From positions 1,054,001-1,118,000 of the forward strand of contig NZ_CP019343.1 in the NCBI RefSeq assembly GCF_002117105.1: 64,000 nt of DNA. Reading direction: 5' to 3'. The stretch's first letter is position 1; each line of letters begins with the position of its first letter. Below the pieces are notes generated by a model. It was given only the letters and a program-made list of their open reading frames with translations. It did not search any database and was not told the DNA's origin. Position numbers and translations under genes: made by a program. Positions 1 through 64,000 of this stretch are shown here, piece by piece. This stretch comes from Oceanicoccus sagamiensis. Its GTDB lineage: Bacteria > Pseudomonadota > Gammaproteobacteria > Pseudomonadales > Dasaniaceae.

Positions 1-1458
1 ATTGAAACAGCTGTTGAAGTCGATGACGATATCATGATGGCCTATATGGAAGGTGAAGCACCTTCTATAGAGCAAATCAAAGCCTGTATCCGTAAGGGTA
101 CGCGCGAGCTAACCTTCTTCCCCACTTACTGTGGTTCGGCGTTTAAAAACAAAGGTATTCAGTTAATTCTTGATGCCGTTGTTGATTACTTACCTGCCCC
201 GGATGAAGTTATTCCTCAGCCACTAACAGACGAAGTAGGTGAGCCTACTGGTGAAGTTGCCACTGTTAGCTCTGACGAGCCATTCCGCGCGCTGGCCTTT
301 AAAATTATGGACGACCGTTACGGCGCCCTGACATTTATACGTATTTACTCAGGCGTATTAAATAAAGGTGACACGATTCTTAACTCGTTCACCGGTAAGA
401 CTGAACGTATTGGTCGTATGTGTGAGATGGAAGCCGATGAGCGTAAAGAGCTAAGCTCAGCTCGTGCGGGCGACATTATCGCTATCGTAGGTATGAAAAA
501 CGTTCAAACCGGTCACACACTCTGTGATCCGAAACACGAATGTACGCTTGAAGCCATGGTATTCCCAGAGCCTGTAATCTCTATCGCTGTTATGCCTAAA
601 GATAAAGCTGGCGCCGATAAAATGGGTATTGCTATTGGTAAAATGGTTGCTGAAGATCCTACCTTCCTCGTTCATACGGACGAAGAAAGTGGTCAAACCA
701 TTCTTCGCGGCATGGGCGAGCTTCACCTGGACATCAAGGTCGATATCCTTAACCGTACTTACGGTGTAGAGCTTGAAGTGGGTGAGCCACAGGTTGCCTA
801 CCGTGAAACCATCACTCAGCCCGTTGAAGACTCTTACACTCACAAGAAGCAGTCTGGTGGTTCTGGTCAGTTCGGTAAAATTGATTACCGCATCAAGCCT
901 GGCGAGAAAGGCACTGGCTTTGTGTTCTCATCAACAGTTACCGGCGGTAACGTACCCAAGGAATTCTTCCCTGCTATTGAGAAGGGCTTCCAGGGCATGA
1001 TGGAAACGGGTGTTCTTGCGGGCTTCCCGGTACTTGACGTTGAAATCGAGCTTTTTGATGGTGGCTTCCACGCCGTTGACTCCTCTGCCGTTGCCTTTGA
1101 ATTAGCAGCTCGCGGTGCTTTCCGTCAGTCAATTCCAAAAGCAGGCGCTCAACTGCTTGAACCTGTTATGAAAGTCGATGTATTCACACCAGAAGATCAC
1201 GTAGGTGATGTTATTGGTGACTTGAACCGTCGTCGCGGCATTATTGCCGGTCAGGAAGCGGCAGGCTCTGGTGTTCGCATCAAAGCTGATGTACCTCTTT
1301 CAGAAATGTTCGGTTACATTGGATCACTACGTACCATGACTTCTGGTCGCGGTCAGTTCTCAATGGAATTTGCCCATTACAGCGCATGTCCTAACTCAGT
1401 TTCTGATAAGGTTATTGCCGACGAGAAAGAGAGACAAGCGGCTAAAGCGGCTAAGTAA
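1..1458 (+). CDS. fusA: Elongation factor G paralogue, C-terminal part (cut by window edge)
   Basis: The frame is open from base 1, so the N-terminal GTPase domain lies outside the window; about 485 residues remain. EF-G translocates tRNA and mRNA on the ribosome and helps recycle ribosomes. The end of the G domain (CGSAFKNKG, then [10 protein letters not shown]) is followed by domain II, domain III (GMGELHLDI), domain IV ([29 protein letters not shown]) and domain V ([27 protein letters not shown]). The lone position next to fbp, away from rpsL, rpsG and tuf, suggests a second copy (FusA2 type) rather than the str-operon gene. The family is certain; the paralogue assignment is inference. Confidence 0.93.
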
Positions 1459-1476
1459 GCCTCTTTTAGCACCTAT

Positions 1477-1514
1477 AAAAAAACCCCAGCGGCTTAAGCC
1501 TCTGGGGTTTTTTA
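1477..1514. terminator. Bidirectional intrinsic terminator between fusA and fbp
   Basis: The stem AAAAAACCCCAG / CTGGGGTTTTTT encloses a 12-base loop. It has a T tract on both strands and lies between two convergent genes, so it can end transcription from both. Confidence 0.85.
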
Positions 1515-1556
1515 TTGCCTGATGATTGACCGTCACAGGCACGGCAGGGGTATAGC

Positions 1557-2525
1557 CTACTTAGCGTGATAAGCCACACAGGTAGCTACTTCATTAGCAG
1601 CACCCAAAATAACCGGCACACGCTGGTGAATCTGCTCAGGCTGCACATCCAAAATAGGCCCCGTATCGGTATAGGCCAAGCCACCCGCCTGCTCTACTAA
1701 CATCCCCATAGGGTTGGCTTCATACATTAAGCGCAGCTTACCGGGCTTATTAGGCTCTCTATTATCCCAAGGGTAAGTAAACAGTCCGCCGCGACATAGA
1801 ATACGGTGGACATCTGCCACCATCGCCGCCACCCAGCGCATATTGAAGTTTTTTTCACGGGGGCCGTCGCTGCCAGCTAACAGATCACCGATATAGCGCT
1901 GCATAGGCTCTGCCCAGAAGCGCTGGTTCGACATATTGATAGCAAACTCTTTGGTGTCCTTCGCTATAGCCACCTTTTCAACCGTCAGCACAAACTCGCC
2001 AATACGCTGGTCAAGGGTATACATCTGTACCCCTTCACCGGTTGATAGCACCAACATCACGGAGGGGCCATAGAGCACATAACCGGCTGCGGCCTGGTTG
2101 CGGCCGGGCTGGAGAAAGTCCTGCTCACTGACAGCATCGGTAGCGGGAGCTTTAAAGATAGAAAAAATAGTACCCACCATACTGTTGATATCAATATTGG
2201 AGGAGCCATCCAGAGGGTCAAAAGCCACCAGATAGCCCCCCTTATCACTGCCGGCCACAATACCCTCTTCTTCCTCAGAGGCCAGCCCTCGGACAGTACC
2301 GGACGCTAACAGGTAGTCCTTTAACAGGTCGTTGGAGATAACATCCAGCTTCTTCTGGGTCTCACCCTGTACATTCTCCTCACCCGCTGAACCCAATACC
2401 CCTGACATGGCGCCCTGTTGCAAACGATGGGCAATATCCTTACAGGCGACAGCAATCAAATCGATCAGCGATACTAACTCAGGCGGGGTATTACTCTGTT
2501 GAAGCTGACTACTCAGGCGCTGCAT
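1557..2525 (-). CDS. fbp: Fructose-1,6-bisphosphatase, class I
   Basis: This gluconeogenic enzyme hydrolyses fructose-1,6-bisphosphate to fructose-6-phosphate in the cytoplasm. At 322 aa it has the usual class I length. The metal- and substrate-binding motifs are present: LASEEEEG (about residue 80), the inositol-phosphatase signature [11 protein letters not shown] (about 104-114), and the C-terminal [24 protein letters not shown] block. It stands alone, convergent with the EF-G gene and divergent from the MORN gene, with which it shares a 744-base upstream region carrying a CRP/Vfr-like site. Together with acs nearby it fits growth on acetate or other gluconeogenic substrates. Confidence 0.96.
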
Positions 2526-3269
2526 GGCGGTTCCTTATTATTGGTCGAAAACTGTCACTCGTGGGAATGACGATCATTAATGGGGAAATACGTATTCGGG
2601 GACGCATTATGCCAATTCACAGGAACACTGTCAGCCTTAAGGGGCTACTTGATGGCAATCTTGCCAGGACGATTTACCCGACAAAAACGCAAAACAGACT
2701 AAACAGCCAATACTTGCCTCCTATTGCTTAGACTTTTTTGCCAGCATCCTCCCCTTGCAAGCAACACCTGGTTATTAAAACCGGCTTAATTCCAAACGAC
2801 AGAAAAACGTTAAACCCTGCCTCAGCAAACTAACGCGAACGCTAAGTGATTGATTAAAAAAACCAATATCGCTCTTGGCAGTGGCAAACAGGCGCTCAGG
2901 AAGACCATTCCCTATAACAGCTTTGTGACATAGGTCACACCACACCCAAAAAAGAAGTGATTAAAGAAAAAATACTGTCATTTTTTTGATTTTTAAAATC
3001 ACTTTTAAAACCACCACACGAAAAACGAAAAAAAACTGACACCAAAAACATCAGTATTTGTACCTATAGGGGCCATGTGACAAAAAACTTACAGCATTGA
3101 AAATCATTTCATGCAAAAAAATTATTTTTCCGCAACCGTTTTTTAAAATGTAAATATTACTATGAGAATCACGTCACTTTTACCAGTTGAAGGCGATCAT
3201 TATCTAATCTAGTCTGAACGTGAACTTGGGAAAACCATTGAATAAAAAAGAATATCGAGGAACTTTAAA
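2526..3269. other. Intergenic region between divergent fbp and MORN genes
   Basis: This is 744 bases without a credible gene. The part right of 2900 is very A+T rich with long A and T runs. The only site I can name is a CRP/Vfr-type palindrome at 2934-2949. A GAGG ribosome-binding site at 3257-3260 serves the 3270 gene. Confidence 0.6.
2934..2949. promoter_or_regulatory. CRP/Vfr-like binding site
   Basis: TGTGA-CATAGG-TCACA matches both half-sites of the CRP consensus TGTGA-N6-TCACA exactly. It lies about 410 bases upstream of fbp and 320 upstream of the MORN gene, so either could be the target. The match is seen; the regulation is inferred. Confidence 0.6.
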
Positions 3270-3782
3270 ATGAAAATAGCAACAGCAGCAACACTAGCGT
3301 TTTTCATTTCTTCAATGGCCCACGCAGTTGATTCATCTGATTCTATATCAGCGGATCTGGATTATTGCAAAGTACCCTACACTGACACAACGGACGGCAG
3401 TAGCGGTACTTATCGCGGCCAATGTTTAAATGAAAAGCCTCACGGTTCTGGATCGGTTGATTTTTTTAACGGATCTAAACTGGCAGGTCACTTTAATAAA
3501 GGCATACTTGCTGGCAATGGAGTTTATACCTCTGCTGACGGCAACATCTATAAAGGCGGCTGGCAAAAAGGCAAACGCCATGGCCAGGGCACGTTCACAT
3601 GGGCCCGTGGCAGCAGCTATGAAGGTGAATGGATTGACGATAAACGCCATGGTAAAGGTGTTTTTAAGTGGTCCAACGGAAATCGCTTTGAAGGTGAATT
3701 TCGTGACAACAAGCGTTACAACGGCAAGTATTACACCAGCACCGGTCGCGTGTATAACTGCCGCTTAGGCCAATGCAAATAG
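3270..3782 (+). CDS. Exported MORN-repeat protein
   Basis: The protein has 170 aa with an N-terminal signal peptide (MKIATAATLAFFISSMAHA, cleavage about residue 19). At least four MORN repeats follow (YRGQCLNEKPHGSGSV, YKGGWQKGKRHGQGTF, YEGEWIDDKRHGKGVF, FEGEFRDNKRYNGKY). MORN repeats form beta-hairpin stacks that bind partners or lipids; no enzymatic domain is visible. A GAGGA ribosome-binding site precedes the ATG, and an intrinsic terminator follows, so it is a single-gene unit. The likely location is the periplasm. The function is unknown. Confidence 0.85.
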   Translation: MKIATAATLAFFISSMAHAVDSSDSISADLDYCKVPYTDTTDGSSGTYRGQCLNEKPHGSGSVDFFNGSKLAGHFNKGILAGNGVYTSADGNIYKGGWQKGKRHGQGTFTWARGSSYEGEWIDDKRHGKGVFKWSNGNRFEGEFRDNKRYNGKYYTSTGRVYNCRLGQCK

Positions 3783-3889
3783 GCCGACAGTAATCGTCGA
3801 TAATAGTCGTCGTCGCATTAATCAGTAGTAAGTCATCTTACAAGTCGTTACTGATATAGCGTACAGTTTTATCGGCAATTCTCCCCCCG

Positions 3890-3928
3890 TCTCCCCCTGA
3901 TGTTTGTAGTAGGGGGAGATTTTTTTTT
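3890..3928 (+). terminator. Intrinsic terminator of the MORN gene
   Basis: The stem TCTCCCCCT / AGGGGGAGA has a 12-base loop and is followed by nine T residues. Confidence 0.9.
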
Positions 3929-3974
3929 GCCAACACTTCCTATCATTCCCGCGCAAGCAAAAGCCCATATTCCG

Positions 3975-4044
3975 TAGGGTGGATTATAATCCACCGATTT
4001 TGACCGGCTCGGGGCTGGGCTTGGTGGATTGTAATCCACCCTAC
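3975..4044. repeat. Dispersed palindromic repeat, head-to-head pair
   Basis: The palindromes GGTGGATTATAATCCACC (3978-3995) and GGTGGATTGTAATCCACC (4023-4040) are flanked outward by TAG and CTA, giving a composite inverted unit of about 70 bases. Related copies sit near 17291-17354 and 25238-25260. All lie at gene ends, as REP-type elements often do. Confidence 0.8.
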
Positions 4045-4067
4045 AATGATGGGTGAATGATTCTGCG

Positions 4068-6002
4068 TTATTTATTGAGGCGGTTTTCTATTAACTGATC
4101 AACCACCGAAGGATCTGCCAGGGTCGAGGTATCGCCCAGTTCCAATTCATTAGCAGCCACTTTTCTTAAAATACGTCGCATAATTTTTCCTGACCGGGTT
4201 TTCGGCAAACCCGGTGCCCACTGAATTAAATCCGGCTTGGCAATTGGGCCAATTTCCTGGACGCACATTTGAATTAACTCAGCCAATAATTGATCGGAGG
4301 GTTGATGCCCGGCCATCAAGGTGACATAGGCATAGATACCCTGCCCTTTAATATCGTGGGGATAACCTACCACCGCCGCTTCAGCAACATCATCATGCAA
4401 AACTAATGCGCTTTCGACTTCTGCCGTCCCCATACGGTGACCGGAGACATTCAATACATCATCAACCCGGCCTGTAATCCAGTAATAACCATCTTCATCA
4501 CGACGGGCACCATCGCCCGTAAAGTAATAGCCTTTATAGGTACTAAAATAGGTATCGATCATTCGCTGATGATCGCCATAAACACTGCGGATTTGGCTGG
4601 GCCAGGACGCCTTAATCGCCAGATTACCCTCACCAGCACCGGTGATTTCATTACCGTCGTTATCCAACAAGATAGGCTGTACCCCAAAAAACGGACGGGT
4701 GGCGGAACCGGGTTTTAAGGCTGTCGCCCCCGGTAGCGGCGTTAACATATGGGCACCGGTTTCAGTTTGCCACCAGGTATCCACAATCGGGCAACGGGCT
4801 TCGCCCACCACACGGTGATACCACTCCCAGGCTTCGGGGTTAATCGGCTCACCGACAGTCCCCAGTAATTTGATAGAGCTGCGGGAGGTACGCGTTACAA
4901 ATTCGTCGCCCACCCCCATCAGTGCACGAATCGCGGTAGGGGCGGTATAAAAGATATTGACCTGATGCTTGTCACAGATTTCCCAACAACGGGCGGCATC
5001 GGGGTAAGTCGGTACACCTTCAAATAATAGCGTGGTTGCACCGTTGGCCAAGGGGCCATAAAGACTATAAGAATGGCCGGTTATCCAACCCACATCTGCC
5101 GTACACCAATAGATATCACCCTCCTGGTAATCAAAGGTATATTTAAAGGTCATTGCCGCCTGTAGCAGATAGCCGGCAGTACTATGCAATACGCCCTTAG
5201 GCTGGCCGGTTGAACCGGAGGTATACAAAATAAATAATGGATCTTCGGCATCCATCAGCTCTGGCTCACACTGATCGGATGCTTCAGCCACCGCTTCGTG
5301 ATACCAGATATCGCGGCCTTCAGTCCAGGCGATATCACCACCGGTGCGCTGGACGGTTACCACCGTATGCACATTCGGGCAGGATTCCAGTGCCAGGTCA
5401 GCATTGGCCTTTAGCGGAACCGACTTACCACCACGAACACCTTCGTCGGCAGTAATCAGGGTTTGGCAATCGGAGTTTAAAATCCGGTCCTTTAACGCTT
5501 CGGGGGAGAACCCACCAAAGACGACCGAGTGGATAGCGCCGATACGGGCACAAGCCAGCATGGCATAAGCCGCTTCAACCACCATAGGTATATAGATACA
5601 CACCCTATCGCCTTTTTTTACGCCGCGCTGCTTTAAGACATTGGCCAGCTTGCAGACCTGCTGGTGTAGTTCGCGATAACTGATAGTTTTAGCATCAGCC
5701 GGGTCATCCCCTTCCCAAATAATCGCGGTTTGGTCGCCTCGGGTTTCAAGATGTCTATCAATGCAGTTATAGGTCAGGTTCAATTTGCCATCAATAAACC
5801 AGGCCGCCTCGCCTTTGATAAAGTCATACTCGCTCACTTTACTCCAGCGCTGGTCCCAGCTTAGAAATTGCTCCGCCTGCTCGGCCCAAAATTGATCGGG
5901 GTTTTCAACAGACTGCTGATACATCGCGTGGTATTGCTGCTCATTGATATGGGCATTGCTGGCAAATTCAGCTGGAACCGGATAGACATGTACTTCACTC
6001 AT
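4068..6002 (-). CDS. acs: Acetyl-CoA synthetase
   Basis: The enzyme activates acetate with ATP and CoA to acetyl-CoA through an acetyl-adenylate. At 644 aa it has the usual length. The adenylate-forming core motif [15 protein letters not shown] is near residue 265, the acetate-pocket WWQTETG near 412, the domain-hinge [20 protein letters not shown] near 495, and the C-terminal [11 protein letters not shown] has the catalytic Lys that is acetylated by Pat-type enzymes. It lies next to the panBC/cbrAB block, as an acs gene does in Pseudomonas, where acetate use is under CbrAB control. That regulation is inference here. Confidence 0.97.
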
Positions 6003-6237
6003 AAATTATCCCTGGATAGAATGTTGTGGCCATCACCAAAATGACAGCGCTGTCTTTATTTCAATTACCGGAAGAATAGCGTACTTTTGGGATGGAAGGA
6101 ATATGTAAATGCTTATGCCAGTCAGTACCTGGAAGCATTTCAGCACAGGCTGAAAGACACACTCCCGCCAAGGGCGAGAGCGATGGAAAAAGAAGGGAGA
6201 AAGCCTGAGTTATAGCAGTATCAGGGCAGGCAACAAC

Positions 6238-7122
6238 TTAATGCGCCGCTAACATGCCCCAGTCCTGACTAGGATTCAGTGTCAGGGTGACATTATCAAT
6301 CAGGCGAGGCGTGCCGAGCTTAGCCGCTGCCAGAATAACAATCTGCTCGGTATCACCAGTGACTTCACCTAAGGTCACTGCGTCGCGAACGGAAAAATAG
6401 TCCGGCTCAAAACCTGCGTTTTTCAAAGCTTCAGTACAATAGTCTTCAAGCTCCTGATAACTATCAAAACCACAGGCGATGGCCTCACGGCAATCGAGTA
6501 AGGTCTTATGCAGCGCGGGGGCAATGGAGCGTTGCTCTTCCGTTAAATAGCCATTACGTGAACTTAGCGCCAGACCATCAACATCACGGGCGGTTTCTTC
6601 ACCAATAATATCGATGGGCATACACAGGTCTTTAACCATTTTTTCAATAATGGCCAATTGCTGAAAGTCTTTCTTGCCGAAAATAGCGGTATCAGGCTGT
6701 ACGATCTGGAACAACTTGTTAACCACCGTGGCAACGCCAGCAAAGTGGCCCGGGCGGCTAGCGCCACACAGGGTGTCAGACAAATCAGGAACAACCACCA
6801 AGGTCTGTTGATCCATCCCCTCAGGGTAAATCTCTTCGACATCGGGGTAGAGAAGGTAATTCACCCCCTCAGCAAATAATTTTTCTTTATCGGCTGCCAG
6901 GGTACGAGGATAGTTATCCAGGTCCTCATTGGCGCCAAACTGCAGTGGATTGACAAAAATACTGACCACCACAATATCAGCCACTTGCTTGGCTCGACGA
7001 ACCAGCTGGATATGGCCTTCATGCAGGTTGCCCATAGTAGGCACGAACGCGACTCTCTTACCATTGAGCTTATCTCTGGTAATGGCGCTTCGTAATTGCT
7101 TGCTCTTGCTGAATGTTTTCAT
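6238..7122 (-). CDS. panC: Pantothenate synthetase
   Basis: The enzyme condenses pantoate and beta-alanine with ATP to pantothenate, the last step of vitamin B5 synthesis. The motifs [11 protein letters not shown] (HxGH-type nucleotide site), [17 protein letters not shown] and LSSRNGYL are present. I start it at the ATG for MKTFSK (7122), which has AGGAAG nine bases upstream, rather than at a TTG three codons earlier; this gives 294 aa. Unusually, about 600 non-coding bases separate it from panB, so the two may not be cotranscribed. Confidence 0.95.
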
Positions 7123-7727
7123 TTCACTCAACTTCCTACGTTAATTCAGAACCCAAGTCATCATCACTTAATCGTGCTTTGATGCTGCTTGCCATGATTA
7201 CCGCCCCAACCTTTACGATAGAAGGTAGATCATGTTTTCACCACTGGAAGGAGCCAAACAGTGCATATTTGCTGACCGTTTTTCCAGAGGCGGGCAAGTA
7301 TGCCCGAATCATTAGGGGGGATCAATGATATAAGCAGGGAAAATCGTACAAATTTGTTACCAAAAGAAGCACGTGCAAAAAGTAACAAAACAGACTAAAT
7401 GCTGTTTCCTGACTCCCGCCTGCGGACACTACTGCTCGGAATAAATGCTGCTGTTTTGCCGGAGGTCTTGTGGGAGTTGATCTTGATGGGTAATGCCTGC
7501 CGGGAGACTTGATGATTGCAGGGAGCGAGTGAGGGCTATCGCCTGAGTGTGTGAATCTAAAGATTGCAAAAAGACCTGAAAAGAAAGCGTAAACGTGATG
7601 CCAGAGCTCAACCATCTACTAAGCCAAATCCACCACCAGAAATAAGGTAAAACCTAGTGATGAATGCATTCCGGCCAGCAGTGCGCCTGCCCGGGAATGA
7701 CGGTGCTATAAATGAGCGACCGGGAAG
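7123..7727. other. Long panB-panC spacer without a gene
   Basis: About 600 bases lie between two genes that usually adjoin. Open frames here have no family features. A short interspersed repeat with the ends CATTCCGGCC and CCCGGGAATGAC is at about 7665-7706; similar CATTCCCGCGC strings occur at about 3947 and 17187. I see no promoter or RNA gene that I can defend. Confidence 0.5.
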
Positions 7728-8519
7728 CTAGCTAAAGCCGTGCTCTGCCGCAGGGAATGTCCCCTCTTTAACGGCGTCATTGTAGGCCTTGAGCGCCGAC
7801 TGCACACTGTCATTGTCGGCCAGGAAGTTGCGGACAAACTTGGGCTTGTGGCCACATAAACCGAGCATATCGTAAAGTACCAGAACCTGGGCATCCGTAT
7901 CAGCACCGGCACCGATTCCGATCACGGGAATACTCAGGGCCTGAGTGATCTGGACGGCCAACTCCGAGGGGATACACTCCAACACCAACATACTGGCTCC
8001 TGCCGCTTCAACCCGCTTGGCATCTTCCAAAATAGCGGCGGCCTGGTCGGAGTTGCGGCCCTGCACTTTAAAGCCACCAAAGGCATTGACCGATTGCGGT
8101 GTCAGGCCAAGGTGAGCACAGACTGGAATACCGCGCTCGGTCATCGCCGTAATGCTTTCCAGTAACCACTCGCCACCTTCGAGTTTGACCATATTAGCGC
8201 CAGCGCGCATCAGGGCCGCGGCGTTAGTTAGTGTTTGCTCAAGGGTGCTATAACTTCCAAACGGCAGGTCGCCGATAATAAGCGGCGCTTTGCAACCGCG
8301 GCTAATACAGCCAGTATGGTAGACCATCTCATCCATGGTGACGGGCAAGGTACTGCTATGCCCTTGCACCACCATACCCAGCGAATCACCCACCAAAATA
8401 ACCTCGATACCCGCCTCTTCAATCAAGCCAGCAAAGGTAGCGTCGTAAGCGGCGATCACAGAGAATTTCTCCCCTGCGGCTTTATGGGCTTGTAATGTAG
8501 TGACAGTAACTTTGCTCAT
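7728..8519 (-). CDS. panB: 3-methyl-2-oxobutanoate hydroxymethyltransferase
   Basis: The enzyme transfers a hydroxymethyl group from methylene-tetrahydrofolate to 2-oxoisovalerate, giving ketopantoate. It has 263 aa, the normal length. Motifs: VITAYDATFA-like start ([10 protein letters not shown]), [11 protein letters not shown] with the metal-binding Asp, DLPFGSY, VKLEGG, and [18 protein letters not shown]. It uses a folate cofactor and lies near folK, as in related genomes. Confidence 0.96.
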
Positions 8520-8572
8520 AATATAACTCTATCAGGTAATTTCAGTGGCCCAATGCCCTGATTGCCAACCGG

Positions 8573-9253
8573 TCAGATAAAGGTTGGGTTAAAGTAATGG
8601 CGACCACGACGAATATTCAATAAGTAATCCACCAGTTGCACATAGTCATCCTGGCGATTAATCACATCCAATTCATCGGCATTGACGATTAATAGCGGCG
8701 CATCATCGTAATAAAGAAAAAACTCGCTATAGGCCTCGTTAATCGATTCCAGATATTCTCTGGCGATACGCTGCTCAAAATTGATACCGCGGTTTTCGAT
8801 GCGAGAGAGTAGTACGTCCACCGATGCCTGTAAATAGATAACCAGGTCTGGCTTGGGCGCATCGATGGTGAGTTGCTGATACACTTTTTGATAGAGCTGG
8901 AATTCATCTTCATCCAGGTTCAGCTGGGCAAACAGGCGGTCCTTCTCAATCAGAAAGTCCGCCACCCTGACTGGCTCAAAGATATCACCCTGCCGCAGAT
9001 CCTGAATCTGCTGACTGCGCTGAAATAGAAAAAACAATTGTGTGGCCAGAGCCGCGTTCTTCTGGTTTTGATAGAAACGCTCCAGAAAGGGGTTTTCTTC
9101 GGCGTTTTCCAATAACATTTGGTAATTAAAGGTTTCTGCCAACTGCTTGGCCAGCGTGGTCTTACCCACACCAATAGCACCCTCAACGGCAATAAAGCTG
9201 GGCGGGGTGCGGTCTTTTAAATCTAAAACCGTTTGGACGGCGTCCTGGTTCAC
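8573..9253 (-). CDS. Deoxynucleoside kinase family protein
   Basis: This 226-aa P-loop kinase has Walker A GAIGVGKTT near residue 25, the ERF-type substrate segment (NPFLERFYQ), and the LID region RGINFEQRIAREYLESINEAY. The family phosphorylates deoxynucleosides (often deoxyadenosine or deoxyguanosine) in salvage. It lies between panB and folK, where the Pseudomonas order as I recall it has no gene. The gap to panB is 53 bases and to folK 97, so it is probably cotranscribed. The substrate cannot be told from sequence. Confidence 0.88.
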   Translation of the reverse strand: MNQDAVQTVLDLKDRTPPSFIAVEGAIGVGKTTLAKQLAETFNYQMLLENAEENPFLERFYQNQKNAALATQLFFLFQRSQQIQDLRQGDIFEPVRVADFLIEKDRLFAQLNLDEDEFQLYQKVYQQLTIDAPKPDLVIYLQASVDVLLSRIENRGINFEQRIAREYLESINEAYSEFFLYYDDAPLLIVNADELDVINRQDDYVQLVDYLLNIRRGRHYFNPTFI

Positions 9254-9350
9254 AACGAATCTCCATCGGTTGGTCGTGTTGCGGCGGGCACTGTTATCAG
9301 CACTCTCGTTATTGCCTGACTATTTATTCGCGGCTTATTGTAGGGCAAGT

Positions 9351-9842
9351 TTATGCACTCACCAAATCCAAACCCTGCATACCCAGCTCTGCGACCTGCT
9401 CTTTAAGAGGTACACCATTGGCCAGCACTAATGCTGGCGCTATGTCATACAGCGGCCGCAATACAAAATTGCGCTCCAGCATCCGTGGATGGGGAACCGT
9501 CAACGTTGGCTGATCAATCAGCCTATCGGCATAGAGCAAAATATCTAAATCCAAGGTTCGGGGACCCCAGCGCTGTACTCGCTTGCGCTCATGGGCATTT
9601 TCGATGGATTGCAGCAGTGTCAAAAGCGTCAGTGGCTCGGCCGCTGTATGCAGCTCTACCACGCCGTTGATATAGTCCGGCTGCTCGGGGCCTACGGCAA
9701 CGCTTTGGTACCAGGGGGAGACGGCAGTTACTGCCGATTCAGGCAACGCCCTCAAAGCCTCGACGGCCCGCCCCACCTGAGACAAGGGCTCTTCAAGATT
9801 GCTACCTAAGGCAATATAGCAGCACTGCATGGTTACCGGCAT
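9351..9842 (-). CDS. folK: HPPK, 2-amino-4-hydroxy-6-hydroxymethyldihydropteridine pyrophosphokinase
   Basis: The enzyme transfers pyrophosphate from ATP to 6-hydroxymethyl-dihydropterin in folate synthesis. It has 163 aa. YIALGSNLEEP is at the N-terminus; the signature RWGPRTLDLDILLYADR near residue 90-106 carries the two metal-binding Asp residues; LTVPHPRMLERNFVLRPL follows. It lies 39 bases downstream of pcnB, so the two form an operon, as in other gammaproteobacteria. Confidence 0.96.
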   Translation of the reverse strand: MPVTMQCCYIALGSNLEEPLSQVGRAVEALRALPESAVTAVSPWYQSVAVGPEQPDYINGVVELHTAAEPLTLLTLLQSIENAHERKRVQRWGPRTLDLDILLYADRLIDQPTLTVPHPRMLERNFVLRPLYDIAPALVLANGVPLKEQVAELGMQGLDLVSA

Positions 9843-9881
9843 AGTTATCTGTACCCAGCTATATAAAAAAGACCTTTGCGC

Positions 9882-11297
9882 TTACTCGGTAAATTGAGAA
9901 TCAGAGCCCGACGACTGCCTGGGTTTTTTGCGGGGGCGGCGGCGCTTGCTTCTTTTGTCCTGCAACTTCTCTGTCATCGCAGCGCGCTGGTCCGGACTGC
10001 GGTTTTGGTAGTCTGTCCACCACTGCCCCAAATTATCGGTTTCCTCACCCGCCTGCTCCCGCAATAGCAAGAAGTCATAAGCAGCACGAAAGCGACGATT
10101 TTCCATCAATTGCTCTGCCTTGCGACCGCCACGTCGTGGCAGGCGTAGCTGCATATCCCAGATCTCTCGCATCGGCATACCAAAGCGCTTGGGAATGGAG
10201 GTCGATTGCTGCTGCCGCGACACCACTTCCTGTGCAGCTTGATGCATAGCGGGTACGGCGGGCACCCCCTCTTTGAGTAATTGCTGCTGCCGCTCACTGA
10301 CCGCGGGCCATAACAGAGCAGCATAGATAAACGCGGGGGTTACCGGCTTACCCTGCTGGATACGGGCATCGGTATTCTTTAAGGCTTGTAACACCAGGCG
10401 CTGATAGTGCTCTTGCTCCAGGCTATGCTGTATTTGCGGGAATAGCGGCTCAAATAAACCAAACTCCTGCATTAAGTTATAGACATCGACACCGCGGCCG
10501 GACATAAATAATTTCAGCACCTCATCAAACATACGTGCCGCCGGTATATCGGCCAGCGAGGGGGCCAAATCATAGATTGGCGCTGCGGTTTTCGGCTCAA
10601 TGGTAAACCCCAGCTTGGCAGCAAAACGCACCACCCGCAGCATTCTTACCGGGTCTTCCCGGTAACGGGTTTCAGGATCACCAATAACCCGAATCACCTT
10701 ATTTTCAAGGTCTTTTAAGCCATGAGTGTAATCATAAATGGCAAAGTCAGCGGTGGTGTAATACAAGGCATTGATAGTCAGATCACGGCGAATAGCATCT
10801 TCTTCTACGGTGCCAAAAACATTATCCCTTAATAGCATGCCATTTTGAGAGCGGGCAGATTGCTGGTTCTTAGGCCTTTTACCCCTGGTGCTCTCTTCAG
10901 TCTGTTCATGGGTACCACGGAAGGTGGTCACCTCAATCACTTCACGACCAAAGCGCACATGAACAATTTTAAAACGGCGGCCAATAATACGGGAGTTGCG
11001 AAATAGCTTATTCACCTGCTCAGGGGTCGCATCGGTGGCAATATCAAAATCTTTGGGGCGCCCACCCAATAGCAAATCCCGAACACCACCACCCACCAGA
11101 AAACCCTCATAACCGGCTTTGCGCAGGGTGCTCATCACTCTCAGAGCGGCATCGCTAATATGTTTGCGGGAAATACTGTGCTGGTCGCGGGGAATGATAT
11201 GCGGATCTATAGAATTAGGGTCAATATCACTGGAGCCTGTACTCTTACCGAGCACGCCTTTGACTCGCTCAATTGCGTTGGAGAACAACTTTGCCAT
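9882..11297 (-). CDS. pcnB: Poly(A) polymerase I
   Basis: The enzyme adds 3' poly(A) tails to RNA and so promotes decay. It has 471 aa. The nucleotidyltransferase motif FLVGGGVRDLLLGGRPKDFDIATDA carries the catalytic Asp pair (about residues 61-85). RRDLTINAL and the DPVRMLRVVRFAAKLGF block (RNA-binding region) are present. The C-terminus is basic (KRSKRRRPRKKPRQ), typical of PcnB rather than CCA-adding enzymes. Two sigma-54-promoted small RNA genes on the same strand end upstream of it, so read-through into pcnB is possible. Confidence 0.95.
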   Translation of the reverse strand: MAKLFSNAIERVKGVLGKSTGSSDIDPNSIDPHIIPRDQHSISRKHISDAALRVMSTLRKAGYEGFLVGGGVRDLLLGGRPKDFDIATDATPEQVNKLFRNSRIIGRRFKIVHVRFGREVIEVTTFRGTHEQTEESTRGKRPKNQQSARSQNGMLLRDNVFGTVEEDAIRRDLTINALYYTTADFAIYDYTHGLKDLENKVIRVIGDPETRYREDPVRMLRVVRFAAKLGFTIEPKTAAPIYDLAPSLADIPAARMFDEVLKLFMSGRGVDVYNLMQEFGLFEPLFPQIQHSLEQEHYQRLVLQALKNTDARIQQGKPVTPAFIYAALLWPAVSERQQQLLKEGVPAVPAMHQAAQEVVSRQQQSTSIPKRFGMPMREIWDMQLRLPRRGGRKAEQLMENRRFRAAYDFLLLREQAGEETDNLGQWWTDYQNRSPDQRAAMTEKLQDKRSKRRRPRKKPRQSSGSDSQFTE

Positions 11298-11510
11298 ATA
11301 ACGTTAAACTCAGCTCTTAAACCCGCCCCTAACTAATGCGGCTAATGGATAAAGTGGCGGATAGTACCACATATAAGCGGCAAGCCTAATCAGCGGCCAA
11401 CGCTTAAACCCACGAACATGGCAAAACAAGTCCGTAACGACGTGATTTTATGGCTTAGAGCAAAGTGGGAAGTAAAATGGGAAGAAAAGTACTAAGTGTG
11501 GCCTTGTAAT

Positions 11511-11590
11511 GATGAAGGGAAAACTTATGTTTTCCCCCATCCAGGTCTCATATTTTTTATTATTATTTTTACATTTTTTATTATTATTAA
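11511..11590 (-). ncRNA. CrcZ/CrcY-like Hfq-sequestering small RNA, copy A (proximal to pcnB)
   Basis: Starting about 12 bases after a sigma-54 -12 element, the transcript opens with two (AAU)n/A-rich runs (AAUAAUAAUAAAAAA and AAAAAUAAUAAUAAAAAA), the AANAANAA type bound by Hfq/Crc. It continues with GAGACCTGGATGGGG and a hairpin (GGGAAAAC-ATAA-GTTTTCCC, extended by GATG/CATC with one bulged U). The same order is kept in copy B, with a different but still paired hairpin. In Pseudomonas, CrcZ lies exactly between cbrB and pcnB and relieves Crc/Hfq repression. The 3' end is uncertain because no U tract follows the hairpin, so the true RNA may be longer. Confidence 0.75.
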
Positions 11591-11600
11591 TCTATTACAT

Positions 11601-11617
11601 AGCAGATATCGTGCCAA
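11601..11617 (-). promoter_or_regulatory. Sigma-54 promoter of small RNA copy A
   Basis: On the minus strand TTGGCACGATATCTGCT has the invariant GG and GC at sigma-54 -24/-12 spacing. Predicted transcription start is about 11590. A conserved CAATGACTTATA string lies just upstream of both copies. Confidence 0.85.
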
Positions 11618-11710
11618 AAAATAATATCTCTACAGAACAATGACTTATAGATATATCTTTTAAGCTGAAATGTGAAAAATGACACAAACGTTACAGATCA
11701 TCACGGTAAC

Positions 11711-11737
11711 TGTTACAACTCCACCCCATGAGTAACA
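11711..11737. promoter_or_regulatory. Probable CbrB enhancer site, copy A
   Basis: The inverted repeat TGTTAC-N15-GTAACA is centred about 108 bases upstream of the -24 element. From memory the Pseudomonas CbrB site is TGTTAC-N14-GTAACA at a similar distance; the spacer here is one base longer. Copy B has the same motif at the same distance. Confidence 0.7.
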
Positions 11738-11913
11738 ATTAATTGACTGATTTTCTGCCTTTAAAACCTGCAGCTATCAAATCTTTTTTTATGTGAATAT
11801 TTCGCAATATAGATAAAGCACGAAAATTGATAACACGCATTACATATAAGCGAGGTTTAATCAGGATATAGGGGTAAAACGCTGGGGATAATTCTTAAAG
11901 GGGGAGGTAAATT

Positions 11914-12000
11914 GATGAGGGAAGATAACTCTTCCCCATCCAGGTCTCTTTGTTTTTATTATTATGATAAATATTATTTTTATATATTATTTTTATTATG
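11914..12000 (-). ncRNA. CrcZ/CrcY-like small RNA, copy B (proximal to cbrB)
   Basis: The architecture matches copy A. From a predicted start at 12000 come A-rich runs (AUAAUAAAAAUAAUAU, AAAAAUAAUAUU, AUAAUAAUAAAAACAA), then GAGACCTGGATGGGG, then the hairpin GGGAAGA-GTTA-TCTTCCC extended by GATG/CATC with a bulged U. Compared with copy A, the stem bases differ but stay paired, which supports a real RNA structure. By position it is the CrcZ counterpart; tandem duplication with copy A gives two RNAs, as P. putida has CrcZ and CrcY at separate loci. The 3' end is not defined. Confidence 0.78.
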
Positions 12001-12010
12001 GTTAGTACAT

Positions 12011-12027
12011 AGCATTCGCCGTGCCAA
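12011..12027 (-). promoter_or_regulatory. Sigma-54 promoter of small RNA copy B
   Basis: On the minus strand TTGGCACGGCGAATGCT matches the -24/-12 consensus (TGGCACG ... TGCT). Predicted start is about 12000. Confidence 0.85.
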
Positions 12028-12120
12028 CTTTTTATATCCTTTAAAATCAATGACTTATACTTTCTAAATTGATCAATAAGGCTTTCTAGTCAAGCAAACG
12101 TTACCAATCAACTCGGGGTT

Positions 12121-12147
12121 TGTTACGAATACTCATTACAAGTAACG
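12121..12147. promoter_or_regulatory. Probable CbrB enhancer site, copy B
   Basis: TGTTAC-N15-GTAACG is centred about 109 bases upstream of the -24 element, the same geometry as copy A. Confidence 0.7.
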
Positions 12148-12210
12148 GTAAACACCGACTAAGCGGGCTGCTTATAGCGCTTTTTAATTAAAAATCGATG
12201 GCCTAGTTTC

Positions 12211-12241
12211 AAAAAAATAGATAATGACGGAAAACCGTCAT
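12211..12241 (-). terminator. Intrinsic terminator of cbrB
   Basis: The stem ATGACGG / CCGTCAT has a four-base loop. It is followed on the minus strand by a T-rich run ending in seven T, about 80 bases after the cbrB stop. It separates cbrB from the small RNA units. Confidence 0.75.
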
Positions 12242-12322
12242 TTTTGTGACTTTCTCACAATATTCTGGGGGAATATAAACAGGGGCGGGAATAGCAGCTG
12301 CGATTCCCTTGTTACGTGATAC

Positions 12323-13738
12323 TTAAGAGGCGGACTTGGCACCCTTTTTACGAGGGATGCCCAAACGCTGCCGGCGCTCCCACAGGCATTTACGGCTCAC
12401 ACCGAGCTTGCGCGCCAGCTCGGTTTCGCTCATGGAGTCTTGATGCTCCAGTACAAAGCGCTGGAAATAGTCTTCCAGTGACAGATCATCCTGAGCCTCC
12501 TCGCCCATTAACTCGGCGGGGGCATCCGTAACCGGCGCTACAATAGGCCGCTTGCTGCGAATCTGGGTAACATTGACCAGCTCCAGGTCGATATTGAGCA
12601 GATCGTTATCGATACTCTCGCCGTCATTTAAAATAACCGCCCGCTCAATCACATTTTCCAGTTCACGGACATTACCGGGCCAGGTATAAGTGGTAATCGC
12701 CTGAATAGCCTTGGGGGAAAAGGTGGCTACCGGTTTATTAAGCTCGATACAGCGGCGCTCTAAAATACTCTCGGCCAATTCCAGAATATCCTTACCCCGG
12801 TCACGCAACGGCGGCAGCACTAACTGCATGACATTAATGCGGTAGTACAAGTCAGGGCGGAACTGGTTTTCATGGGCCAGAGTTTTCAGGTCTCTGTGGG
12901 TTGCACAGATTAAGCGCACATCGACCTTGCGGGATTCAACGGCACCAATGCGGCGAATTTCATCTTCCTGGATAAAGCGTAACAATCGAGCCTGTGCTTC
13001 CAGCGGTAATTCGCCAATTTCATCGAGAAACAAGGTGCCACCATCTGCCGCTTCAATTAAGCCCATACGGTTATTATTAGCGCCGGTAAAGGCACCCTTC
13101 TCATAACCAAATAACTCAGATTCGATCAAGGTCTCAGGGATAGCGGCACAGTTAACACTGATAAAAGGCTGTTCGGTGCGATGACTGTAGGCGTGGATAG
13201 CCTTGGCGACCAACTCTTTACCGGTACCGGTTTCACCATGAACCAGCACCGTAGCCTCGGTCGGCGCCACTTTGTTGATATGTTCGTAGAGCTTAATCAT
13301 CGGCTGGCAGTTACCAATCATGCCGCCCAAATGAGAATGGCCGCGCTTGGCCGTCGAAGTGCGTTGTTCTTCAGGGGTACTTTGTGGCGAGTGGTTGGCG
13401 ATAATAGCCGCCACTGCATCTAACATTTCATCGTGATCGAAGGGCTTGGCAATATAATCCACGGCGCCACTTTTCATCGAGTCCACCGCCGAACGCAGGC
13501 TGGCGTAGCTGGTCATTACCAATACCGGCACATCACCCGCCGGTTTAATCAAATCGGTGCCGGGGGCTCCCGGTAAACGCAAATCACTGATAATCAGGTC
13601 AAAACTGCTAAGGTCAAAATTATCCAGAGCCTCATTCACCGCCCCGGCTTCACTCACCTGATACTCATGGCGTTCTAAGAGTTTACGCAACGCGCTACGG
13701 ATGACCGTTTCGTCTTCAACAATTAGAATCTTTTCCAT
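12323..13738 (-). CDS. cbrB: Sigma-54-dependent response regulator CbrB
   Basis: This NtrC-family activator controls carbon and nitrogen source use. The receiver domain (ILIVEDE, phospho-acceptor in LIISDLRLPGAPGTDLI, Lys in IAKPFDHDEML) covers residues 1-120. The AAA+ domain has Walker A GETGTGKE, GAFTGA for sigma-54 contact, and Walker B GGTLFLDEIGE. A Fis-type HTH (ETELARKLGVSRKCLWERRQRLGIPRKK) ends the protein. The ATG at 13738 is preferred over an upstream TTG. The target promoters are probably the two small RNAs directly downstream. Confidence 0.95.
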   Translation of the reverse strand: MEKILIVEDETVIRSALRKLLERHEYQVSEAGAVNEALDNFDLSSFDLIISDLRLPGAPGTDLIKPAGDVPVLVMTSYASLRSAVDSMKSGAVDYIAKPFDHDEMLDAVAAIIANHSPQSTPEEQRTSTAKRGHSHLGGMIGNCQPMIKLYEHINKVAPTEATVLVHGETGTGKELVAKAIHAYSHRTEQPFISVNCAAIPETLIESELFGYEKGAFTGANNNRMGLIEAADGGTLFLDEIGELPLEAQARLLRFIQEDEIRRIGAVESRKVDVRLICATHRDLKTLAHENQFRPDLYYRINVMQLVLPPLRDRGKDILELAESILERRCIELNKPVATFSPKAIQAITTYTWPGNVRELENVIERAVILNDGESIDNDLLNIDLELVNVTQIRSKRPIVAPVTDAPAELMGEEAQDDLSLEDYFQRFVLEHQDSMSETELARKLGVSRKCLWERRQRLGIPRKKGAKSAS

Positions 13739-13905
13739 CGACAATACCTTCGAATATTTCTTTTGATTTCAGTAACTTAAACTTAAATCGTGAAATTGGG
13801 CGCAATGACCGCCGGTGCCACGGTGTGTAGCTTGGTAACATACCCCGTCTACCCGCATTTTTCCAGTGACAGAGTAACAAAAAATGCCTGAGTGAGGCTG
13901 TTAGG

Positions 13906-16866
13906 CTAGCCCTGCTGGTGGTGATAAAGGCGCAGGGTAAAGCGTGTACCACCGCGAACCGGGTCAGCCGGGCTTTCTACACTGATATTGCCATTCAGGT
14001 CATCGACAATACTGTATACCAGTGACAAGCCCAGGCCCGTGCCCTCGCCTGCTTCTTTGGTAGTAAAGAAGGGGTCAAATATCTGTTCCTGATGCTCTTT
14101 GCTAATACCGCTACCGCAGTCCGTCACATTGATATAGACCTGCTGATTGCGCAGCTCAGTATCAACCACCACCGCACTTTGCTCAGGGCTGGCATCCCGG
14201 GCATTACTTAACAAGTTAACAAAGACCTGCAATAAACGCTGGGTATCACCAATAGCATAGAGTTCGTCTTCACACTGGTTTTCAAATCGCATTTGCTTGG
14301 CCTCTTTATTGAGGTGCAGTAAATGGATCGCTTCTTCAACGCAGGATTTAATATGCACTGGGCCTAATTCATGACTGGCGGACTCTGTGCCTGAATGAGC
14401 GAAGTTGACCAGAGTTTGCACAATCTTAGACACCCTTTCTGTCTGCACTAAAATTTCCCGGCCGGTCTCAAGGCTTTCCGGGTTATCGGTGTCATAGCGC
14501 AGGTTCTGCGCCAGACAAGCGATACCGGTTACCGGATTGCCAATCTCGTGGGCAACACCGGCAGCCAAACGGCCAATCGATGCCAGCCGCTCACTGTGCA
14601 TCAACTCATCCTCCAGCATTTGCACATCGGTAGTATCTTCTAACACGATAACGCGGCCATCGGCTTGCTCGCCCTCTGCATCAACCAGAGTTTTATGCAG
14701 GTTAAACCAATAGCTGCTACCACTGTCTTCGTAATGCTGCTTATATAAATGCGCCTGGGGCATATGCACAAAGTCAGCGAGCAACTCACCCCAGGGTTTT
14801 GGCAGACTGCGCAAGCTGGAACCGATCACATCAAAGGTGCTAATGCCGGTGAAATTCGCAATCGCGTTATTCCACATTAAAATTTCACCATCCTGACCGA
14901 GGGAACACACCCCTACCGGTAAATCCTGCAAGGTCTGTCGGTGATAGCGCCGCAGATTATCCAAATCAGCCGCCAGGCCGGTAAGGTGCACTTTGTAGTT
15001 TTCTAACTGTCCTTCAATTAAATTAATATCTTCGCCGCTGCCAGCACTGCTGCCGCTTTCATAGGGCAATAGTTGATTGACCATATCGTGGGCCACCGAG
15101 GGGCCTAACAGACCTGATAAGTTAGCCTCGACGCGATAACGTAAACGCCGCAACGCAAAAGGCCGGCTCTCACTATCAGACATCTGCATATCATACAGAG
15201 CACGATCCACTTCACGCTGCGCGGTACGTTGACCCAGAGCTGTCGCCAACTGGTCTTTCATTTGCTCCGGGCTTTGCACACTTAATAGACGTCGCGTTGG
15301 GCGATTGAGATCATCCGTCGCGCAAACTTCTGCAGCATTTTTTTCCTCTTCTGAGGTGGAGGTAATCACGGACACCACCCCAAACACCAACATATTCATT
15401 CCCAGCGAAACAATGGTGACCGCAGACCACAGGTCATCATAGACCAAACTAAAATACAGTTTGCCAATAAAAGTGGGATCAAAGCTGGTAATAATCGGTA
15501 GCAATAAGGTGACAAACCAAATCGCAAAGCCGGTAATTAAACCCGCGATAAAGCCTTTGCGGTTAGCTCCTTGCCAATATAAAGCCGCCAATACCCCCGG
15601 GAAAAATTGCAAGGTACCAATAAAGGCAGCCAGGCCAAGACTCGACAGCGCTTCACGGCCGGCAATAAACCGATAAAAGGCATAACCGGTCAAAATAATA
15701 CAGACAATCAATATACGGCGAATCCACAATAACCAACGGTAAATATCGCGGTCAGTGCTGGGGCGGTAAACCGGCAGAATTAAATGCTTTAGACACATGG
15801 AGGCCAGCGCCAGGGTCGTGACGATAACGGCGCCACTAGCCGCCGATAAACCACCGAGATAAACCAGTATTGCCAGAGCGGATGACTCTAACTCAATGCC
15901 AATGGCCAGTGTAAAGTATTCTGGCGGTATCACGGTTTCTAATTTAAAACCGGCCCATAAAATCGGCAGTACTGGCAGGCTCATTAACATTAAAAATAAT
16001 GGCACCCCCCAACTGGCGGTGAGCATCGCTTTGACATTGGGGTTCTCTGCAAAAATCATATGAAACAAATGGGGCATAGCCACCGCGGCAGAAAAGAAAA
16101 TCAACAACAATGCACGGGAGGAATCCTCACGCATAGGAAAATTTAACAGGGATACGATTTGCGGGTTGGCAGTCAGCCACTGGTCCATACCATCAAAGCC
16201 ACCAAACACTTGATAAACGGCGGCAAGCCCAACCACCAACATAGCAATCAGCTTAATCACGGACTCAAAGGCGATAGCGGCGACCAGACCATTGTGACGC
16301 TCATGGGCGGTTAAATGCTTGGAACCAAATGAAATGGTAAACAGACAGATCGCCAAACAAAAAATAAACGCCAACTCATTATGCCGAGTCTCCTTGGTAA
16401 ACAGAGCATCATCACCGGCGCTTATGGTGGTCAAAATATGCAGGCTATCCGCTACGGCTTGAATTTGTAAGGCCAATAAAGGCCACACCGCAAACACCAT
16501 AAAGAGTGTCATTAATGAACCGGCCCATTGAGTACGGTAGCGGAAGGTCAGTACATCAGCCAGGGAGCTGTGCAGGTAAGTTCTGGCGATGCGCAACAGC
16601 GGTAATAATAAGAGCGGCGCAAAAATAAACGTACCGGCTACTCCTAAATAGTAGGAAAGAAAACCGTAGCCATATTCATGGGCCAGGCCGACGACACCAT
16701 AGATGGACCAGGCACTGGCAAACACGCCCAGTGATAACACATAGGTTAGGGGGTGACGAATTAACTGCTCAGGTATCCAGCCACGGTCCGCAATATGGGC
16801 TATCCCAAATAGCAGCAGTAAGTATCCAATACCAATAATAAATAACTGGGATAACTCAAAGCTCAT
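13906..16866 (-). CDS. cbrA: Transporter-fused sensor histidine kinase CbrA
   Basis: CbrA joins an SLC5 (sodium/solute symporter)-like membrane domain of a dozen or so helices (roughly residues 1-500) to a linker, a PAS domain (LPVGVCSLGQDGEILMWNNA), a HisKA domain (GVAHEIGNPVTGIACL with the phospho-acceptor His), and an HATPase (N box FVNLLSNARDAS, DCGSGI, GEGTGLGLSLVYS). I start it at the internal ATG giving MSFELSQLF (986 aa), because it fits the family N-terminus and overlaps cbrX by 11 bases, suggesting translational coupling. It phosphorylates CbrB. Confidence 0.94.
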   Translation of the reverse strand: MSFELSQLFIIGIGYLLLLFGIAHIADRGWIPEQLIRHPLTYVLSLGVFASAWSIYGVVGLAHEYGYGFLSYYLGVAGTFIFAPLLLLPLLRIARTYLHSSLADVLTFRYRTQWAGSLMTLFMVFAVWPLLALQIQAVADSLHILTTISAGDDALFTKETRHNELAFIFCLAICLFTISFGSKHLTAHERHNGLVAAIAFESVIKLIAMLVVGLAAVYQVFGGFDGMDQWLTANPQIVSLLNFPMREDSSRALLLIFFSAAVAMPHLFHMIFAENPNVKAMLTASWGVPLFLMLMSLPVLPILWAGFKLETVIPPEYFTLAIGIELESSALAILVYLGGLSAASGAVIVTTLALASMCLKHLILPVYRPSTDRDIYRWLLWIRRILIVCIILTGYAFYRFIAGREALSSLGLAAFIGTLQFFPGVLAALYWQGANRKGFIAGLITGFAIWFVTLLLPIITSFDPTFIGKLYFSLVYDDLWSAVTIVSLGMNMLVFGVVSVITSTSEEEKNAAEVCATDDLNRPTRRLLSVQSPEQMKDQLATALGQRTAQREVDRALYDMQMSDSESRPFALRRLRYRVEANLSGLLGPSVAHDMVNQLLPYESGSSAGSGEDINLIEGQLENYKVHLTGLAADLDNLRRYHRQTLQDLPVGVCSLGQDGEILMWNNAIANFTGISTFDVIGSSLRSLPKPWGELLADFVHMPQAHLYKQHYEDSGSSYWFNLHKTLVDAEGEQADGRVIVLEDTTDVQMLEDELMHSERLASIGRLAAGVAHEIGNPVTGIACLAQNLRYDTDNPESLETGREILVQTERVSKIVQTLVNFAHSGTESASHELGPVHIKSCVEEAIHLLHLNKEAKQMRFENQCEDELYAIGDTQRLLQVFVNLLSNARDASPEQSAVVVDTELRNQQVYINVTDCGSGISKEHQEQIFDPFFTTKEAGEGTGLGLSLVYSIVDDLNGNISVESPADPVRGGTRFTLRLYHHQQG

Positions 16867-17068
16867 TCGAGGATTTTTCCTTTTCGCTAATGGCGTTTTG
16901 GCGGCGCTCGTAACGGCGGATACTCCACCAGACAAAAATGATCGTGATTAACCACAGTTGGTAGGGGCGATACCAGGCCGTACCCCCTTGCGTCACCCAT
17001 TCCTGAATTGACGGAGAGAACACAAAAATAACCAGCAATAAAAGTAATAGGCTTGGGCTAATATGCAT
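16856..17068 (-). CDS. cbrX: Small membrane protein upstream of cbrA (CbrX-like)
   Basis: This 70-aa protein has two hydrophobic segments (about residues 5-19 and 37-50) and a charged C-terminus (RRYERRQNAISEKEKSS). Its stop overlaps the cbrA start by 11 bases. A small gene in this place is known in Pseudomonas as cbrX/PA4724.1 and is thought to be translationally coupled to cbrA. Assignment rests on position, size and topology; the molecular role is not known to me. Confidence 0.8.
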   Translation of the reverse strand: MHISPSLLLLLLVIFVFSPSIQEWVTQGGTAWYRPYQLWLITIIFVWWSIRRYERRQNAISEKEKSSNEL

Positions 17069-17402
17069 GATGGTTTAACTCTACGGGTTTAAGGTTATCT
17101 GTGGGTCGTAGTGCGGGCAGATAATGAGATAGTACGCAAGGGGCTGGGAAGTTGCAAAAAGATTGTCACCATCATGCAGGTACGTCATTCCCGCGCAGGC
17201 GCGTGGCTGCCCGGAACACACGTCTACAATAAGGCCAGGCGTATTGTAGCTTCAGCGTTTTAAGCCTAACTGACGGCCGGACATTGCAGGGGGGTTATAA
17301 TCCACCAAGCACAGCCAAGTGGCGGCATAATCGGTGGATTATAATCCACCCTACGGCATAGCCTAATCAGCAAACTATATACGCCGAGAGGAAGTGATGT
17401 GT
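17069..17402. other. Spacer between cbrX and gluQ with interspersed repeats
   Basis: No gene is visible. It holds a CATTCCCGCGC-type repeat (about 17187-17215) and, at 17291-17354, a composite of the palindromic repeat also seen at 3975 and 25238: a degenerate half, then GGTGGATTATAATCCACC at 17333-17350 followed by CTAC. The cbrX promoter should be at the right-hand... left-facing end of cbrX, within dksA-side sequence, but I cannot assign it. Confidence 0.5.
17291..17354. repeat. Dispersed palindromic repeat, degenerate pair
   Basis: GGGGTTATAATCCACC (17291-17306) and the perfect palindrome GGTGGATTATAATCCACC (17333-17350) face each other, with flanking CTAC. This is the same family as 3975-4044. 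Confidence 0.75.
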
Positions 17403-18293
17403 CTATAGAGCAATTGTGGATTGCGGAAGGCCCGCCACGCTCGGAATACGATCAACGGACCAATTCGCTAGCGCCCATGCCAGAATATCATCGACCCGCT
17501 GAGATAAATCCTCTGGCGGCAGGGGCTGATTTAAAAACATCAAAGCCAGATATATATTCTTAGCGGCTTTATGACTATCCAGTGGGGCCGCAAAGGTTTG
17601 CTTACTTAACTTATCGCCCTGCTCATTGGTGATCACAGGAATATGGGTATAACCGGGCGTGGTATAAGCCATCACTTGCTGCAAATAGATTTGCCGGGGT
17701 GTTGAGTCCAGCAAATCTGAGCCACGCACCACATGGCTGATAGCCTGATAGGCATCATCAACCACCACCGCCAGCTGATAGGCAAATAAACCATCCTTGC
17801 GCTGCAACACTACATCGCCCACGTCATTGTCTAATTGCTGGGAAAAGCGTCCCTGAATGGCATCATCAAAACTCACGACCCTATCGTCGACCTGTAAACG
17901 CAAGGCAAAATCCTGATCGGCAGGCGGAGTCACACAGCCTCGGCATTGGCCTTGGTAAATACCGTGACTAGCCTGAAGGTCACTGCGGGAGCAGGTGCAA
18001 TAGAACGCTTTATTGGCCAACAGCAAATCATCAATAACCTGCCGGTATGCATCATGCCGCTGGCTCTGCCAAAGCACTTCACCATCCCAGGCCAAACCGT
18101 GATCTTCGAGACTTTGTAAAATAGCGGATGCGGCACCGGGCATTTCCCTTGGCGGATCGAGGTCTTCCATCCGTAACAGCCACTGCCCCTGATTGGCCCT
18201 GGCATCCAGAAAACTGGCCAGCGCACCAATTAACGAACCTATATGCAAAAGGCCCGTCGGCGATGGGGCGAAACGACCTATATAGTCATTCAT
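17403..18293 (-). CDS. gluQ: Glutamyl-Q tRNA(Asp) synthetase
   Basis: The enzyme activates glutamate and attaches it to queuosine in tRNA(Asp). It is a 296-aa GluRS catalytic-core paralogue without an anticodon-binding domain. GRFAPSPTGLLHIGSL carries the HIGH-type motif; the zinc-site cysteines are in FYCTCSRSD and QCRGC; KLSKQ is the KMSKS equivalent. It follows dksA by 90 bases, separated by an intrinsic terminator, a conserved arrangement in gammaproteobacteria. Confidence 0.94.
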   Translation of the reverse strand: MNDYIGRFAPSPTGLLHIGSLIGALASFLDARANQGQWLLRMEDLDPPREMPGAASAILQSLEDHGLAWDGEVLWQSQRHDAYRQVIDDLLLANKAFYCTCSRSDLQASHGIYQGQCRGCVTPPADQDFALRLQVDDRVVSFDDAIQGRFSQQLDNDVGDVVLQRKDGLFAYQLAVVVDDAYQAISHVVRGSDLLDSTPRQIYLQQVMAYTTPGYTHIPVITNEQGDKLSKQTFAAPLDSHKAAKNIYLALMFLNQPLPPEDLSQRVDDILAWALANWSVDRIPSVAGLPQSTIAL

Positions 18294-18325
18294 AACGTGC
18301 TCGGTCGGAAGGAATTATCGGCCAT

Positions 18326-18363
18326 AAAAAAGAACGGGAGAGCCCAGCCATGGACTCTCCCGT
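18326..18363 (-). terminator. Intrinsic terminator after dksA
   Basis: The stem ACGGGAGAG / CTCTCCCGT is followed on the minus strand by TCTTTTTT. It lies between dksA and gluQ, so expression of gluQ after dksA is probably attenuated. Confidence 0.85.
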
Positions 18364-18383
18364 ATTTTTTTGCGCAGCGAGTA

Positions 18384-18824
18384 TTAACCCAACTGCTGTT
18401 TTTCTTTGATCTCGTCCAATGTTTTACAATCAATACACTGGGTCGCCGTGGGGCGAGCTTCAAGACGCTGAATACCAATCTCAACACCGCAGGCTTCGCA
18501 AAAGCCGTAGTCATCAGCATCAATCAGATTAATGGTGCTGTCGATTTTCTTAATCAGCTTGCGCTCGCGATCGCGGGTGCGAAGTTCAAGGCTAAATTCT
18601 TCTTCTTGAGTTGCGCGGTCCGCTGGGTCAGGGAAGTTGGCTGCCTCATCCTTCATATGGGTTACGGTACGGTCAACTTCCTGCATCAACTCGGCCTTCC
18701 AGGATAATAAAATCTGACGGAAGTGCTCACGCTGCGCCTCATTCATATACTCCTCGTTTTTCTTGGCTTTATAAGGAGTAAAGTTTTTAAAATTACTTGC
18801 CGGAGCTGCTTTTTTCTTGGGCAT
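18384..18824 (-). CDS. dksA: RNA polymerase-binding transcription factor DksA
   Basis: DksA enters the RNA polymerase secondary channel and potentiates ppGpp. It has 146 aa. A long coiled coil carries the [11 protein letters not shown] tip with the acidic Asp residues, and the C-terminal zinc finger has CEACG and CIDC. The N-terminus ([15 protein letters not shown]) is family-like. It is the first gene of the dksA-gluQ unit. Confidence 0.96.
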
Positions 18825-19133
18825 TGCAAAGTCTCACTGTTTGCTGGCTATATTGCCAACTACTTATATTAACTGATACACACGGCATTCTATTCATCTT
18901 GGCTTATATTAATGCTGTATGTTCCTTCTCTACGGCGTCGATCTCTCGACGATTCAATCTTGCCGATCTTATCCGTGATTCCATCTGTTTGCCACTGCGA
19001 TGACCGATCCTTTCTTGATGATCTATCCACCAGCAGGAGCGCGCATTTGCAAACCCCCAAACCTACCAGATTTAGGCCGCTGACGCCATACTCAGAGATA
19101 AATTAATACGGGATAGAGGCTTGGCGAACAGGC
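18825..19133. other. Spacer upstream of dksA
   Basis: About 310 bases contain no gene that I can support. It should hold the dksA promoter. I see no clear operator. Confidence 0.4.
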
Positions 19134-19164
19134 AAAAAAAAGGCCCAGCCGGGGGAGCTGGACC
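19134..19164 (-). terminator. Intrinsic terminator of yebG
   Basis: The stem GGTCCAGC / GCTGGGCC (one wobble pair) has a six-base loop and is followed on the minus strand by eight T. It lies about 110 bases after the yebG stop. Confidence 0.8.
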
Positions 19165-19273
19165 AGGAGCACCCGTTGGGGACGGGGATTTTGCACCGAG
19201 CTTGCGCAGGAATAACACTCAACTGCGCCGGGCTATGCCAAGTTATGCCAGCATGGTAATAACCATCGCAAGC

Positions 19274-19561
19274 TTAACCAGCGGCTTTAGCCTCGGCAAT
19301 ATCAGTGACAGAGGCCGGATTAAGTATCTCAGCCAAAACTTCAGGCTTACCCTTGCAAGCCATAGCAACCTGCTCTTTATTGTTAGCCAATAACAGGCCA
19401 AAGGCCTCGGCGGCTTTCTCGTCGATACCAGCGACCTGGCTCTCCAGCAACGCAGTAAACTGCTCAGCCAGCTCTAACATTTTGTCATAAGCATCCGCTT
19501 GTTTTTTATCATCAAACATTGTGTTATCCCGGTCGCACTTCCACATTGCCACTACAGCCAT
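19274..19561 (-). CDS. yebG: YebG family SOS-induced protein
   Basis: This 95-aa protein matches E. coli YebG in layout: a MAV start, a KKQADAYDKMLELAE segment like KKEADAYDKMLDTAD, then an acidic/alanine-rich C-terminus. YebG is a LexA-controlled gene of uncertain biochemical role. A perfect LexA box lies 38 bases upstream of the ATG, which agrees with the call. It is a single-gene unit with its own terminator. Confidence 0.88.
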   Translation of the reverse strand: MAVVAMWKCDRDNTMFDDKKQADAYDKMLELAEQFTALLESQVAGIDEKAAEAFGLLLANNKEQVAMACKGKPEVLAEILNPASVTDIAEAKAAG

Positions 19562-19598
19562 GATATTTCCTCTTTCACTAAGTCTGTCTAAACATATA

Positions 19599-19614
19599 CT
19601 GTATATTAATACAG
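19599..19614. promoter_or_regulatory. LexA (SOS) box of yebG
   Basis: CTGTATATTAATACAG fits the CTG-N10-CAG consensus with an A+T-only centre, one or two bases from the ideal gammaproteobacterial site. It lies in the yebG promoter region. Confidence 0.92.
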
Positions 19615-19677
19615 TATCAATTTATTGCAAGCGCTTATTGAGGCAACGTGAGGGACGTAAATAGTAAGAGGGGCTTT

Positions 19678-19695
19678 AAGGCCTGATCAGGCCTT
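19678..19695. terminator. Palindrome after the LLM oxidoreductase gene
   Basis: AAGGCCTGATCAGGCCTT is a perfect 18-base palindrome directly after the stop codon of the minus-strand gene. Only a weak T-rich tail follows, so termination is tentative. Confidence 0.45.
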
Positions 19696-19700
19696 AATCA

Positions 19701-20576
19701 TTAAGAAACTTTGGCAATCACCTCATTGGCATACCAATCAAGTACCGCTATTTTTTCATCCACGGTTTTAGTGTCGGGCTCTTGCTGGTAAATATTACGA
19801 AAGGCCAGAGACACTTCAGTCACTCCAAGGTCCTGGTACATTTTAATACCATCACTGCTATAGGCCTCTGCACCGGCTACTGACAACTCAAAAGGCAAAT
19901 GGTCGCGACCATACTGTTTGCGCAGCTCATTTAAGCGGTCGATCATTTTTTTCAAGCCTTCGTAATCCGCGCCGGCGGCAATCCAGCCATCGCCTATTCG
20001 AGCTGCTCGCTTCAATGCAGCGTCGGAGTGCCCGCCAATTAAAATCGGCACTGGCTGAGTGGGGGCCGGGCACATTTTCATTTCCGGGATATCAAAAACT
20101 TCACCTTTGTAAGCAAAATAATCCCCGGCCATTAAGCCACGAATAATTTCGACCATTTCATCCATGCGCTTGCCGCGCTTGGCCCAGGGGATTTGGCAAA
20201 TAATAAAGTCTTCTTCCCAGGGGCTAATACCCACACCAAATTTAAACCGGTTATCACTGATTACCGCCAAGCTGGATAACTGCTTGGCCACCACCGCTGG
20301 CTGGCGAATCGCCAATTTTACCACCGAGGTGGTAAAGGTCAGGGTGTCAGTCACCGCCGCCAAATGTGAGGCCAAAATAAAAGGGTCAATAAAAGGCACT
20401 GATTCTAAAAAGTCACGGCTGCCATCATCGTTATAAGGATATTGGGAGCTGGCCTCCTTGGGATAGCAAATACTATCTGGCAGAGTGACACCGTGGAAAC
20501 CACGCTGCTCTGCCGCCACACTCAAGGGCACATATTGATCTTGCGCGCACATGCTGTGGTGATAATTAAACTTCAT
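19701..20576 (-). CDS. Luciferase-like monooxygenase (LLM class, flavin/F420-type)
   Basis: This 291-aa protein has the TIM-barrel fold of bacterial luciferase-like enzymes: N-terminal MKFNYHHSMCAQDQYVPLS, VTDTLTFTTSVVKLAIRQP, FKFGVGISPWEED, PVPILIGGHSDAALKRAARIGDGWIAAG. Family members oxidise varied substrates with reduced FMN or F420; the cofactor cannot be settled from sequence. It is monocistronic between yebG and a chemoreceptor-like gene. The substrate is unknown. Confidence 0.85.
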   Translation of the reverse strand: MKFNYHHSMCAQDQYVPLSVAAEQRGFHGVTLPDSICYPKEASSQYPYNDDGSRDFLESVPFIDPFILASHLAAVTDTLTFTTSVVKLAIRQPAVVAKQLSSLAVISDNRFKFGVGISPWEEDFIICQIPWAKRGKRMDEMVEIIRGLMAGDYFAYKGEVFDIPEMKMCPAPTQPVPILIGGHSDAALKRAARIGDGWIAAGADYEGLKKMIDRLNELRKQYGRDHLPFELSVAGAEAYSSDGIKMYQDLGVTEVSLAFRNIYQQEPDTKTVDEKIAVLDWYANEVIAKVS

Positions 20577-20679
20577 GCATATCTCCGAAAGGATTACAGA
20601 CTACTGGCAGTGGCAAACATTAAATACTGGCAACCCCCCTGCGTCAACAAGGCGGTTAGCAAGGAGGGGAAAGTCGAGG

Positions 20680-21783
20680 TTACAGGGTATTTAGCTCAGC
20701 CTCTAAGCGGGTGAGTATCGTCATCAATTCGCCACTGGCATTTTCCATATTTTGCAGGGCGCGCAGCGCGGTCTCCTGATCATCCAGCGCTTTGTAGTTT
20801 AGCGCTTCAATGCCCAGGCGGTTGATCTCTAAAAAGGGGGGCTCCAGTAGGCCATAGCTAGGCAGGTTAGCACTTAATTCTGCCCCCTCACCTTTTAACC
20901 ATTGCCACAGATAACTGCCACTATAATCAGACAGCTCATCGATGGACTGGTCTGACAAGCCCAAGACAACACGATAGACATCCAGCTTCCAGACAATCAC
21001 TTCGGTTTTAACGGTTTGAACCATACCACCACTGGCGGAGCTACTAATCACCAACTGCATATGCCGCGCCAGCTCAAGGGCACTATTGACTGTGGTTAAG
21101 ATATTTTCTGTGGAATCAGCCACCAAGCGGCAATCATCCGACACATCACGGATTTGCTGATCGGTACTAATGGTTTCAGTACCGATACTATCGACCAATG
21201 AGCCAATTTCAGACGCCGCTTCGCTGGCCCGCTGCGCCAGAGTCCGCACCTCATCCGCCACCACAGCAAAACCACGACCCTGCTCACCGGCGCGGGCCGC
21301 CTCAATTGCGGCATTCAGAGCCAACAAATTGGTTTGTTCGGAAATATTGTTGATCACTTCAACAAATTTGACGATATCTTCAGACAGAGATTTTAAACGA
21401 TCAATATTCTCGCAGCTGCGGGAGGCCTTTTCATCAATACCCGCCACTTCTTCCCGGATATTACCAATGGCCACACTGCTATTATTAAACACCGAGGAGG
21501 TTTCTTTGGTTTTGGAGCGCTCTGCGTTAAGCTCCTTCGCTGAAATGGCAATGCCCTCACGCACTTCCTTAAGGGCTGCGCCACTGCTTAACCACAGCGC
21601 CTGAATTTCTTTGTAGGCGATATCAGCCTCAGTCTCTTCCTCATGGCTAAGCTGTGTCTCTGCTGCCTGCTGCTTAAGCTGATCGCGCTCTTCAGCCAAC
21701 GCCTGTACTTCCGCTTCAAGGGATTCGGCCTTTGCCTGCCAGTCCTGCGCCGCTCTTTTATACTTCCACCACATAAGCATCAC
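20680..21783 (-). CDS. Soluble methyl-accepting-type signalling protein with degenerate CZB domain
   Basis: This 367-aa protein starts with a coiled coil (about residues 10-55), has no clear membrane span, then an MCP signalling hairpin ([40 protein letters not shown]). The C-terminal 110 residues align with the chemoreceptor zinc-binding (CZB) domain ([12 protein letters not shown] ... [13 protein letters not shown] ... [13 protein letters not shown]). The positions where CZB has zinc-binding His, Cys, His, His seem to be occupied by other residues, so it probably does not bind zinc. It may signal to CheA or another partner; no che genes are near. Confidence 0.85.
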
Positions 21784-21920
21784 TCTTGTTTGTCGTTGAT
21801 AAAGACATGTGACCAGACCATAGCAGAGGCCCGACAGGTTACAGACAGCAAGCTAAGTATAGCGGGTAAATTATCGGCCGGGAGGGGATAAACTTTATAA
21901 CAGAAAATAGCAGGGGAAAT

Positions 21921-21944
21921 GGCCGCTGTTGCAAAACAGCGGCC
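21921..21944 (-). terminator. Hairpin terminator of the Usp gene
   Basis: GGCCGCTGTT / AACAGCGGCC is a perfect 10-bp stem with a four-base loop, 10 bases after the stop codon on the minus strand. The following U tract is short. Confidence 0.65.
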
Positions 21945-21953
21945 GGGCAAGCC

Positions 21954-22778
21954 CTAGTGGATAGCCAGTATGTCAGAGGCGACCTGGGTCACGATCTTCT
22001 CTGAGGTATTGCCGCGCCAGCGACTGGAGCGCTTGCGGGTACCTAAAACCACCAGATCAGCACCAATCTCTTTGGCAACACCGGCGATCACTTCATCCGG
22101 GTCACCGGATTTCACATGGATATTCGCTGTATCTACCTGAGTCTTATTCGCCAACTGGCTGCGGTCCGGGTAATTTAAAGAGTCTGAATAGGCATTCACA
22201 ATATGCAGCTCGGCGCCGTGATTGGCCGCTAGCCACTGCCCGCGGCTAATAATCATATCATTCAGTTCCTGGTACTCAGGCTTATGGGACTGAATATTGA
22301 TCGCCGCAAGAATCGTCTTACGCTCTTCAGGAGATTCAGGCTGCACCACTAACACGGGTGATTGTGCGGTACGCAACAGGCGCCAGATCGACTCATTAAA
22401 GATACGCTCATGGCCACTGGGACGGCTAATTAGCGGCAACATAATCAGTTCAGGCGTGAGTTTTTCCGACACGCTGATAATCGAACCATACCAATCGGTA
22501 GACCAGCTCATTTCCAGCGAGTATTCCAGACCGGACTCCTGCAAAGGGTTAATAATACGCTCAAAAAACCAGGTAGCGTTGCGAAATACCGCTGGGTTTT
22601 CTGACGACGTATCAGTATTGTCGCTATCTACCGCCAATAAGATATGTAATTTGGGAGGAGCCAAGCTGCCGCTGGCGGCCTTCTTGGCCGTATGCAGAAC
22701 CCTATCCAGAGCCAAAGGCTTGTCTTGTGCCGGATCAACCACGATAAGGATGGTGCGAATATCAGACGGTGTAGCCAT
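21954..22778 (-). CDS. Tandem universal stress protein (UspE-like)
   Basis: This 274-aa protein holds two Usp domains (about 1-135 and 140-274). The second ends with the ATP-binding pattern VVLGTRKRSSRWRGNTSEKIVTQVASDILAIH (G-2x-G-9x-G-like). The first lacks a full pattern (LPLISRPSGHERIFNESIWRLL). Usp proteins act in the cytoplasm in stress and stationary phase; UspE in E. coli is the tandem type. It is monocistronic. Confidence 0.86.
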   Translation of the reverse strand: MATPSDIRTILIVVDPAQDKPLALDRVLHTAKKAASGSLAPPKLHILLAVDSDNTDTSSENPAVFRNATWFFERIINPLQESGLEYSLEMSWSTDWYGSIISVSEKLTPELIMLPLISRPSGHERIFNESIWRLLRTAQSPVLVVQPESPEERKTILAAINIQSHKPEYQELNDMIISRGQWLAANHGAELHIVNAYSDSLNYPDRSQLANKTQVDTANIHVKSGDPDEVIAGVAKEIGADLVVLGTRKRSSRWRGNTSEKIVTQVASDILAIH

Positions 22779-23210
22779 ATAAATCTCCTAACCCTTTCTA
22801 AAATGTTTAAAGCGCCGCAGTATAAACTGCTACCGAGCGTTTGCCGACTATTTTATCCTCCTTACGCTAAGCAGTGCGGGTAAAAACGCCTTGGGTACGA
22901 CCTCCATAGCCAAGTGGTTAGCCCTCAGACGTTATCAGTGGGCGTCTCTTAAGTTGCGACAGATTGTTCAGCCCGTACCAATCAGCTATCGATAATTTCA
23001 AAGATAACAATCACTTAGCATGTTATAAGCAGAGCATAAGCAGCCAATGCGTGATTGAGCAGCCCCTCCCTGAGCACCACCGCACACTCTTCTTCTCAAG
23101 GTTTCTTCAAACCCTTGAAATACCATTGGTTTTTTGCGTTTATCGCAATACTTTCTATACTCAAACCACGCCTTAATTAAGCCTCAATCAACCAGAGCCC
23201 TTATCAAACC
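22779..23210. other. Intergenic region between divergent usp and TonB receptor genes
   Basis: There is no gene here. A string at 22893-22980 resembles a tRNA D arm but cannot be folded into a full tRNA (see rejected items). The promoters of both genes must lie here; I cannot place them reliably. Confidence 0.4.
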
Positions 23211-25241
23211 ATGCCCCAGCTACCTGGCCACACGCTTCGCCCCACCACCGCTGCACTACTTGCCCTGTTAAACACAGCGTTATTTAGCGGGGCGAGCGCT
23301 GCAGAAGAAGACGCCAGTGACGATTTTTACGACCTCAGCCTGCAACAGCTATTGGTGACAGAAGTCGAAGTAGGCTCTTTCTTTAAAGAAAAGATTGAAG
23401 ATGTGGGCTCTACCGTTTCTCTAGTCACCCGAGATGAGTGGCGCAAACGCGGCTCCAAAAGCGTTACCCAGGCGGTTTCACATATCCCCGGCATTCATCA
23501 AAACACCCATTCAGACTTGGAAAATGTGGTGGTCAGGGGCTATCAAACCGCCACCAGCTACACCGGGGTATTAATACTGGTCGATAATATCCCCCTGAAT
23601 AGCTACACCTTTTCTTCCGCCACCCAACGGGTGGGGTTATTAGACTCCTACGAGCAAATCGAAGTCATTAAAGGCCCAGGCTCTACCCTTTATGGCTCAG
23701 ATGCCTTTAGCGGCCTAATGTCCCTGAAAACCTGGGACAGTGACAAAGATATCAGCGAGTACGGGCTGGAGTACGGCAATTTTGGTGATTACGGTGCCAC
23801 CCTTAAACACTCACAGGGTATTGGCGAAAAGCTGAGAGCCTCGATCAATATTGTCGCCCAGGGCGTCGATGATGAAGAGCGTGAATATGATTATCTGGGG
23901 CTGGATGACCAATTGGGAAGCGAGGAGCTGGAAAACCATCGCAATACCAACTCCATCATTGCCAAACTCAGCTATGAAAACACCAAGCTGATGGTCTATA
24001 GCCATCACCTGAACAGCCGCGGCGGCGGCTTTGGGTTTAATTTTGTACCGCTGACCAGTGACGGCAATCAGGTTGACCGCCATACCGATATGGATCTGTT
24101 TTCACTGACCCATAACCAGCCTATAAACGGTACCGGTGAAATCGTCTTTAAAGCCTACCACTGGGAGTCGGAGAGCTTTGCTGACTACGGCCTTCAGGCC
24201 GGCCCTATTGGCGACAATGGCAGCGTTAATATCGACCAGGAAGAAATTCGCAGCGGCGGTGATATCAAATACCTCTATAACAATAAAGAGGACCTAAAGT
24301 TTGTTGCCGGTCTGACCTATGAAGAAATCGAAAGTGGTGACCAGGCCAGCTTTGGCCAACCCGCCAGCTATGGCAATAATACCCGCATTGTTAAGTCCGC
24401 TTTGTTTAATGCCGACTATACCTTTGCCGAAGGCAAAGCCAAGGTCATTGTGGGCGGCCGCTTTGATACCTTTAACGATATTGATGAAGACCACTTCAGC
24501 CCAAGATTGGGTTTTAATTATTACTATAACGATAACAACACCTTTAAGGCGCTCTATGGCAATTCATTCCGCGCACCGAATATCCAGGAAATTTCCGGTT
24601 TAACCGGCAGTGTTATTGGTGGCGGTAAAGAACTAAAACCAGAAAACAACGATACCTATGAACTGATCCATATTTATCAGGACAAACAGTTCTCACTCAA
24701 CTCCACGATTTTCTTTAGTGTTTTTGAAGATGCGATCAACCTCTCTGAAACTGTACCTTTACAGTATATCAACAGCGAGGAATCTGAATCCTGGGGTGTT
24801 GAAGTTGAAAGTAAATATAAGCGCGGACAGTTTTCTTATTATGGCTCTGTCAGCTATGTGGACTCTTATGTAAAAGAGCCAGAAAAAGATTCATCATTTT
24901 ATGAGGGCTTTCCCGACTGGCTCATCAACTACGGGCTGGACTACTCAGCCAAACAATGGCCGGTGGACTTTTCTATCTATAACACCCACCGCTATGGCGC
25001 AAAGACGCTGGATAATAGTGACAGTATCAACGTAGAAGAAGGCAAAAGCATTAGCCCTTATGTACGCACTGATTTTGTGACCACCTACTATATGGGTGAC
25101 CGCAGCGATAACAATACGCTGTATTTTCAGGTGAGAAATTTGTTTGACCGGGATAATTATATCAGCGGCAATCTGGGCTCCTACGAAGGTAGAAAAGAGC
25201 CCTCACTGAATGCCGTGATCGGTTTCAGATACTCCATGTAG
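23211..25241 (+). CDS. TonB-dependent outer-membrane receptor
   Basis: This 676-aa protein has a signal peptide (cleavage after SGASA, about residue 30), a plug domain (EDVGSTVSLVTRDEWRKRGSKS, VVVRGYQ, IEVIKGPGSTLYGSDAFSGLMS) and a 22-strand barrel ending FRYSM. The DFYDLSLQQLLVTEVEVGS start is typical of the BtuB/CirA-like subgroup; no classic TonB box is obvious. It takes up an unknown large ligand. The stop codon TAG belongs to a palindromic repeat abutting the gene, which may have changed the last residue (most receptors end in Phe). Confidence 0.92.
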   Translation: MPQLPGHTLRPTTAALLALLNTALFSGASAAEEDASDDFYDLSLQQLLVTEVEVGSFFKEKIEDVGSTVSLVTRDEWRKRGSKSVTQAVSHIPGIHQNTHSDLENVVVRGYQTATSYTGVLILVDNIPLNSYTFSSATQRVGLLDSYEQIEVIKGPGSTLYGSDAFSGLMSLKTWDSDKDISEYGLEYGNFGDYGATLKHSQGIGEKLRASINIVAQGVDDEEREYDYLGLDDQLGSEELENHRNTNSIIAKLSYENTKLMVYSHHLNSRGGGFGFNFVPLTSDGNQVDRHTDMDLFSLTHNQPINGTGEIVFKAYHWESESFADYGLQAGPIGDNGSVNIDQEEIRSGGDIKYLYNNKEDLKFVAGLTYEEIESGDQASFGQPASYGNNTRIVKSALFNADYTFAEGKAKVIVGGRFDTFNDIDEDHFSPRLGFNYYYNDNNTFKALYGNSFRAPNIQEISGLTGSVIGGGKELKPENNDTYELIHIYQDKQFSLNSTIFFSVFEDAINLSETVPLQYINSEESESWGVEVESKYKRGQFSYYGSVSYVDSYVKEPEKDSSFYEGFPDWLINYGLDYSAKQWPVDFSIYNTHRYGAKTLDNSDSINVEEGKSISPYVRTDFVTTYYMGDRSDNNTLYFQVRNLFDRDNYISGNLGSYEGRKEPSLNAVIGFRYSM

Positions 25242-25260
25242 GGTGGATTATAATCCACCG
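25238..25260. repeat. Dispersed palindromic repeat at the 3' end of the TonB receptor gene
   Basis: GTAGGGTGG with the palindrome GGTGGATTATAATCCACC (25242-25259) lies between convergent genes and supplies the receptor's stop codon. It could act as a bidirectional transcription barrier. Confidence 0.8.
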
Positions 25261-25272
25261 GTATAAGGTAGC

Positions 25273-26907
25273 TCACTCAGAGGCAAGAAGACTTAAAGCT
25301 ACCGCTTCAGCTACCTTAATTCCATCAATACCCGCCGATAAAATACCGCCCGCATAACCGGCACCCTCACCCGCAGGATATAAGCCCTGAGTATTAAGGT
25401 TCTGAAAATCTTTGCCGCGCTTAATACAGATCGGGGAAGAGGTTCGGGTCTCTATACCCGTCAACACCGCATCATCCATCGCAAAGCCCTTAATCTTTTT
25501 ATCAAACTCAGGGATCGCTTCACGCAACGCTGTTACCGCAAAAGCGGGCAGGGCTTTGGATAAATCCCCCAGCGTCACGCCGGGTTTATAGGAAGGGGCC
25601 ACCGAAGCCAGCGCTGTAGATGGCTGGTTGCGAAGAAAGTCGCCAACCAATTGGGCGGGGGCATTATAATCTTCACCGCCCAACTCAAAAGCCAACTGCT
25701 CAAGCTCACGCTGCAAATCAATCCCGGCTAATACATGCTCCGGATAATCTTTCTCCGGCTCAATGCCAACCACAATAGCGGAATTGGCATTTCTCTCATT
25801 GCGAGAATATTGTGACATACCGTTGGTGACCACCCGCCCCTCTTCAGAGGTAGCTGCCACCACAGTGCCACCGGGGCACATACAAAAACTATAAACACTG
25901 CGGCCATTTTTACAGTGATGCACCAGCTTATAATCCGCCGCCCCAAGAATCGGGTGCCCAGCATTATCCCCAAAGCGCGCACTATCAATCACCGATTGCG
26001 GGTGCTCGACCCGAAAACCAATAGAGAAAGGCTTGGGCTCTATATAGACGCCCTGCTGTAACAACATTTGGAAGGTATCCCGTGCACTGTGGCCAATCGC
26101 CAGCACAATATGGCGGCTACTGAGCGTTTCACCACTGGCCAGCGTTACACCGGTGACCTGCCCCTGCTCACTCCCTTCACGGTGTATCTGTTCAACTTTC
26201 TGGTCAAAGCGAATTTCACCCCCGAGACGAACAATCTCAGCGCGAATATTTTCCACCATTTTAACTAGCTTAAACGTACCAATATGGGGCTTGCTGACAA
26301 ACATAATTTCTTCCGGCGCACCGGCTTTAACAAACTCGGTTAATACCTTGCGACCTAAATAACGTTTATCTTTTACCTGGCTATATAATTTTCCATCGGA
26401 AAAGGTACCGGCACCTCCCTCACCAAACTGTACATTGGACTCGGTGTTTAACTTGCGTTGACGCCATAGACCCCAAGTATCTTGTGTGCGCTGCCTGACA
26501 TCCTGCCCCCGCTCTAACACAATCGGCTTAAGACCCATCTGCGCCAAGACCAGGGCCGCTAAAATACCGCAGGGGCCAAAGCCAATAATAATCGGGCGTT
26601 GTTGGCTGCTATTGGGGAAGTCCGGCTCGGCATGGGCCACAAAATGATAGCTAACATCAGGGCTTTGGCGCAGCCTGGCCTGTGTGCCAGCCTGCTCTAA
26701 CAGGCGCTGTTCCAAAGCGGGATCCAGCTCTATATCCAGTTGATAGATAAGCAGAATATTCGACTTTTTACGGGCATCATAGCTGCGCTTAAATACCGAT
26801 ACCGCTAGCAAGTCATCCGCAGTGACCTGCAACACCTGAACAACAGCATCGGTTAGATCCTGATCAGAGTGATTAAGAGGGAGCTTAAGTTCGTTGAGTC
26901 GCAGCAT
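25273..26907 (-). CDS. COG2509 family FAD-dependent dehydrogenase
   Basis: This 544-aa flavoprotein has an N-terminal 100-residue domain, a Rossmann dinucleotide motif (IIIGFGPCGILAALVLAQMG, near 110), FGEGGAGTFSDGKLY, ARDTFQMLLQQGV and the C-terminal YPAGEGAGYAGGILSAGIDGI FAD contact. The family is widespread but its substrate is not known to me. It stands alone, convergent with the TonB receptor gene. Confidence 0.88.
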   Translation of the reverse strand: MLRLNELKLPLNHSDQDLTDAVVQVLQVTADDLLAVSVFKRSYDARKKSNILLIYQLDIELDPALEQRLLEQAGTQARLRQSPDVSYHFVAHAEPDFPNSSQQRPIIIGFGPCGILAALVLAQMGLKPIVLERGQDVRQRTQDTWGLWRQRKLNTESNVQFGEGGAGTFSDGKLYSQVKDKRYLGRKVLTEFVKAGAPEEIMFVSKPHIGTFKLVKMVENIRAEIVRLGGEIRFDQKVEQIHREGSEQGQVTGVTLASGETLSSRHIVLAIGHSARDTFQMLLQQGVYIEPKPFSIGFRVEHPQSVIDSARFGDNAGHPILGAADYKLVHHCKNGRSVYSFCMCPGGTVVAATSEEGRVVTNGMSQYSRNERNANSAIVVGIEPEKDYPEHVLAGIDLQRELEQLAFELGGEDYNAPAQLVGDFLRNQPSTALASVAPSYKPGVTLGDLSKALPAFAVTALREAIPEFDKKIKGFAMDDAVLTGIETRTSSPICIKRGKDFQNLNTQGLYPAGEGAGYAGGILSAGIDGIKVAEAVALSLLASE

Positions 26908-27418
26908 AAATTAACAGGGCCAAAAAGTGTAAACCCGGCAATCTTAGCACAGAAGGCATTGCATTTAGAGGCTAAAGCATGGAAGTGAAAAAAAGACGCA
27001 GCGGCAATCCCCTAAGAGAATCTCTAATCGATCTTGTAAAATACAACCTGCCGCTACGCAAACCCCGAGGATATCGGGGACCTGGAAACAAACAGTCACA
27101 ACCAAAAAAACATAAGCCTTATTGGCTGCGACAACGCTATAGTCTCAAGTAGAAAAACAAAAACCTAGGGCATAAAATAATTTATTATTTAACAATTTTG
27201 ACATCAAAAAAGGGGGTATTTAATGTCAAAAAAGTCAAAATAATTATTCAAAAATGTATAAAACAGATATCACTGAAGGCCAGCTCTTAATGCCCATCAT
27301 CTGCAATACACTAAGAGCGAACAGGATTAATCCGAGAAAAGGCTTATTAGGGTGATTGCAAACCACCCACTATCCATAAGCTAAACAATAAGGCTGAGTA
27401 GAACGTAATCGGTGGTCA
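26908..27418. other. Spacer between MCP gene and COG2509 gene
   Basis: There are 511 non-coding bases. The central part (26988-27090) reads on the minus strand as a structured RNA with a terminator (separate entry). The right part is A+T rich and has TTGACAT / ATGTCAA inverted repeats (about 27200-27231) that could be an operator or promoter. Confidence 0.5.
26988..27090 (-). ncRNA. Candidate structured small RNA or leader with intrinsic terminator
   Basis: On the minus strand the order is: hairpin CCCCGA-TATCC-TCGGGG; then the long stem GCGTAGCGGCA ... TGCCGCTGCGT enclosing two small hairpins (TTGTA-TTT-TACAA and AGAGA-TT-CTCT); then seven T. It looks like a compact RNA with a Rho-independent end, 80 bases before the COG2509 start. 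It could be a free small RNA or a leader attenuator. I do not recognise the family. Confidence 0.5.
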
Positions 27419-28984
27419 CTACAGTTTAAACTGGCTAACCAACTGCAACATATCTGTCGACAAACGATCTAACTGATTAGACTTTTGAGTCATCTCTTTG
27501 GAATCTTCTGAAGTATTGACCGCCACCTGCGAAATATTCGTAATATTACGGGTGATTTCCTCAACCACATTACTCTGCTCCGCAGAGGCTCCAGAAATCT
27601 GGTAAGACATGGATTTTATAATGGCCATAGCATTAGTAATAGCCACCAGAGATTCGTTAGCCTGCTCAGCAATTTTGACACTGGAATGAGCCTGGTTTCT
27701 GCCCTTATCCATCACTTCCACCGCATTCTTGGCGCCCACTTGCAGCTTCTGGATCATCTCCTGAATCTCTTCTGTCGACTGCTGAGTACGCTGAGCCAGC
27801 GTTCTTACCTCATCAGCGACAACCGCAAACCCCCGGCCCTGCTCTCCAGCCCGAGCTGCTTCAATGGCAGCATTAAGCGCCAGTAAATTGGTCTGGTCCG
27901 CCACGCCGCGAATCACATCCAGCACTGAACCTATACTTTCACTGTTACGCTGCAATTCACTGATCACATTGGACGCATTCTCAATATCTTTCGCTAGCGA
28001 AGAAATCGCCCCCATGGTTTCCATAACCACCTTGTTGCCGATATTGGCCTGGTTATCCGCCTCCTCGGTATCACCCGTAGACGTCGCAATATTGCGCTCG
28101 ACTTCCATAACCGTGGATGACATTTCATTCACCGCAGCAGCTATCTGCTCCAGCTCTCGCTCCTGTACCAGAATAGATTCATTCGTATTGCCAGAATGCA
28201 GTTTTAGCTCACTGGCAGCGGCGGACAAATCATTGGAGTTTTCTCGAAACTGAACCACCACACCACGGATTTTTTCAACAAAGCTATTAAACCAATGGGC
28301 CAACTCCCCCAACTCATCCTTGCTATTAACACTTAGGCGACGGGTTAAATCACCTTCACCCTGGGCAATATCCTTTAGTGCCATCACGACATCATTAATG
28401 GGCCGAGTAATCGCCCGCTGAATTAGCAAGGCCAAAATCACTGACATCAGTGCAATACCGCCACCTAAAAAAGTCGCGATCGAATAGAGCTCAGTGGTAG
28501 CGTCAGAGACCTCATTCAAGTCAACATTCATATACACCATACCCACCGGCTGATCTTCACTGATAATCGGCTCGTAAATCTCCAGTGAAGATTCTGTCAG
28601 AATGGTCTGCGCCGGCTTCGGCTTCAGGGGAATCGATGAAGGGATATTCTCGGCACTACCCAACTCAGGCAACTCGCCCTCAACCCCGCCCCATCGGTAC
28701 CAGACAAAAGGGTTGCGGCTTTCATCGTAAATTACCACCTCGTGAATATGGGAATTGGCTACCAATGGCAGCAGTGCCTCATGGGCAGACTCAACATCGG
28801 AAAAATCCAGCGCTCCCGTAGTATTGCCACCGGTAATTCTGGAAATGGTCAGCGCCTCAGTGACAATTTTATCCTGGATACGTCCTTTCTCAATATCAAC
28901 AATAACGCCCACCGCAATCAGCACCGAAGAAATACTGGTAAACGTAATGCCTAAAATTATTTTCCATTTAAGTGATAAACTCAT
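27419..28984 (-). CDS. Methyl-accepting chemotaxis protein
   Basis: This 521-aa receptor has TM1 (about residues 10-28), a periplasmic domain of about 130 residues, TM2 (about 165-187, [23 protein letters not shown]), a HAMP domain ([28 protein letters not shown]) and an MCP signalling domain ([46 protein letters not shown]). A YfiR-like periplasmic protein gene lies 90 bases upstream on the same strand and may supply its ligand-binding partner; that is inference. Confidence 0.93.
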
Positions 28985-29074
28985 TGCGCAACCCCTTAGG
29001 TATTGATTAGAACAGGTACTGCTTTGGTGAAAACCTTATTAAGTCATGGTCATGAAGTCATTACCTGACCGGCA

Positions 29075-29659
29075 CTACTTGCTGCTAACCCGATACAACT
29101 TTGAACTCGCCTTGAGACCACTGCCCTCCAAACGCTTTTTATTGATTTGCAGGGACCCCTTATTGCCGGTGCCGACAAACCCCACCATGCCGCCATGGGC
29201 GGCAAACTGCTTAAAGTCTCCAGTGGTTAAAATGGCTGAACCTGATAGCGCGGCAATGGTTTCTCGTAGCTTCGCCACGCCAGGTGCGCCCAAAAACACC
29301 AGATGGCAATCCTTGCCCTGTTCAATATCCGCTAAATCCAGCTGGCGTATCTCAAAGCCCCGCTTTTTAACTTTCTTGCTGCCAAGGCGAGCACTTAAGC
29401 TGTCATACATGGCCGTTTCCCCCATCAAACAATAGGTATAGGGGCTGTCCGGGCTGCTAAAACTCTCCTTGGGCCAGGTGATATAACGCGCCAGGCTTTC
29501 CATAAATTTTGCGACGGTCTGCTGGCCTCCCGGCGTATTGGAGATCGCCTCGGCATAACTGGCAGATGATAGCGATAGACACGCTAGTAACAGAGAGGTT
29601 AAAAGACGCTTACTAGCAAAAGAGAAAAAAGGCGTTATCGGCTTGGTCATAAAATTCAT
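29075..29659 (-). CDS. YfiR/DUF4154 family periplasmic protein
   Basis: This 194-aa protein has a signal peptide (LLTSLLLACLSLSSASYA, cleavage about residue 36) and the DUF4154 pattern: KFMESLARYITWPKESF near the start, YTYCLMGE, the CHLVFLGA segment, and the end VGFVGTGNKGSLQINKKRLEGSGLKASSKLYRV. YfiR proteins repress membrane diguanylate cyclases of the YfiN type. Here the partner downstream is a chemoreceptor, which is less usual. Confidence 0.85.
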   Translation of the reverse strand: MNFMTKPITPFFSFASKRLLTSLLLACLSLSSASYAEAISNTPGGQQTVAKFMESLARYITWPKESFSSPDSPYTYCLMGETAMYDSLSARLGSKKVKKRGFEIRQLDLADIEQGKDCHLVFLGAPGVAKLRETIAALSGSAILTTGDFKQFAAHGGMVGFVGTGNKGSLQINKKRLEGSGLKASSKLYRVSSK

Positions 29660-30072
29660 TCTTACTTAATCAATTGTCATTTCACCCGCACAGCATCACC
29701 CGTCCGGAAACTATTTAGCCAGATAAGATAGTGGAACAATGTCCACCACTGTTCCAGAGCAAAAAATACAAATTTATTTAACACTTTTGACAGCATTTAA
29801 AGGAATAAAAAGGGTGCCACGCTATAAAAATCATAGCGTGTGGGAGAAAAATATTTTCAACCCAGAATTACACCAACGGGAAAAATAGCTGCTTCCAGCT
29901 CACAATGCCGCAACAGACCGACCCTTCAGCCATCAAACCAGGCAGCATCCTATTAATTTATAGCCAGCACCACTGTTAAACAGTAGCGATATTCACCTGC
30001 ACAATACATGGCAAATCTGACATATTTTTTTAACAAAAATGACGGGGAAAATGGCCCGGCAAATCCATTTTT
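29660..30072. other. Spacer between YfiR-like gene and caspase-like gene
   Basis: No gene is present. The inverted repeat CACGCTAT-AAAAATC-ATAGCGTG (29818-29840) is followed on the minus strand by GCACCCTTTTT, so it may terminate the caspase-like gene about 235 bases after its stop. Confidence 0.5.
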
Positions 30073-31044
30073 TTATAAGCTTCCGTTTCTTATTAACCGC
30101 CAGTAATGCTGACCTAATAGCGTAAGATTACAGGCCTTAGAATCCATCGCCGCTAAATACATACAGGAAGCATCCACCGGCATGACTAAACCTATGCCCT
30201 GGAGTTTTTTCAGATGATTAAATATGTCGATATTTTTCTTTATTGCAAAAGGCTTAATCGCAGCAGCAGAGTGTTGAATCTGATTAGACGCCTCAAAGGA
30301 GGGGTCCAATCGGTAAAGCGCCTCGGGCTGCGGAAAGTATTCAACAATTTTTTTCATACTGCATAGTGGCACCTGAGGCTCAATACTACGCAGGGGAGAT
30401 AAGCAGGAGGTATTGGTCATAAAGAGCGGGCGCGGGCTGCGCTCCCCCAAGGCTCTATCGATATAAGCATAAACACTGGCCATAGAAATATCGCCCTTAA
30501 GGTCAGCAGCACCACCTCTCAAGGCATCTAACAGCACAGCCATAAACGCACCACAGTGCTGCTTATCCACCGTTTCTTCGACCCTGCGATTAGCCGCGAG
30601 TAATACAACGCCCTGGCCAATAAATATCCGGGGCGAGCCCGGCAACAACGCCTCTTTATTGCTATAGGGGAACAGGTCAAGAATAACAATTTTATTGGCA
30701 GCTCTGGCTTTACCTGCATGACTGAGCAAGTCACCAATGGATACCCAATCACCGCTTCTTTCGTAATCCGGCGCCAATAAACAGCCACCACTTTCATTAA
30801 CAAAACCGAAGCCAGTATAAAAAAACAGCAAGTCTTCCGCCCTTAGGGAGAAAAAATCACTAATCATAGAGCGGAGCGATAAAGCCGAGTCAAAACCCAC
30901 ATTTATTTGGGTGGAAAAATTGGCTGTACGGTCGCCATTTGTCCCTACAACACTGGCAAAAGAAGAGGCCGCACTCACGCCATAACTGTCTGCTGGCACT
31001 GCACCACCAGACACGACCAAAGCCTTTCTCGTTTTCTTTCTCAC
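30073..31044 (-). CDS. Caspase-fold (C14-like) protein lacking the catalytic dyad
   Basis: This 323-aa protein has the caspase p20 landmarks. KALVVSGGA stands for the first strand. DLLFFYTGFGF stands where FYFSGHG carries the catalytic His. KIVILDLFPYSN stands where ILDCCHSG carries the Cys. Both catalytic residues are replaced (Phe and Phe), so it is a pseudo-enzyme. The C-terminal 60 residues (FNHLKKLQGIGLVMP, CNLTLLGQHYWRLIRNG) look like a winged-helix module that I recall from other bacterial caspase-like proteins. No signal peptide. It might be a sensor or scaffold; function unknown. Confidence 0.65.
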   Translation of the reverse strand: MRKKTRKALVVSGGAVPADSYGVSAASSFASVVGTNGDRTANFSTQINVGFDSALSLRSMISDFFSLRAEDLLFFYTGFGFVNESGGCLLAPDYERSGDWVSIGDLLSHAGKARAANKIVILDLFPYSNKEALLPGSPRIFIGQGVVLLAANRRVEETVDKQHCGAFMAVLLDALRGGAADLKGDISMASVYAYIDRALGERSPRPLFMTNTSCLSPLRSIEPQVPLCSMKKIVEYFPQPEALYRLDPSFEASNQIQHSAAAIKPFAIKKNIDIFNHLKKLQGIGLVMPVDASCMYLAAMDSKACNLTLLGQHYWRLIRNGSL

Positions 31045-31439
31045 TGACGCACCCTAAGCAACCACTGGTCACAAGCATTTACCGCCAGCTAAGTATGCGC
31101 ATTTATTGATCAAAAACCATGGCATAAATGTCAGAAAAATTTATCATTTTTTACAGCGATTTTAGAACCCCATTCAACCGTGGCTAAACAATTACTTTTC
31201 TCTGCTACTTTTTTATCCACTGGCCCACAGTTTTTTTAAACACCTAAACGGCCTGTCAAAAATGCCTAATTATTAAGTCATAAATGCCATGGACCTTGAT
31301 GAAAACGTTATTAATAATAGGTCAATATAGATATAGCAAGGATGTTGCTTTGCAACGCAGTCACTAAGCCATTGCAAAAAAGCAGAGCCGCAATATATCT
31401 ATTCACTGACAATGTATTACTCAGCTGGAAGCTAGACCT
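31045..31439. other. Divergent promoter region, caspase-like and GGDEF/EAL genes
   Basis: There are 395 A+T-rich bases between divergent genes, and no gene or clear operator was found. Confidence 0.4.
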
Positions 31440-33582
31440 ATGGACACAATGATTAATTCCTGTAGCCTGACCCTACTTACCCTATCCTACTTTCTTATAT
31501 TGATCGCCTGCACAACCTTTCTACAATTAACCGAACGTATCAGAGAGCATCGTGGTACACGCTCACTCAGTTGGATGTTATGGGGGGCTTTGCCATTGGC
31601 AGCAGTATTTGGTCGGTTAATTTCTTTGGTTTGTTAGCTTACTGTTTGCCGACCACAATGAATGTTAATAGCCAGGCATTAATAAGTTCCTTCCTGGCCA
31701 GCATGGGGCTTGCTGCATTATGTTTATATGGGGTTAGCCGGCAAAAAAACTCTGCCCAGCATCTGGCTATTGGTCTTGCTTTAGCGACAGCGCTGCTATT
31801 CCTGATATTTAAAGCAGGCACCTTGGCATTAAATCTGGACGAAGAGCAACGCCATCAATACCCATTCCTCAGTGTTTTTATTACCGTCAACCTATCGATA
31901 GTGCTACCGCTAATCGTCACGGCACAATTTCACTCCTTCTTCAGTACCCAACCGTCTGCCAATAAACGGGCTTTCGCCATCTACTCGCTGTGGCCGATGC
32001 TTTTGGCAGCCACGGTCTTTATCTGCCTGCATATGGTTGGCAGCGCGTTTACTCGGCTGTGGGACCACCCCAGCCATAGCCACGCAGCTATTATGGCCTC
32101 GCTGCAAATAGCCTCCATACTCTCGGTTATAGCCATCGCGATTATTGTTTCCACCTGGTTTCTGGCCAAATACGATCAACTCAATATTAAAGCAGCACAA
32201 TTGCTTAAATCACTGAACCGATCAAAACAAGACCTGCAACTAATGATGATGCATGACCCACTAACCCGGCTGCCTAACCGAGCGCTACTGGAAGACCGGC
32301 TTGACAAAATATTAGCCCGGTCCAAACGCTGTAAATCACAATTTGCGGTTATTTCTGTTGATCTTGACCGTTTTAAAACGATTAACAATACGGTTGGCCA
32401 TGCCATTGGCGACGAACTGATCAAGCAAGTTGCTAAACGCCTTCATCAAAGCGTTAGAGCCATGGATACGATTGCTCGTATCGGAGGGGACGAATTTCTA
32501 GTCGCTATCGATGATGGCATCAATCGGGATCAAGTCACCCAAATTGCCGATCGAATGATTAATACCGCCTGCAAAGTCTTTTTTGTCCAGGGCAATGAGA
32601 TTCGTATTTCTTTAAGTATCGGCATCAGCCTTTACCCACAGGATGGTCATACGATTCGGGACCTCATCATTAATGCCGATACTGCTATGTACTTTTCAAA
32701 AAAAATGGGGAGAAATAATTTTCATTTCTTTGATCCCTGTATGAAAACAGTGACTGAACAAAAGAAAAAAATGGAGAAGCGACTGCGTATTGCTCTCGAA
32801 GAGGGATTATTTACTTTAGCCTATCAACCTAAAATCAATATTACTAATAATACGGTCTGCGGTGTTGAAGCCTTGCTACGCTGGGATGATCCGGAGCTGG
32901 GCACCGTCACACCCGATGAATTTATACCGTTATCGGAAGAAATTGGTTTGATATTGCCGCTGGGGCTATGGGTGCTAAATAGTGCCTGTCAGCAAATCAA
33001 GCAATGGCTTGATGAAGGCCTATGTTCACTGCCAGTCGCCGTTAATATTTCTCCCTACCAGCTCAATCAAACCGGCTTCAGTCATCTGGTAGAGCAGGCG
33101 CTGCAACAATCCGGTATTCCCCCCAATACCTCGAACTGGAAATTACCGAAAGTGCCGTGATGCAAAACCCCGACCTGGCCAGGCAAGTGCTTAACCAGCT
33201 CAACGATATGGGGGTACATATCTCGATTGATGACTTTGGCACCGGCTACTCCAACCTGTCACAACTGAAGGGCTTCCCTATCGATCGCTTAAAAATAGAC
33301 CGATCATTTACCTCCGGTATCACCGACAACAAACAAGACGCTGCGATTGTTAAAGCGATTATCGCACTGGCCCATAGCTTAAACCTTGAGGTTATCGCCG
33401 AAGGTGTCGAAACCCCTGAGCAACTGGACTATATCCGCGAGCTACGAGCCGAGCAATATCAGGGCTACCTGTGCAGCAAACCTTTATCCCTCAGTGAATT
33501 TCGTGCTTTTATTGCTACCCATCCCACAGCCATCGATCCCCATAATCGCTGCCAGCCAGCAATAGCCCATAATTCCCTATAA
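31440..33582 (+). pseudogene. MHYT-type membrane GGDEF-EAL protein, broken by two apparent frameshifts
   Basis: Read together, three frames give one protein of about 713 aa: seven-helix MHYT-like membrane domain (residues about 1-250), GGDEF domain (HDPLTRLPNR, ARIGGDEFLVAI; active-site motif intact) and EAL domain (GVEALLRW, YLELEITES, IDDFGTGYSNLSQLK, EVIAEGVET). It would make and/or cleave c-di-GMP. The breaks are at a G6 run (31582-31587) and a C6 run (33119-33124); adding one base to each restores WGGFAIGSSIWSVNF and IPPQYLELE. The usual MHYT motif His is replaced (SVNFFG). The gene may be intact if these are sequencing errors. Confidence 0.88.
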
Positions 33583-33674
33583 CAGCCCTTTAACCCAGCC
33601 ACCTATGAGTGCATTCTTTTGAATGCACCCGGAGTCGATGGTAAGCTTTGGCTTTGCCCCGACGATGCCCTTTA

Positions 33675-34862
33675 ATGAACAAACAACAAACAACCGATGT
33701 CGTTATCATTGGCGCTGGCGCAGCAGGGCTGATGTGCGCGATTGCTGCTGCTGAAGAAGGCAAACAAGTCCATTTGTTAGACCATGCTAACAAGGCAGGT
33801 AAAAAAATCTTAATCAGTGGCGGTGGCCGCTGCAACTTTACCAATATGTATACCGAGCCCAGCAACTACCTTGGCCATAACCCGCACTTTTGCAAATCTG
33901 CTCTTAATCGCTATACCCCCTGGGACTTTATTGCACAAGTTGATAAAGCCGGCCTGCCCTGGCATGAAAAAAAGCTCGGCCAATTATTTAGCGATAATAA
34001 AAGCCAGGCCATTCTAACCATGTTACTGGAGCGCTGTGATCAACTGGGTGTGACGATAGTACTGGACTTCTCTATCAGCTCCGTGACAAAAACCGGGGAG
34101 ACTTTTTCCATCAGCAACGCAAACGCTGTTTACCAGAGCCCCTCACTGGTCATAGCGACAGGAGCCATGTCTTTTCCAACCATGGGAGCCACCGACTTTG
34201 GCCATCGATTGGCAAAACAGTTTGGCTTAGCCGTCACCCCTACTTACCCAGGTCTGGTGCCATTTACCTTTGACGCTAAGGAAAAAGCACAATTTGATGG
34301 ACTGTCGGGCACCAGTGTCGACGTATTGATTGAAGTTAACAACACGAGCTTTCGAGAGAACATCTTATTTACTCATAAGGGCCTTAGCGGCCCTGCGGTA
34401 TTGCAAATCAGCTCTTACTGGACACCCGGTGATACGGTGACCGTGCGCTGCTTACCCGACACGGATATCGCAGCAGAACTCAAAGACAAGCAACAATCCC
34501 AGCCCAAAAAACATCTTCATAAGCTATTGCAAAGCTATTTACCCTTGAGTGTTATCCAATGCTTTTGTGAAGGTATTGATCTACAAAAACCCCTGCATAA
34601 CTACAAACATACTGAGCTTCAGGCTATTGCGGATTTAATTCAGCACTGGCAATTTATTCCCAGCGGCACCGAAGGCTATAAAAAAGCAGAGGTTACCTGT
34701 GGCGGCGTAAATACCGATGAGATCAGTTCAAAAACCTTTGAAGCTAAAAAAGTGAAGGGGCTATATTTTATTGGCGAAGTATTGGACGTCACCGGCCAAT
34801 TGGGTGGTTTTAACTTTCAGTGGGCCTGGGCCAGCGGCTTTTGCTGTGGCAAAGCACTTTAA
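33675..34862 (+). CDS. BaiN/HI0933-like FAD-dependent oxidoreductase
   Basis: This flavoprotein of about 395 aa has VIIGAGAAGLMCAIAAAEEG at the N-terminus, KKILISGGGRCNFTN (family signature), FTHKGLSGPAVLQISS, VTCGGVNTDEI and GLYFIGEVLDVTGQLGGFNFQWAWASG at the end. The ATG at 33675 (MNKQQTTD) is chosen over an upstream TTG because it directly precedes the Rossmann motif. The physiological substrate is not known to me. Confidence 0.9.
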   Translation: MNKQQTTDVVIIGAGAAGLMCAIAAAEEGKQVHLLDHANKAGKKILISGGGRCNFTNMYTEPSNYLGHNPHFCKSALNRYTPWDFIAQVDKAGLPWHEKKLGQLFSDNKSQAILTMLLERCDQLGVTIVLDFSISSVTKTGETFSISNANAVYQSPSLVIATGAMSFPTMGATDFGHRLAKQFGLAVTPTYPGLVPFTFDAKEKAQFDGLSGTSVDVLIEVNNTSFRENILFTHKGLSGPAVLQISSYWTPGDTVTVRCLPDTDIAAELKDKQQSQPKKHLHKLLQSYLPLSVIQCFCEGIDLQKPLHNYKHTELQAIADLIQHWQFIPSGTEGYKKAEVTCGGVNTDEISSKTFEAKKVKGLYFIGEVLDVTGQLGGFNFQWAWASGFCCGKAL

Positions 34863-34976
34863 TTGCATCCCTGCCATTATTGCGTTCACCCAGTGATTTC
34901 TCCGTTCAGCAGAACCCCTTAAGCGATGTAAAGTCATCTTGAGCAAGAATGGTTGTTTTTCCCAGACACTATTATG

Positions 34977-36914
34977 TTATTGCGGGTTATACCAAATCGG
35001 CGAAGTGACTGCACGCTCTTGCTGAATCATATCTACGTCTGGGTCAATAGCTTCTTGATAACGCACCGCATCAAACGCAACCCAGCGGGGCGTTGGGATT
35101 TCTACCACCCGAGCATAATAAAAGGCGCGCTGTTTAGGGTCGAAATCAGGGTCGGTAAAATGGCCGATAAACTCGGTAGCACCAATGGTATTGGTATAGC
35201 TTGCCGTGGCCAAATCAACGGTATTGCCCACTTTAGTCAACTTACCATCAACCTCTTTACGTTTCTCCGGTTCACTCCAGGCCACGTTATACACTTTTTC
35301 ATAAGTGTCTCCGCTGCTATCAACCCAGCCCTTAATAATTTGCATAGCATCCAGATTGGCATTCACCGGGTCTTTTATTGCGGCAAACAGAAAAGTGGGA
35401 GGCTTATCCGCCGTAGAGGCCTTTAAATCCCCGCCCATCGGAACCCCTTTGGCATAACCGGTTTTAACCAAGCTCTCGGGCCTGGCATCGGCAGCACTAA
35501 AATCATAACCAGCAAACAGGCGAACCGAAATACGCGGGCCACTGGAGGCGTAAACCTCACGTCGTTTCATTCCATCCCAAATCGCGCCGCGTGTATTTGA
35601 TGTGGACCATACTCCAGTTATGCCGGCGGCCAGAATTGTCCAGTCACGGCGGGTGTAGCTGCCTTCTTGCTTGTATACATCATTCCAACGGCCCGGACGT
35701 GGATAGGAATAACCAAATTTACCGTAGAAATTATCTTCCTGCCCCCCCATAGACAAACCGTTATGGGTATCGGTGCCTGAGACCAGTGCGATTTTAAAGG
35801 GGTTGGTACCGAATTCAGCTTCCAGCTTTAGACCGTTTTTTAACGCCTCCCGTGCATACTCTGTACTAATCATACCGGGCTCTTTGGGGATACCGTTTAA
35901 ATTGGCAGTATCCCACACGCCAAAGTTTGCATACTCATCATTGGGTGACAGTGCTGGGTGGGCTTCACCCTGCCCTTTATATTGAAAGACTTCATAGAGC
36001 ACTTCCCAACGAGCTCTATCTTCCACCCACTTTTTAGTCAGGGGCTGGCCGTTATAGCGCTTAAGATCAAACATCTGCCCATTAGACATATTGCCATTGT
36101 GAGGAATTGCCAATACCTTGCCGCCTGTTTTATCTTCCCAATCCGCTAACCACTGCCATAAACTTTCAGGGTCCGAACCACTCACTGCGGGATCAGCACT
36201 TACAAAAGTCGTTAGTGGTGCGTATTGGCGTGTCACATCTGAGTTGCCACGAAAGATTACATTGCGGTGAAGGTTGTTGCCATTCTCGCCATTGGACGTC
36301 CACTCATAGGCGATAAAAGCCGTAAACTTACCGGGCTCATTATATTGCTCCATAATATCGACCGTTTTTTCCCAAGCGGACACCATCCATTTGGGGTCCA
36401 TAAATACCGGGGGAAGTTGATGCGTTGCCTGCGCACTCACCGCTTCCTTTTTGGCCTGCATGGAACTGTCGCCACCCTTGGCCATCATTTCTGACCAGCG
36501 TTTAGCGGTTGGGTCTTGCATAAACTCGGCATTGCCATCAATCAATTCATTAATAGTACCCATACCATCAGAATGGTCGGTTACCGCAACCCAATCCAGG
36601 CCGCGATGCAATTTGACCATTTCACCGGTGCTGTATTTAACGGCTTCACCTTTAGCAAATCGAACTAATTCCTCGGGGGTTAAAGTAGCACTAGCTAAAC
36701 CCGCATCCGCCGACCAGGCACTGTGCATATGCTGATCACCCCAGAACACTTCTTCAGGAAAAGCGGTATCGATCGTTGTCACTTTATTAACAAATGCAAC
36801 GGGAGCTGCGGCTTGATCAGCCGCTGCGGTTGTATCAAGCTCGGCATTTTTTCCACAAGCCGTTAATAATAACGCCATACTGGTATAAACCGTTGCCTGC
36901 AATAACTTGGTCAT
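34977..36914 (-). CDS. DUF3604 family lipoprotein, copy B
   Basis: This 645-aa protein begins with a lipoprotein signal (MTKLLQATVYTSMALLLTAC, lipobox LLTAC), so I start at 36914 rather than at the longer frame. DUF3604 proteins have PHP-like metal motifs: DQHMHSAWSADAG near the N-terminus, WVAVTDHSDG, IPHNGNMSNG and VSGTDTHNG, with His/Asp likely to bind metals. The C-terminal block IPTPRWVAFDAVRYQ ... SPIWYNPQ is shared with the neighbour. It is the third gene of the operon with an outer-membrane channel and a paralogue. The substrate is unknown. Confidence 0.88.
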   Translation of the reverse strand: MTKLLQATVYTSMALLLTACGKNAELDTTAAADQAAAPVAFVNKVTTIDTAFPEEVFWGDQHMHSAWSADAGLASATLTPEELVRFAKGEAVKYSTGEMVKLHRGLDWVAVTDHSDGMGTINELIDGNAEFMQDPTAKRWSEMMAKGGDSSMQAKKEAVSAQATHQLPPVFMDPKWMVSAWEKTVDIMEQYNEPGKFTAFIAYEWTSNGENGNNLHRNVIFRGNSDVTRQYAPLTTFVSADPAVSGSDPESLWQWLADWEDKTGGKVLAIPHNGNMSNGQMFDLKRYNGQPLTKKWVEDRARWEVLYEVFQYKGQGEAHPALSPNDEYANFGVWDTANLNGIPKEPGMISTEYAREALKNGLKLEAEFGTNPFKIALVSGTDTHNGLSMGGQEDNFYGKFGYSYPRPGRWNDVYKQEGSYTRRDWTILAAGITGVWSTSNTRGAIWDGMKRREVYASSGPRISVRLFAGYDFSAADARPESLVKTGYAKGVPMGGDLKASTADKPPTFLFAAIKDPVNANLDAMQIIKGWVDSSGDTYEKVYNVAWSEPEKRKEVDGKLTKVGNTVDLATASYTNTIGATEFIGHFTDPDFDPKQRAFYYARVVEIPTPRWVAFDAVRYQEAIDPDVDMIQQERAVTSPIWYNPQ

Positions 36915-36951
36915 AGCTGCTCCCCTTGTGTTAGACAAGATGCATAATCGA

Positions 36952-38832
36952 TTATTGAGCGGTGTACCAGATAGGTGATGTCCATGCGCGCTCTTGCACA
37001 ATGGCTGGAACATCGTCTAATAAGGGTAGCTTATTGCGCACCGCGTCGTAAGTGGACCAACGCGGTGTAGGAATTTCCAGTACCCGGGCGTAATAGACCG
37101 CATGCTGCTGCGGATCAAAATCGTTATCCGTCCATGAGCCCATTAACATGGACGCGCCAATATCATTGGTATAGGTCGCGGTTTTTAAATCCACCGTATT
37201 ACCGACAGCCGGTAGTTTTCCATCAGCATCCTGTTGTCGTTCACCCGCCCATACCACATTAATAATTTTCTCTTGGGTGTCACCCTTATCATCAGCCCAA
37301 CCTTTGATAATTTGAAGACGGTCAAGATTGCCACTCAGGCTGTCTTTTTCAGCGTAAACCGTAAAAGTGGGTGCTTTGCTTAAAGCAGTCAGGGTACTCC
37401 CCATGGGTACACCTTTGGCATAACCTTCAGTCACCAGTACTTCTGCATCAGCGGGGTTGGCAGGTAAATCGCTACCGGCAAACATCCGCACCCGAATGCG
37501 TGGCCCAGAGGTGCCAAAGGTTTCACGGGCAGCCAGTGCATCCCAAATTTCTGCACGGGTATTTTTGGGTGCCCATACTCCTGTTAAAGCACCTGGGCTG
37601 GATTCTCGCGCTCTAATCCAGCCATCAATATCAGAGGTGCGACGCATATCAACGGTGCCGTCCGTCGGACCATGGCTACCAATATAATTATCCTCATCGA
37701 CATCACCCATACCGCTATTGTGATTATCTGTTCCCCCTACAATGCCAAACTTAAACGGATTGGCGCCCAGTGTTTTTTGGAAATGCGTACCTTTGATAAC
37801 CGCATAACGTACATAGTTGTCTTTGCGTTTTACCCGCTCACTGAAATTGGCCAGAGAATCTGCATTTTCAAAATTGGCAAATTCATCATTGGGCCAGAAC
37901 TGTCGTGTTACTTCTGAGTTGCCCTTGATCTGCATCATTTCAATTAAGGGTTCCATGGACTCGCGGCGTTTGGCGTAGGCAGTATCCAGAGGCTTGCCAC
38001 TATTATCAATCGACTCAAACATTTGCCCTTTGGAACCGTTACTATTGTGGGGGACTGCGAATAAGGTCATGCCCTTGCTGCGCTGAAGATCAATCCAATC
38101 CCACAATTTTTCTTCATCGGATGAGTCTACATTGCTGAAAGGCAACTCCGGCACATTGTTATCACGGAAAATAATATTTCTATGCATATTGCCGCCATTG
38201 GGTGCAGCAGTCCATTCAAAGCCATGCAGCGTCGTAAACTTACCGGGCTGATAATATTTATTAGTCACTTCAAAATTCATCGCCCAGGCACTTTTCGTAG
38301 TGGCTTCACCCGCGTAAAACGGCGGATGCTGGGGGCTGGAAGAGCGGTTATTTTTAACCACATATTTTACAAACCAGGCCCGCTGATCCTCAACTTTATT
38401 AAGGCCACGTAACTCAACCAGAGTGGGATTATCATAACCCGGCGCACCTTCAACTTGCGCCGAATACATTTCGCCAATAAATTCCGCATGATCTGTCACG
38501 GCGGCAAAGTCCAAGGGTCTTTTGAGTTGATGCTTATCACCATGAATATCCATAACTTCGCCACGGGCAAAGCGATAAGCATCATCCGGCGTTCGGCGGT
38601 TACCTCCAATATAGGAATCCAACGAGTAAGAGGTATGCATATGAATTTCGCCAAAATAGGCTTCTTTTAAAGGGTTTTCCGGCACGGCCGCTTCAGCAGC
38701 AGCCACTGTATCAACAGGTTTTTCACTGGCAATCGCTTTTTCGGTGGCTGGCTCGGTGTTTTTAGAACAGGCTACGGATAAAGCAACCAGACTACTCACT
38801 GCACATACTTTTACCACTGTCGCTACTGTCAT
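36952..38832 (-). CDS. DUF3604 family lipoprotein, copy A
   Basis: This 626-aa protein has a lipobox (SLVALSVACSK, Cys about residue 22). Motifs parallel copy B: GEIHMHTSYSLDSY, FAAVTDHAEFIGE, VPHNSNGSKGQMF, VGGTDNHNSG and the end IPTPRWSTYDAV ... SPIWYTAQ. Copy B starts 37 bases downstream, and the outer-membrane gene ends 12 bases upstream, so the three are one operon. Tandem divergent paralogues suggest related substrates acted on at a membrane surface; this is inference. Confidence 0.88.
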   Translation of the reverse strand: MTVATVVKVCAVSSLVALSVACSKNTEPATEKAIASEKPVDTVAAAEAAVPENPLKEAYFGEIHMHTSYSLDSYIGGNRRTPDDAYRFARGEVMDIHGDKHQLKRPLDFAAVTDHAEFIGEMYSAQVEGAPGYDNPTLVELRGLNKVEDQRAWFVKYVVKNNRSSSPQHPPFYAGEATTKSAWAMNFEVTNKYYQPGKFTTLHGFEWTAAPNGGNMHRNIIFRDNNVPELPFSNVDSSDEEKLWDWIDLQRSKGMTLFAVPHNSNGSKGQMFESIDNSGKPLDTAYAKRRESMEPLIEMMQIKGNSEVTRQFWPNDEFANFENADSLANFSERVKRKDNYVRYAVIKGTHFQKTLGANPFKFGIVGGTDNHNSGMGDVDEDNYIGSHGPTDGTVDMRRTSDIDGWIRARESSPGALTGVWAPKNTRAEIWDALAARETFGTSGPRIRVRMFAGSDLPANPADAEVLVTEGYAKGVPMGSTLTALSKAPTFTVYAEKDSLSGNLDRLQIIKGWADDKGDTQEKIINVVWAGERQQDADGKLPAVGNTVDLKTATYTNDIGASMLMGSWTDNDFDPQQHAVYYARVLEIPTPRWSTYDAVRNKLPLLDDVPAIVQERAWTSPIWYTAQ

Positions 38833-38844
38833 GATTTTCTCCTG

Positions 38845-39819
38845 CTAGAAAAACATCTCTGTTTTGAGATATAAAATATCACCCTTTAATCGATTTTTTA
38901 CATCGTGTTCTTTAAGCCAACGAAACTCGGAAATCCATTTACGGCCAAAGGCGTTATCGACATAGGAAAGCACCGGCCCCAGGCCCGTCGTTTTACCTTT
39001 AAAACTGCCAAAAACTGCACCGTCGCCGCTATCCCCTTCAACTTGTTCATAATAATATGCACCAAGGCCTAAGCCGAACGTACCGCCAGCCAATGGAAAG
39101 TGCTGTGCAAAGGTGGCATCCATATGAACTTGAGTGCCGGTTTTATAATCGGTGTCTGAATTTTCTTCATTAAAGTCCACACCGATAAACACCGACGCCT
39201 CTCGACCATTGTCCGGGCTGAAATACATAAAACCGACGGTAGGTTCTATCGTCCAGTAGTTTTTACCGGTATTGGCCAGACGGCCAACTTTATAATCGCC
39301 AGTCGGTGCATATAAACCGATACGGTAGTTAATATTAAAATCAGGGCTTATTTTTTGGTTTAGCATTAAAGGCATTAATACAATATCGCCGAGACCGGTC
39401 TCTGTATCGGACACTTCTCGAGTAAAACTAAAGTTACCGGTTTTATCAACGACAGTACCACTCACTTTGATCCGCATTTGCGGCAGTGTCATCGACATTT
39501 GATAAGTCCAGGTATCGTTGAGTACTCCCCATTCAGGCACCCAAGAAAGCGTTAATGCTGCCACCGTCGCTTCAGCCTCAGCTCCCAAAGTGGGTGAACC
39601 CGCATAAGGGATGGCCAGGTTTTTTCCAGCATCACCGTCGTAACCCACGCCATTTAATCGCACAATAAATGCAGGGACAGGAGAAACGCCATCGGCAAAG
39701 GAGTCCATGGAGCCAGGTTGGTAATGCCCACTGCCGCCTTCTTCAGCATACAGCCCAGCGGGAAAGACGACGCAGAGAGAGGCAATAAAAAGGGGGAAGA
39801 CGGATTGCATTGTTTTCAT
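38845..39819 (-). CDS. Outer-membrane channel, MetA-pathway/SphA-like
   Basis: This 324-aa protein has a signal peptide (ending GLYA, about residue 25) and a beta-barrel of the 'meta-pathway of phenol degradation' transporter family: GSGHYQPGSMDSFADGVSPVPA at the start, ETGLGDIVLMPLML, NYRIGLYAPTGDYKVGRLANTGKNYWTIEP, and a C-terminal Phe. Such proteins are thought to pass hydrophobic compounds. It is the first gene of the operon with the DUF3604 pair. Confidence 0.85.
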   Translation of the reverse strand: MKTMQSVFPLFIASLCVVFPAGLYAEEGGSGHYQPGSMDSFADGVSPVPAFIVRLNGVGYDGDAGKNLAIPYAGSPTLGAEAEATVAALTLSWVPEWGVLNDTWTYQMSMTLPQMRIKVSGTVVDKTGNFSFTREVSDTETGLGDIVLMPLMLNQKISPDFNINYRIGLYAPTGDYKVGRLANTGKNYWTIEPTVGFMYFSPDNGREASVFIGVDFNEENSDTDYKTGTQVHMDATFAQHFPLAGGTFGLGLGAYYYEQVEGDSGDGAVFGSFKGKTTGLGPVLSYVDNAFGRKWISEFRWLKEHDVKNRLKGDILYLKTEMFF

Positions 39820-40375
39820 TGACGCATCCTGACTGTATTTGATTCTTGTTTTTCTTAGTTTTATTGCTTAGCTGTCATGCTAAGCGTTACTTTCAGGCTC
39901 TGATACCAGAGTATTTTTTACGACTGCCGTCACTCTACCCTAAACATTATCCAGGCAGCAATCATTAAACGAGCCACCTTGCACCTTTTACCCCTTCTTA
40001 GCTAAGTATCTCTTATCAGATGTTAGATTTTAATTTGAACAAGCATTTACAAAACCAAACTTTGAATAATTTCTTCAACATGGCATTCAGGACATGGCTA
40101 TTCAGCACATGCCCCATGCACTAACACTCCCACTCAATATCAGCGGTACGGTAAATACGCGATGATTATATGACTCTGCCAATCACTCACTCTGGTACAG
40201 AGACAGACCAATCTCACGGCTTTTATTGCATATTTAATTGAGTGGAAATCAGATCAAAGGGGATATGGCAGCCTTTGCCAGCGTTGATAGATATTCAGAC
40301 CTTCCCGTTCCAGCCTCGCTTTGCTTTCGCCCTTTTTCTCAGGAAGTATTTAGTGACCATCATCAAGCCGGGCTA
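39820..40375. other. Spacer upstream of the outer-membrane channel operon
   Basis: There are 556 bases without a supported gene. A hairpin GCTTAGC / GCTAAGC (39866-39885) lies in the predicted leader of the channel operon. Nothing else stands out. Confidence 0.4.
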
Positions 40376-41602
40376 TCAGGGCTTGATACGATTAATCACA
40401 ATAATACAAATAGCAGCCAGGCCACAAATCCCCATCATAAAATCAAAGGCGGGCAGATAACTGCCATAGGTACTGCGGATAAAACCCAGCGCCGCTATCG
40501 CCGAAGTTCCTGCAATGGTATCCACAAAGGTGAAAATACCCAGAATTTTGCCATAGGATTGACCGGCAAAAAACTCTGCAATACTCAGCTGAACCATGGT
40601 GAAGGCACCGCTGTAACCCACCCCATAGATCACCGCGTAGATATACACCATGGTCATACCGCCCTGATCAATCAGCCTTAACATCAGCAAGCCCAGAGCA
40701 AGGTTGATAATCGACAGCAACATGATTTTGCCTTTATCAAAGTGGTCGCTTAAATAGCCAAAACCAAATTTGCCAACAATCGCGCACCAAAAAAACAAAC
40801 TAAATATGCCGGGAATCGCAGCCTTATCGATACCGATATCCTGACTTAAATAAATTGCCTGATGCTGTAGTACACCTAAAATACAAAACCACATAGTGGC
40901 TGTTGAAAAGGCTAATAAATAAAAAACGGGGGAATGTAGCGCCTCTTTTAAGCTTGGCCCGGCCTGGCTATTGTCGGCTTCAACCACGCTATCGTTATCG
41001 GCACCGTCAGCATGCAGACCTAAGTCTTGCGGGCTATTTCTGACCCATAAGAATAAAGGTACTATCATCATGACTGCACCAACCACCGCCAATATCATCA
41101 TAGCGGCACGCCAACCCTCATCCACTAATGCACCTTTGACAAGCAAGGGAAAAATAGCACCGCCCAAACTGGATGACATTAATAACAGGCCCACGGCAAT
41201 ACCGCGGTATTTAACAAACCAACGGGTTACTAAAATCATGCTCGGCACCAGGCCGACAGCGACAATCCCTACCGCAAACAATTGATAGAGCACCGTCATT
41301 TGCCAAAGGGAAGAGATAAAGGGGTAAAGACCCAGGCCAATTACTAGCAGTATTGCGCCATAGATCATTAATTGGCGCGGAGAAAATTTATCCAACAAAG
41401 CGCCACCAAAGGGTGAGAGAAAAGCAATAACCAGAAATAAGAAGGTCGCTGGTCGAGTGACCTGCTCCGGGTCCCAGCCAAATTCTTCTATTTGCTGAGG
41501 GTATAACATGGGTAAGGTATTGACTAGAATACCATTGGAGGCGCCATAGATAAGGCATAGCCCCAGCAGCACCCACCAGCCAAAAAAAGATTTTTTTTGC
41601 AT
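40376..41602 (-). CDS. Major facilitator superfamily transporter
   Basis: This 408-aa protein has 12 predicted membrane spans. GGALLDKFSPRQLMIYGAILL is the loop 2-3 motif of the MFS, and GKFGFGYLSDHFDKGKIMLLS the second-half copy. The layout (FFGWWVLLGLCLIYGASNG start) is close to the oxalate/formate-antiporter or monocarboxylate-porter group. The substrate is unknown. It is monocistronic. Confidence 0.9.
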   Translation of the reverse strand: MQKKSFFGWWVLLGLCLIYGASNGILVNTLPMLYPQQIEEFGWDPEQVTRPATFLFLVIAFLSPFGGALLDKFSPRQLMIYGAILLVIGLGLYPFISSLWQMTVLYQLFAVGIVAVGLVPSMILVTRWFVKYRGIAVGLLLMSSSLGGAIFPLLVKGALVDEGWRAAMMILAVVGAVMMIVPLFLWVRNSPQDLGLHADGADNDSVVEADNSQAGPSLKEALHSPVFYLLAFSTATMWFCILGVLQHQAIYLSQDIGIDKAAIPGIFSLFFWCAIVGKFGFGYLSDHFDKGKIMLLSIINLALGLLMLRLIDQGGMTMVYIYAVIYGVGYSGAFTMVQLSIAEFFAGQSYGKILGIFTFVDTIAGTSAIAALGFIRSTYGSYLPAFDFMMGICGLAAICIIVINRIKP

Positions 41603-41791
41603 TGTTAGAGCCCAGTACAGAGATTATTGCTTTGTTCGATATGCCGGGCTGTCTAATGGTTTTCTAATGGTTGTCTAATGGCCAGGCAGCCGGCTTAGCG
41701 ATCATACCGAATTATTGCCTTAATAATATCGGCCATGATGACTGGGTTCAACGATAGCCTTTTAAAAATTTCACTGCCCGATTATTAAACG

Positions 41792-42820
41792 CTAAGCCGC
41801 GGCCATATCGCCCTGCGAGCAAAATGCCAAAGCAATATCGGGCAATAGGCTAATAAGCTCCGCGTTATAGAAGATACCGGCTTCGCTATTCAGGGTTTTA
41901 ATCGCAGCCACCACCGCAAGGCGCTCGCTGATCTCTTTATGCATGGCCACCAAGTCTACAAACCTTGCCACCACGCCCAATAACTGGGCGCCAGGATGAA
42001 TAGCATCGGCGGATAATTGCCGGGGATAACCCGAGCCATCTAATAATTCGTGATGCTGGTAAACAATTTCTGCGGCCTGCTGCCAGCATGGAAATTTTTT
42101 CAGGTAGTTATAGGCCACTTCGGCATGTTCATTATCGACCTGTAAATGCTCAATTAAATCTTTGTTCAGGTTATGGCCAATATCATGCATATAGATGGCC
42201 GCCTGCATCTGCCAGCGATCAATCATCACATGTTCACTAAAGGTATTCGCATTACTATGGCTAAATATCAGGCTCACGACTTTAAGCATTTGCTCGGTAC
42301 GCCCTTGCCGGCCGACAACGCGCCGGTCAAACTTTAACGCCGAATCCCTAAAGTACAGCAATTCTTCTTTCATCGAATTATCAATCGCGGGCGGTTTTTC
42401 TTCCGCACTATCCGCTGCTGCCCCTTCCGCCAGGCGCTGGAAGTAATCACCATAGGTTTCCATATCGCGGGTATCCAGCTCACCTTCCGCTTGCAAAATA
42501 TCCATATTGATACGCAATTTATCCAGCCCGATCAGCACTGCCTCTTTGAGTGCCGGGGAAAACCGTAAATGGCCATTACGAACTTCAGAAATGGCTTCTT
42601 CGATTTCATGCACATAATCCGTAAAAGGCTCCAGAAAACACATTCTGAAATTTCCTTTGATGGTATGCAGATTACGAAACAGGTCATTTACCAAATCTTT
42701 ACGGTCTGGGTCAGCCACCAACAAGCCTAAGGAAGGCTCGATTTCGTCCAGTGACTCATGAATCGATACAATCAGGTCTTCAATAGTTTCCCGCTCAATA
42801 TCCGGCAATGAAAAGCTCAT
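41792..42820 (-). CDS. HPt and HD-GYP domain protein
   Basis: This 342-aa protein has an N-terminal histidine phosphotransfer domain (LFRNLHTIKGNFRM with the phospho-His, about residue 52) and a C-terminal HD-GYP phosphodiesterase domain (MHDIGH, then HHELLDGSGYP). HD-GYP normally has HDIGK; here Lys is His. The domain order HPt then HD-GYP would link a phosphorelay to c-di-GMP breakdown. Its start overlaps the previous gene's stop (TAATG), so they are translationally coupled. Confidence 0.87.
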   Translation of the reverse strand: MSFSLPDIERETIEDLIVSIHESLDEIEPSLGLLVADPDRKDLVNDLFRNLHTIKGNFRMCFLEPFTDYVHEIEEAISEVRNGHLRFSPALKEAVLIGLDKLRINMDILQAEGELDTRDMETYGDYFQRLAEGAAADSAEEKPPAIDNSMKEELLYFRDSALKFDRRVVGRQGRTEQMLKVVSLIFSHSNANTFSEHVMIDRWQMQAAIYMHDIGHNLNKDLIEHLQVDNEHAEVAYNYLKKFPCWQQAAEIVYQHHELLDGSGYPRQLSADAIHPGAQLLGVVARFVDLVAMHKEISERLAVVAAIKTLNSEAGIFYNAELISLLPDIALAFCSQGDMAAA

Positions 42821-43680
42821 TAGATAATCCCCATATTGATAGTATTATGATCGACCGCTGTCTCGCGGTTGGGTGAAGGTAGTACAAAGCCATTGATTTT
42901 TTCACTGGCCATGCGCAGCAATATTCGCATCATGGAGGCGAGATGCGGCGTTTGTAGAATGGTTTGGTTTTTATCACGGACAAGCAGGTTGCAATGGCTG
43001 CTATTAAAAATCAGCTTTTTGCCCATGGCAATAATATCGCCACCCTGCTTGGCCTCAAGCAGCATTTTGTATTCACTACTCGATTGTCCGTGGTCAGTGG
43101 GGCTGTAATATTTTGAGCCGGTAGGCAGATAAAACATCACACTATTACTGAGATTAAAGCCCTCGCAACCACCAATCACTCTACCGGCCAACTCTTCCGG
43201 GTCAGCACTGGCAAGGATGGGCGATAAATGTGACGCCAAGGCATTCCAACTGTCCTTTTCAGCATCGGCCAATGACAGGCGTGAGCGCTGATGTTGACGG
43301 CTGGGTTCATGGGCTAAATGATTGTTAACTTCTATTTGCAGCTTATGCAGAAAAATATCGGCATCGTCATTCAGGTCAATAAACGCATTGCCGCCGGATT
43401 GGTAGCCATAGAGCTTTTCATCCAGGCTTATACCGTTGGCAAGAAAAACAATCGGGACTTTAGCGTAATAGGGGTTGCTACGGATCATACGACAAGTGTC
43501 GTAACCGGACATACCCAAGAGATTGGTATTAATCAGAAACACATCGGTGACAATGCGGTCCAATAAGGAACGCAGCGCCTGCCCCGTGGGACACAAGGTA
43601 GGGTTGTAATGCTCTACAATGCGATTGTACAGCTGTGGGCCAACGGAAAAGCCGTCAACGATAATCATGTTGAGTTTCAT
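42820..43680 (-). CDS. Degenerate receiver-domain protein
   Basis: This protein of about 286 aa starts with a response-regulator-like domain (MKLNMIIVDGF ... FLINTNLLGMSGYDTCRMIR ... VPIVFLANG ... GYQSGGNAFIDL). The phospho-acceptor Asp is Asn, the acidic pair is VDG, and the Lys is absent, so it is a pseudo-receiver. The second half (residues about 130-286) is not recognised. I prefer the ATG at 43680 over an upstream TTG. It is coupled to the HPt/HD-GYP gene downstream and follows a sigma-54 activator gene. Confidence 0.78.
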   Translation of the reverse strand: MKLNMIIVDGFSVGPQLYNRIVEHYNPTLCPTGQALRSLLDRIVTDVFLINTNLLGMSGYDTCRMIRSNPYYAKVPIVFLANGISLDEKLYGYQSGGNAFIDLNDDADIFLHKLQIEVNNHLAHEPSRQHQRSRLSLADAEKDSWNALASHLSPILASADPEELAGRVIGGCEGFNLSNSVMFYLPTGSKYYSPTDHGQSSSEYKMLLEAKQGGDIIAMGKKLIFNSSHCNLLVRDKNQTILQTPHLASMMRILLRMASEKINGFVLPSPNRETAVDHNTINMGII

Positions 43681-43814
43681 TGCAAGATAACCTGGTTGCA
43701 ACTAAAACCCAAATAAGAAAGTAGTCGGAAGTAAATTTAGCAGAGCTTTTTAATACAAGTAAGTAAAAAAGCTGTTTTTTTTTCACCTTTTATAAAAATG
43801 TGAACCCGCGCACA

Positions 43815-45338
43815 TTATGATTGCAAGCAAGGGTCGTTCACCATCGCCACTTCAAGGCTCGGTGTTTGCTCCGCAGACGCTTTCTCTGCTTTGCTTTTAT
43901 TCTTTAACTTTCTATATAAGGTAGAGGCACTGACTTGTAAATGGTAGGAGGCCTCCACCACATTGCCACTGCAGTGACTAATGGCGGTATCAATGGCTCT
44001 GGCAATCACTTCATCCAGCGGCACAATATGCCGGGAGGGGTCCTCTCCCTTAATAATGGCACCAATAGCGGCGCTGGCCGTCTCGGTCACTGCGGTAAGC
44101 TCTGACTCTGTTGACTGCTGCGTCTCTCTATCATCTCTGCGTCGTCTGCCGCCCTTCTCTCGGATAATAGACAGTGGCAACATAGACGGAATAACGGTAT
44201 CACTATCATGCAGCACCACAATACTCCGCATCACGTTCTGTAACTCACGAACATTACCCGGCCAGGAGTAAGACAGTAACAAGGATTCCGTCTCTTCGGA
44301 GATCCACTCAAAATCTTTGCCTTCTTCCTTAGCAAACTGCTTTAAGAAGTTACGGGCAAACACCAGAATGTCGTCGCCCCGGTTGCGCAGAGGCGGCAAA
44401 TGAATCTGGATCACGTTAAGCCGGTAAAATAAGTCTTCCCGGAAACTGCCCTGCTTGATTTGCTGGGCTGGGTCACGGTTAGTCGCACAAATAAAGCGGG
44501 CATTGACCTGTTGTAACTCACCACTACCTACACGATTAAAGGTACCGGTCTGTAAAAATCTCAGTAATTTGGTTTGTAGCTCCAGGGGCATCTCGCCAAT
44601 TTCATCAAGGAACATCGTGCCTTTATCGGCAAGGCCGGCAGCACCGACCCTATCGTCATGGGCACCGGTAAACGCGCCTTTAACATGACCAAACACTTCA
44701 CTCTCCACCAAATCTTTAGGGATAGCGGCACAGTTCAGTGGGACAATCGTGTGTTGATTGCGCTGGCTTAGCTCATGGATAAGCTGGGCACAGACTTCTT
44801 TACCGGTACCATTCTCGCCAGTAATAAAGACACTGGCATCACTTTTGGCGGCACTGATAATTAATTTCGACACCTCCAACATGGACTTGCCTGCACCAAT
44901 AAAACCTAATGCGGACTCATCAAAGATGGGGTGATCGAGGGTGTCGCTATTAGTTTCATCATCAGCTCTGCGCAAACATTGAGCAATACTGTTAGCGATA
45001 CGCTCCGGCGTTGCCGGTAGTTTTAAGAAATCTGTTGCACCTGCCCGCACGGCAGAAGCTGCCACTTCAGGGCCAGGGCTATTCGATACCGCAATAACCG
45101 CAATAGGTAGTTGATGCTTTCTTATCCAATTAATAATGGCCAGCTCATGCATATGCTCCGCATCAACATAGGCCACCAGCAATTGCGGCTTGATACGATC
45201 AAGCATAGCAATACCTTCATCAACATTGGCCGTTGAATGAATGGCATAATTATCATCATCAATCAGGGAGATTAATTGACTAAGCACAGCGTACTGGTCA
45301 TCAATTAAGAGAATATTCGTCAAAGCTTTTTCAGTCAT
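43815..45338 (-). CDS. Sigma-54-dependent transcriptional activator with divergent receiver
   Basis: This 507-aa protein has a receiver-like domain (ILLIDDQY; the expected phospho-Asp region reads LLVAYVDAEHM, so phosphorylation is doubtful), an AAA+ domain (GENGTGKE, GAFTGA, GTMFLDEIGE, SFREDLFYRLNV) and a Fis-type HTH (GNVVEASYHLQVSASTLYRKLK). It is divergent from the DUF4402 pilus operon, whose promoter is sigma-54 type, so it is the obvious candidate regulator of that operon; this is inference. Confidence 0.9.
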   Translation of the reverse strand: MTEKALTNILLIDDQYAVLSQLISLIDDDNYAIHSTANVDEGIAMLDRIKPQLLVAYVDAEHMHELAIINWIRKHQLPIAVIAVSNSPGPEVAASAVRAGATDFLKLPATPERIANSIAQCLRRADDETNSDTLDHPIFDESALGFIGAGKSMLEVSKLIISAAKSDASVFITGENGTGKEVCAQLIHELSQRNQHTIVPLNCAAIPKDLVESEVFGHVKGAFTGAHDDRVGAAGLADKGTMFLDEIGEMPLELQTKLLRFLQTGTFNRVGSGELQQVNARFICATNRDPAQQIKQGSFREDLFYRLNVIQIHLPPLRNRGDDILVFARNFLKQFAKEEGKDFEWISEETESLLLSYSWPGNVRELQNVMRSIVVLHDSDTVIPSMLPLSIIREKGGRRRRDDRETQQSTESELTAVTETASAAIGAIIKGEDPSRHIVPLDEVIARAIDTAISHCSGNVVEASYHLQVSASTLYRKLKNKSKAEKASAEQTPSLEVAMVNDPCLQS

Positions 45339-46016
45339 AACTCAGCACACATCTTAGGAAGTAAATATGTTTTTTTTATCGGTCAGGTGTTTCCACTCGC
45401 CGTTGTCTTCCGTATACCTAAATGCTTTTAGTTAGACCTCAATATCCGCAGAGGGCATTCCAAACAAACTATGTTTCCGTAATAAAGCAGTCCTGCGTTT
45501 TAATTGCATAATGCTAAAACGCCCTAGAAAATTAGTAGATTGATTATCATTTTGCAAACTCGCTAAATGAATTAATTTTCATTCAGCAGCTGCCGGCACA
45601 CCGCTAAACTCTGTAGTAATGGCGTAGCTTGTACTCAACTAACCGCCCCTACAAACCGAAGGGAATTAAAATTTCCTTACAAATTAGAGACATAGGTATA
45701 AACCCCTATTTAATAAACCAGGTTGTTCTTTTTTTGTTCAAAGCTGGACTGACTGCATTATTTTTTTTGAGAAAAATTCACATAACGTTCTTTTGACTGA
45801 AAAGTGTGATCAACTTCCGCTTTTAAAGCTGCTCAATAAATGATCTTTTGGGCAAAAAAAGCGCAAACACCCAGCAGTAAACTCAAAACCGCGGTACCGA
45901 CATCCTTTTAAGGGACGGTTTTACTGCTTCTATTTACTGCTTCTATATATGCATTTTTTTTCGGCCTGCTGAAATATTATTTCCTATAACTCACCATGGC
46001 CGATGCACGGCCGTAG

Positions 46017-46086
46017 ATTTGCAAAAAAATTCGCAATTTGCAAAACCAATAATGGTTTTCGCAAAAGTGATTGTCATTTTGCAAAA
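46017..46086. promoter_or_regulatory. Four-copy TTTGCAAAA array, probable activator enhancer
   Basis: GCAAAA starts at 46021, 46040, 46061 and 46081 (steps 19, 21, 20), each preceded by TTT or TTTC. The second and third are halves of a near-perfect palindrome (TTTGCAAAACCA-ATAA-TGGTTTTCGCAAA split by one base). Two-turn spacing puts all four on one face of the helix, about 230-290 bases upstream of the predicted sigma-54 start, as expected for an enhancer. Confidence 0.6.
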
Positions 46087-46283
46087 AATTCTCCAACCAC
46101 TTTTGCTCAGCCGAAATCGTCCAGGGCAGGGTTTTTATGGACTACGTCACACTTTTCTCTATCACTAAAAACTTGGCACCGTAAAAAAACCAATAAAAAA
46201 TCACTTTAAAACAATGACTTAAAGAGATACTGGGTAACCAGGAGAATTCTATGTTGCCAGAGTTGGCACGGCACAATCAAAAC

Positions 46284-46300
46284 TTGGCACGTCGCCTGCA
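46284..46300 (+). promoter_or_regulatory. Sigma-54 promoter of the DUF4402 pilus operon
   Basis: TTGGCACGTCGCCTGCA matches the -24 (TTGGCACG) and -12 (TGCA) elements at correct spacing. Predicted start about 46312, leaving a 170-base leader. Confidence 0.8.
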
Positions 46301-46482
46301 ATACCCCTAGCGTTATCAAAAAATATCTCACGCTGAGAATTATGTAGATCAAATCGCAGTTCAGCATTGAGAGTGGAGAGCTAAAAAACTTTGATAAAAC
46401 CGAGAGCTTAATGCTGAGCGACTCATAAAACTTAACGCAGGTATCAATATAGATACCGCATAAAAATTTAGAGAGATCAAAA

Positions 46483-46950
46483 ATGAACATTAAAAATATC
46501 GTATTACCACTAGCTACTGTTTCTGTTTTCGCACTGAGCAACGTTGCTTTTGCAGCGGACGAAGCTTCTAACGCTAACGTTAACATTGTAACTGCCATCA
46601 CTATTTCAGAAGATACTGAAATTGATTTCGGCACCATCACTAACGAAGACGGTACTTGTACTATGGCTTCTGGTGGTGCACTAACAGGTTCTGCTGGTCA
46701 AAGCTGTACTGGTACAGAAACTCCAGGCTCATTCACTGTTTCTGGTACTGACGGCGCGGTTGTTGACCTGGTTGTTACTGCTGGTTCGGCTGTTGACGGT
46801 GTGACTTACACGCCTGTTATCGACGGTGCTTCTTCTGCAACCCTAACGGGTGGTAACGCTACTGTAGCGGTTATCGGTAACTTGGCTCTATCAAGTGCTA
46901 CTGATGGCGATAAGAACATTGCTTACACATTTACTGCTAACTACCAGTAA
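46483..46950 (+). CDS. DUF4402 pilin-like subunit 1 (probable major subunit)
   Basis: This 155-aa secreted protein has a signal peptide (MNIKNIVLPLATVSVFALSNVAFA, shown in two parts: MNIKNIVLPLATV and SVFALSNVAFA) and a DUF4402 domain: ITISEDTEIDFGTI, the CTM ... SC disulfide candidate, GVTYTPVIDG, and the end DKNIAYTFTANYQ. It is low in charge and rich in Thr/Gly/Ala, like a fibre subunit. It is the first gene after the sigma-54 promoter, and an intrinsic terminator follows, which would make it the most expressed subunit. Confidence 0.85.
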   Translation: MNIKNIVLPLATVSVFALSNVAFAADEASNANVNIVTAITISEDTEIDFGTITNEDGTCTMASGGALTGSAGQSCTGTETPGSFTVSGTDGAVVDLVVTAGSAVDGVTYTPVIDGASSATLTGGNATVAVIGNLALSSATDGDKNIAYTFTANYQ

Positions 46951-47013
46951 TCTAACTACCAATAATAAGAAAGCTATACCCATTTAATGAAAGTAGTCGT
47001 TTGTTAAGGGTAG

Positions 47014-47047
47014 ATAGGGTCAACCGAGGTTGGCCCTATTTTTTTAT
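47014..47047 (+). terminator. Intrinsic terminator after DUF4402 subunit 1
   Basis: The stem ATAGGGTCAAC / GTTGGCCCTAT (one wobble) is followed by seven T or more. It would let subunit 1 be made in excess over the chaperone and usher. Confidence 0.88.
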
Positions 47048-47123
47048 TGCTCACAAATCCCCTGCCAGATTCTAAAAATTCCACTATTATACTCTCTACC
47101 CAGTTTTGACTTTTCAATGTGCC

Positions 47124-47585
47124 ATGAGAGTAATAAAGACCACTCACGCCCAAACCCGCTACTGGCTGCAACGAGCAGCTCTGGCACTACTGCTTGCTTG
47201 CTGCCAACTGGCCCACAGCCAAACCACCCCGCTTACAATAGAGCTGAGGGATGCACTGGATTTCGGGGTTATCTCCAATGAAAACGGCACCTGCAGTATG
47301 GATAATCAGGGCAACCTTACCGGCAGCGGTGGACAAAGCTGCTTCGGCACGGGAATACGCTCTAAATTTTGGGTCTGGGGCGATGTAGGATACTCTTTCT
47401 TTGTGCTCGTCAGCGGCAGTACCAGCAATGGTATTACCTTCAACCCCGTCATTAAGGGCAATGCCAGTAGAACCATCAATACCAATGGCAGGAGAAATGT
47501 ACGGATAGTCGGCGATTTAGTGCTAAATAATGTCACACCCGGTAATTTTGGCATTAGTTATTTGGTCTCCGTCAACTACGAATAA
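47124..47585 (+). CDS. DUF4402 pilin-like subunit 2
   Basis: This protein of about 153 aa has a signal peptide (LALLLACCQLAHS) and a DUF4402-like domain: ALDFGVISNENGTCSM, GGQSCFGTG, GITFNPVIKG, and the end GISYLVSVNYE. I start at the ATG at 47124, not the TTG at 47106. It is divergent from subunits 1 and 3 (for example KFWVWGDVGYSFFVLV in place of a Thr/Val strand), so it may be a tip or minor subunit. Confidence 0.8.
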   Translation: MRVIKTTHAQTRYWLQRAALALLLACCQLAHSQTTPLTIELRDALDFGVISNENGTCSMDNQGNLTGSGGQSCFGTGIRSKFWVWGDVGYSFFVLVSGSTSNGITFNPVIKGNASRTINTNGRRNVRIVGDLVLNNVTPGNFGISYLVSVNYE

Positions 47586-47688
47586 ATAATAAAGCCTTTA
47601 TTTTCAATAGCTTATATAAACTCACTGCCATCACCCAGCGTAAATACCCTTATTGACATCAGCTATAGGCTGGCACTAAGGTAGCTCT

Positions 47689-48144
47689 ATGAAAACCCCA
47701 TGGACGCTATTGCTACTACTATTACTATCAGCCCCCAACAGCTGGGCGCTGGAGTTAGCGGCGAACGCCCGGGTCAATATTGTCAAAGCTATAGATATTT
47801 CACTGGTCAGTGAACTGGATTTCGGCAATATCAGCGAACTCAATGGCACCTGTACCATGGGCTCTTCCGGTACTTTATCCGCCAGCGATGGCCAGGACTG
47901 TTCCGGAACCAGTACACCCGGGGTATTTCAAGTCGCTGGAACCAACGGCCAAACCATTATTATGAATGTTACTGCCGGCGCAGCGGTAGACGGTATTAAC
48001 TTCACTCCCAAAATCGATGGCAGCAATACTCGCACTCTGGTGGATGGTAACGCTAATATTGAAATTATTGGCCACCTGACACTAAGCGATACCACCTTGG
48101 GTGATAAAAATATTGCCTACACCGTTACCGCAAATTACCAGTAG
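47689..48144 (+). CDS. DUF4402 pilin-like subunit 3
   Basis: This 151-aa protein has a signal peptide (MKTPWTLLLLLLLSAPNSWA). The DUF4402 domain is close to subunit 1: ANARVNIVKAIDISL, ELDFGNISELNGTCTM, GTSTPGVFQVAGTNG, GINFTPKIDG and DKNIAYTVTANYQ. It probably arose by duplication of subunit 1. Confidence 0.84.
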   Translation: MKTPWTLLLLLLLSAPNSWALELAANARVNIVKAIDISLVSELDFGNISELNGTCTMGSSGTLSASDGQDCSGTSTPGVFQVAGTNGQTIIMNVTAGAAVDGINFTPKIDGSNTRTLVDGNANIEIIGHLTLSDTTLGDKNIAYTVTANYQ

Positions 48145-48286
48145 CCTCCATTTTTCTCTTCCAGGCCCCCTCTTCTTGCTTCTATATATTCTCCAGTTTC
48201 AATACCAGATTGCTTATTAGCATCTATACTGTGAGTGGCTTAAATAGCCAATAATAATGAGATGAGTTTTACGAGGTTGTCCCTGG

Positions 48287-49132
48287 ATGTCAGTTTTTAC
48301 TAAACATAACTTTCTAAATATTTTACCCCTTTTCGCCCTGCTAGCATCATCGCTATTTAGCACCGTTGCCAATGCCGAGTCCGTTTTACAAATACTGCCC
48401 ACCCGCGTGGTACTGGAGCAGCAGCGCTGGATGACCGTCACCCTGGTTAATCGTGGAGATGAGGAAGGCAGCTACCGACTATTTATGCGCAATATTCGTG
48501 CAGAGAGTAATGGTAGCTTTAAAGAAATTACCGAAGAAGATGAAGTGTTAGAGGGAGAATTATTTGCCGACTCTATGGTGCGCTTCTCTCCTCGCCGCGT
48601 CACTGTCCCTGCTCGCAGTAAACAGCAAGTGCGGGTCGTACTTAGAAAACCCAAAGGCTTGGCTGATGGTGAGTACCGTAGCCACCTGGTCTTTAGAAAA
48701 CTGCCCAAGCAGGAATCTGTACTTGAAGAAGAGCAGGATGACAAAATGGACTTTGCCTTTAAACCGATTGTAGAAGTCACCATACCCGTCATCGTGCGCC
48801 ACGGTAAGCTTACCGCAGAAGCATCACTCAGTGACCTGGCTATCCGGGAAGACGAGGATGATGGCCCACAGGTCTATATCGATATTCAACGCAGCGGCAG
48901 CCGCTCACTGTATGGCGACCTGGATGTGTGGTGGCAAGCTGCCAACGGTGAGGAACAACGCATTGCCTATGCCAAAGGTATTGCAGTTTACACACCGAAT
49001 AAAAACCGCAGCCTGGAAATTGGCATACTGCCGGATATAACCGTAAGCGGCCCCGGCCAATTACGTGCAGTATTTAAAGAAGATGCCGCTTATGGTGGTG
49101 ACCTCAATGCCGAAATCACCGTCAAGCAATAA
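48287..49132 (+). CDS. Periplasmic PapD-like pilus chaperone
   Basis: This 281-aa protein has a signal peptide (ending VANAE, about residue 30) and the chaperone Ig fold: LQILPTRVVLEQQRWMTVTLVNRGDEEGSYRL, then MVRFSPRRVTVPARSKQQVRVVLRKP, the F1-G1 strand region with the conserved Arg. The length and sequence fit the archaic/alternate chaperone-usher groups rather than classical PapD. It would fold the DUF4402 subunits. Confidence 0.85.
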   Translation: MSVFTKHNFLNILPLFALLASSLFSTVANAESVLQILPTRVVLEQQRWMTVTLVNRGDEEGSYRLFMRNIRAESNGSFKEITEEDEVLEGELFADSMVRFSPRRVTVPARSKQQVRVVLRKPKGLADGEYRSHLVFRKLPKQESVLEEEQDDKMDFAFKPIVEVTIPVIVRHGKLTAEASLSDLAIREDEDDGPQVYIDIQRSGSRSLYGDLDVWWQAANGEEQRIAYAKGIAVYTPNKNRSLEIGILPDITVSGPGQLRAVFKEDAAYGGDLNAEITVKQ

Positions 49133-49151
49133 CCCAATACGATAAACCTGG

Positions 49152-51922
49152 GTGTACCCACTACAGCGACAAGCAGAACATGGTCGTTCAATAATCACTA
49201 AGGGCTACCAACGGTTAATTTACCGTTGGCTATGCTTGCTGCTGGGTGGATTATTATCCTGCGTTGTCAGCGCCAATGACCACGATAACGCCTATAACAG
49301 CGATGACTTACTCAATGACGATAATTTATTAATTGTCGATATGTACCTGGGTAAATATAAACTCGCTGAAAATATTTTTATCTACTCCTCCCCCGAAGCA
49401 ACTCTGGTGCCGCTGCAGCCATTATTCGACAGCATTGATTTTCCGATTGAAGTCGACCCGGTTGCACTTAAAGCTTATGGCTGGTTTTTTGATGAGAACA
49501 ACCTGTTTGACTTAAGCGTTTATGACCGAAGGTTGGTGTCAGGGGCCAAATAATTAGCATCCCTGAAAACGCCCTGATCGTCAGTGATGAGATTGACCTC
49601 TACGTCGATATTCAACAAATCAAACAATGGCTACCCATTAATATTGAAATAGAAACCAGCCGCCTGCGCTTGGTGGTTAGTGGTGAACAGCCACTGCCTT
49701 TGGAAAGGAAACTGGAACGAGAAAAAATGCGCGACCGGGCCTTGGGCGGCCCTGCACAAGAAGACCTGCCGACAATACCCGATCATTATGACTGGGTTGG
49801 CGAACCGATTGTCTATATGAACCTGGGCTATCAAACCCGCAACGAAGAAGTCGATAGCAGCAGTAAAAACAGTGATAGCTATTACACCGTGCAGGCCAGT
49901 GGTGATTTACTGGGAATGGAAAGCAGAATTTCACTGGCTAAATCCGCCTATGATAGCGAACACCGGGAAGTACTCACCTTTTATAAACGCCCGGATAGCC
50001 CTGATGAAAGTATGGCCGGCGGATTAAAATTTATGGCCGCCGGGGATATCTATGCCGTTTCAGATTCATTAATTTTTAGCGGCGGCGACGGCCTGGGTAT
50101 AGACCTGCAATTTGGTGAAGTCAGTAACAACGATAGCTTTGGCAAAAGAGTGATAGAAGGCGATGGCCCACCCAACTGGGAAGTAGAACTTTACCGCAAT
50201 GGCACCCTGTTAGATTTTCAAACCATCGGTAGCGATGGTCGCTACCGCTTTATCGATGTGCCAGTTGAATACGGTGACAATATTTTTGATATTCGTATTT
50301 TTGGCCCACAGGGTCAGAGCAGAAACAAGCGCGAGAGTATCAATGTCGGTAATGAAATGCAGGCCAAGGGTAAAACCGCGGTACGGCTAAGCTATACCGA
50401 CCTTGGTGAATCACTGATTGATGACAAGCCGGAGAATATAGTTGCGGATGACGGAACCATTATCGAACTGCGCGAACCCCCGGGCGATAAAAAAGCTTAC
50501 CTCAGTGTTAAACACGGGGTAACCGATTGGCTAGCCTTAGGGGCAGCCTTTGCCACACACGATAATGTTTTTGGCCAGGGTGAAGATAATCAATATACAG
50601 AACTTATTGTTATGGGTGCCTTCCCGGGCATTTCACTGGGCTTTAACCATGTCTCACAGGATGATGCAGGGGAAGCTTACCAACTCAGCGGCCAAACCCG
50701 GCTGGGTAATACCTCTCTTTCTTTTTTGCATAAAGACTTTGATGACTTTAGTAGTGATAGAAACCCCGGTGCCAACCTGGATACCGAAAGCGAAATTCGT
50801 ATCACCGGCACCTTCAACCCCCTCAGCGCTTTTTATGCCGGCGCCAACCCAATTTCCTATAGCCTTATCTATGATGATGAACAACGCGTTAATGGCTCAC
50901 AAATAGAAACCCTGGAAAACTTGCTTGGCTTCTCACTACTGGGGGGCCGTATGACCATCAACACCACCCATTCGGAGTTTAGTCAGTCCGAATCACGCAC
51001 GCTAGGCCGCACCAGCTACACCCGCGTAGCTGGCTACAACACCAGCATCCGGGCAGAAGTTAACTACCGTATTGACCCGGACGCAGAAGCCACCTCAGCA
51101 ACCGCCAATATTACCTGGCTGCCCACTCCCCATATTCGAACACAACTTGGGCTATTTAAAGACTTAAGTGATGACAGCTCCGACTCGGTAGATTTTACCG
51201 CCTCCTACTTATTAGACAAAGTGACTCTATCTGCCTCGGCCTTTGTTGTTGACGGTGGCGACAATGCACTCTTTTTAAGTGCTGAATTTTCTCTGGGCGC
51301 CGATAGTGGCAATAGCTGGTCCATTAGCGGCAAACCCCGCAGCCAAAACGGCAGGCTGAGAGCCAGAGTGTTCCTCGACAATGATCGCGACGGTATCTTT
51401 TCCGATGGTGACGACCCATTGTCCGGCGCCAGTTTTATTGGTCGCAGCGAATGGAAGCACCGCGAAACCGATGACTATGGTATCGCCTATCTCGATAACC
51501 TGAGTGTCGACGCACCACAAAGCTTTGGTCTTAATGAAAGCTCACTAAGCGACCCCTACTATAAATCTACCTTTGCCAAAAGCCATATCATCTCCCATGC
51601 TGGCGGCGTGCAAAAAATTGATATTGCGGTTATTAGCACCGTTGAAGCGGAAGGTAGCTTAAGTATTTCAAGAAAAGGAAAAATCGCTCCACTAGCGGGC
51701 ATACCGATTACCGTAAAAAATGCCGATGGCGATATTATTGCCAGCGCCATTACAGAGTTTGATGGTTTCTATGTTATCTCGGGACTGCCACCCGGGAACT
51801 ACCTATTATCGATGGACCAACAAGCGCTGCAACGATTTAAGTTATCGGCGATTGAAGATATCCCCTTTGTGGCCAATGCGGATGACGGGGTTGTTTATAT
51901 TGATGCGATTGTTTTGAGGTAA
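49152..51922 (+). pseudogene. Usher-like outer-membrane assembly protein, one apparent frameshift
   Basis: Two frames join into a protein of about 923 aa: signal peptide (CLLLGGLLSCVVSA), an N-terminal domain, a long beta-barrel with usher-like segments (VELYRNGTLLDFQTIGSDGRYRFIDVPVEYGDN, RIFGPQGQ) and a C-terminus with SdrD/carboxypeptidase-regulatory-like folds (FLDNDRDGIFSDGDDPL, GFYVISGLPPGNYLLSMD). The break is at a G4 run (49542-49545); one more base gives RLVSGGQIISIPENAL. The start is a GTG and uncertain. It would secrete and assemble the DUF4402 fibre. Confidence 0.83.
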
Positions 51923-52089
51923 CACAGCTACTGGGGCAGGTTCAGTCTGTCTTTATGCTTATTAGAGAAAGCCAGCAATAAAGTAAAGAGAGAAAAGTCC
52001 ACTTACTGAGTAACGGGTTTTTCAGTTTTCAGCAGTTTTCAGTGCCTGTCCTTGCAGCTAGCTTGTAGTTTGTCTGTCATTAGCTGTTA

Positions 52090-52392
52090 TCAAAGCTGTG
52101 AAATTCGCCTTTTTAAGCAGCACGCCTCAACCCAAATAACCACCAGAAAACAAACCACCGGAGCAAACTCTAACAAGCTTGAGAAATCAAAAAACCAGTA
52201 GTAAATACTATAAGCCACCAATAAAAACAGCATACCAATATATAATTTTTTATTGATCTTATAGGCCTTTAGCCTTAATGCCTCTTCGGCAGATAACGCC
52301 TCATCATCCAAAACTTTACGTAATGCATCTTTATTACCACTCACTGTGCTGCTGCTTTCGTCCTTAAGCACAGGAACATCCTCTTCAATCAT
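52090..52392 (-). CDS. Small membrane protein, last unit of the cassette array
   Basis: This 100-aa protein has an acidic N-terminus (MIEEDVPVLKDESSS), then two membrane segments (about residues 51-68 and 74-90) and a short basic end. It resembles no family I know. By size, topology and strand it fits the immunity-like genes of the array to its right, but I see no convincing toxin-tip remnant upstream. Confidence 0.65.
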   Translation of the reverse strand: MIEEDVPVLKDESSSTVSGNKDALRKVLDDEALSAEEALRLKAYKINKKLYIGMLFLLVAYSIYYWFFDFSSLLEFAPVVCFLVVIWVEACCLKRRISQL

Positions 52393-52948
52393 AAACCCAC
52401 CCTAATTTGGCAATGCCTTTTGCTCAAAAAACTACAATCTATTCCACTCGACGTCATTGCAAACCCTATGATTCAAGTATTTTTTATCAGGGTTTCGTCT
52501 ATTTATTATTCCCAGGAAAACTTCTAAAACTATGCAATAACTATTTATCAGATAGACAGCATTCCAATAGCCCCTTCAAATCACACCGTAATCTTCGAAA
52601 AACGATGGGCAGTTATTAAATATTCATAACAAGGAAGGAAAACCCCTATAGGTATCTATCTACCTTAGTAAGACACTTTAAACCGGAAATTCCCCACCTA
52701 TGAAAGTCGACAAAGAGCCAAAAAAATGAAAAAAATTGTAAATCAATCACGGAGCGTGTTTTTTGATGATCTTCTGGCTATAGAGAGAAAAGATATTGTT
52801 TTACATACCGTATAGAGCATTTCCTCGTCTGACGCTCTACTTAAGTATCACCTCCTATAACCAGACGATTGAGGCTAGGGGTTACTATCAAATACACACC
52901 GCTACAGAAATCATAAGCCTTTTTTGTACCAACGTACCACTAACGATA
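52393..52948. other. Spacer with possible gene remnant
   Basis: No full gene is present. At 52726-52815 (+) a 29-codon frame, MKKIVNQSRSVFFDD followed by LLAIERKDIVLHTV, looks protein-like. A 9-codon frame (MKVDKEPKK) precedes it at an ATGA overlap within A runs. It may be a remnant of a small gene. Confidence 0.3.
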
Positions 52949-53165
52949 TTGATAAACCAAACTGCCTAACTAACCGATCAATCAACCTGCTTGCCTATCG
53001 AGCCACGCGCTCGATGTATTCCTATATCTCCAGTACGGTTTTTCTTGTGTAATTTTCTATGACAAACATGTCATTAGTTAATACATGGCTTGACGTGCAT
53101 TAGTGGCTTTTGAAACCCCAGGCATGTGTTGTCATTCTTTGTCGGCGTCTGTCCTTATAGTTTCT
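52949..53165. repeat. 3' flank of the Y1 transposase unit, solo copy
   Basis: About 215 bases are nearly identical to the sequence after the transposase stop at 59245-59455 and 54570-54780. It starts at TGATAAACCAAACTGCC and includes the hairpin TCGAGC-CACGC-GCTCGA, then ends with CGGCGTCTGTCCTTATAG. No transposase coding sequence remains here beyond the last codons. Confidence 0.88.
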
Positions 53166-53198
53166 TTCTCTTATAGTTCTCTTATAGTTCTATATTAA

Positions 53199-53504
53199 TC
53201 ACCCAACATAAAATCTACTTAAAATCCCTAACCCAAACCCAAAACTAATGTTCATAAAATCATAGGGGCCAGACATAGTAATCCACCTTGACCATATGTA
53301 CTTATTTTCAAAATAAGAAAACACAAGAAAAGGAATGCTTACCAAAAAAAAGATTAAATAAAAATTATCTGTGAAATTCATCACCAACATAAAAAAACTA
53401 TCTGAGCTATCAGTGAAAAGCCTAAAAACAGCAAATACAGGAACAAAAACCACTAAACCAAATAAAAAATTCGGATGGCCAAACATATCTCCCTTTCTAA
53501 ACAT
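53199..53504 (-). CDS. Immunity-like membrane protein, paralogue of the 53727 gene
   Basis: This 101-aa protein has three membrane segments. It aligns over its whole length with the 53727-54032 product: MFRKGDMFGHPN/MFRSGDIWGFPN, ENKYIWSRW/ENKLIWSRW and PYDFMNISFGFGLGILS/PFDLMNISLGLLLGLLS. Its ATG overlaps the stop of a toxin-tip stub (53497-53592). Paired with that stub it reads as an immunity protein, which is inference. Confidence 0.75.
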   Translation of the reverse strand: MFRKGDMFGHPNFLFGLVVFVPVFAVFRLFTDSSDSFFMLVMNFTDNFYLIFFLVSIPFLVFSYFENKYIWSRWITMSGPYDFMNISFGFGLGILSRFYVG

Positions 53505-53592
53505 AAAACATTCTCCATAACCTCGATGAAGATTTTATCGACTTATTGTAAACAATTGATGGGAAATAGTTTTCCAAAATTAGCAAAACTTT
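53497..53592 (-). pseudogene. Displaced C-terminal tip stub (pairs with 53199 gene)
   Basis: Thirty-one codons read KVLLILENYFPS, IVYNKSIKSSS, RLWRMFYV and stop, overlapping the next ATG by 8 bases. The frame is cut at its 5' end exactly where the repeat AGTGCCTGTCCC begins. It aligns with the stub at 54025-54129 (LILENYFPS versus VILDNYFPS; both end in (F/V)YV). Confidence 0.7.
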
Positions 53593-53726
53593 GGGACAGG
53601 CACTCTCCCCCTCATTTCGCTCTCTCTCTGTCAGCTCAATTATTTATCCCTTCGGTGAGTACCTGTCCTGATGATTGTCCCTGTGGATTCTTTCTGTGTG
53701 AGCTGAGCCTATCCTAGCTACATCCT
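53593..53726. repeat. Hairpin repeat GGACAGGCACT ... GTACCTGTCC with trailing unit
   Basis: GGGACAGGCACTC (53593) and GAGTACCTGTCC (about 53659) are inverted arms. They are followed by TGTGGATTCTTTCTGTGTG and GAGCTGAGCCTATCCTAGC, a trailer also present at about 57640-57690. It separates two cassettes. Confidence 0.8.
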
Positions 53727-54032
53727 TTAACCTGGAAACATAATACTTAATAAACCAAGCAACAACCCTAAACTTATATTCATAAGATCAAACGGGCCAT
53801 TCATCCTAACCCACCTTGACCATATTAATTTATTCTCATAATACGCCGGTATAAGTACAATAACCCCCAACACCAAAAATACTAATGTAAAGCTTTCAGA
53901 GTAATCATGAACCCACTTGGCATCTTTTAAATAAGGGCCAAAAACATACCTAAAAAACAAAAAAGAAGGCGTAAAAATAGCCAGTCCTATAGCAATATTA
54001 GGAAAACCCCAAATATCTCCTGACCTAAACAT
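53727..54032 (-). CDS. Immunity-like membrane protein, paralogue of the 53199 gene
   Basis: This 101-aa protein has three membrane segments and is homologous to the 53199-53504 product along its length. Its ATG lies inside the last codons of a toxin-tip stub (54025-54129), as for its paralogue. A conserved stub plus downstream membrane gene in both copies indicates a two-gene module. Confidence 0.75.
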   Translation of the reverse strand: MFRSGDIWGFPNIAIGLAIFTPSFLFFRYVFGPYLKDAKWVHDYSESFTLVFLVLGVIVLIPAYYENKLIWSRWVRMNGPFDLMNISLGLLLGLLSIMFPG

Positions 54033-54129
54033 AAACTTTTCTCCAAGAGCTTTTATTGACTCTTTTTATAGCTGCGGTAGATGGAAAATAATTATCTAGA
54101 ATAACCTCTATAGCGATCAAACTGGAAAG
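54025..54129 (-). pseudogene. Displaced C-terminal tip stub (pairs with 53727 gene)
   Basis: Thirty-four codons read LSSLIAIEVILDNYFPS, TAAIKRVNKSSW, RKVYV and stop. The 5' end abuts AGTGTCTGTCCTTTCCAGT, the repeat that also starts the transposase unit. It is homologous to the stub at 53497-53592. Confidence 0.7.
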
Positions 54130-54864
54130 GACAGACACTTAAGAATTGTGTATGTCCTATGTCGACCTTAACCCCGTGCGTGCAGATATGGCTAAAACAC
54201 CCGAAGAATCAGACTACACTGCTATTCAAGAACGCATAAAGCCGCATTTTGATCTTCAACAAGCCATTCGCTCTCAAACTGGCAGCGAGGATTTACTGAG
54301 TTTTAATCATGACCTAAAACCCCTGCTCCACTTTGAGGGTAATATCACTCACGACAATCAAACAGGCATTTTATTCAGCTTTATCGATTATCTCGAACTG
54401 GTCGACTGGACCGGGCGCGCTATTGCTTTAAACAAACGGGGCGCTATTGCCAGCCATTTACCCAACATTCTCCAGCGGCTATCTATTAATCATAAAACCT
54501 GGCTCAGCAGTGCTACGCGGTTTGAAGCGTTGCATCGTCAGCGCTTTGGACGAAGGCGGCCAAAACTGATAAACCAAACTGCCTAACTAACCGATCAATC
54601 AACCTGCTTGCCTATCGAGCCACGCGCTCGATGTATTCCTATACCTCCAGTACGGTTTTTCTTGTGTAATTTTCTATGACAAACATGTCATTAGTTAATA
54701 CATGGCTTGACGTGCATTGGTGGCTTTTGAAACCCCAGGCATGTGTTGTCATTCTTTGTCGGCGTCTGTCCTTATAGTTTTACTTATAGTTTTTGTATAT
54801 GTTGCATCATTAACGCCATTAACTTGCACCTTTTCCAATCTGGTCGGTGCCTGTCCTTCTGGCT
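54129..54864 (+). mobile_element. Deletion derivative of the Y1 transposase unit
   Basis: It keeps the 5' flank (GGACAGACACTTAAGAATTG) joined directly to the last 145 codons of the transposase (54146-54586, from MSYVDLNPVRADM to the stop) and the whole 3' flank to 54864. It matches 58820-59541 nearly base for base (differences around 54668 and 54779). The His motif is missing, so it cannot encode active enzyme. Confidence 0.9.
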
Positions 54865-54888
54865 TTCATCCTTAGATCATTATAGTTT

Positions 54889-55140
54889 CTACTTCCAGCT
54901 CATCTTGCTTTTATTTTTGTATGCATAGATTATGAGGATGTCACAAAAAACATAGACAAGAACATTTACATAGAACCATATTGGACTTTGTTCTTTGTTA
55001 ACCACATCTCCACTTAAATATCGGCCAAACATTGCTATTTCACCAGAAATAAAACCTTCAGAAATAACGATAAGTGGGATCACAAAAAAAAGCGTCCAGA
55101 CTAAAAACGGAACCTTATTAAGATCTAACCTTAGTAGCAT
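54889..55140 (-). CDS. Immunity-like membrane protein of the long orphan cassette
   Basis: This 83-aa protein has two membrane segments (about 11-29 and 55-74). Its ATG lies two bases after the stop of the orphan tip at 55143, and its ribosome-binding site (AGGAG) is inside the tip gene's last codons. This tight coupling is typical of toxin-immunity pairs. The family is unknown. Confidence 0.7.
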   Translation of the reverse strand: MLLRLDLNKVPFLVWTLFFVIPLIVISEGFISGEIAMFGRYLSGDVVNKEQSPIWFYVNVLVYVFCDILIIYAYKNKSKMSWK

Positions 55141-55142
55141 TG

Positions 55143-56081
55143 TTATATATCTCCTAAATCACAACCCAAAACCCCTGCTGCGAATTCACTCATAGACTCT
55201 ACAGCCACCCCTGCCAAATGACCTATAACTGCGCCAAATACTACTGCACCTATACCACTAGCAGTACTACCCAGACCGGCCAATGTGGTTGAAAGTAACC
55301 CGCCAACCACCACACCCATAACAAGGGTCAATATCGCAAAGTTTGACGGAGAAATTTGCTCGTAGCATTTAGCTGCTATTTTTAACACCAATGTAATTGC
55401 ACTAACAACAGCACTAACACCACCAAGGGCTTTACCAATAACTTTGGCAGCAACTCTTTTGGCATTATCGGCATATGCCGCATCTGACATTACCCCAAGC
55501 CAACCAAGCGAACTAGATAACTCTTCTGCAGCCGAAGATGCAATGGCCATACCATCACTCCCCCACTAATCTTATACCCACCAGCCCCAGTCTCAGGGTC
55601 AACAATCGTATACCCAACCCCAGTCCACCCAGCATAAGTTATCGGATGCTGATGAACCGTAGCCACCATACCATTATTCACTTGGGCCAGTATTTCATCT
55701 TTAGTGCCTTGATCCACAGTCAGATCACTTAAGTAAGATAGATTATCTTGCGTAAACGTATAAACTCTTTGTCCTTGTTGGCCCGCTATAGCCAAAGCCT
55801 TAACTGCGGAGATGCCTTCAACTGGATCATCATCTGTAGAGAATAGTTGTTCCGGTATCAAATGCTCATAAGCAGAGTATGTAGCCCCCATCTGCTGATT
55901 AAAATCCCGCCACTTACCCTGACAATTACTCTTACACTCCGTTGAAAACTTCATGGAATCCATATCCATCAATAAACCAATCATCTCAACATTCGCCACC
56001 GTGCCCAATAACCCATTGGTCTTAGCATTGGTTTGGAAAGTACCGTAGCTGGGTTCCCTATAGTAAACAACATCTGAGCTT
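55143..56081 (-). pseudogene. Orphan C-terminal cassette of the transglutaminase-fold carrier, one apparent frameshift
   Basis: Bases 55563-56081 repeat 60598-61116 of the carrier gene (519 bases, nearly identical) without its N-terminus, beginning SSDVVYYREPSYG and reaching DPETGAGGYKISGG. After this junction the tip differs from the carrier's: DGMAIASSAAEE, then hydrophobic, Gly-rich segments (VMGVVVGGLLSTTLAGLG, GAVVFGAVIGHLAGVAVES), ending LGCDLGDI. A C5 run (55560-55564) breaks the frame; one more base joins YKISGG to SDGMAIASS. Its 5' end abuts the GGACAGACACT repeat. It looks like a silent replacement tip, perhaps membrane-active. Confidence 0.82.
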
Positions 56082-56090
56082 AACAAGAAA

Positions 56091-56206
56091 ACCAAAGGAC
56101 AGACACTCAACAATTGATCAATCTAGCTTCGAGTGCCTGTCCCTGAGGATTTTTTGAAACCCCAGGCATGTGTTATCATTCTTTGTCGGCGTCTGTCCTT
56201 ATAGTT
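56091..56206. repeat. Hairpin repeat plus transposase-flank fragment
   Basis: ACCAAAGGACAGACACTC at 56091, then GAGTGCCTGTCC (about 56131-56142), form inverted arms. They are followed by TTTTGAAACCCCAGGCATG and CGGCGTCTGTCCTTATAG, the same string that ends the transposase 3' flank. It separates two cassettes. Confidence 0.82.
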
Positions 56207-56409
56207 TTAATTAAGACAAATAGAAAAAGCCTCCTAACAACAGAAAGCGTTGTAAAACGCCTATTAAAATACCAAAAGGGTCCAAAAAAAAACGCCTCCC
56301 AATTCCAGGCAGCCCTAAATAAACGCCCCTCTTCAACTTCTTTAAAAACCTGAAGATAAAACTCCCTACTCGGACCCGACAACGCAGACTCATACAACTC
56401 TTTATTCAT
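56176..56409 (-). CDS. DUF2628-like small protein, C-terminus rewritten by the repeat
   Basis: The 77-aa product starts MNKELYESALSGPSREF and has the DUF2628-type motif FRAAWNWEAFFFGPFWYFNRRF, given here as AAWNWEAFFFGPFWYF. The last codons (IRTDADKE) come from the CGGCGTCTGTCC repeat, so the original C-terminus is lost. A short hydrophobic segment (RRLFLFVLIKTI) remains. It occupies an immunity-gene position in the array. Function unknown; probably truncated. Confidence 0.6.
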   Translation of the reverse strand: MNKELYESALSGPSREFYLQVFKEVEEGRLFRAAWNWEAFFFGPFWYFNRRFTTLSVVRRLFLFVLIKTIRTDADKE

Positions 56410-56510
56410 AACTTTAAAATCCACAAACAATTCTAACAAGCTGCATCAGGGACACCCTTAGACAAACCATACACTTATAGTTTCTTTTATAGTTTCTTCT
56501 TCAATCCTTT

Positions 56511-57003
56511 AATTCTTCCAGCCTTTTTTTAAACATTGAAATATCCCCCGATCTTATAGAAGCTGGATTAATTAGAAGACTCTTACCACGACTAAGAATA
56601 CAATAAATACCATTCACTTCAGTAATCAGACTTATATCAGAAAATCTTAAGGGTCGAGTCTCTTGCCATTCAGAAGAATGGATACCACTTTCATCTATAG
56701 ATAAGTCAATTAATATTGGGAACTTTTTCTTCTCGGTTAACTTACTAATATAAGCAAGCGCAAGATAATCAAAAAACCAACTCTAACTAGAATAAAGAGC
56801 AGTATAAGAATTGACATACAGATCACAAAAGAGTCTTGCGACCAGCCTGCTAAATATGATCTATAAGAAAATAGCGGCAATAAAAAAACAATTACACCAT
56901 AACCAAAACGGCTACCCATATTTTTTAGCTTCATTTCTAGCTTCAAATTCGAAAAATACGCACTACTATCAACTAAAAGTCTTAGTTTATCTCCTGTTTC
57001 CAC
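56511..57003 (-). pseudogene. Immunity-like membrane protein with PH-like C-terminus, one apparent frameshift
   Basis: From a GTG at 57003 (after GGGGG), METGDKLRLLVDSS leads into two membrane segments. The frame then stops after a T6 run (A6 at 56771-56776 on the plus strand). Adding one base continues as FFDYLALAYISKL, FPILIDLSIDESG, RPLRFSDISLI and GDISMFKKRLEELKD with a stop at 56511: about 163 aa in all. The second half resembles small bacterial PH-like/STM3941-type domains; that is a low-confidence recollection. It sits in an immunity-gene position. Confidence 0.65.
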
Positions 57004-57083
57004 TATACCCCCTTAAAATTTCATGATGAGCACTTCTTTGTGCCAGTATTTATAATTATATTTGCATAAAAAATAACTCAAAT

Positions 57084-57143
57084 AACTTGGACAGGCACTT
57101 ACCAATAGTTTAAATATTTGATCTTCTTATAAGTGTCTGTCCA
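57084..57143. repeat. Hairpin repeat copy
   Basis: GGACAGGCACTTA ... TAAGTGTCTGTCC are inverted arms separated by about 30 bases. It lies between two cassettes. Confidence 0.78.
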
Positions 57144-57191
57144 TATAGACATTCGATCAAAAGACCAACACCTAGGGGTAGACCAACTTAT

Positions 57192-57449
57192 TTATATATG
57201 AACAGGAGTTATATCTATAAAACTCCCATCTATTAAACTTGATACAAGCAAGCTCAATACAATATTTAAAAGTAAGACAAAAATCTTTTCTCCGAGAGAG
57301 AAACTCAACCATTTATTTATGTATAAAACAGGTAAACACCATATGCATAAACCTAAAATCCCTCCCATACTGTAGGGTATGATACCGGTAATGATTAATA
57401 AGAAATTAATCAATAATGCCGTTGATTCTTGATGATTCGGACCTTTCAT
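57192..57449 (-). CDS. Immunity-like membrane protein
   Basis: This 85-aa product (MKGPNHQESTALLINFLLII start) has three hydrophobic stretches. I start at the ATG at 57449 because it follows, after AGGT, the stop codon of a tip stub in another frame (57454-57546). Function is inferred from position only. Confidence 0.65.
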   Translation of the reverse strand: MKGPNHQESTALLINFLLIITGIIPYSMGGILGLCIWCLPVLYINKWLSFSLGEKIFVLLLNIVLSLLVSSLIDGSFIDITPVHI

Positions 57450-57453
57450 ACCT

Positions 57454-57546
57454 TTACCTTTTACAATTGGGGGAAGTCGCCCAAGCCGTGATAAGTGTCG
57501 CCGTGACAAGAGCGCCTATAACTGCAACTATAAACGCTATAAAAAA
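57454..57546 (-). pseudogene. Displaced C-terminal tip stub (pairs with 57192 gene)
   Basis: The frame FFIAFIVAVIGALVTATLI, TAWATSPNCKR, stop begins exactly at the repeat TGTCTGTCCTTTGG. It is membrane-like, and its end (TSPNCKR) recalls the carrier's own end (SIPSPNEC). Only four bases separate its stop from the next ATG. Confidence 0.6.
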
Positions 57547-57749
57547 CCAAAGGACAGACACTCAAAAAAAACCAAAAAACCAAAGGACAGACACTCAACA
57601 ATTGATCAATCTAGCTTCGAGTGCCTGTCCTTGTGGATTCTTTCCTTGTGGATTCTTTCTGTGTGAGCTGAGCCCATCCTAGCTACATCCTTTTAAAACC
57701 AAAGGACAGACACTCAACAATTGATCAATCTAGCTTCGAGTGCCTGTCC
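57546..57749. repeat. Tandem hairpin repeats (three copies)
   Basis: GGACAGACACTCAA occurs at 57552, 57584 and 57704. The last two are complete hairpins closed by TTCGAGTGCCTGTCC (ends 57630 and 57749) with the loop AACAATTGATCAATCTAGC. Between them lies the GTGGATTCTTTCTGTGTGAG trailer also seen near 53690. Confidence 0.88.
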
Positions 57750-57789
57750 CTGTGGATTCGACGAATTGGTAACAAAATACTGAAACTTC

Positions 57790-58083
57790 CTACCCATCAC
57801 TATTATCAAGAAATTTTCTAACCGATGAATTTATGACATACAAATATAAAACGTACCATACAGAGAAAAATAATAAGTATGCAACATAAGCAACCCACTC
57901 ACTCTTGTTAATAGGATCAAAAAAAGTAACAAAAAAAACCAGCCCTACACACAATGATAATATAGTTACCGCCAGCATTTTTCCGCCATAGTTGGTCTTT
58001 TTTACAACCTCCCATAAAAGCCTTTTTTTTTCTTTCTTCGATAACCCCTGAAATTTTTTATGACCATTTATTGAATAAAGCAC
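57790..58083 (-). CDS. Immunity-like membrane protein
   Basis: The product of about 97 aa starts at a GTG (MLYSINGHKKFQGLSKKEKK) preceded by GGAAGGAG. Two membrane segments follow (about 35-55 and 62-82). The ribosome-binding site lies within the last codons of a tip stub (58085-58192), whose TGA is one base before the GTG. No family recognised. Confidence 0.65.
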   Translation of the reverse strand: MLYSINGHKKFQGLSKKEKKRLLWEVVKKTNYGGKMLAVTILSLCVGLVFFVTFFDPINKSEWVAYVAYLLFFSVWYVLYLYVINSSVRKFLDNSDG

Positions 58084-58084
58084 T

Positions 58085-58192
58085 TCATGCTCCTTCCTTA
58101 CAAACAAAGCTATTCGTTATCTCTTCTCTAGTCTTTTCTAAAGTTTCATTAGCCGCATCTACAACAACACTCAACACAGCCACATATCCAAC
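58085..58192 (-). pseudogene. Displaced C-terminal tip stub (pairs with 57790 gene)
   Basis: Thirty-five codons read VGYVAVLSVVVDAANETLE, KTREEITNSFVCKEGA, stop. The 5' end abuts the repeat AGTGTCTGTCCTTTCCA. A hydrophobic start and amphipathic end fit a protein C-terminus. Confidence 0.6.
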
Positions 58193-59541
58193 TGGAAAGG
58201 ACAGACACTCAAGAATTCTCAAGAATTGACACCCAACCCCATCCAGATTACGATTTCAATTCATCACTATTGAAAGGACTCAATGATGACCCAACCAAGA
58301 GAAACACTTATATCTATCGCAGAGACCCCTTACTACCATATCGTTTCACGCTGTGTACGCCGCTCCTATCTCTGTGGCGTTGATCATCATTCCGGTAAAA
58401 GCTATGAACATCGACGTCAATGGATTGTTGACCGTATTCGCCTACTTTCATCCCTCTTTGCTGTCGATATCTGCAGCTACGCCGTTATGAGTAACCACTA
58501 TCACTTGGTCGTTAAACTTGACCCTCAGCAAGTCAACGAACTGACTGACCAGGATGTTATTAATCGATGGCTATCTCTATTCAAAGGGCCCTTGCTGGTT
58601 CAGCGCTTCAACGCTGGCATATCGCTCTCCAAACCTGAAGACGATACTGTTTCTGAGATTATTGCCCTTTGGCGTAAACGCCTTGCCGACATTAGTTGGT
58701 TTATGAAGTGCCTTAACCAACCTATTGCACGCAAAGCCAACCTTGAAGATAAATGCACTGGCCACTTTTGGGAGGGCCGGTTTAAGTCCCAAGCCCTGTT
58801 AACTGAAGAGGCTCTTTTATCCTGTATGTCCTATGTCGACCTTAACCCCGTGCGTGCAGATATGGCTAAAACACCCGAAGAATCAGACTACACTGCTATT
58901 CAAGAACGCATAAAGCCGCATTTTGATCTTCAACAAGCCATTCGCTCTCAAACTGGCAGCGAGGATTTACTGAGTTTTAATCATGACCTAAAACCCCTGC
59001 TCCACTTTGAGGGTAATATCACTCACGACAATCAAACAGGCATTTTATTCAGCTTTATCGATTATCTCGAACTGGTCGACTGGACCGGGCGCGCTATTGC
59101 TTTAAACAAACGGGGCGCTATTGCCAGCCATTTACCCAACATTCTCCAGCGGCTATCTATTAATCATAAAACCTGGCTCAGCAGTGCTACGCGGTTTGAA
59201 GCGTTGCATCGTCAGCGCTTTGGACGAAGGCGGCCAAAACTGATAAACCAAACTGCCTAACTAACCGATCAATCAACCTGCTTGCCTATCGAGCCACGCG
59301 CTCGATGTATTCCTATACCTCCAGTACGGTTTTTCTTGTGTGATTTTCTATGACAAACATGTCATTAGTTAATACATGGCTTGACGTGCATTGGTGGCTT
59401 TTGAAACCCCAGGCATGTGTTGTCATTCTTTGTCGGCGTCTGTCCTTATAGTTTTGCGTTATAGTTTTTGTATATGTTGCATCATTAACGCCATTAACTT
59501 GCACCTTTTCCAATCTGGTCGGTGCCTGTCCTTCTGGCTTC
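58190..59541 (+). mobile_element. Y1 transposase unit, full copy, with flanking repeats
   Basis: It starts with AACTGGAAAGGACAGACACT (58190-58209), contains the transposase gene (58283-59260), then a 280-base 3' flank with the hairpin TCGAGC-CACGC-GCTCGA and CGGCGTCTGTCCTTATAG, and ends near GGTCGGTGCCTGTCCTTC. Two shortened relatives lie at 54129-54864 and 52949-53165. Boundaries are by comparison of copies. Confidence 0.8.
58283..59260 (+). CDS. Y1/IS200-like transposase of the REP-associated (RAYT) type
   Basis: This 325-aa protein has an N-terminal YYHIVSRCVRRSYLCG, the HUH metal motif MSNHYHLVVK (about residue 73) and the tyrosine-helix region CMSYVDLNPVRADM (about 180). These are the marks of REP-associated tyrosine transposases, single-copy enzymes linked to short palindromic repeats. 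The C-terminal extension (about 190-325) is typical of the larger members. It is on the plus strand inside a minus-strand array. The enzyme appears intact. Confidence 0.9.
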   Translation: MMTQPRETLISIAETPYYHIVSRCVRRSYLCGVDHHSGKSYEHRRQWIVDRIRLLSSLFAVDICSYAVMSNHYHLVVKLDPQQVNELTDQDVINRWLSLFKGPLLVQRFNAGISLSKPEDDTVSEIIALWRKRLADISWFMKCLNQPIARKANLEDKCTGHFWEGRFKSQALLTEEALLSCMSYVDLNPVRADMAKTPEESDYTAIQERIKPHFDLQQAIRSQTGSEDLLSFNHDLKPLLHFEGNITHDNQTGILFSFIDYLELVDWTGRAIALNKRGAIASHLPNILQRLSINHKTWLSSATRFEALHRQRFGRRRPKLINQTA

Positions 59542-59820
59542 CTTCTTCCCACTGCACCTTGGGCATTTAGCAATCAATTTATCTTCATTTTTAAAAATCC
59601 AAACAGAAACATACGCAAATAAACCAAGAGCCACTACATTTAGCAAACCCCAAAACGTCGGTCTTTCCTGATAATCTGAAGACACCCCTTCGCCATAAAA
59701 CCAAGACATATAGAATACAAAAACCAACATAATGAAAGATACAAAAAAAAGACATGTTCCATATATTCTAGCAATCATTATTGACCTGTACACCTGATTA
59801 CTTTTCTCTTCAATACTCAT
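59494..59820 (-). CDS. Immunity-like membrane protein, C-terminus in repeat
   Basis: The product of about 108 aa starts MSIEEKSNQVYRSIMIARIYG and has two membrane segments (about 17-36 and 55-73). CPRCSGKKEARRT near its end looks like half a zinc ribbon. The last residues (TGTDQIGKGAS) are encoded by the transposase-flank repeat, so the native end is lost. Its ATG follows the stop of a tip stub by 8 bases, including AGGA. Confidence 0.65.
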   Translation of the reverse strand: MSIEEKSNQVYRSIMIARIYGTCLFFVSFIMLVFVFYMSWFYGEGVSSDYQERPTFWGLLNVVALGLFAYVSVWIFKNEDKLIAKCPRCSGKKEARRTGTDQIGKGAS

Positions 59821-59828
59821 AGAATCCT

Positions 59829-59909
59829 TTATCGAAAGGCTGCAACAAAATTTGTAATAGCTTGAACAGCCCAATTTATTGCCATTAAATTAGCAGTACT
59901 TTTATCGGC
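59829..59909 (-). pseudogene. Displaced C-terminal tip stub (pairs with 59494 gene)
   Basis: The frame STANLMAINWAVQAITNFVA, AFR, stop begins at the repeat GGACAGACGCCGA. It is followed by AGGATTCT and the ATG of the next gene, as in the other modules. Confidence 0.55.
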
Positions 59910-59943
59910 GTCTGTCCTAGTAAGTGTTTCTAGTAAGTGCTTT

Positions 59944-60291
59944 TTATCGGATATGTAGCATTTTTGTGATTATTCTAGATACATTCTCAGCTGAGGTTAT
60001 AAGAGAAGAAACCAGAAGGAATAGACCCAATAAAAAAATAGGCACAGAAACTATATAGAATATCGCCATTGAGATTCCACTGTCTTGGAGTGCCAAATAT
60101 ATAAGGGCTACTGAATTTAAGCAGGAAACCCCCACCAGAAAAACAGAAGATCTCATACCTATTATATAGCGTTTATCTGACCCCTCGCTCTTAATACCTT
60201 TGTATTTCGCTTTTGCGATATACCCAATCGCCAGAGCAATTATGAAAGGGAGTAAAAGATATAAATACATCATGATAGTTTCCATTAGCAT
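59944..60291 (-). CDS. Immunity-like membrane protein of the carrier gene
   Basis: This 115-aa protein has three membrane segments (about 5-24, 48-68 and 74-97). Its start overlaps the carrier stop: ATG at 60291 (7-base overlap) or a TAATG at 60285. This direct coupling to the carrier's variable tip is how immunity genes lie in polymorphic toxin loci. No family recognised. Confidence 0.72.
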   Translation of the reverse strand: MLMETIMMYLYLLLPFIIALAIGYIAKAKYKGIKSEGSDKRYIIGMRSSVFLVGVSCLNSVALIYLALQDSGISMAIFYIVSVPIFLLGLFLLVSSLITSAENVSRIITKMLHIR

Positions 60292-63143
60292 TCATTGGGA
60301 CTTGGAATTGACTTCTGTGTTGCAGTCACAAGAACCGACAGCCAACTTGGCAATGCAGCAATAATCCCAAGAACAAAATTGACTATATTCACAAGCACAG
60401 CAGATATATAGTGTACGTCAGAACAGTTTCTAGAAGCTTTAACTATGTCCACAATTGCAAGCAAGGCACTTAAAGCAACAAGTATTACAGGAATGTTTAA
60501 GGTAAATACCGCTACAAGCAGAGTGCTTGCAAATAGCGTCAAATACATACCTAAAACAATCCACAGAACTCCAGTAATAAAACCGCCATTTGCTCCTCCA
60601 CTAATTTTATAACTACCTGCTCCAGTCTCAGGGTCAACAATCGTATACCCAACCCCAGTCCACCCAGCATAAGTTATCGGATGCTGATGAACCGTAGCCA
60701 CCATACCATTATTCACTTGGGCCAGTATTTCATCTTTAGTGCCTTGATCCACAGTCAGATCACTTAAGTAAGATAGATTATCTTGCGTAAACGTATAAAC
60801 TCTTTGTCCTTGTTGGCCCGCTATAGCCAAAGCCTTAACTGCGGAGATGCCTTCAACTGGATCATCATCTGTAGAGAATAGTTGTTCCGGTATCAAATGC
60901 TCATAAGCAGAGTATGTAGCCCCCATCTGCTGATTAAAATCCCGCCACTTACCCTGACAATTACTCTTACACTCCGTTGAAAACTTCATGGAATCCATAT
61001 CCATCAATAAACCAATCATCTCAACATTCGCCACCGTGCCCAATAACCCATTGGTCTTAGCATTGGTTTGGAAAGTACCGTAGCTGGGTTCCCTATAGTA
61101 AACAACATCTGAGCTTTGTGCCGCCAGTTTAGACTGCACATCCGTTATCGCCATATAACTCATCACAGCCGACTGCATTAGGTCACCCACCACCTCATGC
61201 TTGGTCAAACCGGTAAAGCTTTCTGCTTCCAGTTGTGTTTTTGTGTTTTCAAGCTGTACCCGTAGCGCCTCTAATTGTTCTGGTGACAAACCATGGTAAT
61301 CCAAGCCAATAGCCTGATACTCACCAGTAATAATGGGATTAGTTGTGGTACTCCATCCTCTACCAGGAAAGAAGTAGCCTTTCTCCGTTTGCAGTATTTG
61401 CCCAAAGCTCATTGCAGCACTGGTCGCTTCCGGCGTGCCATTGATGGTAAACTCGCCCACCACATTCATTAAACCCGCCGGGATAATATTGGGCAGGTCT
61501 TCTGCACTTTGCGGGTCATCCGGCAAGTAATCCAACAGCGCTTGCTCATCCGCAGCCGTGGCTGGATTAAACGATACTGCCAGTGACTTACCTGCCAGCT
61601 CTACTGTGCTGGCCGTATGAGTTAATAACTCTCCTCCAAACTCATCCTGTAACTCAAAGGTAAACTTATACCGCAGATTATCCGGCATTTCTGAAAACTG
61701 CTGGCTCTTTTGAACCTCATAATAGAAATTTTTGCCCGACCAGCCTGTAGCGGTTCTTGGCACTATCGTTTTTGTACCTATGACATCGCCTACTGTAGCA
61801 TCGGGCTGTTGGTTGCTCAGGTAGTCTTCCAGCGCCTGCCGGTAGTCATCCAGCTCGGTTTCTATAAAGGCCTGATTGACGTTTTGTACCCAGCCTTCAG
61901 TTTCGTTAACGGTTGCCGTACTTTCCAAGGTTGTGGCAAAGGCTTCTGCATCAAAGGCCACTTCATTTTGCAGGTCCATGCCATCTCGATAGCGATATTG
62001 TTTATAGCTGGGGTCTAGATAAGCCCAGACTCCACCTCCGGTATAAAGCCTGACCCAGACATGGTCGACCAGGATAAAGTCGTTATTACCATTAATCGAG
62101 AGACGCGCGACAGGGATGCCGCCTTGGGCAAACAGATTTTGGGCAGCCTCTGGGGTTCTGACTCCGCCCACCCAGTTCATAGCTTCTTCATTCGTTAAGC
62201 GGATGCTGCCGTATTCATAGCGAGCTTCGGCACCTGTAGCTTTTAAAAGGGCTATAAGTAAACTGGCCTGATCCATGGCATTACCACGGCGGGTTTGTAA
62301 GGTGTAGTCAGCGCCTTGCAGTGAGCCATAGCTGGGAATAAATTCGATATTGTTCCGCACCCAGTTATAGATAGCTACGCGGTCATTACCCAAACTGCTA
62401 GCCAGAGTTTGAATGGCTGGGGTGATTGCTGTTTCTACAGTGGTTGAAGATGACCGGTCGGCTTCTTCAATGGCAGCGGTGAGAGTGTTTGGCCCCAGTA
62501 TGGCTTCCAGTTCTTCAGCCGTTTGCACCGGTGCACCAGCCACTGTCGATAACGGCCCAAAAGGCATGGTTTGATCATAGGGATGACGTACCCCTTGATC
62601 AAAGCTGGCAAATAGATCCGCGGCTTGGCTTAACTGTTTTTTTAGTAGCACGGTTTTATCTGCACCGATACTGCTTATGGCTTCAAGGCGATATTGCAAG
62701 ATCTGCATATTGCTTTGGTAGTGCTGCTGTTTTTTTTGTAGATTTTGCCTTAAGTTTGTTGGCAGGTTTTGTTGTTGGTAATGATTACTTTGATCAACAA
62801 AGTAGTCGTTAGCCTTTTGGTCGAGGCCGGAAAATAACTCAGCCTCTATTATTAGCTGTTGCTGTAGCCTGCCAACAGCCTGGGTATCTTGCCGCGATAC
62901 TGCGGCGGTGAGTTTTTTTATTAATTGTTGAGTTGAGCTTACTGCATTATCCATTTCAGCAAACACACTATAGTCTGGCTTATAGGCCAGATAATCATCC
63001 AGCTTTTTTACACTGGCATTAACCGCAGGTGAATAAAATACCATTGTAAAACAGGCTAGTACGATGGAGGCAGTAATGCGCATAAAGCGGCTGCCTTCAC
63101 GACACTGTGTGATGATTGATTTTTCCATGACTGAATTTTTCAT
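60285..63143 (-). CDS. Transglutaminase-fold carrier protein with variable membrane tip (polymorphic-toxin-like)
   Basis: From the ATG at 63143 (GAGGGA ribosome-binding site) the protein has 952 aa: N-terminal hydrophobic segment/signal (ITASIVLACFTMVFYSPAVNA), a coiled-coil region (about 50-200), and a transglutaminase-like domain (about 250-380; GNAMDQASLLIALLKATGAEARYE, VDHVWVRLY, YLDPSYK). His and Asp are kept but the Cys position lacks Cys, so it is probably a binding fold. A long middle region follows, then the junction VDPETGAGSYKISGGANGG and a tip of about 90 residues with three hydrophobic segments ending SIPSPNEC. A 519-base segment before the junction is duplicated in the orphan cassette. 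Confidence 0.85.
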   Translation of the reverse strand: MKNSVMEKSIITQCREGSRFMRITASIVLACFTMVFYSPAVNASVKKLDDYLAYKPDYSVFAEMDNAVSSTQQLIKKLTAAVSRQDTQAVGRLQQQLIIEAELFSGLDQKANDYFVDQSNHYQQQNLPTNLRQNLQKKQQHYQSNMQILQYRLEAISSIGADKTVLLKKQLSQAADLFASFDQGVRHPYDQTMPFGPLSTVAGAPVQTAEELEAILGPNTLTAAIEEADRSSSTTVETAITPAIQTLASSLGNDRVAIYNWVRNNIEFIPSYGSLQGADYTLQTRRGNAMDQASLLIALLKATGAEARYEYGSIRLTNEEAMNWVGGVRTPEAAQNLFAQGGIPVARLSINGNNDFILVDHVWVRLYTGGGVWAYLDPSYKQYRYRDGMDLQNEVAFDAEAFATTLESTATVNETEGWVQNVNQAFIETELDDYRQALEDYLSNQQPDATVGDVIGTKTIVPRTATGWSGKNFYYEVQKSQQFSEMPDNLRYKFTFELQDEFGGELLTHTASTVELAGKSLAVSFNPATAADEQALLDYLPDDPQSAEDLPNIIPAGLMNVVGEFTINGTPEATSAAMSFGQILQTEKGYFFPGRGWSTTTNPIITGEYQAIGLDYHGLSPEQLEALRVQLENTKTQLEAESFTGLTKHEVVGDLMQSAVMSYMAITDVQSKLAAQSSDVVYYREPSYGTFQTNAKTNGLLGTVANVEMIGLLMDMDSMKFSTECKSNCQGKWRDFNQQMGATYSAYEHLIPEQLFSTDDDPVEGISAVKALAIAGQQGQRVYTFTQDNLSYLSDLTVDQGTKDEILAQVNNGMVATVHQHPITYAGWTGVGYTIVDPETGAGSYKISGGANGGFITGVLWIVLGMYLTLFASTLLVAVFTLNIPVILVALSALLAIVDIVKASRNCSDVHYISAVLVNIVNFVLGIIAALPSWLSVLVTATQKSIPSPNEC

Positions 63144-63160
63144 AAGCTGAATCCCTCGCT

Positions 63161-64000
63161 TTAACGGCATTGGCGTCTGTTCCATAGAACAGAGCCCGGA
63201 GCGGTGACAGTTAATAGGTATTGCTGCGAACCGATATTGCCGCTGCTATCTTCTACTTCGATGGTGATAAGGTACTCGCCTATATCGGCTTCGGTGGCTT
63301 GCCATTCCAACAGGCCGCTGGCACTTAAGGTCATATTGGCTGGAGCATTGTTATCAAGGCGCCATATCAACGGATCGTTTTGGCGGTCTATAGCTTGCAA
63401 CTGGTAGCTGTATAACACTTCCGTTCTTGCATCGTTCAAGGGGTTGCTAATAATGACTGGATCCTGTTCATTATCAGTAACGTCGACAACTACGGTATAG
63501 GTACGTAATCTGCCGGTGCTGTCTATACCCTCAATGTTGATTAGATGACTACCTAACTGGCTTGCGCTGGGTTGCCATGTGACTAGGCCATTGCCATCAA
63601 CAGCAAAACCTGCAGGGGCATCAAGCACTTCAAAAGTCATGCTGCTTAGGCTAATACTGCGAAGGTCCAACTGGTATTGCATTTGCTCACCCACAACTAC
63701 GGGCTGAATAGGTGAATGATATTGCTGGGGGTTTTCTTCCACAGTAATCGTCACCCAAACATTGTCATCATCACCAAAAGAATCTTCTACTACGATAGAA
63801 AATCGCCAAATACCTGCCTCATGAGGTGTCCAGCTAAAGACACCCTCATTATCAATGCTCGCTGGGACTGTATAGCTACCCGTATCACTAACTCGCTGAA
63901 CTGAATTGATTCTGAAGGTATTAGGGTCACCATTGCCATCAGTGTAATCAAAGTCCCACACAAAACGCTCACCGGCTTTTATTGTGTGTTCGGTTTGTGT
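63161..64000 (-). CDS. Secreted protein with putative Ig-like (He_PIG) repeats, C-terminal part
   Basis: The frame is open to the window edge, so the N-terminus is outside. Three or more repeats of about 90 residues are seen: GVFSWTPHEAGIWRFSIVVED, GLVTWQPSASQLGSHLINIEG and GLLEWQATEADIGEYLITIEV (each shown in part), a pattern of cadherin/Ig-like He_PIG domains in large surface proteins. It ends NRRQCR, 17 bases before the carrier start, so the two are an operon. It may help display or export the carrier; this is inference. Confidence 0.82.
   Translation of the reverse strand, partial: TQTEHTIKAGERFVWDFDYTDGNGDPNTFRINSVQRVSDTGSYTVPASIDNEGVFSWTPHEAGIWRFSIVVEDSFGDDDNVWVTITVEENPQQYHSPIQPVVVGEQMQYQLDLRSISLSSMTFEVLDAPAGFAVDGNGLVTWQPSASQLGSHLINIEGIDSTGRLRTYTVVVDVTDNEQDPVIISNPLNDARTEVLYSYQLQAIDRQNDPLIWRLDNNAPANMTLSASGLLEWQATEADIGEYLITIEVEDSSGNIGSQQYLLTVTAPGSVLWNRRQCR

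Follow-up and report, generated by a model that had tools for sequence, protein, structure and literature searches.

In Pseudomonas, CrcZ is an RNA decoy that lifts the block on the use of less-favoured foods. According to the accessible excerpts of the respective papers, CrcZ of P. aeruginosa contains six A-rich stretches and titrates Hfq (PMC4063720), and crcZ of P. putida is activated by CbrB via the sites F1, R1 and R2 together with IHF and sigma-54 (PMC6296734). A 2022 review (PMC8871633) and a 2018 research paper (PMC6296734) call the CbrAB-CrcZ branch unique or exclusive to Pseudomonadaceae. In the open-licence PMC literature, we found no paper on CrcZ-type RNAs outside Pseudomonadaceae; CbrA/CbrB homologues receive a passing mention in work on a vent gammaproteobacterium (PMC4136832) and on a mesopelagic metatranscriptome (PMC5073097). 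Here we describe two units behind cbrB of Oceanicoccus sagamiensis which, judged from their sequence and by analogy to Pseudomonas, are very probably genes for short, CbrB-activated, sigma-54-dependent, CrcZ-like decoy RNAs for Hfq/Crc.

The window analysed, i.e. the whole stretch of 64,000 nucleotides, originates from a genome of 4.47 Mb on a single contig. On the minus strand, cbrA, cbrB, a gap of 1025 bases and pcnB follow one another (Table 1). Compared to the Pseudomonas locus L010, the cbrB product is 64% identical to CbrB, and residues 15-1006 of cbrA show 53.9% identity; the transporter part of cbrA gave no Pfam match at 1e-5. The gap, directly downstream of cbrB and before pcnB as for a CrcZ-type RNA gene, contains two minus-strand units, copies A and B, both with the 5' to 3' order F1, R1, R2, sigma-54 promoter, A-rich AANAANAA array, GAGACCTGGATGGGG and hairpin. 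A preliminary description of this DNA had proposed tandem CrcZ/CrcY-like small RNAs between cbrB and pcnB, in two blocks about 410 bases apart, a proposal which is supported by the position, the CbrB sites, the promoters, the CA motifs, the hairpin and the presence of Crc and Hfq; the promoter blocks lie 410 and the hairpin blocks 399 bases apart. The sigma-54 promoters, A-rich runs and shared motifs that it listed were all recovered, on the minus strand, and its predicted starts at 12000 and 11590 agree with ours, which were placed 12 bases after the GC of the -12 element. Its inverted TGTTAC/GTAAC site is present in both blocks, but has to be replaced by a set of three sites (F1, R1 and R2) instead of a single inverted one.

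Table 1 Positions of the genes, promoter elements and predicted RNAs within the window (position 1 is the first nucleotide of the window).
Feature	Position	Strand	Basis or content
cbrA, sensor kinase	13906-16935	-	HisKA, HATPase_c and PAS in Pfam
cbrB, sigma-54-dependent response regulator	12323-13744	-	Response_reg and Sigma54_activat
Copy A CbrB site F1 (CGTTAC)	12142-12147	-	Sequence; layout score
Copy A CbrB site R1 (GTAACA)	12121-12126	-	Sequence; layout score
Copy A CbrB site R2 (GTAACG)	12099-12104	-	Sequence; layout score
Copy A IHF-like site AATCAATGACTTA	12045-12057	+	9/9 specified positions
Copy A sigma-54 promoter TGGCACGGCGAATGCT; predicted start near 12000	12011-12026	-	
Copy A predicted RNA, about 90 nt	11909-12000	-	ARN/CA array 11998-11950, GAGACCTG, hairpin 11940-11914
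Copy B CbrB site F1 (TGTTAC)	11732-11737	-	Sequence; layout score
Copy B CbrB site R1 (GTAACA)	11711-11716	-	Sequence; layout score
Copy B CbrB site R2 (GTAACG)	11689-11694	-	Sequence; layout score
Copy B weaker IHF-like site GAACAATGACTTA, offset as in copy A	11635-11647	+	7/9 positions, by inspection
Copy B sigma-54 promoter TGGCACGATATCTGCT; predicted start near 11590	11601-11616	-	
Copy B predicted RNA, about 83 nt	11506-11590	-	ARN/CA array 11588-11551, GAGACCTG, hairpin 11541-11511
pcnB, poly(A) polymerase, downstream neighbour	9882-11297	-	TIGR01942, 547 bits (cut-off 305.65)

The promoters of the two copies share their geometry. In both, F1 and R1 are spaced by 20 bases, R1 and R2 by 22 bases (start to start), and R2 and the promoter by 78 bases, compared to 19, 22 and 82 at the Pseudomonas locus L010; thus, the CbrB sites fall in the range of 20-25 bp expected of a CrcZ-type gene and are followed by a sigma-54 promoter of the form GG-N10-GC. 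The order F1-R1-R2, the spacing and the R2 variant GTAACg are likewise described for P. putida crcZ in the available part of PMC6296734. A joint score for the F1-R1-R2-sigma54 layout reached 25/25 for copies A and B alike, compared to a maximum of 20 in 1000 dinucleotide shuffles of the gap, which control for composition only, since the spacing windows of the score were set after viewing the window and Pseudomonas. The exact F1-R1-R2 pattern has two occurrences in the 4.47 Mb genome, both in the cbrB-pcnB gap, but is in itself not beyond chance genome-wide, because the same pattern read backward as a control occurs three times. What exceeds chance is the position of these sites and the promoter behind them. 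The consensus sequence for IHF is WATCAANNNNTTR. In copy A, CAATGACTTATA agrees with it at all 9 specified positions; in copy B, the aligned site agrees at 7 of 9 and ties with another stretch as the top scorer. Among 83 promoters, including those of the window, the best IHF match was located at the offset and strand of copy A in 39 cases, and 20 of the 22 perfect matches shared this offset and strand.

The RNAs predicted from these promoters are about 80-95 nt long and begin with several CA and A-R-N motifs. CA motifs were counted 13 times in the gap (overlapping count), compared to a mean of 1.6 and a maximum of 8 in 1000 shuffles, and runs of at least three A-R-N triplets number three in copy A, two in copy B and six at the Pseudomonas locus L010. 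In an alignment of seven members of the family of the source genome (labelled f1, and including Dasania sp. GY-MA-18, G002/locus L002), the mean identity was 0.60 within the unit and 0.21 in the 100 bases after the hairpin for copy A, and 0.55 and 0.23, respectively, for copy B, and the conserved columns coincided with the promoter, A-rich, GAGACCTGGATGGGG and hairpin elements. The two copies have a common fold, which runs from GAUG through one arm of the upper stem, the loop and the other arm to CAUC. The upper-stem arms are GGGAAGA and UCUUCCC in copy A and GGGGAAAAC and GUUUUCCC in copy B, and this difference between A and B is found, with small changes, in the aligned f1 members. An alignment-free arm-swap test on hairpins of 49 distinct relatives, retrieved with the covariance model R1 described below, gave a mean of -18.3 kcal/mol for the native and -15.2 kcal/mol (sd 0.30) for the swapped arms, with none of 300 swaps as good as native, although the split of the arms at the loop of the native fold somewhat favours native pairs. 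This is in line with the claim of the preliminary description that the stem differs between the copies and yet remains paired. In a column-based analysis of the model alignment A3, 76.6% of the cells were paired, the covariation score was above all 500 shuffles, and 7 pairs were changed on both sides compared to 4.4 in the shuffles (6/500 as high), while further pair types were not above the shuffled level (307/500) and a slide by -3 paired more cells (81.7%); the stem register is offset by one base between the copies. We conclude from these sequences that the pairing of the hairpin is maintained through compensating changes. A short open reading frame starting at the ATG of the hairpin was rejected by eye, since neither the frame nor the length of what follows this ATG is constant, whereas the pairing persists. 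The T-runs after both hairpins are poor (TCATCAATTT, TTCATCATTA), and termination at the hairpins is therefore not certain.

GAGACCTGGATG and the stem are (nearly) invariant in both paralogues of the seven f1 members and recognisable in several other families. Conservation is strong for GAGACCUGGAUG in front of the stem, although neither a decoy nor a terminator would need it. RNAs of dual function, in which the single-stranded GAGACCUG and the hairpin of a decoy would serve in addition as a seed for pairing to mRNAs or as a site for a second protein, would account for a conservation of the GAGACCTGGATG-stem part that exceeds the needs of a terminator and for its lack in CrcZ of the Pseudomonas locus L010. 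We nevertheless consider dual function rather unlikely. At the level of an 11-base seed, the 11-mer complementary to GAGACCTGGAT has no match in the own genome apart from the two RNA genes themselves, and six additional matches read in relatives fall within open frames (152-493 codons) and do not represent such RNA genes.

In order to place the two units in a wider context, we looked at the loci behind cbrB across the order. Of 244 genomes sampled from the order, 176 have a cbrB gene (E at most 1e-140), and 77 post-cbrB loci were read: 60 chosen to span families, two of which were represented by very short stretches (483 and 113 bases), 8 of f1 and 9 named loci, which may duplicate others. A promoter score of at least 22, a threshold exceeding every shuffle run (maximum 21; five per locus), was reached by 60 of the 77 loci, each of them with at least two CA motifs within 400 bases; this corresponds to 53 of the 68 f1 and family-spanning loci, distributed over 27 of 35 families of the order, and 7 of the 9 named loci. 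Nine further loci scored 19-21, including Alcanivorax (L028), where no CA motifs lie behind the scored promoter; the CbrB-like sites and CA motifs that are present at this locus were rejected as a unit, having no clear GG-N10-GC promoter in front. Scores below 19 were obtained for eight loci, namely the two very short ones, G015, G016, G228, G018, G109 and the named locus L013, and some cbrB-bearing genomes (e.g. in f7, f8 and f10, and G109) have no such unit in the stretch read. pcnB followed within the stretch in 46 of 60 loci. Class-wide, a cbrB relative was found in 18 of 274 genomes, 15 of them outside the order, and none of these 15 had a convincing CrcZ-type unit within 1.5 kb: the score was 22 in G398 (L247), where a single CA motif is present, and 20-21 in four others, which have none.

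The hairpin is distributed more narrowly than the promoter. A search with a covariance model, R1, made from 22 hairpins, gave at least two matches in 9 of the 10 sampled f1 genomes, i.e. in all nine with cbrB; the tenth (G009, 64% complete) has no cbrB at the cut-off, and its single 11-mer match is not a unit. Within the order, R1 matched 41 of the 244 genomes at E 0.01, the weakest of these matches being in part due to chance, and at E 0.001 it matched, class-wide, one of 274 genomes, the own one. Of three weak R1 matches read away from cbrB, two, the apparent third copies in G005 and G028, were discarded, since they fall within open frames (229 and 180 codons, respectively) and have neither a CA array nor a full hairpin; a similar weak match occurs in G004. 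The third, in G001 (L276 about 511-551; G001:C1:587911-587951), is an intergenic GAGACCTGGATGGGG standing alone (28 bits), whose hairpin is partial and for which the 400 bases read contain no CbrB promoter. Overall, our sample suggests that the promoter layout is common in the order, with the GACCTGG hairpin as a narrower class within. The CbrAB-CrcZ branch, described as confined to Pseudomonadaceae, thus appears common across the order, judged by this sample, and is missed by the present Rfam model.

The units occur in several forms. Long bodies without the GACCTGG hairpin are found at the loci of Pseudomonas, Gilvimarinus, Marinagarivorans and Marinobacter, whereas Spongiibacter thalassae and both loci read from f24 have a single short unit. 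One promoter followed by a second, promoterless unit is found at L004 and L005 (Halioglobus MAG) and in several f41 genomes, which suggests one RNA with two units, since the second unit has no CbrB promoter of its own; at L004, L005 and L195, L196, L197 and L198 (f41), this second A-rich unit, with GACCTGG and hairpin, is often longer, and in Pseudohaliea the second unit is diverged. Two units with two promoters are present at 8 of 8 f1 loci and in G038 and G054. Tandem CbrB-type promoters, some of them weak, were also seen at L162 (f14), L192 and L193 (f39), L151 (f6) and L160 (f12): two promoters with scores of at least 22 in G064 (f14) and G083 (f39), and a second promoter at 20-21 in G047 (f39), G014 (f6) and G020 (f12). 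Since two promoters thus occur in other families with other hairpins, tandem copies seem to have arisen more than once, and those in f14, f39, f6 and f12 are, by their sequence, apparently separate duplications. A broader proposal, which we put forward with considerable reserve, would make the short RNAs a distinct CrcZ-type class in several families, consisting of a minimal Hfq/Crc decoy plus a GACCUGG-hairpin module with a role of its own, and duplicated stepwise from one unit via two units behind one promoter to two units with own promoters. The same promoterless second units, together with the weak T-runs, could be taken to mean that the gap is transcribed as a single longer read-through RNA, possibly carrying both units, or as a leader of pcnB, instead of two discrete short RNAs. 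This is improbable for f1, where each unit has a full promoter of its own in all eight loci and where conservation ends with the hairpin in both copies.

Both Hfq and Crc, the expected partners of such a decoy, are encoded in the same genome. Crc, located at genome positions 1866706-1867479 between rph and pyrE, has P. aeruginosa Crc as its best PDB match (229 bits) and is a pseudonuclease in which the catalytic residues of ExoIII are replaced (Glu by Asn, Asp by Asn and a second Asp by Ser); a separate, intact ExoIII is encoded in the same genome. There are two hfq genes, one of which lies in a miaA-hfq-hflX setting (miaA and hflX named by eye). The second hfq-like gene (L094:1474-1725; own genome about C1:2273470) has Phe at the position of the distal-face residue Tyr25 (SIFMKNGIKLQG versus SIYLVNGIKLQG). 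In a hand-chosen set of 20 genomes of the order, 17 of which carry cbrB, a Crc-like protein adjoining rph and pyrE was found in 17, with the catalytic Glu replaced in all 17, one catalytic Asp retained in G028 and both in G023. Crc was present in 15 of the 17 cbrB-bearing genomes of this set; at E 1e-25 it was not detected in G075 (f29) and G053 (f45), the latter giving ExoIII-like matches only. Both genomes have cbrB and CA-rich units (promoter scores 24 and 21, respectively), and Hfq may therefore act without Crc there. CA motifs near gene starts were counted over 400 kb, corresponding to 9% of the genome, with genes called by a simple script, and were present at 27 of 338 genes at -30 to +15, 14 of 323 at -120 to -75 and 4 of 340 at +90 to +135, a mild enrichment that is not decisive, the region being A-rich anyway.

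Since the same inputs and partners as in Pseudomonas are present, the locus is best read as encoding two short Hfq/Crc decoys. This reading draws on what can be seen in the DNA: the promoter, A-rich and hairpin architecture, the degree to which it is conserved, and the fact that cbrA, cbrB, crc and hfq are all there. Points against it are the scores far below the Rfam cut-off, the poor T-runs, the only mild enrichment of CA motifs near gene starts, the two cbrB-bearing genomes in which no Crc was detected, and the cbrB-bearing genomes of the order that show no unit in the stretch read. Transcription, dependence on CbrB and IHF, binding of Hfq/Crc and relief of repression are inferred from Pseudomonas. 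Upon exhaustion of the preferred carbon source, CbrA/CbrB would turn on both promoters with the assistance of IHF, the 5' half of each RNA, consisting mostly of A-R-N triplets, would bind Hfq, together with Crc, at its distal face, and the RNA-bound Hfq would thereby be drawn off catabolic mRNAs, while the 3' hairpin would end and stabilise the RNA. One may speculate that two genes compensate for the fewer A-rich sites per RNA. The smaller number of A-rich runs compared to Pseudomonas CrcZ might also point to CbrB-driven RNAs other than Hfq/Crc decoys or to decaying crcZ remnants, but this is highly improbable given that promoters, A-rich array and hairpin are kept in both copies family-wide with the pairing maintained, and that Crc and Hfq are retained. 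As Hfq/Crc decoys, the two RNAs seem to come close to a minimal CrcZ of natural origin and bear on the question of how many A-rich sites a decoy needs, and they are also useful for asking whether Crc is required and how decoy RNAs duplicate and change their length.

Compared to CrcZ as defined by Rfam (RF01675; Pseudomonas, Azotobacter), the units of the window are alike in their location after cbrB, in the order and, nearly, the spacing of the three CbrB sites, in the sigma-54 promoter, in the A-rich motifs from the predicted 5' end onward, and in a terminal G-rich/C-rich hairpin, which resembles the Pseudomonas CrcZ terminator in place and build. They differ in length, the model having 398 positions and CrcZ about 400 nt (407 in PAO1, according to the accessible excerpt of PMC4063720), in the two or three A-R-N runs compared to six, in the extra GAGACCTGG element and in their tandem arrangement. 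They also stay below the Rfam cut-off, the two copies reaching 17.8 and 12.9 bits compared to the required 95, and the window has no match to RF01675 at the gathering threshold. When applied to 12 other loci, the same model found CrcZ in Pseudomonas and Stutzerimonas and in 0/10 elsewhere. At the loci of these two genera, the Rfam sRNA P36 matches just after cbrB (L010:5467-5527 and L017:5411-5473); the stretch holds the CbrB sites of crcZ, and P36 may therefore not be an RNA in its own right, but the 3' end of cbrB together with the enhancer of crcZ. CrcY and CrcX of Pseudomonas are comparable to copy B as a second CbrB-driven copy of similar design (PMC8871633, PMC6292655, as far as the available text goes). 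In P. putida, crcY is sited elsewhere (PP3539-mvaB-crcY; PMC6292655, excerpt), whereas copy B lies 410 bases from copy A and next to pcnB, and the name CrcY for copy B implies no orthology to Pseudomonas crcY. The post-cbrB units of Gilvimarinus, Marinagarivorans and Marinobacter, CrcZ-type units that are previously undescribed and among which L007, L009 and L025 were also missed by the Rfam model, share the promoter layout and the CA motifs with the window, but have longer A-rich bodies and no GACCTGG hairpin. By their design, the two RNAs of the window should work like CrcZ, while falling outside RF01675 as this family is now defined.
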